IMG/VR virus record: IMGVR_UViG_3300021963_000752
Location: 1-21,551 of that record
Length of the DNA: 21,551 bases
Reading direction: 5' to 3' (one strand)
Origin: a virus
Positions 1 through 21,551 of the stretch are shown here, in pieces (position 1 is the first letter of the stretch; every line of letters begins with the position of its first letter). The notes under the pieces were generated by a model, which did no database searches, was not told the DNA's origin, and saw only the letters and a program-made list of their open reading frames with translations. The position numbers and the translations under genes are program-made.

Positions 1-806
1 TCGCTGAAAACGCGAACGGCGGTTTCTACTCTGGTTACGACTTGCTGCCCGTGGCTGCTCAAGACGTCATCTCTGCTGCTGAATTCCAAATCAAGCAGTA
101 CGCAGTGCCCGTCGTGATGTCTGGCCTCGAGATGTTGCAAAACAGTGGCAAAGAGCAATTCATCGACTTGCTCGAAGCTCGTTTGAACGTGGCTGAATCC
201 ACGATGGTCAACCAGTTGGCTCAGTCCATCTACTCAGACGGCACTGGCTCTGGCGGTAAGGAAGTCACTGGCTTGAACGCCGCTGTGCCTGCCGATCCGA
301 CAACTGGCACTTACGGTGGCATCAACCGCGCAACTTGGACGTTCTGGCGCTCCAAGTTGTATGACTTCAGCGCTCAAAGCGTGACACCTAGCGCGACCAC
401 TATGCAAGCCGCGTTAAACAGTCTGTGGGCCTCTTTGGTTCGCGGCACTGATCGTCCTGACTTGATCGTGTTGGACAACAACTACTGGTCTTACTACATG
501 GGCAGCTTGCAGGCTCAGCAGCGTTTCACATCTCCTGAGACTGGCAATTTGGGCTTCCCCACATTGAAGTTCATGGATGCTGACGTTGTTTTGGACGGCG
601 GTATCGGCGGCTATTGCCCTGCCAACACCGGCTTCATGCTCAACAGCAAGTACATCAAATGGCGCCCTCACAAGGACCGCAACATGGTTCCTTTGTCGCC
701 TAACCGCCGCTACGCCATCAACCAGGACGCTGAAGTTCAGATCTTGGCTTGGGCTGGCAACCTGACCACCTCTGGTGCTCAGTTCCAAGGTCGTATCCAA
801 AACTAA
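1..806 (+). CDS. Major capsid protein, 5'-truncated by the window edge
   Basis: The reading frame is open from the first bases of the window, so the N-terminus lies outside; the visible part codes for about 268 residues and ends at TAA 804-806. The first in-frame TTG at 42 is not a convincing start because the frame continues upstream (A-E-N-A-N-G-G-F-Y-S-G-Y-D) and no ribosome site precedes it. The sequence has the feel of an HK97-fold coat protein of the kind found in podoviruses: a region on sub-lattice contacts (GKEQFIDLLEARLNVAESTM), a stretch describing a target residue pattern (PDLIVLDNNYWSYYMGSLQ), and a conserved C-terminal segment (KWRPHKDRN followed by INQDAEVQILAWAGNLT). It would form the icosahedral shell. 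The gene is followed by a structured spacer with a terminator, a common placement for the most abundant virion protein. Family assignment is by recognition and not by search. Confidence 0.85.
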   Translation, partial: AENANGGFYSGYDLLPVAAQDVISAAEFQIKQYAVPVVMSGLEMLQNSGKEQFIDLLEARLNVAESTMVNQLAQSIYSDGTGSGGKEVTGLNAAVPADPTTGTYGGINRATWTFWRSKLYDFSAQSVTPSATTMQAALNSLWASLVRGTDRPDLIVLDNNYWSYYMGSLQAQQRFTSPETGNLGFPTLKFMDADVVLDGGIGGYCPANTGFMLNSKYIKWRPHKDRNMVPLSPNRRYAINQDAEVQILAWAGNLTTSGAQFQGRIQN

Positions 807-820
807 TTTGGTGGGCCGTC

Positions 821-874
821 GTGGGTCTCCCTTTCCCGAGGGACTGGGGAGACCCACAACCCCTCGGGTTTTTT
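821..874 (+). terminator. Terminator-like structured spacer after the capsid gene
   Basis: Two perfect stems interlock. GTGGGTCTCC at 821-830 pairs with GGAGACCCAC at 848-857 (10 bp). CCCGAGGG at 835-842 pairs with CCCTCGGG at 861-868 (8 bp) and is followed directly by six T (869-874). The second stem plus T-run is a plausible rho-independent terminator. Because its 5' arm sits inside the loop of the first stem and its 3' arm lies outside, the two together would be an H-type pseudoknot, or mutually exclusive folds. A partial terminator after the capsid gene would reduce transcription of the genes that follow, as T7 Tphi does after gene 10. Confidence 0.7.
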
Positions 875-893
875 GAAATAAAGGAAAAAAATC

Positions 894-1079
894 ATGGCAG
901 CAACTTATGGTGCAGCAGTATCTGCAGCAGCTCCCGCAGTCGTTGACACGGCCGCGTCCCAAGACACTGGAGCCGTCTGTGAAGGCATTGGCCTGACAGG
1001 CGTTGACGGTGCATCCATCGGCGGTTCCCGCATCGGTGGTTCCCCTGGTACCGATCTCAAGATCGAGACCAACGCTTAA
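894..1079 (+). CDS. Small Ala/Gly/Thr-rich protein of unknown function
   Basis: A 61-residue protein begins at ATG 894 with an AAAGGA ribosome site about 8 bases upstream and ends at TAA 1077-1079. It is built from small residues: an Ala/Val-rich N-terminal half and a Gly/Ser-rich second half (IGGSRIGGSPGTD). There is no membrane segment, signal peptide or known motif. It lies just after the capsid gene and its terminator-like spacer, and 20 bases before the next late gene, so a minor virion role such as decoration or head completion is possible. That is inference from position only; small repetitive proteins like this are often annotated only as hypothetical. The clean ribosome site and the late-operon position are the main arguments that it is real. 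Confidence 0.6.
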   Translation: MAATYGAAVSAAAPAVVDTAASQDTGAVCEGIGLTGVDGASIGGSRIGGSPGTDLKIETNA

Positions 1080-1099
1080 TTAATAAAAAAAGGTCAGAG

Positions 1100-1714
1100 A
1101 TGCAACCCACGACACCAACCATCTTCGACGAGCCTAGCGACTTTTCCAAACCGGACGAGACGCGCTTTGCCGCCGATAACAAACTCTACGTCGAGTTTTT
1201 CCGAAAGCCTGTCATGCAACCCGGCAAGAGCCGTGAAGCTGGCCGCGCTGTTTACGAAGAAGTCGATTACGTCCGCATCCATGTGCCGGGCGACAAGTCC
1301 TCAGTGATTGAGCGTCCGCTGAGTCAGCAGGACGTCTTTCGCTTTCAGGAGCGATACAACAAGTGGAAAGCCGGCCAGGAAGAAGCTGTCACCGGCACTC
1401 CCTTGAGTGCCTTGCCTGGCATGAACGCGTCCAAGGTTGAGGAATACAAATTCTTCAAGATCATCACCGTCGAGCAACTTGCTGACGCGAATGACAATTT
1501 GGGCGGCAAGTTCATGTCCTTCCAGCAAGACAAGCAACGCGCCAAAGCATTCATGGAGGTCGCGGCCAACAACGCCCCGATCGAAAAGATGAACGCTGAG
1601 CTGCAAAAGCGCGACGCGGAAATTGAAAACCTGCGCACGATGGTCGAGGCACTGCAAGCCAGTGCCAAGCCCGCCAAGCGCAACGTGGCGCCAGCAACAG
1701 CTGACGTCGAGTAA
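1100..1714 (+). CDS. Conserved phage protein with C-terminal coiled coil, unknown function
   Basis: This 204-residue protein starts at ATG 1100 behind an A-rich, weak ribosome site (AAAAAGGTCAGAG) and ends at TAA 1712-1714. The N-terminal half carries KLYVEFFRKPV, a segment SREAGRAVYEEVDYVRI and VPGDKSSVIERP, then a middle block (GTPLSALPGM, KYFKI-like YKFFKIITVEQLA). I recognise this pattern from hypothetical proteins placed between capsid and tail adaptor genes of several podovirus-like phages, but know no assigned function. The C-terminal part (about 150-190: MEVAANNAPIEKMNAELQK, then EIENLRTMVEALQAS) is a clear heptad-rich coiled coil, so the protein probably oligomerises. A head-assembly or head-completion role fits its location; nothing seen proves it. 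Confidence 0.65.
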   Translation: MQPTTPTIFDEPSDFSKPDETRFAADNKLYVEFFRKPVMQPGKSREAGRAVYEEVDYVRIHVPGDKSSVIERPLSQQDVFRFQERYNKWKAGQEEAVTGTPLSALPGMNASKVEEYKFFKIITVEQLADANDNLGGKFMSFQQDKQRAKAFMEVAANNAPIEKMNAELQKRDAEIENLRTMVEALQASAKPAKRNVAPATADVE

Positions 1715-1726
1715 AAGGAGCAGGGG

Positions 1727-2476
1727 ATGGCCTATCAAATCGTAAATGAATCGACCCTCTCGGCCATCGTGCAAAACGTGGCCTCGATGGTGGCCTTCCC
1801 CGTCCCCAACGACCCCGCGGGTGATGCTGATCCCACGGTGCAGCAGTTCGTGCAGGCCGCCAACATGGCCGGCATTGAGCTCTTGACCATGTACGACTGG
1901 CAGGAGCTCATCAAGAATTACCAGATCCCAATCACAGCAGACACCAACAATCAGAAGGAAAAAGCTTTCCCTCTGCCCGAGGACTTCTTTGATTGGATCG
2001 ACCAAACCAACTGGAACGCGACAACGCAGTTCCCGTCCCTCGGCCCTGTGTCGCCACAGATGTGGCAGCAGCTGCTGATCCGCACAACGCTGCCCACGCT
2101 GTCGTTCTACTGGCAGGTGCGCGACAACATGATCTACGTTTTGGCCCCGCCCAATTCTCCTCAGATCATGAACGTGTTCTACATGTCCCAGGCATGGGTG
2201 CGCGACCAGGATGATCCGACGCTGTACAAAAACCGCATCACCAAAAACGGTGACGTGGCTTTGCTCGATGCCACGCTGATCACGCTGTACACCCGCGTGA
2301 AGTGGCTGGAGATGAAGGGCCTGGACTCAAGCGCAGCAATGCGTGACTTCCAGCTCTCATTTGAAAACCGCAAGGGAGCAGCCAAAGGTGCGCCGGTCCT
2401 TTCAATGACCCGCGATTTCAGATTCCCTTACATCCAACCTCTGACAAACACGCCAGACACTGGATATGGAGTCTGA
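1727..2476 (+). CDS. Putative head-tail adaptor / tail-tube protein (P22 gp4- or T7 gp11-like position)
   Basis: The 249-residue product starts at ATG 1727 after AAGGAG at 1715-1720 and ends at TGA 2474-2476. Features include an N-terminal helical stretch with AANMAGIELLTMYDWQELIK, then a segment ending in FPLPEDFFDWIDQTNW, which resembles the W-x-E-L...PLP-x-DF pattern of podovirus adaptor proteins as I remember them. The C-terminal half has beta-rich segments (FYWQVRDNMIYVLAPP) and YTRVKWLEMKGLDSSAAMRDFQLSFE. In short-tailed phages this protein would bind the portal and join it to the tail tube. It sits directly before a protein that looks like the P22 gp10 nozzle, which supports the role. 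It is longer than P22 gp4 (about 166 residues), closer to T7 gp11 in size. Assignment is by pattern and order and not by alignment. Confidence 0.55.
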   Translation: MAYQIVNESTLSAIVQNVASMVAFPVPNDPAGDADPTVQQFVQAANMAGIELLTMYDWQELIKNYQIPITADTNNQKEKAFPLPEDFFDWIDQTNWNATTQFPSLGPVSPQMWQQLLIRTTLPTLSFYWQVRDNMIYVLAPPNSPQIMNVFYMSQAWVRDQDDPTLYKNRITKNGDVALLDATLITLYTRVKWLEMKGLDSSAAMRDFQLSFENRKGAAKGAPVLSMTRDFRFPYIQPLTNTPDTGYGV

Positions 2477-2478
2477 TC

Positions 2479-4074
2479 ATGCCATTGGTGCCTCTCAAGC
2501 CTTTCAAGACACCTAGAAGGGCGGCTGCCTCACAAGTTGCGCAGCTAGGTGTCATTCCCGCGCCAACTGGTGGCCTGAACTTCCGCGATCCGATCGCGGC
2601 CATGTCCCCTGCGGACGCATTGGTCCTGACCAACTTTATCCCGCGCCAGCAGGGCGTGGAATTGCGCAAGGGCTGGTTCTCTTACACCGACAACCTTGAG
2701 GCTCCGATTGAGTCTGTCTTTGGCTACAAGGCGCCCGTCAACGCTGACGACAAGCGATTCATTGCGGCCAACGGCAACATCTATGACGTGACTGACCCTG
2801 GCGTGCCTGTGGAGGTCGTAACGGGTACTGGCAGCGATGCAGACGAGTGGTGGACCACTCAGTTCTCCACGCCTGCGGACACGTTCCTGCTGGCCGTATC
2901 GCCTGGCGCTGGGTACTGGACCTACAGCACCACCAGCGGCTGGGTTGATCGCACAGCAACAACTACCGGCCTGCCCACAACTGTGCGCACTGTGGCCGTG
3001 TGGAAACAGCGTGTTTGGTTTACTGCTGAAGGCGATTCGAACGTCTACTACCTAGACAACGTGGACGTCGTCACTGGCGGCTGCACATCGTTTGCGATGG
3101 GCTCAAACCTGCGCAATGGTGGCTACTGTTCTGCGTTGATCAACTGGACGATGGACGCTGGATTCTCGATTGACGACTACTTGATCATGGTCGGCACTGA
3201 AGGCGACATCGGCGTGTGGCAGGGCACAGACCCCACCAGCCCCGAAACCTTTAGCTTAAAGGGCGTCTGGTACGTCGGCCCCGTCCCCAAGCACGGCACG
3301 TTCTTCACCCCGTTTGGCGGTGACGTGATGATCGTCTCCGAGCTAGGCCTAGTTCCCATGTCCAAGCTGGTCAATGGTCAGTACACCGAAGACCAGCAGA
3401 TTGGCCCCGCGTCCAAAATTCAATCGGTGTTTGCGCCCCTAGTGCGCAGACTGATCAACGAAAAGTATTTCGACGTTTTTGTCGTGCCGTCTTCAGACGT
3501 CATGGTCATCAAGCTCCCCGCGGACGGTGGCACTTATCGCCAGTTCGCGATGAACGTGATCACCGGCGCCTGGTGTCAGTTTGTTGGCATCCCAATGCGC
3601 TGCGCAGGAATCATCGGTGGCCGCCTTCTGTTTGGCACTTCAGACGGTTTTGTCTGCGAAGGCCTGACAGGTGACAAAGACGGCGCGGACGGCAACGGCG
3701 ACGGCGGCAACTATGTCGAGGGAGACGTGCAGACGTCGTTCCAGGCATTTGGCACACCGGCACAGCTCAAAAAATTCGGCATGGTGCGTCCGACGTTTGT
3801 CGCTTTGGCAGCGCCAGCCATCAAGCTGCAAATTAACACGCAGTTTGCAACCAGCCCTGTAGGTGGCTCTCCCTTCTTTACGAAGGACAGCGGCGCCGTG
3901 TGGGATGAGGGCATCTGGAACACATCGACCTGGGTGGGAACGAACACCTACCAGGCGTGGGCCGGCACGACTGGTCTTGGGTATTACGGCTCGCTGCGCA
4001 TGAAGGTGCGCGGCCTGCCGGCAACAGTCTTCACGTCTTGCAATGTGATGACCGAATTAGGTGGAGTGATGTAA
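2479..4074 (+). CDS. Tail nozzle / packaged-DNA stabilisation protein, P22 gp10-like beta-propeller
   Basis: This 531-residue protein starts at ATG 2479, behind GGAG at 2468-2471, two bases after the previous stop. The N-terminal motif (APTGGLNFRDPIAAMSPADA then LVLTNFIPRQQGVELRKGW) is the typical opening of podovirus proteins related to P22 gp10, which form the tail nozzle and hold packaged DNA in place. The rest is rich in beta-strands with repeated blade-like segments (RTVAVWKQRVWFTAEGDSNV; YLIMVGTEGDIGVWQGTDP; FFTPFGGDVMIVSELGLVP; IIGGRLLFGTSDGFVCEG), consistent with a propeller. Length is close to gp10 (472 residues). A Gly/Asp loop (DKDGADGNGDGGN, near residue 405) could be a surface or ion-binding loop. 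The last residues overlap nothing; the next gene starts at the very next base. Confidence 0.7.
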   Translation: MPLVPLKPFKTPRRAAASQVAQLGVIPAPTGGLNFRDPIAAMSPADALVLTNFIPRQQGVELRKGWFSYTDNLEAPIESVFGYKAPVNADDKRFIAANGNIYDVTDPGVPVEVVTGTGSDADEWWTTQFSTPADTFLLAVSPGAGYWTYSTTSGWVDRTATTTGLPTTVRTVAVWKQRVWFTAEGDSNVYYLDNVDVVTGGCTSFAMGSNLRNGGYCSALINWTMDAGFSIDDYLIMVGTEGDIGVWQGTDPTSPETFSLKGVWYVGPVPKHGTFFTPFGGDVMIVSELGLVPMSKLVNGQYTEDQQIGPASKIQSVFAPLVRRLINEKYFDVFVVPSSDVMVIKLPADGGTYRQFAMNVITGAWCQFVGIPMRCAGIIGGRLLFGTSDGFVCEGLTGDKDGADGNGDGGNYVEGDVQTSFQAFGTPAQLKKFGMVRPTFVALAAPAIKLQINTQFATSPVGGSPFFTKDSGAVWDEGIWNTSTWVGTNTYQAWAGTTGLGYYGSLRMKVRGLPATVFTSCNVMTELGGVM

Positions 4075-5145
4075 ATGGCTGTAAACAAGAACACTTATGG
4101 GTTACCTGACGAGACGTTGCAGCTAATTGCTCGCTCGCCTGAGCTCAACTTTGGTCGCGGAACGAATGATCCTGGCTTGACCAGCATGATCAGCGCTTTG
4201 CGCAGTGAGCGCTCAAGCAACAACCCTGGCGTGCGACTGTTGGCCAACCGTGCCAACGGCCAAGGCATCACGTTCAATCGCAAGCCAACATCTCTGTCAA
4301 AAGCGATTCCCATTTTGAAGATGCCGAAGGCGATCACACCTGATGTGACGTTGCCTGGCGGTGAAACGCAGCCGCCATACGTTCCCCCGTATGTCCCGCC
4401 GTATGTGCCGCCATTCATTGACAACACCGTGGTGGTTGATGACGACATCATTGACGACGACATCATAGATGACGATGTTGTTGACGACGACGTGGTTGAC
4501 GACGACATCATCGATGACGATGTTATTGATGACGATGTCGTTGATGACACTGTTGACGACACCGTTTTTGACGACGACACCGATGACACTGACGATACCG
4601 ATGACACGGTTGACGACGACTTCAACTTAGACCTTGACACTGACTTGCTCGATGAGCTTGTCTATCCCGACGGCAAAGAAACAACCGGAACAGTGGACAT
4701 CGAGGTTGTCGATCCCAATGAGGAATCTCCTCAAGACGATGGCACTACAGGTGACATCTTGGATTTGATCAACTCTGGCCTTGTTCCCGGTGATCAGGAT
4801 GATTTCATTCAGGACGACGGCACGACAGACGGCATTCAAGACATCATCGACAGCATTGGCGGCGGGTCAGGCGGATCCGATGGTGTTGACGACTACGCGG
4901 ACTCCGACTTTGGATATGACTTTGGCGGCAGCGGCGGCGGCAAATACTTTGATGATCAAAGCGCTGCAACGATGGCATTTGCCAAAGGCGGCAAAGTCAC
5001 GCCAGACCGCTTGGCGGGGCCAAACCCTGCCGGCCCTGATGACGGCTTTGCAGCGCTCAAAAACGGCGAGTTTGTTTTGAACAAGGAGGCAGCAAAAGCA
5101 ATCGGTTACGAGCTTCTCAACCGGCTTAACAGGAGCCGTCCTTGA
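4075..5145 (+). CDS. Acidic repeat protein with PPYV and DDD[IV][IV] tandem repeats, likely virion-associated
   Basis: A 356-residue protein starts at ATG 4075, directly after the previous TAA, with GGTGGAG about 8 bases upstream. The first 90 residues are basic and Ser/Asn-rich. Residues 100-114 hold three PPYV units then PPF. Residues 122-156 hold seven tandem pentads of DDD followed by two of I/V, then an Asp/Thr-rich tract to about 182 and a mixed acidic region to about 300. A Gly-rich spacer leads to a C-terminal block (GGKVTPDRLAGPNPAGPDDG, ALKNGEFVLNKEAAKAIG). That last block resembles a short domain found near the ends of many phage structural proteins (G-x-D-D-x-x-A-x-L-x-x-G-E-x-V-x-x-x-x-A). 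A virion or ejected protein is likely. Ca2+ binding by the Asp tracts is possible but unproven. Confidence 0.6.
   Translation: MAVNKNTYGLPDETLQLIARSPELNFGRGTNDPGLTSMISALRSERSSNNPGVRLLANRANGQGITFNRKPTSLSKAIPILKMPKAITPDVTLPGGETQPPYVPPYVPPYVPPFIDNTVVVDDDIIDDDIIDDDVVDDDVVDDDIIDDDVIDDDVVDDTVDDTVFDDDTDDTDDTDDTVDDDFNLDLDTDLLDELVYPDGKETTGTVDIEVVDPNEESPQDDGTTGDILDLINSGLVPGDQDDFIQDDGTTDGIQDIIDSIGGGSGGSDGVDDYADSDFGYDFGGSGGGKYFDDQSAATMAFAKGGKVTPDRLAGPNPAGPDDGFAALKNGEFVLNKEAAKAIGYELLNRLNRSRP
4372..4416 (+). repeat. PPYV tandem repeat inside the acidic protein gene
   Basis: Three 12-base units encode PPYV, followed by a related PPF. The codons differ between units (TAC/TAT, GTT/GTC/GTG, CCG/CCC/CCA), so the repetition is preserved at protein level rather than as identical DNA. 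It forms a proline-rich, extended linker between the basic N-terminal part and the Asp repeats. Confidence 0.8.
4438..4542 (+). repeat. Seven tandem DDD[IV][IV] pentapeptide repeats
   Basis: Seven 15-base units encode the pentads DDDII, DDDII, DDDVV, DDDVV, DDDII, DDDVI and DDDVV. Asp codons alternate GAC and GAT and the hydrophobic codons vary, so units are near-identical in protein and less so in DNA. The tract continues as an irregular DDT/DDTV series to about 4620. The G-A-C/G-A-T bias also opens a long reading frame on the other strand, which is a by-product. Confidence 0.9.
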
Positions 5146-5582
5146 AAATCGTCACTGATCAGCCCGATCAGTATCCGGTCATCTGGCAATGGATGAACCG
5201 GAACACAAATTTGCCGTGGAGCAGCGATCTCAGAACGATCGCTGCAATGCGCGATGACGGCACAATCGCATCAGCGGTTGCATTCAACGCGTGGACAGAA
5301 AATGCTTGCTGGATGCACGTTGCGTTTGATGGCAAGCATGGTTTGACTCGAGCACTTTGGCGTGCGGCTTTTGAGTATCCGCTCCTGCACTGCGGGAAGG
5401 ATGCTGTCTATGGCCTCACACCAAAGCACTTGACTGAGGCTTTGAGCATGAACCGAAAACTGGGATTTAGACAAATCGCAGAAACGGTTGACTGTGTGAT
5501 GTTTGAAATGCGGCGTGATGAATGCCGCTGGATAAAGGAGAAAGAACATGGGCGGGAAATCGTCAGCACCAGCAGCGCCTGA
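5142..5582 (+). CDS. GNAT-like N-acetyltransferase, phage type
   Basis: This 146-residue protein begins at TTG 5142, which overlaps the TGA of the preceding gene (TTGA, 5142-5145). The start is supported by AGGAG at 5131-5135, six bases upstream. Its pattern is that of small phage GNAT-fold proteins: a central strand-rich part (GTIASAVAFNAWTENACWMH), a helix after a G-rich turn (DGKHGLTRALWRAAFEYPLL), and the C-terminal N-x-K-L-G-F element in MNRKLGFRQIA that follows the acetyl-CoA-binding region in this fold. The acetyl-CoA pyrophosphate loop (R/Q-x-x-G-x-G/A) is not clean, so activity is uncertain. The last 35 bases overlap the next gene. Its partner or substrate is unknown; position inside the virion gene cluster is typical of phages that carry it. 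Confidence 0.65.
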   Translation: MKIVTDQPDQYPVIWQWMNRNTNLPWSSDLRTIAAMRDDGTIASAVAFNAWTENACWMHVAFDGKHGLTRALWRAAFEYPLLHCGKDAVYGLTPKHLTEALSMNRKLGFRQIAETVDCVMFEMRRDECRWIKEKEHGREIVSTSSA

Positions 5583-6840
5583 TTATCTCGGCGCAGCAAC
5601 CGCACAAGCGGCGGCATCCGAGAAGGCAACGACTGCGCAAAACTTTGCGAACCGTCCCACGATCAACACGCCGTGGGGAACGCAGAGCTGGGGAACAGAT
5701 TCGTCTGTTGATCCGGCGACTGGTCAGAACGTCACGACGTGGACACAGAACACATCGCTAGCGCCTGGCTTGCAGTCTGCTCTTGATTCGCAAATCAGTC
5801 TTCAAAACGATCGCAGTCAATTGGCTGGCGGCTTCATGGATCGAGTGGCCGATGAGTACAGCAAGCCTTTCGACTATGCCGGTCTGCCTCAGATGGCGCA
5901 GCTGAATGCACCTGGAAGTCTTCAAACTTCGACCAACGACTACTCCAAAGGCTTGGCGACTGGCTTCAACTTTGGCTCTCCTTTGCCTCAGTTTGATTCG
6001 TCCTACCGCGACACGGTGGCCAATCAGCTCATGCAGAAGATGCAACCCGCGCATGACTACCAACAGCGCCAGCTTGAGACAAAGCTCTCCAACATGGGTT
6101 TTCGCCCAGGCACAGAAGGCTACGACCGAGAGCTGAACAACATGGCTCAGCGTCAGTCTGCCGAGCGCTACAACGCTTTGGACACAGCTGGAAACGAAGC
6201 ACAGCGCCTCTACAACATGCAGATGGGCACTGCGCAGCAGGGCTATCAGCAGAACTTGGGCGCGGCTCAATTCCAGAACCAGGCACTTGGCCAAGCCAAC
6301 GCGTTGGATCTTGCAAACATGGGCGCGTCAAACAACGCAATGTCTCAGCAGTTTGGTTTGAACCAGCAGTACGCCAATGCGCAGAATCAATTGCGCCAGC
6401 AAGCGATCGCAGAGGAAGCACAGCGCCGCGGTATGTCTCTCAACGAGATGAACGCGTTGTTGTCTGGTCAGCAAGTGAGCATGCCAAACATGCCTTCATT
6501 CAATACGGCCACCAAGTCAGAAACGCCCAACATCTTGGGCGCGACCCAAATGGGCTACGACGCGCAGCTGGGCGCGACAAACGCGCAGAACGCTGCATTT
6601 GGCAACTTGCTGGGCGCTGGCGCACAGCTTGGATCTGCCGCGTTCATGTTCTCCGATCGTCGCTTGAAGTCGAATATCAAGCGCGTTGGCACTCACGCAA
6701 TTGGCGTGGGAATTTATGACTACACAATGATGGGAATGCCGCAACGCGGTGTGATTGCCCAAGAAGTTAAAGCGGTGCGACCTGACCTCGTCAAGCGTCA
6801 CGCCAGTGGCTATTTGATGGTGAATTACGGAGGTCTGTGA
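5548..6840 (+). CDS. Gln-rich virion protein with short C-terminal S74 (endosialidase-chaperone) domain
   Basis: A 430-residue protein starts at ATG 5548, behind AAAGGAGA, inside the end of the GNAT-like gene. Residues 1-60 carry the Ala-rich opening MGGKSSAPAAPDYLGAATAQ and PWGTQSW, seen in many phage proteins of this position. The middle (about 150-330) is Gln/Asn/Ala-rich and probably helical. The C-terminal about 62 residues begin S369-D-R-R-L-K374 and continue with IKRVGTHAIGVGIYDYTMMG, GVIAQEVKAVRPDLVKRHAS and GYLMVNYGGL, the recognisable core of the Peptidase_S74 intramolecular chaperone. A Ser and a Lys five residues apart match the self-cleavage dyad known for these domains. The domain is shorter than usual. 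A role as an internal or tail protein is inferred from its neighbours. Confidence 0.65.
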   Translation: MGGKSSAPAAPDYLGAATAQAAASEKATTAQNFANRPTINTPWGTQSWGTDSSVDPATGQNVTTWTQNTSLAPGLQSALDSQISLQNDRSQLAGGFMDRVADEYSKPFDYAGLPQMAQLNAPGSLQTSTNDYSKGLATGFNFGSPLPQFDSSYRDTVANQLMQKMQPAHDYQQRQLETKLSNMGFRPGTEGYDRELNNMAQRQSAERYNALDTAGNEAQRLYNMQMGTAQQGYQQNLGAAQFQNQALGQANALDLANMGASNNAMSQQFGLNQQYANAQNQLRQQAIAEEAQRRGMSLNEMNALLSGQQVSMPNMPSFNTATKSETPNILGATQMGYDAQLGATNAQNAAFGNLLGAGAQLGSAAFMFSDRRLKSNIKRVGTHAIGVGIYDYTMMGMPQRGVIAQEVKAVRPDLVKRHASGYLMVNYGGL

Positions 6841-7220
6841 TGAATGACGATTTGATGTTTGAGTACCTGGTCCAGATGGGCCAAATGCGTCCTGAAGAAG
6901 CTGAGCTGAAGAAGAAGCAGGCGATGGTTGACGCGTTGCGCGGCAACTCAATGAAGGCAATGCAGGGCGAGATGGTCGGCAAGCACTACGTTGCGCCAGG
7001 CATCGGTCAGGCAATCGCACAGCTTGGTCAGGGCTACCTTGCTTCAAAGGCTCAGGGCGGCGTTGATCAGAGCATGCGCGGCATGAATGATCGTCAACGC
7101 ATGGCCTTGGAGCAGCTGCGCAAACGTCGCATGGCGCCTGGTGCAATGCCTACCGCCGGCTTGGGCGGAGGCATGAACACCGAAGATTATGGCTTCGACA
7201 TGCCAGGTTCTGGATATTGA
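6840..7220 (+). CDS. Small helical phage protein, possible internal virion component
   Basis: The preferred start is ATG 6840, six bases after GGAGG at 6829-6833 and overlapping the previous TGA by one base; a GTG at 6837 is only three bases from that site and is less likely. The 126-residue product is Met/Gln/Gly-rich: an N-terminal helix (MNDDLMFEYLVQMGQMRPEE), a charged helix (AELKKKQAMVDALRG), a more hydrophobic segment (VAPGIGQAIAQLGQGYLASK) and a basic stretch (LEQLRKRRMAPG), ending in a Gly-rich tail. No known domain is recognised. Its tight coupling to the genes on both sides, and its place where podoviruses keep ejection proteins, make an internal or ejected virion role plausible. 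Confidence 0.55.
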   Translation: MNDDLMFEYLVQMGQMRPEEAELKKKQAMVDALRGNSMKAMQGEMVGKHYVAPGIGQAIAQLGQGYLASKAQGGVDQSMRGMNDRQRMALEQLRKRRMAPGAMPTAGLGGGMNTEDYGFDMPGSGY

Positions 7221-7222
7221 TC

Positions 7223-8467
7223 ATGGTCGATTACACCCTGTTCAACAACGAGGAGGAGCAACCGCAAGTTGGCCTCTTAAAAAAGTCGAGGGCGATGATT
7301 CAGTCGCCAGGCGGCGTTTTGTCAAACACAGTGCGGCCTAATCAAGGCGGCATGCTTCCCAACGCGATCGACGCGTATCGATCAAAAGCCGCGCAGCTTT
7401 ATGAGCAAGGCAGCGACCTCTACAACCAAGAGCCTGACTTTTCGCAGTTTCAAAAGTTTGCCAAGCAGCGTGCCCAGCAGGGCGAGGGAGCTATGCTCAA
7501 TGCGTTGGCAGCTCAGTTTGCAGGGGAGAGCTTTGCCCCCGTGCAAGAGCAGTATCTAAAGAAGGCTGCCACGTCACGCGACCCCATGAAAATGGGTAGC
7601 GGCGTGATTACCGCTGAAGGCGAGTATCTGAAAGACCCAGAGGTCGCTCAGAACAAGAAAGCTGAGTTCTTGCTACAGCAGGCCAAAGCCTACGAGACGA
7701 TGGCCGCAACTGCTGAGACTGCTCGCGAGCGCATTGCAAGCGAACGCAAAGCGCGTGAGTTTGAGCAAATGTACAAGATGGAAATGTTGGGCTTGCGCCG
7801 CGACATGGCCGCTCAAAACTCTGGCGGCTCGTTCACTCAATCTGGTTTTACAACAGACGGCAAGCCGCTAGTGACCAACAAGACCGGCATGAACTTTGTG
7901 CTGGATGTAGGCCCTCAAGGGCAGCCGATCTACACACCCTACGGTGGCCAAGCAACACCAAAAGCAACGTTTGAGAAAAACGTTGGAGCTGCTCAGACTT
8001 TTCAGACAAAGGCTGATTCGTCCGACGCCCTTGTCAAACAGATCGAAGCAAACCCTGGCGCGTTTGGGATCACAGCCGCAGTGGTTTCAAAGCTGCCAGC
8101 ATCGATTCAAGGCCGCGTGGGCGCCAAAGTGTTGGACGAGAACACGCTCAAGCTGCGTTCTGACGTATTACGTCAGGCCGCGATGGAGATCAGCGACATC
8201 TACGGCGCTGCGCAGTCAGTGGGCGAGGCAGCACGCGCTGCAACGTTCATCCCAGCTGCGGAAGATCCTCCAGAGATCGTCATGGAGAAACTGAAGGCGG
8301 CTCGAGATTACGCACGCATGAACGCCAAGTCGTTTGGTGGCGCAATCAATGACGCAGCAAAAGCTCGTTCTGGTGGTGCACAGTCATCAGGCGCAGGCGG
8401 CTTGTCAAGTGATGAGATGGCCGAGCTTGCTCGCTTGCGTGCAAAGCATGGAAGGAACACACCATGA
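7223..8467 (+). CDS. Coiled-coil virion protein, possible DNA-ejection protein
   Basis: ATG 7223 is chosen over a TTG at 7217: GGA at 7212-7214 lies eight bases before it and the TTG would be only two bases away. The 414-residue product has a long charged helical region at about 110-200 (EFLLQQAKAYETMAATAETA followed by RERIASERKAREFEQMYKME) likely to form a coiled coil, a Gly-rich turn, and a second helical region at about 260-380 (LRSDVLRQAAMEISDIYGAA; DYARMNAKSFGGAINDAAKA). It contains almost no Cys. It overlaps the next gene by ATGA (8464-8467), so the two are translated together. Large helical proteins in this slot are typical of ejection proteins that leave the capsid with the DNA (P22 gp7/gp20/gp16 type). 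That assignment is by position and composition. Confidence 0.5.
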   Translation: MVDYTLFNNEEEQPQVGLLKKSRAMIQSPGGVLSNTVRPNQGGMLPNAIDAYRSKAAQLYEQGSDLYNQEPDFSQFQKFAKQRAQQGEGAMLNALAAQFAGESFAPVQEQYLKKAATSRDPMKMGSGVITAEGEYLKDPEVAQNKKAEFLLQQAKAYETMAATAETARERIASERKAREFEQMYKMEMLGLRRDMAAQNSGGSFTQSGFTTDGKPLVTNKTGMNFVLDVGPQGQPIYTPYGGQATPKATFEKNVGAAQTFQTKADSSDALVKQIEANPGAFGITAAVVSKLPASIQGRVGAKVLDENTLKLRSDVLRQAAMEISDIYGAAQSVGEAARAATFIPAAEDPPEIVMEKLKAARDYARMNAKSFGGAINDAAKARSGGAQSSGAGGLSSDEMAELARLRAKHGRNTP

Positions 8468-10236
8468 GCGACCCTCGCCAAGAACTTGAAGAACTGCGCC
8501 GTCTTGAGGATCTTGAGCGCAAGCTCGCATCTCAAGACTTGGGCGAAGTTCGAAAGCAGAAGGAACGCAGCCAAGCCAACGTCTATGCCGGCCAGGATGT
8601 TGGCCAGATGGGCGCATTCATGCGCGGTGTTGGCGGTGCAAAACAAGCCTTCGACAGCGCAGCGATGGGCCTCAAAGGCTTGTTCACCGATCTCACACCA
8701 GAAGACAAAGCATTGCTTGAACAGGGCAAGGCTTTTGTAAAGCAGGGCGACACAGCTGCAACAGTGGGCAACATTGCCGGCGAGATCGGCATGCTTGCTG
8801 CCCCCTCAACTCGAGCTATTCAAGGCGTGCAAGCCGCAAGCATGGCCGCCAAAGCCGTGCCCTACCTTGGGAAAGCACTTGCAGCCACGCGTACAGGCAC
8901 AGGATCGGCTGCGGCTGGTTCTGGCTTGGCGTCTGCCGCCCTTGCGCCAGAAGACCGCACAGGCGCCTTTTATGGCGGTGCAGCCGGTGGCGCTGTGGGT
9001 GACGTCGCTGGTCGTTTCCTGACCAAGGCTTTGGGCGGTGTGGTCTCCGACAAGGTGTCGCCTGCCGCACGCGAGCTCATGGATCAAGGCGCAAATGTGC
9101 CAATGTGGAAGGCGACAGACGATGCAACCCGCACGGGCCGCGTTTTGCGCAACGTTGCCGAGCGTGCCAAAGCATTACCAGTGGCCGGCGACATCATCAA
9201 AGGCCAAGAGCGTGCCGGCGTGGAGTCCTGGAATAAAGTCTTGCTGCGTGAGGCGACTCCACCTCAGCCCGTGCTCGACGATGCTGGCAGCGTGTTACGC
9301 TGGGAAAGGCCTCCTGTCAAAGACGTTGGCTCAAAAGGCTTGCAAGAGCTGTCAGAGCGCTTTGATGAGGCTTACGGCGCGTTATACGGCAGCCGAGGCG
9401 TGCCGGTTGACGATCAATTCAACAAGCAAGTCGTTGAGCTCCTGCGCAACACAAAGGCTTACTTGCCAGGCGCGTCTGACGACGTGGCCGGTGCGGTTCG
9501 CAAGGCCACAGACACTTTGGCTGGTTTGACTAGCCCGACTACTACCCGCTCTGGCGGCGAAAACGTTGGTAAAGGTTTGGTGAGCTCTCGCATCAAGACA
9601 CCAATCACCACATCTGTCGAGCCAGGTCGAGAAGTGACGACACACGGCAACGTCAAGAAAGCTCTTGACGGTGTGAATGATTCGATCACAGCGGCTTGGA
9701 AAGCTGGCGACGCAGAAAAGGCCGAGGCCTTGACAGCTTTGCGTTCAACGATCGAGTCCTTGCGCTCAAGAGGCTTGCCTCCCGAGGTGGCCTCAGAAGC
9801 GGCGGAGATCAACAAGGCTTACGCCAAGTTCAAGACCGTCAGCCGCGCATCTTCCATGTTGGGCGCTCAAAAAGAGGGTGGTGTGGTGACACCTGCCCAG
9901 CAGCTCAACGCTATCCGCGCCCGCGACAAGACGTTAGACAAGTCTGCGTTCTCACGCGGTGAAGCACCAGGTCAGCAACAAGCACTGACTGCTCAACAGG
10001 TTTATGGCAACACATTGCCCGATGTTGGTCCAGGCACTGCCGAGAAAATGATGCTTGTCGGTGGCTTTGGTTTGCCTATGGTTGGCATGGACGCAGGTGC
10101 GTCTTTATTGCTTGGCACGCAGGCTGGCCAGAACATGCTGATGGGGAAATATCCCGTCCAAGGCGCTGTACGAAAATATGGTCAAGAGTATTTAATTCCC
10201 GCGTTGCGCAACTACGGCGCCGCGCTAGGCAACTAG
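8464..10236 (+). CDS. Large internal / DNA-ejection protein with Gly/Ala-rich hydrophobic segments
   Basis: This 590-residue product starts at ATG 8464, overlapping the previous TGA by ATGA. Residues 1-40 are a strongly charged helix (QELEELRRLEDLERKLASQD). Residues 95-185 include hydrophobic Gly/Ala-rich stretches (VGNIAGEIGMLAAPSTRAIQ; YGGAAGGAVGDVAGRFLTK) that look able to insert into or cross a membrane. A helical, charged region follows (about 240-470), and the C-terminus has another hydrophobic part (MLVGGFGLPMVGMDAGASLL). Membrane-active segments inside a large virion protein are what is expected of an ejection protein that builds a channel through the cell envelope. The gene is the last of the coupled series before the fibre gene. 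No catalytic motif was found. Confidence 0.55.
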   Translation: MSDPRQELEELRRLEDLERKLASQDLGEVRKQKERSQANVYAGQDVGQMGAFMRGVGGAKQAFDSAAMGLKGLFTDLTPEDKALLEQGKAFVKQGDTAATVGNIAGEIGMLAAPSTRAIQGVQAASMAAKAVPYLGKALAATRTGTGSAAAGSGLASAALAPEDRTGAFYGGAAGGAVGDVAGRFLTKALGGVVSDKVSPAARELMDQGANVPMWKATDDATRTGRVLRNVAERAKALPVAGDIIKGQERAGVESWNKVLLREATPPQPVLDDAGSVLRWERPPVKDVGSKGLQELSERFDEAYGALYGSRGVPVDDQFNKQVVELLRNTKAYLPGASDDVAGAVRKATDTLAGLTSPTTTRSGGENVGKGLVSSRIKTPITTSVEPGREVTTHGNVKKALDGVNDSITAAWKAGDAEKAEALTALRSTIESLRSRGLPPEVASEAAEINKAYAKFKTVSRASSMLGAQKEGGVVTPAQQLNAIRARDKTLDKSAFSRGEAPGQQQALTAQQVYGNTLPDVGPGTAEKMMLVGGFGLPMVGMDAGASLLLGTQAGQNMLMGKYPVQGAVRKYGQEYLIPALRNYGAALGN

Positions 10237-10245
10237 GAGTAAGAC

Positions 10246-13200
10246 ATGCCACGCAATAGTTCAGGCGTTTACACGCTACCCGGAGGAAACCCCGTCACCC
10301 CTGGTGACGTGATCGAGGCCGAATGGGCCAACACGACTCTGGAGGACGTGGCCAACGAGCTGACGAACTCCCTCTCTCGCACAGGCGCTGGCGGCATGCT
10401 GGCGCCTTTCCGCATCGCTGACGGCTCTGTCAGCGGTCCTGGCCTGTCATACCTGAACGAGACCAACACTGGCCTCTACCGTTCAGGCTCAGGCTCGACC
10501 TGGATGGCCGTTCTAGGCGTCAACACCGCTCAGTTCTCGACTGTCGGCCTGACGATCCCCTCAGGCAAGGCGCTGACTGCCGTTGGCAATGCGTCTGTAG
10601 GCGGCACGTTTGCCGTGGGCGGCGCGACTACCCTGGCCTCAACTTTGGCCGTGACTGGTGCGATCACCGCAACGGGTGGCGTTTCTGGCAACGTCACCGG
10701 CAACGTGACGGCTGGCTCTGGCACATCGACGTTCAACGACGTCGTGATCACTGGAGCGCTGGACATGACTGCCGGCAGCTCCGCGACCATTACAGGTCTG
10801 AGCAACCCAACCAACCCAAGCGACGCAGCCAACAAGGCCTACGTTGACACGCAGGACGCGCTTCGCCTGGCATTGACTGGCGGCACTATGTCTGGTGCGA
10901 TCGCCATGAGCAACAGCAAAGTCACAGGCCTGGCCACTCCAACGGCTGACCAGGACGCGGCCACAAAGGCCTACGTTGACAGCGTCGCCCAGGGCCTCGA
11001 TGTCAAAGCCTCCTGCCGCGCTGCGACGGTTGCAAACATCACCCTGTCTGGCGCTCAGACGATTGACGGCGTGGCCGTGATTGCAGGCGATCGCGTCCTG
11101 GTCAAGGATCAATCGACAGCAGCCAACAACGGCATCTACGTCGTGGCTGCAGGCAGCTGGACGCGTTCAACTGACGCTGACACATGGGCCGAGCTGGTCG
11201 GCGCTTTCACGTTTGTTGAAGACGGCACAGTGAATGACAACACCGGCTGGGTCTGCACATCTGCACCAGGTGGGACATTGGGCGTCACAGCTGTGACGTT
11301 TGAGCAGTTTTCAGGCGCTGGCCAAGTGATCGCCGGCACGGGCATGAGCAAGACCGGCAACACGCTCAACGTGAACACCGCCTCGAGCTCGCGCATCGTC
11401 GTCGGCTCCGACGAGATCGACCTGGCCACCACAGGCGTGACTGCATCGACCTACAAGTCGGTGACGGTTGACCAGTGGGGCCGCGTGACTGCCGGCACAA
11501 ATCCAACGACCTTGGCCGGCTTCGGCATCACTGACGCCTACACGCAGGCCCAGGTTGACGCTGCCTTGGCGCTCAAGCTGAACCTGACCGGTGGCACGAT
11601 GTCCGGCGCGATCGCGATGGGCACAAACAAGATCACCGGCCTCGGTGATCCTACGTTGGCCCAGGACGCTGCGACCAAAAACTACATCGACACGATCTTT
11701 GGCTCGACAACGACAGCTGCCGCGTCTGCAGCTGCTGCTGCGGCGTCTGCTTCAGCAGCCTCGTCTTCTGCAACGTCTGCATCCGGCAGCGCAAGTGCTG
11801 CTGCTTCATCTGCGAGCGCAGCGGCGGCCTCTTTCGACTCGTTTGACGATCGCTACTTGGGCGCCAAAGCATCTGACCCAACGACAGACAACGACGGCAA
11901 TCCTTTGCTGACTGGTGCTCTGTACTGGAACACCACCAGCAACGCGATGAAGGTCTACGACGGTTCTGCATGGGTGGCTGCGTACTTGCCAACTGCTGGC
12001 TTTGCACAGCTGGGTGCGGCCAACGTCTTCACCGCCAACCAGACAATCACCGACAACTCATCCAACGCGGCTCTGTCGATCACTCAGACCGGCAGCGGCA
12101 ATGCTTTGTACATCGAGGACGTCGCAGCTGACGCAACGCCGTTTGTGGTGTCTTCGACAGGTGCTGTCGGGATTGGAACGACGACTCCTGACAACGTGAC
12201 GTCAGCAGGCATTGCGTTGGTCTCTAACAGCGGCTACTACCCCCAGGTCGTCAACCGCAACAAGACCAACGACTCGAGCGCCTCTTACCTGGTGTTCGAT
12301 AAGGATCGTGCGGGCGCGATTGTTCAAAGCGGCGACAACTTAGGAAACATTGTCTTTAGATCGTTTGACGGCGCAAACTATTTGCAGTCTGCCGCGATCA
12401 TTGGTTACTCGGACGGCACGCCTGGCACAAACGACGTGCCTGGTGCTCTGTCGTTTTTCACGACCGCTGACGGCGCTGCGTCACCAACTGAGCGTTTGAA
12501 AATTAGCAGCACCGGCGCGGTGGCATTTAACGGCAGCTACGGCACATCCGGACAGGTTTTGACTTCTGGTGGTTCTGGAGCTGCTCCCACTTGGGCTGCA
12601 CCTCCCGCGTCTGCTGGCACTGTGACTGCGGTTGCGTCTGGTGCGTTGAGTGATGGCACTAAGGTGATCTTAAACAGCGATGGGACAGTGAGCGCAATTG
12701 CCGCATCTACCGGTTCACTAACCACGATTGCAAACGGGGCCGCCACCTCGGGGGCCGCGTCTACTACCACCGGTACAACAGCAACCGCGTACAGCCCGAT
12801 AGACAACAAAATTGTTTTCTTCTACACAAATAGTTCTAACAACTACCTTTATGCACGAGTTGGTTCTGTTAATGGATCAACAATTACATTTGGGGACGAA
12901 ACTATTGTTGTTTATGAGGCTGTTGGTAACGGAACCAATGGACCTAAAGCCGTATTTTGTACGGCCAGAAATAGGTTTTACGTTTTCTATAGAAAAAATT
13001 CAAACGGTCAGGGCGATACCGCTTGCGGGGTAATTGAAAACACGACGTTTTCTAGTTACGGCTCCAACCTTGCGGTTTGGAGTAAGAATGGCGGCGGTGA
13101 ACTTATTGGCATGTTTGGACACAACGCCTGTGTTGATGACGTTAACGCAAAGGCCGTGCTTACCTATTACGGCGACAACGGTATTCAATATGCAATTGCA

Positions 13201-14040
13201 AGTAACTTGACGGTCGGTTACCCATACATTTCCTTTGGCAGTCCCATGAACTACACGACAGCCGGCTATAACAGTCTGGATGCTGTCGCTGCAAATGGAT
13301 CAACAAATACCATTGTTGTTGCCTTTACAGGGACCAGCGGCTATCCAAGCATTAGAGCTGGAACGCTTTCGGGGCTTACTATTACATTTGGAACTACGGT
13401 TGTGGTTGAGTCGAACACAACTTCAAGCTATCCGAAGGCAATAGCTTACAGCCCAGAATTGGAGATGTATTTAGCTCTATACGGTAGAAACAGTGGTGCG
13501 CTACGGGCCGTTAGCGTCACAGTTTCTGGTTCAACAGCATCGATAGGAACGCCAGAAACGCTCCTTACTGGATACAACTCTTATTTACCGTATGCGGTGC
13601 TTAATTACTCGTTGACAAGTAGTTTTTATGCGTTCTACGGGAGATACACAAACAGATTAACCGTGTCTGGAGGGACAATTACTGTTGGAAGTCAGCAGTA
13701 CATGAGTGATAACGCTGCTAAATCGTATGCTGTCAACACAGTCGCTAACGCCATTATTCAGGGTACGATAAACAGTGCTTCATACCCGTACATTGAGATG
13801 GCTACCGCGTATTCGTCAACACTCACAGCTACAAACTTCCTCGGCATTTCAAGCGCCGCGTATACAAACGGGCAGACAGCCACAATTCAAACCGTTGGCT
13901 CGACTGATGATGCTCAGTCTGGACTTACTCCAGGCTTGAAATATTACGTCACACCAAATGGAGGTTTGTCGTCAGCCACAACTTCTCAGCCCTACGCAGG
14001 GCTGGCGCTTACGGCCACTAAACTCGTTATCAAAGGATAA
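10246..14040 (+). CDS. Tail fibre / receptor-binding protein
   Basis: The 1264-residue product starts at ATG 10246 after AGGAG and ends at TAA 14038-14040. The N-terminal domain (YTLPGGNPVTPGD, EWANTTLEDVANEL, then NETNTGLYRSGSG) is the common virion-anchor part of phage fibres. Residues 186-482 carry fibre modules ending in ANKAYVD / ATKAYVD / ATKNYID and two copies of LTGGTMSGAIAM. Residues about 491-529 are an Ala/Ser-rich rod, followed by FDDRYLGAKASDPTTDND and ALYWNTTSNAMKVYDG, a widespread fibre block. From about residue 845 the protein changes to repeated beta segments rich in Tyr/Asn/Ser, resembling a propeller-like receptor-binding head, and ends with a short domain (LTPGLKYYVTPNGGLSSATT ... 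GLALTATKLVI). DNA coding the distal part is AT-richer with AGA codons, a sign of exchange. No self-cleaving S74 domain is present here. Confidence 0.9.
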   Translation: MPRNSSGVYTLPGGNPVTPGDVIEAEWANTTLEDVANELTNSLSRTGAGGMLAPFRIADGSVSGPGLSYLNETNTGLYRSGSGSTWMAVLGVNTAQFSTVGLTIPSGKALTAVGNASVGGTFAVGGATTLASTLAVTGAITATGGVSGNVTGNVTAGSGTSTFNDVVITGALDMTAGSSATITGLSNPTNPSDAANKAYVDTQDALRLALTGGTMSGAIAMSNSKVTGLATPTADQDAATKAYVDSVAQGLDVKASCRAATVANITLSGAQTIDGVAVIAGDRVLVKDQSTAANNGIYVVAAGSWTRSTDADTWAELVGAFTFVEDGTVNDNTGWVCTSAPGGTLGVTAVTFEQFSGAGQVIAGTGMSKTGNTLNVNTASSSRIVVGSDEIDLATTGVTASTYKSVTVDQWGRVTAGTNPTTLAGFGITDAYTQAQVDAALALKLNLTGGTMSGAIAMGTNKITGLGDPTLAQDAATKNYIDTIFGSTTTAAASAAAAAASASAASSSATSASGSASAAASSASAAAASFDSFDDRYLGAKASDPTTDNDGNPLLTGALYWNTTSNAMKVYDGSAWVAAYLPTAGFAQLGAANVFTANQTITDNSSNAALSITQTGSGNALYIEDVAADATPFVVSSTGAVGIGTTTPDNVTSAGIALVSNSGYYPQVVNRNKTNDSSASYLVFDKDRAGAIVQSGDNLGNIVFRSFDGANYLQSAAIIGYSDGTPGTNDVPGALSFFTTADGAASPTERLKISSTGAVAFNGSYGTSGQVLTSGGSGAAPTWAAPPASAGTVTAVASGALSDGTKVILNSDGTVSAIAASTGSLTTIANGAATSGAASTTTGTTATAYSPIDNKIVFFYTNSSNNYLYARVGSVNGSTITFGDETIVVYEAVGNGTNGPKAVFCTARNRFYVFYRKNSNGQGDTACGVIENTTFSSYGSNLAVWSKNGGGELIGMFGHNACVDDVNAKAVLTYYGDNGIQYAIASNLTVGYPYISFGSPMNYTTAGYNSLDAVAANGSTNTIVVAFTGTSGYPSIRAGTLSGLTITFGTTVVVESNTTSSYPKAIAYSPELEMYLALYGRNSGALRAVSVTVSGSTASIGTPETLLTGYNSYLPYAVLNYSLTSSFYAFYGRYTNRLTVSGGTITVGSQQYMSDNAAKSYAVNTVANAIIQGTINSASYPYIEMATAYSSTLTATNFLGISSAAYTNGQTATIQTVGSTDDAQSGLTPGLKYYVTPNGGLSSATTSQPYAGLALTATKLVIKG
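10873..10980 (+). repeat. Tail-fibre module repeat, copy 1
   Basis: These 36 codons (LTGGTMSGAIAM ... ATKAYVD) are repeated as copy 2 at 11584-11691, also 36 codons (LTGGTMSGAIAM ... ATKNYID). A shorter relative (SNPTNPSDAANKAYVD) precedes at 10801-10848. The copies are similar but not identical in DNA, so the repeat is old or under protein-level selection. Such modules build the trimeric fibre shaft. Confidence 0.85.
11584..11691 (+). repeat. Tail-fibre module repeat, copy 2
   Basis: This is the second copy of the 36-codon LTGGTMSGAIAM module at 10873-10980. It lies just before the Ala/Ser-rich rod. Most differences from copy 1 are at third codon positions, with several conservative amino-acid changes. 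Confidence 0.85.
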
Positions 14041-14042
14041 GC

Positions 14043-14288
14043 ATGAAGACACTAATCGAAAACGTAACGAGGGAATCTAAGTACATCTGGGCAGATGATG
14101 CTGTGATTACCTTGGGCAACGACATGACAGCCGCGCCTGACTGCAACATATCGGACATGAACAGCACCAATGCAACGGTCGTTGAAAACGTGACACCCCC
14201 GGAAGACTGGGATGGCTGCAAGTACCTGTACGACGCTGGCGCATGGACACTCAACCCTCAGTGGGTTGATCCCAATACGCCTGCTTAA
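14043..14288 (+). CDS. Small fibre-associated protein, possible fibre assembly factor
   Basis: The 81-residue protein starts at ATG 14043, two bases after the fibre stop codon. Its C-terminal half has VTPPEDWDGCKYLYDAGAWT and LNPQWVDP, a pattern (P-x-D-W-x-x-x-K-Y-x-Y-D...W-x-x-N-P) I recognise from small proteins encoded next to tail fibres and from the ends of fibre proteins. The N-terminal half is polar with no membrane segment. In many phages a small gene directly after the fibre encodes a chaperone or a tip protein needed for fibre assembly; either is possible here. The ribosome site is weak (AAAGGATAAGC, overlapping the fibre stop), so translation is probably coupled to the fibre gene. 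Confidence 0.6.
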   Translation: MKTLIENVTRESKYIWADDAVITLGNDMTAAPDCNISDMNSTNATVVENVTPPEDWDGCKYLYDAGAWTLNPQWVDPNTPA

Positions 14289-14299
14289 TCCACGCCCCT

Positions 14300-14317
14300 G
14301 GCGATGCGATAATCGCC
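14300..14317 (+). other. Short hairpin between fibre and lysis genes
   Basis: GGCGAT at 14300-14305 pairs with ATCGCC at 14312-14317 around a six-base loop. It has no T-run after it (ACACCATTACAAAAAAG), so it is not a good rho-independent terminator. It may be an RNA-processing or stability element in the 74-base gap; no convincing promoter was found next to it. Confidence 0.35.
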
Positions 14318-14362
14318 ACACCATTACAAAAAAGCAACCCACGACACCTCCAAAGGAATCAC

Positions 14363-14539
14363 ATGGAAATCACACTCAAACTCGAGCTGAACGAAGTCAA
14401 CGCGGTACTGGACGCGATCGGGGCACTCCCGACGAACACCAACACCTGGCCCATCGCGGCCAAGATCCGCGCCCAGGCAGAGATGCAGCTCCCAAAGAAC
14501 ACCGAAGGGGTTGCAGATGAAGGAAGTGTCACTGACTGA
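14363..14539 (+). CDS. Small conserved phage protein (58 aa), unknown function
   Basis: ATG 14363 follows AAAGGA at 14352-14357 with good spacing; the stop is TGA 14537-14539. The product reads MEITLKLELNEVNAVLDAIG, then ALPTNTNTWPIAAKIRAQAE, then MQLPKNTEGVADEGSVTD. The pattern of L-E-L-x-x-V-N-x-x-L-x-x-L/I followed by LPT-x(5)-WP-x-x-x-KI-x-x-QA-x-x-Q is one I have seen in many small phage proteins, with no assigned function. It is predicted to be two helices joined by the LPTNTNTWP loop. It opens the lysis region, and its end overlaps the start of the next gene by 23 bases, which suggests translational coupling. Confidence 0.7.
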   Translation: MEITLKLELNEVNAVLDAIGALPTNTNTWPIAAKIRAQAEMQLPKNTEGVADEGSVTD

Positions 14540-14702
14540 CGAGCAGATCGAGCACATTGCAGAGCGGGCGGCTGAGGTCGCTCTCAACAAGGTCTACACA
14601 GAAGTCGGAAAAACAGTTTTAAAGAAGCTCGCCTGGCTCACAGGCGTAGCTGTCATTGGCCTCGCCATGTGGCTCGCAGGCCATAACTCTCTCCCCAAGT
14701 GA
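14517..14702 (+). CDS. Small membrane protein (61 aa), candidate lysis-associated protein
   Basis: The start is ATG 14517, six bases after GAAGGGG at 14504-14510; a TTG at 14511 would overlap that site and is rejected. The protein has an amphipathic charged helix (residues 6-37: LTDEQIEHIAERAAEVALNK) and one clear membrane-spanning segment at about 38-54 (LAWLTGVAVIGLAMWLA), ending with a short tail GHNSLPK. It has no signal peptide or lipobox. Its place between small lysis-region genes and ahead of a holin and lysozyme makes a lysis-related role plausible, such as an accessory holin or antiholin, but this is inference. The gene overlaps the 58-aa gene before it by 23 bases. Confidence 0.6.
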   Translation: MKEVSLTDEQIEHIAERAAEVALNKVYTEVGKTVLKKLAWLTGVAVIGLAMWLAGHNSLPK

Positions 14703-14707
14703 TCAGC

Positions 14708-14806
14708 ATGAAGGACTGGCTGATCGCGTTCATCGCTGCAGCAGCCATGTGCGGCCTGGTGATGTGGTCGGTCTACGTCATGGTCTTCATGTGGAGGCTG
14801 CCATGA
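14708..14806 (+). CDS. Tiny membrane peptide (32 aa)
   Basis: A short reading frame from ATG 14708 to TGA 14804-14806 codes for MKDWLIAFIAAAAMCGLVMW followed by SVYVMVFMWRLP. It is a single hydrophobic segment with a charged start and a basic end, the shape of a one-span membrane peptide. The ribosome site is poor, but the frame is only five bases after the previous stop, and its own stop overlaps the next start (ATGA, 14803-14806). The GGAGG that serves the next gene lies inside this frame. Small membrane proteins of this kind sit in many phage lysis regions. It could be a regulator of holin timing; a non-coding origin cannot be excluded. Confidence 0.5.
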   Translation: MKDWLIAFIAAAAMCGLVMWSVYVMVFMWRLP

Positions 14807-15300
14807 TCGATCCGATCAGCGCGTTGGAAGGCTTAGAGAAAGCCGTCAGTCTCGTCAAGAAAGCGCAAAAGGTCGCCAACGATATCGGCGGCCTGTCGGT
14901 CATGGTCGGGCGTCTTTTTGACGCTGAGAGCAATGCGACCAAGTCCATGCTTGCTGCCAAAAAGGCTGGCGGCAAATCCAACTTTGAAATTGCAATGCGT
15001 ATTGAAAACGCATTGATGAACAGTAGGAATCTGCAAAGAGAGCTTCAGCTGCTCTACATGCAGACCGGCAACATTGACGTCTACAACAAGATGATGGCTC
15101 GCAAAGCCGAGATGGACAGAGACGATGCAATAGAAGCACGCAGACTCAAAGAAGCAGAAAAGAAAAAGAAGCAAAAGGAACAAGAGCAGATCGAGCTGGC
15201 CATCATCATTGGCGGCACGGTGTTCGTTCTGCTTCTGGTCGGCATCGGCATTAACGAGCTGACTGAGCTGTGCAATGGCGCTCGAAAGTGTGGTCGATGA
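14803..15300 (+). CDS. Coiled-coil protein with C-terminal membrane anchor (165 aa), lysis region
   Basis: ATG 14803 is chosen because GGAGG at 14793-14797 lies five bases upstream; a longer frame upstream would run through two other genes. The protein opens with MIDPISALEGLEKAVSLVKK, resembling a family of phage proteins (DPI[SA]A-x-x-x-x-x-x-x-x) near lysis genes in marine and freshwater podoviruses. A middle region (NFEIAMRIENALMNSRNLQR ... LYMQTGNIDVYNKMMARKAE) leads into a charged coiled coil (RRLKEAEKKKKQKEQEQ). Residues about 130-155 (IELAIIIGGTVFVLLLVGIG) form one membrane span, followed by a short Cys-containing tail. No enzyme motif is seen. A spanin-like or holin-related role is possible; it lacks a lipobox and an N-terminal signal. 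Confidence 0.6.
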   Translation: MIDPISALEGLEKAVSLVKKAQKVANDIGGLSVMVGRLFDAESNATKSMLAAKKAGGKSNFEIAMRIENALMNSRNLQRELQLLYMQTGNIDVYNKMMARKAEMDRDDAIEARRLKEAEKKKKQKEQEQIELAIIIGGTVFVLLLVGIGINELTELCNGARKCGR

Positions 15301-15446
15301 ATGAGTACCAAAAGCAGTTTGACCTTTGGCTCAAGATTTTCGTGCGTATGTGCGTCGCCTGGTACGCGCTGGGTTTTCTGAAGTTCTTGCCCGACTCACT
15401 GTCGGACAAGGTTGTGGCTAAGTTTCTTGGAATGATTGGACTTTAA
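15297..15446 (+). CDS. Small protein (49 aa) with hydrophobic segment, lysis region
   Basis: The frame starts at ATG 15297, overlapping the previous TGA as ATGA, and ends at TAA 15444-15446. It codes for MNEYQKQFDLWLKIFVRMCV followed by AWYALGFLKFLPDSLSDKVV and AKFLGMIGL. The hydrophobic, aromatic stretch at about 10-32 looks membrane-active; the end is amphipathic. A second ATG at 15301 in another frame gives only 26 residues and no sensible protein. The perfect stop-start overlap and absence of other coding in the gap argue that this is a real, coupled gene. Function is unknown; it lies two bases before the holin-like gene. Confidence 0.6.
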   Translation: MNEYQKQFDLWLKIFVRMCVAWYALGFLKFLPDSLSDKVVAKFLGMIGL

Positions 15447-15448
15447 AA

Positions 15449-15952
15449 ATGCTGTCTCTGTTCTCAACCCTCGGTGGCCTGCTGATCTCAGGCCTTCCCA
15501 AGCTCCTGGACTTCTTCCAAAACAAAGCGGACCAGAAGCATGAGCTGGCGCTGGCCAGGGTCCAGACAGAACGCGAGCTCGAGCTGGCGGCCAAGGGCTT
15601 TGCGGCCCAGCAGAGGGTCGAGGAGATCCGCACCGATCAGATCGCCATGCAGACCGACGCGCAGATGACGGTGGCCGCGTATGACCACGACAAGAAGGTT
15701 CTGGAGCGAGCCAGCACCTGGGTCGTCAACTTCGTCGGCACTGTGCGGCCTGTGGTGACCTACATCTTTGTGCTCGAGCTGTGTGCGATCAACGCCTGGA
15801 TCGCGTTCTACATCTACGAGCACCCAAACCTGATCGGCAGCATTGACGACCTGATCCGCGCCTCCGACATCATCTTCAGCAGCGATGAGATGGCCATGCT
15901 TGGCGGGATCATCGGCTTCTGGTTTGGCTCACGCAGCTGGAGCAAGAAGTGA
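15449..15952 (+). CDS. Holin, 3TM (gene-transfer-agent type) family
   Basis: This 167-residue protein starts at ATG 15449, with GGA eight bases upstream. It has an N-terminal hydrophobic helix (MLSLFSTLGGLLISGLPKLL), a charged helical cytoplasmic region (about 25-85, HELALARVQTERELELAAKG), a second pair of hydrophobic segments around VNFVGTVRPVVTYIFVLELC and AINAWIAFYIY, and a third near the end (MAMLGGIIGFWFGSRSWSKK). The R-P-V-V-T-Y and G-F-W-F-G-S-R-x-x-x-K end is what I recognise from the Holin_3TM family. It would form membrane lesions that let the soluble lysozyme reach the cell wall. The gene is directly followed by that lysozyme, whose GTG start overlaps its TGA stop. Confidence 0.75.
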   Translation: MLSLFSTLGGLLISGLPKLLDFFQNKADQKHELALARVQTERELELAAKGFAAQQRVEEIRTDQIAMQTDAQMTVAAYDHDKKVLERASTWVVNFVGTVRPVVTYIFVLELCAINAWIAFYIYEHPNLIGSIDDLIRASDIIFSSDEMAMLGGIIGFWFGSRSWSKK

Positions 15953-16476
15953 AGTTGAGCAAGGCCGGTGCAGATCTCATGCACCAGTACGAGGGCTGCA
16001 GAAACCGGCCCTACCTATGCCCCGCGCACATCTGGACGATTGGCTGGGGCCATGTGCTCTACCAGGAGCAGATCAGGCTGCCAATGGTGCGGGTGAAGGA
16101 GATTCACAGCCCCGTGATCCGCAAGGAATACCCACTGAGACCGGAGGACAGCCGTGTTTGGAGTCAACAAGAGATCGATGCGCTATTCGCAAGTGACGTC
16201 GCTAGTTTTGAGCGTGGTGTTTTACGACTTGCTCCCAATCTGCTTGGCAATCAAGGCGCTTTCGACGCGTGTACCAGCTTTGCGTTCAATGCCGGGCTGG
16301 GAAACTTTCAGCGTTCCACTATTCGGATGAAGATCGGGCGCCAGGACTGGGAGGGGGCCGCGGAGGCCTTCATGCAGTGGACCAGGGGAGGCGGCAAAGA
16401 ATTGCCGGGCCTGGTCAAACGGCGCAAAGCTGAGAAGGCTTTGTTCCTCAGCTCGATGGAAACCGAGGAAGAATAA
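15949..16476 (+). CDS. Endolysin, glycoside hydrolase family 24 lysozyme
   Basis: The gene starts at GTG 15949, overlapping the holin stop (GTGA), and ends at TAA 16474-16476. The 175-residue enzyme would cut the beta-1,4 bond between N-acetylmuramic acid and N-acetylglucosamine. The active-site pattern is visible: E15, then C24 eight residues later and T30 after five more (YEGCRNRPYLCPAHIWTIGW-GH). The usual middle residue is Asp (T4 lysozyme E11, D20, T26); Cys at this place occurs in some phage lysozymes. Later motifs (FDACTSFAFNAGLGNFQRST; QWTRGGGKELPGLVKRRKAE) are typical. Residues about 36-68 form a longer insert than in many relatives. There is no signal or signal-anchor sequence, so it depends on the holin. 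Confidence 0.88.
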   Translation: MKLSKAGADLMHQYEGCRNRPYLCPAHIWTIGWGHVLYQEQIRLPMVRVKEIHSPVIRKEYPLRPEDSRVWSQQEIDALFASDVASFERGVLRLAPNLLGNQGAFDACTSFAFNAGLGNFQRSTIRMKIGRQDWEGAAEAFMQWTRGGGKELPGLVKRRKAEKALFLSSMETEEE

Positions 16477-16477
16477 A

Positions 16478-16508
16478 TGTGACATTTTTGTGCCATTGAT
16501 TTGTGACA
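16478..16508 (+). promoter_or_regulatory. Candidate integrase arm-type sites, left of attP core
   Basis: TGTGACATTTTTGTG at 16478-16492 begins two bases after the lysozyme stop, and TTGTGACA lies at 16501-16508. The 15-mer recurs exactly at 16661-16675 on the far side of the core. Direct repeats flanking an att core in the same orientation are how arm-type integrase sites look. This is inferred; no binding is shown. Confidence 0.45.
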
Positions 16509-16531
16509 GAGCAGTTGCCATCTGCACCTTT

Positions 16532-16556
16532 GCCCCCGTAATTGGGGGCTTTTTTT
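16532..16556 (+). terminator. Rho-independent terminator after the lysis genes
   Basis: GCCCCC at 16532-16537 and GGGGGC at 16544-16549 form a perfect 6-bp stem with a GTAATT loop, followed by seven T (16550-16556). It closes the late + strand transcript and lies just before the attP core. Confidence 0.88.
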
Positions 16557-16566
16557 GGTAAACTCA

Positions 16567-16613
16567 GATTGTGATTCCTGTTGTCGTGGGTTCGAGCCCC
16601 ATCAGCCACCCCA
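16567..16613 (+). other. Candidate attP core: copy of the 3' half of a tRNA-His gene
   Basis: These 47 bases match the 3' half of the complete tRNA-His at 16724-16770 at 42 positions, starting at the anticodon stem-loop (GATTGTGATTCC) and ending with CCA. Homology stops abruptly at 16566. Differences (TGTTG for AGCGG, C for T, A for G) give CAGCCAC as the acceptor end, as in betaproteobacterial tRNA-His genes from memory. A tRNA 3' half with a sharp 5' edge is the classic attP core, and candidate arm sites lie on both sides. Confidence 0.65.
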
Positions 16614-16642
16614 ATAGAATCAAGGCTTTCGGCATTTCCAAG

Positions 16643-16675
16643 TTGTGATTTTTGAGTTGTTGTGACATTTTTGTG
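16643..16675 (+). promoter_or_regulatory. Candidate integrase arm-type sites, right of attP core
   Basis: TTGTGATTTTTGAG at 16643-16656 and TTGTGACATTTTTGTG at 16660-16675 are in the same orientation as the two sites left of the core. The second contains the exact 15-mer found at 16478-16492. Together they suggest P' arm sites. Confidence 0.45.
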
Positions 16676-16693
16676 TCGTAGATTCAAAGCAGC

Positions 16694-16770
16694 GGTGGCC
16701 GTAGCTCAGCTGGTAGAGCTCTGGATTGTGATTCCAGCGGTCGTGGGTTCGAGTCCCATCGGCCACCCCA
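16694..16770 (+). tRNA. tRNA-His (anticodon GTG), complete and phage-encoded
   Basis: A full 77-base cloverleaf is visible: extra G(-1) at 16694, acceptor GTGGCCG/CGGCCAC, D arm GCTC/GAGC, anticodon stem CTGGA/TCCAG with loop TTGTGAT (GTG), five-base variable loop, T arm GTGGG/CCCAT with TTCGAGT loop, discriminator C and encoded CCA. G(-1) opposite C73 is the identity mark of tRNA-His. All stems are perfect, so it appears functional. It lies six bases from the end of the convergent integrase gene. No clear promoter precedes it. Confidence 0.95.
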
Positions 16771-16776
16771 GCACCC

Positions 16777-17733
16777 TCAGAAGTTAACGCGCTCAGCAGC
16801 ATTCGCCAGGTGCTCTGGCGACAGGTGGGCGTATCGCTGCACCATCTCATGCGAGTGCCAGCCACCCAGCTCCTGGAGCACCGACAGGGGAGTGCCGGCC
16901 ATAGCGTGCCAGGACGCCCAGGTGTGGCGCAGATCATGGAAACGAAAGCCAGGCACGCCAGCGCGCTTGCAGGCGCCTGTCCAGGTGTTGGCCCAGACGC
17001 GGTCCATATCGCCCCACACGCGGCCTTTGCGGGGCTCAGGGAAGGATTCCAGCAGTGCCTTGGCCGACTTGTTCAGCGGGACCAGGATGCGCTGGCCAGC
17101 TTTGGCGTCTTCCTCGGCCACATGCACCATGCCATTGGCCAGGTCTACAGCCTCCCAGGTCAAGCCAAAAACATTCGATCTTCTCAACCCGGTGAGTAAA
17201 GCGAAACGGACTGGCATCCGATACTTTTCCGGGAGACAAGTGATCAAAACCTCGGCCTGCTCGCGTGTCAAATATGCGACGCGGCGCTTTGGCTCTGCCT
17301 CTGTTCTGAGGATAGGGGCGCGGTCAAGCCAGTCCCACTCGCGCTCAGCAGCACGCAGCATGGCGCGGATCAGGGCGCGGTAGCGGTTCCTGGTGGCGCC
17401 TGCAACCTCCTTGGGCAGCACGCTTTCAATCTTGTCTCGAGTGAGCTCAGACAGCAGCACAGTGCCTATCTTTGGGAGGAGAAACTTGATCTTGAGCTCG
17501 TCATCAGGCAGCGAGCGCTTGTGTGCGCGCTCGACCAGCCAGCGTGCGCATGCCTCCTTGAATGTCTTCTTGGGCTTCTCCTTCAAGACCCCCTCGCGCC
17601 AGAGCTCAGCCTTGCGCATGTCGTGCAGCTGCTGGGCCAGCTTCTTGTCGCCGGTCTTGAGTGATTCACGCAAACGCTTGCCATTGATCTGGACGTCCAT
17701 CCAATAGTTGTCGCCTCTGAGAATAAGTGCCAT
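16777..17733 (-). CDS. int: Tyrosine-type site-specific integrase
   Basis: The start is ATG at 17733, with AAGGAG at 17743-17748; a start at 17772 would lie inside the promoter. The 318-residue enzyme has an N-terminal arm-binding-like part (NYWMDVQINGKRLRESLKTG), a core-binding helical domain (about 57-140) and the catalytic domain. Catalytic residues are seen in order: R184 (LLTGLRRSNVFGLTW), K211 (EEDAKAGQ), H266 and R269 (FHDLRHTWASWH), W292 in the usual His/Trp position (LGGWHSHEM) and nucleophile Y301 (VQRYAHLSP). All are present, so it should be active. It would join attP to a tRNA-His gene of the host. The gene converges on the tRNA-His and lies next to the att region, the normal arrangement for tRNA integrators. 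Confidence 0.95.
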   Translation of the reverse strand: MALILRGDNYWMDVQINGKRLRESLKTGDKKLAQQLHDMRKAELWREGVLKEKPKKTFKEACARWLVERAHKRSLPDDELKIKFLLPKIGTVLLSELTRDKIESVLPKEVAGATRNRYRALIRAMLRAAEREWDWLDRAPILRTEAEPKRRVAYLTREQAEVLITCLPEKYRMPVRFALLTGLRRSNVFGLTWEAVDLANGMVHVAEEDAKAGQRILVPLNKSAKALLESFPEPRKGRVWGDMDRVWANTWTGACKRAGVPGFRFHDLRHTWASWHAMAGTPLSVLQELGGWHSHEMVQRYAHLSPEHLANAAERVNF

Positions 17734-17756
17734 TTTTTGGGACTCCTTAATTTGAT

Positions 17757-17773
17757 GTTGAGATTGTCTCAAC
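17757..17773 (-). promoter_or_regulatory. Palindromic operator candidate over the int promoter
   Basis: GTTGAGA-TTG-TCTCAAC is a perfect 7-bp inverted repeat with a three-base centre. It covers the -10 element of the predicted int promoter, so a dimeric repressor bound here would block int. The binding protein is not identified in the window. Confidence 0.5.
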
Positions 17774-17791
17774 TATCATCGGAAATGTCAA
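17763..17791 (-). promoter_or_regulatory. Predicted int promoter
   Basis: On the - strand a perfect TTGACA (17791-17786) is followed after 17 bases by GACAAT (17768-17763), a four-of-six -10 match. It lies about 30 bases before the int start codon, between int and the RuvC-like gene, and would give int its own transcript. Confidence 0.65.
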
Positions 17792-17797
17792 CATGTG

Positions 17798-18274
17798 TCA
17801 GTTAAGACGGCTCCATTCGGCAATTAGCGCTGCCTCGGCGCGGCCATCGTCCTTGACGCGCTTGAACTCGCCCGCCTGGGTCGGCCACAGCTGCGCTGCC
17901 TTGGCCCGGCTGCCGTCCTTGCCTGCGTTGACTCCCATTGCTTTTTTCCACTTACCAGGCGTCACGGTGCTGGTCGGGATGCCCAGGCCGGCCAGGACTC
18001 CCTTGGCCAAGCCAAAAGATTCACCGAAGGCAAACATGGAGCTCACGCCCTGGCCAGGCATCGCGCCCACTTGCTCGACCACAGCTGTGGCGCCCTGGTC
18101 GGCGTAAAGCCTGAGCTCGGCGGCCAGCATCTCCGGGCTCACTCGTTTTTTGGCTTTGCCACCTGCCATGACTTCGACTGATGGCATGTCAAAGACATGG
18201 ACCAGCTTTCCGCTCTTCTCCAGGATCGCAACGGCGCCGGACGCGCCTGGATCAATACCGATTAAAAAATTCAT
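17798..18274 (-). CDS. RuvC-like Holliday junction resolvase
   Basis: A 158-residue protein with an RNase H-type fold. The first strand holds IGIDPGASGAVAIL with D8, the second acidic site is E67 in AVVEQVGAMPGQGVSSMFAF, and the C-terminal acidic cluster is KDDGRAEAALIAEW (D142/D143, E147). These match the order and spacing of RuvC-type resolvases, which cut four-way DNA junctions symmetrically with Mg2+. Length is typical (about 160-170). It overlaps the HNH-like gene by four bases, and shares its operon with Sak4-like, DUF669 and exonuclease genes, so it probably resolves recombination or replication intermediates, perhaps also branched DNA before packaging. Between its stop and the int start lie only 64 bases, containing the int promoter. 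Confidence 0.85.
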   Translation of the reverse strand: MNFLIGIDPGASGAVAILEKSGKLVHVFDMPSVEVMAGGKAKKRVSPEMLAAELRLYADQGATAVVEQVGAMPGQGVSSMFAFGESFGLAKGVLAGLGIPTSTVTPGKWKKAMGVNAGKDGSRAKAAQLWPTQAGEFKRVKDDGRAEAALIAEWSRLN

Positions 18275-18771
18275 TTGTTACTTGCTCCAATAAGCTGAGC
18301 GAAAGGGTTGTTGTAGTCGCGCCAGGTCTTGCCGCGCTTGATCACGCTGACTGTTGCCTGGCTCACGCCAAAACGTTTGGCGATCTCGCGCTGTGTGCCC
18401 TCGGCCTGCCTGATTTCTTCAGCCAACTGCTCGTTGAGCTTTGCGTGTTGACGCGCCACTAAAGAAATCTTGGCCATGCGAATCACGCTGACTGAGCGTC
18501 TGATTTGTGATGCAACTCGCTTTGTGAGTTTCTTCCTGGTAATGATTTCCACATGCTCAGGATTGACGCACAAGTGATTGCCGCATGTGCATGTGGCAAC
18601 TTTGCTTTCCAGCGAATAGCCCTGCACCTCCATGATCAATCGGCGCACAGACATGGTCCGCTGCTTGTGACGAATCGTGGGTGTTGTTCCACACGCCTGC
18701 AAAGCTCCTTGCCACTCCCAGCAATCGCCTACTTCAACCGTGCGTTCTTTGATCATGTCGATGATGGTCAC
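18271..18771 (-). CDS. HNH-like / helix-turn-helix DNA-binding protein, catalytic His replaced
   Basis: GTG at 18771 is the preferred start: a GGTGG site lies about eight bases upstream and the codon overlaps the TGA of a tiny upstream gene. The longer in-frame extension to 18894 would cover that gene and has no sense as protein. The 166-residue product has a CWEWQGA opening (C17-A23), then the HNH-type loop C61-T-C63-G-N-H-L-C68-V-N-P-E-H73 and, at about 126-145, a helix-turn-helix (TQREIAKRFGVSQATVSVIK) ending RGKTW. In HNH homing-type nucleases the residue two before the first Zn cysteine is His; here it is C61, so cutting activity is doubtful. It may be a decayed nuclease or a DNA-binding regulator. 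Confidence 0.7.
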   Translation of the reverse strand: MTIIDMIKERTVEVGDCWEWQGALQACGTTPTIRHKQRTMSVRRLIMEVQGYSLESKVATCTCGNHLCVNPEHVEIITRKKLTKRVASQIRRSVSVIRMAKISLVARQHAKLNEQLAEEIRQAEGTQREIAKRFGVSQATVSVIKRGKTWRDYNNPFAQLIGASNK

Positions 18772-18881
18772 AGCGCGTTCCACCCCAACATGAAGACGTA
18801 GTAAGTGGCCTTCGCAAGCAAGCCAATGATGACCAGGCTCGCGCACCACAGGCTCACATAAATGCAAACATTCTTGATCAT
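18768..18881 (-). CDS. Tiny membrane protein (37 aa) in the recombination operon
   Basis: The frame runs from ATG 18881, overlapping the TGA of the nuclease gene (ATGA), to TGA 18768-18770, which overlaps the GTG start of the HNH-like gene (GTGA). A GGAG site lies five bases before its start. It codes for MIKNVCIYVSLWCASLVIIG followed by LLAKATYYVFMLGWNAL. Nearly all of it is hydrophobic, with a basic N-terminus and one likely membrane span (about 5-23), and two cysteines. Overlaps on both ends, a good ribosome site and no alternative use of the 106-base gap make it credible. Function is unknown; membrane proteins are not expected in a DNA-recombination operon, so a host-takeover or exclusion role is possible. 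Confidence 0.55.
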   Translation of the reverse strand: MIKNVCIYVSLWCASLVIIGLLAKATYYVFMLGWNAL

Positions 18882-20065
18882 CGCGACTCCCCAAAACGTT
18901 TCATTGCCTCAACTGCTGCGCTTGTTTTGCGTCTGGCTTCTGCCTTGGTTGGGTTGTCTTTCTTAACTGGAATGTCATCAGGGTCTGTGGCCAGATCGTC
19001 AAAAATTGTTAGGAGACTTCCACTTGCAACCTTGCTGCCTGGAAACTGTTCCTTGAGCGCGGCCACTTCAGCTATCAATGAGCCAGGGCACAGTTGCAGC
19101 TCTTTGCTCGAGAAGCTCTGGCCGTAGGCTTCGATGGTTTCCTGGCCATTCACAAACGTCGCACCAGTCTCGCGGTGCTTGTATGCGATCCAGGACTCGC
19201 CGCCATCGATTGCTTCCGCGTAGGGGATCAGCGACGGGATCATCAGGTGAGCTTCACAGCCAGCGCGTTGGGTCTTGTCATCGATCTGCTTTTTGTGATG
19301 GCCACAAGACCACGCTGCGTTTTCAACGGGTGAGGAATGACAGCATGTGCGACAGTTCATCTCGGCAGCCAAACCACCGTGACAGTGCTTGTGAAAGCTG
19401 CACATCTTGCAGATGTAGTAGCTTGGGTCGCGGCTCAGTGGCTCTGGTGATGCTGTCTGCTCGATCAGGTGCTGTGCGCGATCCATCAGCACTGCAAAGT
19501 GGTCCTTGTCAAAATGGACCCACTCGCAATAGACGTCGTCGTTGTTTTTGTTCACGCCCATGTACATGGCGCGATCGATCTCCATCAGCCCCATGTAAAC
19601 CGTCATCTGGTCATAGTGCTGAGGCTTTGCGCCTTGCACTTTCTTGCTGCACAGGTCATTGAATGACTTGTCGTTGTGTGTCTTGAACTCGAGCACGCAG
19701 GGTGACTTTGGCGCCTCTGGCAGACCTTTGCCAACGCCGTCGAGTGAGCCACCAAAGTGGCCATTGCAGGCCGACACGCGAAACTGATCACCAGTGTCTG
19801 GATCACGTTCCCATACAGTCGCGCCGATACCACGCAGCTCTTCGATCAGGCGTAATTCCTCGCGCTGGCCGGTGCTGAACAAGCGCAGCATGCGGCCTGA
19901 AAATTCAGGCTTGAGCGCCCAGCGCCATGTCAGCCAGATGTACCGATTGCATTGGTGGCCAATCAGAGACGCGCCCATGTGTGGGCGGTGCTCTTGTGGC
20001 TTGCTCTCGTACCACCGCACGATCGCAGTGGCCGTTGTGTGCTGTGACTCGGGCACTCGCGCCAT
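18878..20065 (-). CDS. Cas4/RecB-like PD-(D/E)XK nuclease with Fe-S cluster cysteines
   Basis: ATG at 20065 is chosen because GGGG lies six bases before it; a TTG at 20071 is poorer. The 395-residue protein has the PD-(D/E)XK nuclease pattern: D109 (FGGSLDGVG), E126 and K128 (CVLEFKTHNDKSF), and a downstream Gln motif (KPQHYDQMTVYMGL). Cys residues C39 and C219-x2-C222-x5-C228 match the 4Fe-4S signature of Cas4/AddB-type nucleases. A second set (C238-x2-C241-C242, C254, H256/H257, C270, H273) may bind zinc or another cluster. The C-terminal part is helical and Lys/Asp-rich. With Sak4-like and DUF669 neighbours, a 5'-3' or single-strand exonuclease role in phage recombination is likely. There are no CRISPR repeats here. 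Confidence 0.8.
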   Translation of the reverse strand: MARVPESQHTTATAIVRWYESKPQEHRPHMGASLIGHQCNRYIWLTWRWALKPEFSGRMLRLFSTGQREELRLIEELRGIGATVWERDPDTGDQFRVSACNGHFGGSLDGVGKGLPEAPKSPCVLEFKTHNDKSFNDLCSKKVQGAKPQHYDQMTVYMGLMEIDRAMYMGVNKNNDDVYCEWVHFDKDHFAVLMDRAQHLIEQTASPEPLSRDPSYYICKMCSFHKHCHGGLAAEMNCRTCCHSSPVENAAWSCGHHKKQIDDKTQRAGCEAHLMIPSLIPYAEAIDGGESWIAYKHRETGATFVNGQETIEAYGQSFSSKELQLCPGSLIAEVAALKEQFPGSKVASGSLLTIFDDLATDPDDIPVKKDNPTKAEARRKTSAAVEAMKRFGESR

Positions 20066-20067
20066 GA

Positions 20068-20532
20068 TCAACCCCAGGGCTTCTTAGCTGGAGCTGAGGC
20101 AACAGCAGGACGTGCTGCTGGCGCTGCTTTAGGTGCTGGCGCGCCTGCACTCGCATAGCCCATGACGCGGTTGCGTGTTGGATCTTTCTTGTCGATCTCC
20201 ACATGCGCAACAAACGGCTGGTCATGCAGCTGCTCTGTCTCGGTCATGTCTTCGATGCCAATGGCATAGCAAAGAGAGGCCAGGGCCGCGTTGGCAATGT
20301 CTTGCGCTGTCTTGTTTGGGTTGTCTACATTCAAGCGCTCCCAGTGGCGGCGGCCTGAGTGCTCACCGTTCAGGACGTGCATCTCCAGCTCAATGTAGTG
20401 ACCAGTGCCGGCCTGCGTTGGCTTGACGTCTGATTTGACGATCATCATTTCGTAGTCGCCTTTGGGCAGCGGCTCGAATGAGCGCGCCTGCATTGGTTCG
20501 ACAGTGGCAGCGTTGAAGTTGAATAAGGCCAT
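20068..20532 (-). CDS. DUF669 protein, putative single-strand DNA-binding protein
   Basis: ATG 20532 is chosen over an upstream start because AGGAG lies seven bases before it and the protein then opens with MALFNFNAATVEPMQARSFE. The 154-residue product follows the DUF669 pattern: the Asn-rich N-terminus, PLPKGDYEMMIVKSDVKPTQ, GTGHYIELEMHVLNGEHSGR with WERLNVDNPNK, then ANAALASLCYAIGIED. DUF669 proteins occur beside Sak4-type ATPases and are thought to bind single-stranded DNA; I rely on general knowledge here. The C-terminal 30 residues are Ala/Pro-rich and end KKPWG, a flexible tail that may contact a partner. It lies between the Sak4-like gene and the Cas4-like nuclease and would work with both. 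Confidence 0.8.
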   Translation of the reverse strand: MALFNFNAATVEPMQARSFEPLPKGDYEMMIVKSDVKPTQAGTGHYIELEMHVLNGEHSGRRHWERLNVDNPNKTAQDIANAALASLCYAIGIEDMTETEQLHDQPFVAHVEIDKKDPTRNRVMGYASAGAPAPKAAPAARPAVASAPAKKPWG

Positions 20533-20554
20533 GTGGTTTCTCCTGGTTGATGGC

Positions 20555-21298
20555 TTAGTTGTTGGCCGCAAGTGCAGCAGCGAATGCTTCCCAGCTGAGA
20601 GGCATATTCTTCAAACCGAAACGGTTCCCACCCATGTGAGCGGGGTGCGGTTCAACGTGAAGGATTCGTTCGCCCGTGGTGCGGGCCTTTGTCTCTTTAT
20701 TGCCGTAGCCGGCGTCTGATTGAGTTGTGACGACGCGGTAGTTGGCCCAGCCAATGACGTCTGCCCACTCCTGGACAAGAGCGCCAGCGCGGTCGTGCAA
20801 CTTCAATGTGTATTGGTCGTAGCCCTCATGCAGGGGAGACTCAAAGCGCTTGATCTTGTCGTGCGCGATCAAGATGATGGCCATGTTGCGTTGAGCGCGA
20901 AGAGCCTCCAGGCCTGAGAGCAACGTGCGCCACTCTTCAGCTGCAGCGATGTAGCCCTTGCCGTAACCAGGCGCCTCGATCGATGCCCACTTGTTGGCCT
21001 CGCAGACATGCTGGTGCAGCAGTGGCTCGAGCCAGTCGAGGGAATCCAGGAACACAGACTCAAAGTCGTGCTTGTCTTTGAGCAGCGTTCCTATTGCTGA
21101 ATAGACATCGGATAGCGAAGAACACAACGGAAAGGCCGAAGCATCAACCGCGTCAGCGCCGTCCTCAGTCAAGATGCCGACAGCGTTTGGCGCCTGAGAA
21201 GCAAAGGTTGTCTTGCCAATCTTGCCTGGGCCGGCAATGACAATTTTGGGTGCGCGCATGCGCTTAGTGCGCGAGATGGATGAGAGATCGAATGCCAT
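20555..21298 (-). CDS. Sak4-like recombination ATPase (RecA-fold, AAA_24)
   Basis: This 247-residue protein starts at ATG 21298 behind GAAGGG, seven bases upstream. It has a Walker A motif G23-P-G-K-I-G-K-T30, a Walker B strand ending FLDSL (D85), and a later strand with IILIAHDKIKR, the sensor-like element of this fold. The order and size match Sak4-type proteins, RecA-like ATPases of phages that assist single-strand annealing and strand exchange. The N-terminal MAFDLSSISRTKRMRAPKI and the C-terminal NRFGLKNMPLSWEAF are typical of the AAA_24 group. It is the first complete gene of the early operon as seen here and is followed by the DUF669 gene, its common partner. It would act on replicating or repaired phage DNA in the cytoplasm. 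Confidence 0.82.
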   Translation of the reverse strand: MAFDLSSISRTKRMRAPKIVIAGPGKIGKTTFASQAPNAVGILTEDGADAVDASAFPLCSSLSDVYSAIGTLLKDKHDFESVFLDSLDWLEPLLHQHVCEANKWASIEAPGYGKGYIAAAEEWRTLLSGLEALRAQRNMAIILIAHDKIKRFESPLHEGYDQYTLKLHDRAGALVQEWADVIGWANYRVVTTQSDAGYGNKETKARTTGERILHVEPHPAHMGGNRFGLKNMPLSWEAFAAALAANN

Positions 21299-21300
21299 GT

Positions 21301-21551
21301 TCAGGCCCTTCTATAAGTACGAGTTAAACGAGAGTGAGCAGCGGGGCGCTGGCTGTGTGTGTAGCCAACTGGCTGGATGAGGTGAGAAAAGCGTTTGCTC
21401 ATTGCGCCCCAGGCGTTGGGGTGGTGCGGCTCTGGCATGCCGTTCTTGGCCGCGTAGATGCGGAAGTCTTCAATGCTGAACTCTGTGGGGGCCACATGCT
21501 CGAGCCAGAAGGTGAAGTTGACTTGTGACACCAGGGCCCAGTCAGCAGAAT
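21301..21551 (-). CDS. Small conserved phage protein, 5' end probably outside the window
   Basis: The frame ends at 21301 and stays open to the window edge. GTG at 21531 is a possible start giving 76 residues, but its ribosome site is poor and in-frame codons upstream (S-A-D-W-A-L) continue without a stop, so the real start is probably further out. The product contains FSIEDFRIYAAKNGMPEPHH, PNAWGAMSKRFS and GYTHSQRPAAHSRLTRTYR. The pattern PP/EP-H-HPNAWGA...GY-x-x-S-x-RP-x-x-H is one I know from small phage proteins of the early region, with no proven function; a winged-helix DNA-binding fold is likely. It lies two bases before the Sak4-like gene and probably belongs to the same operon. Confidence 0.6.
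   Translation of the reverse strand, partial: SADWALVSQVNFTFWLEHVAPTEFSIEDFRIYAAKNGMPEPHHPNAWGAMSKRFSHLIQPVGYTHSQRPAAHSRLTRTYRRA

Follow-up and report, generated by a model that had tools for sequence, protein, structure and literature searches.

A complete phage tRNA-His gene beside the tRNA-His-derived attP core of a P22-like integrase suggests a layout between rebuilding and replacing the host tRNA

A 21,551-base virus record from IMG/VR, analyzed here over its whole length (the window), carries the 3' half of a host tRNA-His gene and, close by, a complete tRNA-His gene of its own. It is probable that the window combines a classical attP, which would rebuild the host tRNA-His upon integration, with a replacement tRNA-His that would back up lysogeny, and that this "both" state is a viable intermediate. 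A first-pass annotation had pointed to the tRNA-His half, the nearby complete tRNA-His and the flanking repeats, and all of them were recovered in our analysis; the core at 16567-16613 and the segment at 16724-16770 form a 47-base direct repeat with 42 of 47 identical bases (89%). The latter segment had been taken for the complete tRNA-His, but it is the 3' part only of a gene that ARAGORN and Rfam place at 16695-16770.

The rightward operon ends with a lysozyme (endolysin) gene (15949-16476, plus strand; PF00959, E = 5.8e-34), and the attachment region comes next. On the same strand, the left arm (16478-16508) holds putative Int arm-type sites, TGTGACA at 16478, TGTGCCA at 16489 and TGTGACA at 16502, which lie at -91, -80 and -67 from the overlap region. 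An intrinsic terminator (16532-16549, plus strand; a stem-loop, then T7) stands directly upstream of the core, and a stem-loop resembling it is also predicted in the relative L098. The core (16567-16613, plus strand) covers tRNA-His from the anticodon stem to CCA and contains the 7-nt anticodon loop TTGTGAT (16569-16575, plus strand), the putative overlap region. The right arm (16661-16678, plus strand) has TGTGACA at 16661 and TGTGTCG at 16672, +85 and +96 after the overlap. The complete tRNA-His(GTG) (16695-16770, plus strand) is placed between these right-arm repeats and the P22-like integrase gene, ending 6 bases short of the integrase stop. This tyrosine integrase (16777-17772, minus strand; PF00589, E = 1.9e-24; phrog_1, E = 6.2e-66) is convergent with the tRNA and about 41% identical to P22-group integrases. 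The minus strand also encodes, at 18878-21298, a recombination module consisting of a Cas4-domain exonuclease, an SSB-like protein and a Sak4-like annealing protein, which could drive mosaicism among relatives.

The arm repeats share TGTGACATTTTTGTG, found at both 16478 and 16661 inside a 24-nt repeat with 88% identity, and resolve into TGTGNC(A/G) pairs spaced by 11 bp, at -91/-80 (with the third site at -67) and +85/+96 from TTGTGAT. Their positions bear out the earlier remark that they flank the core on both sides and not the complete tRNA; no TGTGNCA-type site was found on the integrase side of the complete tRNA-His. The left spacing of -91/-80 is kept in most related loci, and the right arm lies mostly at +62-63, +84-87 or +105-106, with two Cys loci (L275 and L280, about +78) outside these usual spacings. 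Since similar spacing recurs in dozens of relatives, it does not arise by chance; the right-arm values are also suggestive of strict helical phasing, which we do not claim. Comparison with 32 Burkholderiales tRNA-His genes revealed that the core is identical at 47 of 47 positions to the CAGGA-type 3' halves in L145, L149 and L165-L167, while the corresponding half of the complete copy reached 45/47 at best against the same genes. Two hallmarks of classical P22-type integration are present: a tRNA 3' half from anticodon to CCA in attP, and arm repeats on both sides at a conserved distance. Host identity and arm geometry together support the proposal that the half copy is attP and the repeats are arm-type sites, and the 47-nt core is almost certainly attP.

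By comparing two remote relatives, we obtained a view of the junction. The contig of L305 starts inside the 5' half of a host tRNA-His gene, which runs straight into a long core, followed by a right arm and a related integrase gene; in place of this host sequence, the closely related L310 carries phage DNA. The change falls at the anticodon loop, so that the L305 junction looks, from its sequence, as expected of attL, although in a remote relative only; because no matching attR was found in the same record, the evidence does not go beyond a junction at the end of a contig. TTGTGAT is common to all His attP sites found by pattern (34 non-duplicate sites with a complete tRNA and 4 without), and we infer that strand exchange takes place there. 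In genome G259, a related integrase gene (41%) follows a complete host tRNA-His. The hosts are probably betaproteobacterial. No integrase closer than 49% was found in 399 Burkholderiales genomes, no integrase at E<=1e-85 in 398 genomes, and the attL pattern was found neither in 398 genomes nor in IMG/VR; the 398-genome attL search used the same order sample as the 399-genome integrase survey and the tRNA-His-pattern survey and is not independent of them. Likewise, integrase, attL-pattern and phage-type tRNA searches retrieved no lysogen of the close clade from these collections, which are samples.

According to our model, the temperate phage would integrate into the anticodon loop of the host tRNA-His gene, and its 47-nt core would restore the 3' half in the classical mode. 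The rebuilt host gene would then be followed, about 81 nt further on and in the same direction, by the phage tRNA-His, in agreement with the roughly 80 bases predicted at first. In a matching host, the spare tRNA would not be strictly needed, because the long core restores that host's gene. Joining the window core to the 5' halves of the 32 host genes gave a fully paired tRNA in 10 cases and a mispaired one in 22, the mismatches affecting 28:42, the acceptor stem or both. In hosts whose allele departs from the core in this way, so that the rebuilt tRNA is mispaired, the spare tRNA-His may complement the defect and rescue lysogeny. The tRNA-His pattern had a single match in 258 of the 271 matched Burkholderiales genomes, indicating that the host gene is usually unique.

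The complete tRNA-His has the appearance of a working molecule: all stems are paired, the G-1 and C73 identity bases and CCA are encoded, and Rfam scores it at 67.8 bits. The 42 loci with a phage tRNA-His reduce to nine distinct sequences, in which the acceptor and T stems vary with compensatory changes of the partner base, and G-1:C73 is kept in all nine; these observations indicate that the genes are maintained as working tRNAs. It had been noted that the acceptor end of the core resembles a betaproteobacterial host tRNA-His and that of the full copy does not. The first part stands, given the 47/47 match, but the second does not, as the full-copy stem GTGGCCG/CGGCCAC also occurs in the Burkholderiales hosts L151 and L152. 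What distinguishes the phage copies from hosts is the anticodon-stem region AGAGCYCTGGA...TCCAG: the stem is CTGGA/TCCAG in all phage copies, and CCGGA/TCCGG or CAGGA/TCCTG in most sampled hosts. The wider phage signature GGYAGAGCYCTGGATTGTGATTCCAGNNGTCG was absent from all 381 genomes of two host families and therefore marks a phage lineage. A T28-A42 pair is present in all nine phage sequences, and most sampled hosts lack it. It may have been kept so that the phage tRNA escapes the phage's own integrase, which is only a suggestion; a single origin explains the pair equally well.

We found no sigma-70-like promoter ahead of the phage tRNA-His, so its expression would depend on read-through or on an unseen promoter. 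In a lysogen, transcription that starts at the host tRNA promoter could run on into the copy, which would lie on the same strand about 81 nt further along. L024-L026 have a hairpin, AACCTCA...TGAGGTTTTT, between the short core and the tRNA-His; should this be a terminator, transcription from the host promoter would be stopped short of the tRNA in these phages. Insertions of about 260-440 bases with apparent small reading frames separate the tRNA-His from the integrase gene in L013, L026, L028, L085, L088, L096 and L102, with the att-tRNA spacing unchanged.

Relatives were collected from IMG/VR by six integrase-based searches and one DNA-pattern search. Each contig was counted once and contigs ending before the core were left out, giving about 85 classified relatives, besides unclassifiable ones (e.g., L020, L206-L209, L270, L284, L285, L290 and L291). 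All 38 classified short-core contigs carry a complete tRNA-His (L009-L014, L024-L026, L028, L065-L070, twenty from L085 to L136, L192 and L216). Their attP has only TTGTGAT plus TC(C/T)GG, or less, in common with the host; such a core, being the anticodon loop and part of the stem, is predicted to be unable to rebuild the host tRNA. A long His core without a complete tRNA was found in 15 contigs (L004, L008, L015, L078, L302, L303, L305, L307-L310, L313-L316), and a long core of tRNA-Cys, -Asn or -Ser without a complete tRNA in another 28. Eleven remote relatives found by DNA pattern (integrase identity 36-46% over longer alignments) have a long His core, arms and integrase gene and no complete tRNA. 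A long core together with a complete tRNA exists only in the window and the near-identical phages L005, L006 and L007, and a short core without a tRNA was not seen among the approximately 85 classified IMG/VR relatives. L216 has a remote integrase (46% to the L015 query), a core barely longer than TTGTGAT, arms that fit the +62 spacing and a complete tRNA-His bearing the phage signature. Downstream of the integrase gene, L029, L119, L120, L121 and L132 carry a tRNA-Ser(GGA) 5' half up to the anticodon loop and no 3' half, which suggests that these relatives rebuild a host tRNA from the 5' side.

In the short-core relatives, integration would split the host tRNA-His and the phage copy would be the sole tRNA-His that could remain, since the host gene is usually single. 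A short core without a tRNA should make integration lethal, so a path from rebuilding only to replacing only should pass through the "both" state, which our model takes as a viable step between the classical and tRNA-dependent layouts. In the integrase trees, a long core without a tRNA is the state of those relatives whose target is another tRNA and of most remote relatives that target tRNA-His. The second tree places L008, which has the same layout, at the base of the window group; L015, also a long core without a tRNA, nests among short-core phages, and the short-core, tRNA-bearing L216 sits on a long branch. Although strong by number of contigs, the short-core/tRNA association offers few independent events on the tree (four pairs, three agreeing; sign test p 0.25). 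The trees agree with a path through the "both" state and do not prove the order. Beyond this, we tentatively consider a dual-mode system, in which the spare tRNA frees the phage from the need to match the host allele, widens the range of species lysogenized and makes it possible for attP to lose its 3' half later on; it is a plausible extension that we hold with somewhat less than even confidence.

Among the alternatives, the one that survives best is that the window acquired the tRNA cassette recently, through recombination with a short-core relative, and that the cassette is functionless there. L004 is a mosaic in which the core and most of the integrase gene are window-like and the part between them is L008-like and without a complete tRNA, from which it follows that the core-to-integrase cassette is exchanged by recombination; the basal position of L008, which lacks the tRNA cassette, also fits such a gain. 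Against this, the tRNA is intact and identical in the four window-type phages while spacer bases differ, although four sequences make this a weak argument. We regard a recent, functionless gain as unlikely, yet as a serious competitor. A second possibility is that the complete tRNA-His is a passenger or a lytic translation aid unrelated to integration, as tRNA genes are frequent in phages, the window core would be enough to rebuild the host tRNA, and two close relatives, L004 and L008, manage without a copy. But in all 42 loci the complete tRNA matches the attP target in isotype, points the same way and occupies the interval from right arm to integrase gene, and it accompanies every short core and, among classified long cores, only the window clade, which makes a passenger role improbable. 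The initial suggestion of protection against anticodon nucleases, for which phage tRNAs have been proposed (PMC10264068), found no support and is very improbable, because the published evasion signature is an anticodon-loop mutation (PMC10264068) and none of the nine phage sequences departs from the sampled hosts in the loop TTGTGAT. Finally, as the complete copy also contains TTGTGAT, one could take it for the true attP and the half for a relic of older integration; this reading can be rejected with hardly any reservation, since that copy lacks arm sites on its integrase side and matches sampled hosts at no more than 45/47, whereas the half matches at 47/47 and 15 relatives have the half only, at the same conserved arm spacing.

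The preferred reading, a rebuilding attP plus a replacement tRNA-His, can be set against known systems. The window resembles classical P22-type elements in its tRNA 3'-half core starting at the anticodon, its two-sided arm repeats and its P22-like Int, and differs from them by the spare complete target tRNA, which classical elements lack. A phage carrying a copy of its own target tRNA was first thought unusual; in fact, besides our 38 relatives with that layout, there is the precedent of tRNA-dependent lysogeny, genetically proven for mycobacteriophages by Guerrero-Bustamante and Hatfull in 2024 (PMC10865867), with the tRNA-dependent actinobacteriophages Fionnbharth, LeBron, Cain and Gaia (PMC10865867). 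Like those phages, the window has a tyrosine integrase (PF00589) with attP in a host tRNA gene. Tyrosine integrases of the P22-like type, tRNA-His and probable betaproteobacterial hosts set our system apart from that described in PMC10865867, as does its geometry: in the window group, the tRNA has a constant place, between the integrase gene and the right arm, and runs in the direction of the host gene, whereas the Fionnbharth tRNA lies in another place, where it overlaps gene 37, and has its own promoter. As defined in PMC10865867, tRNA-dependent lysogeny also entails a phage tRNA that lysogeny requires, so that its deletion gives clear plaques, and a short core, which the 38 short-core relatives have, while the window holds the whole 3' half; the window is thus a variant rather than a member, and no phage in Table 2 of PMC10865867 has both a rebuilding core and a tRNA. 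Judged by their sequences, the short-core relatives are a candidate tRNA-dependent lysogeny family with a different integrase and isotype. In Sinorhizobium meliloti, phage-related sequences are reported to replace an inactivated tRNA (PMC11476347), similar to our short-core layout in that an element-borne tRNA of similar isotype takes over; those elements belong to Alphaproteobacteria, and the passages of that report considered here do not describe a "both" state.

The replacement mechanism is therefore already known in Actinobacteria and has been reported for S. meliloti elements (PMC11476347). PMC10865867 did not settle by what route the classical mode gave rise to it, or how frequent it is outside Actinobacteria. 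Here, one integrase family shows all viable states, namely, rebuild only, both and replace only, with the predicted lethal state unseen, which makes the order of steps testable, and independence of lysogeny from the host tRNA allele is a suggested reason for a replacement tRNA. As far as our searches show, the candidate family that pairs a P22-like integrase with tRNA-His, its fixed geometry and the "both" state are new with respect to these systems.
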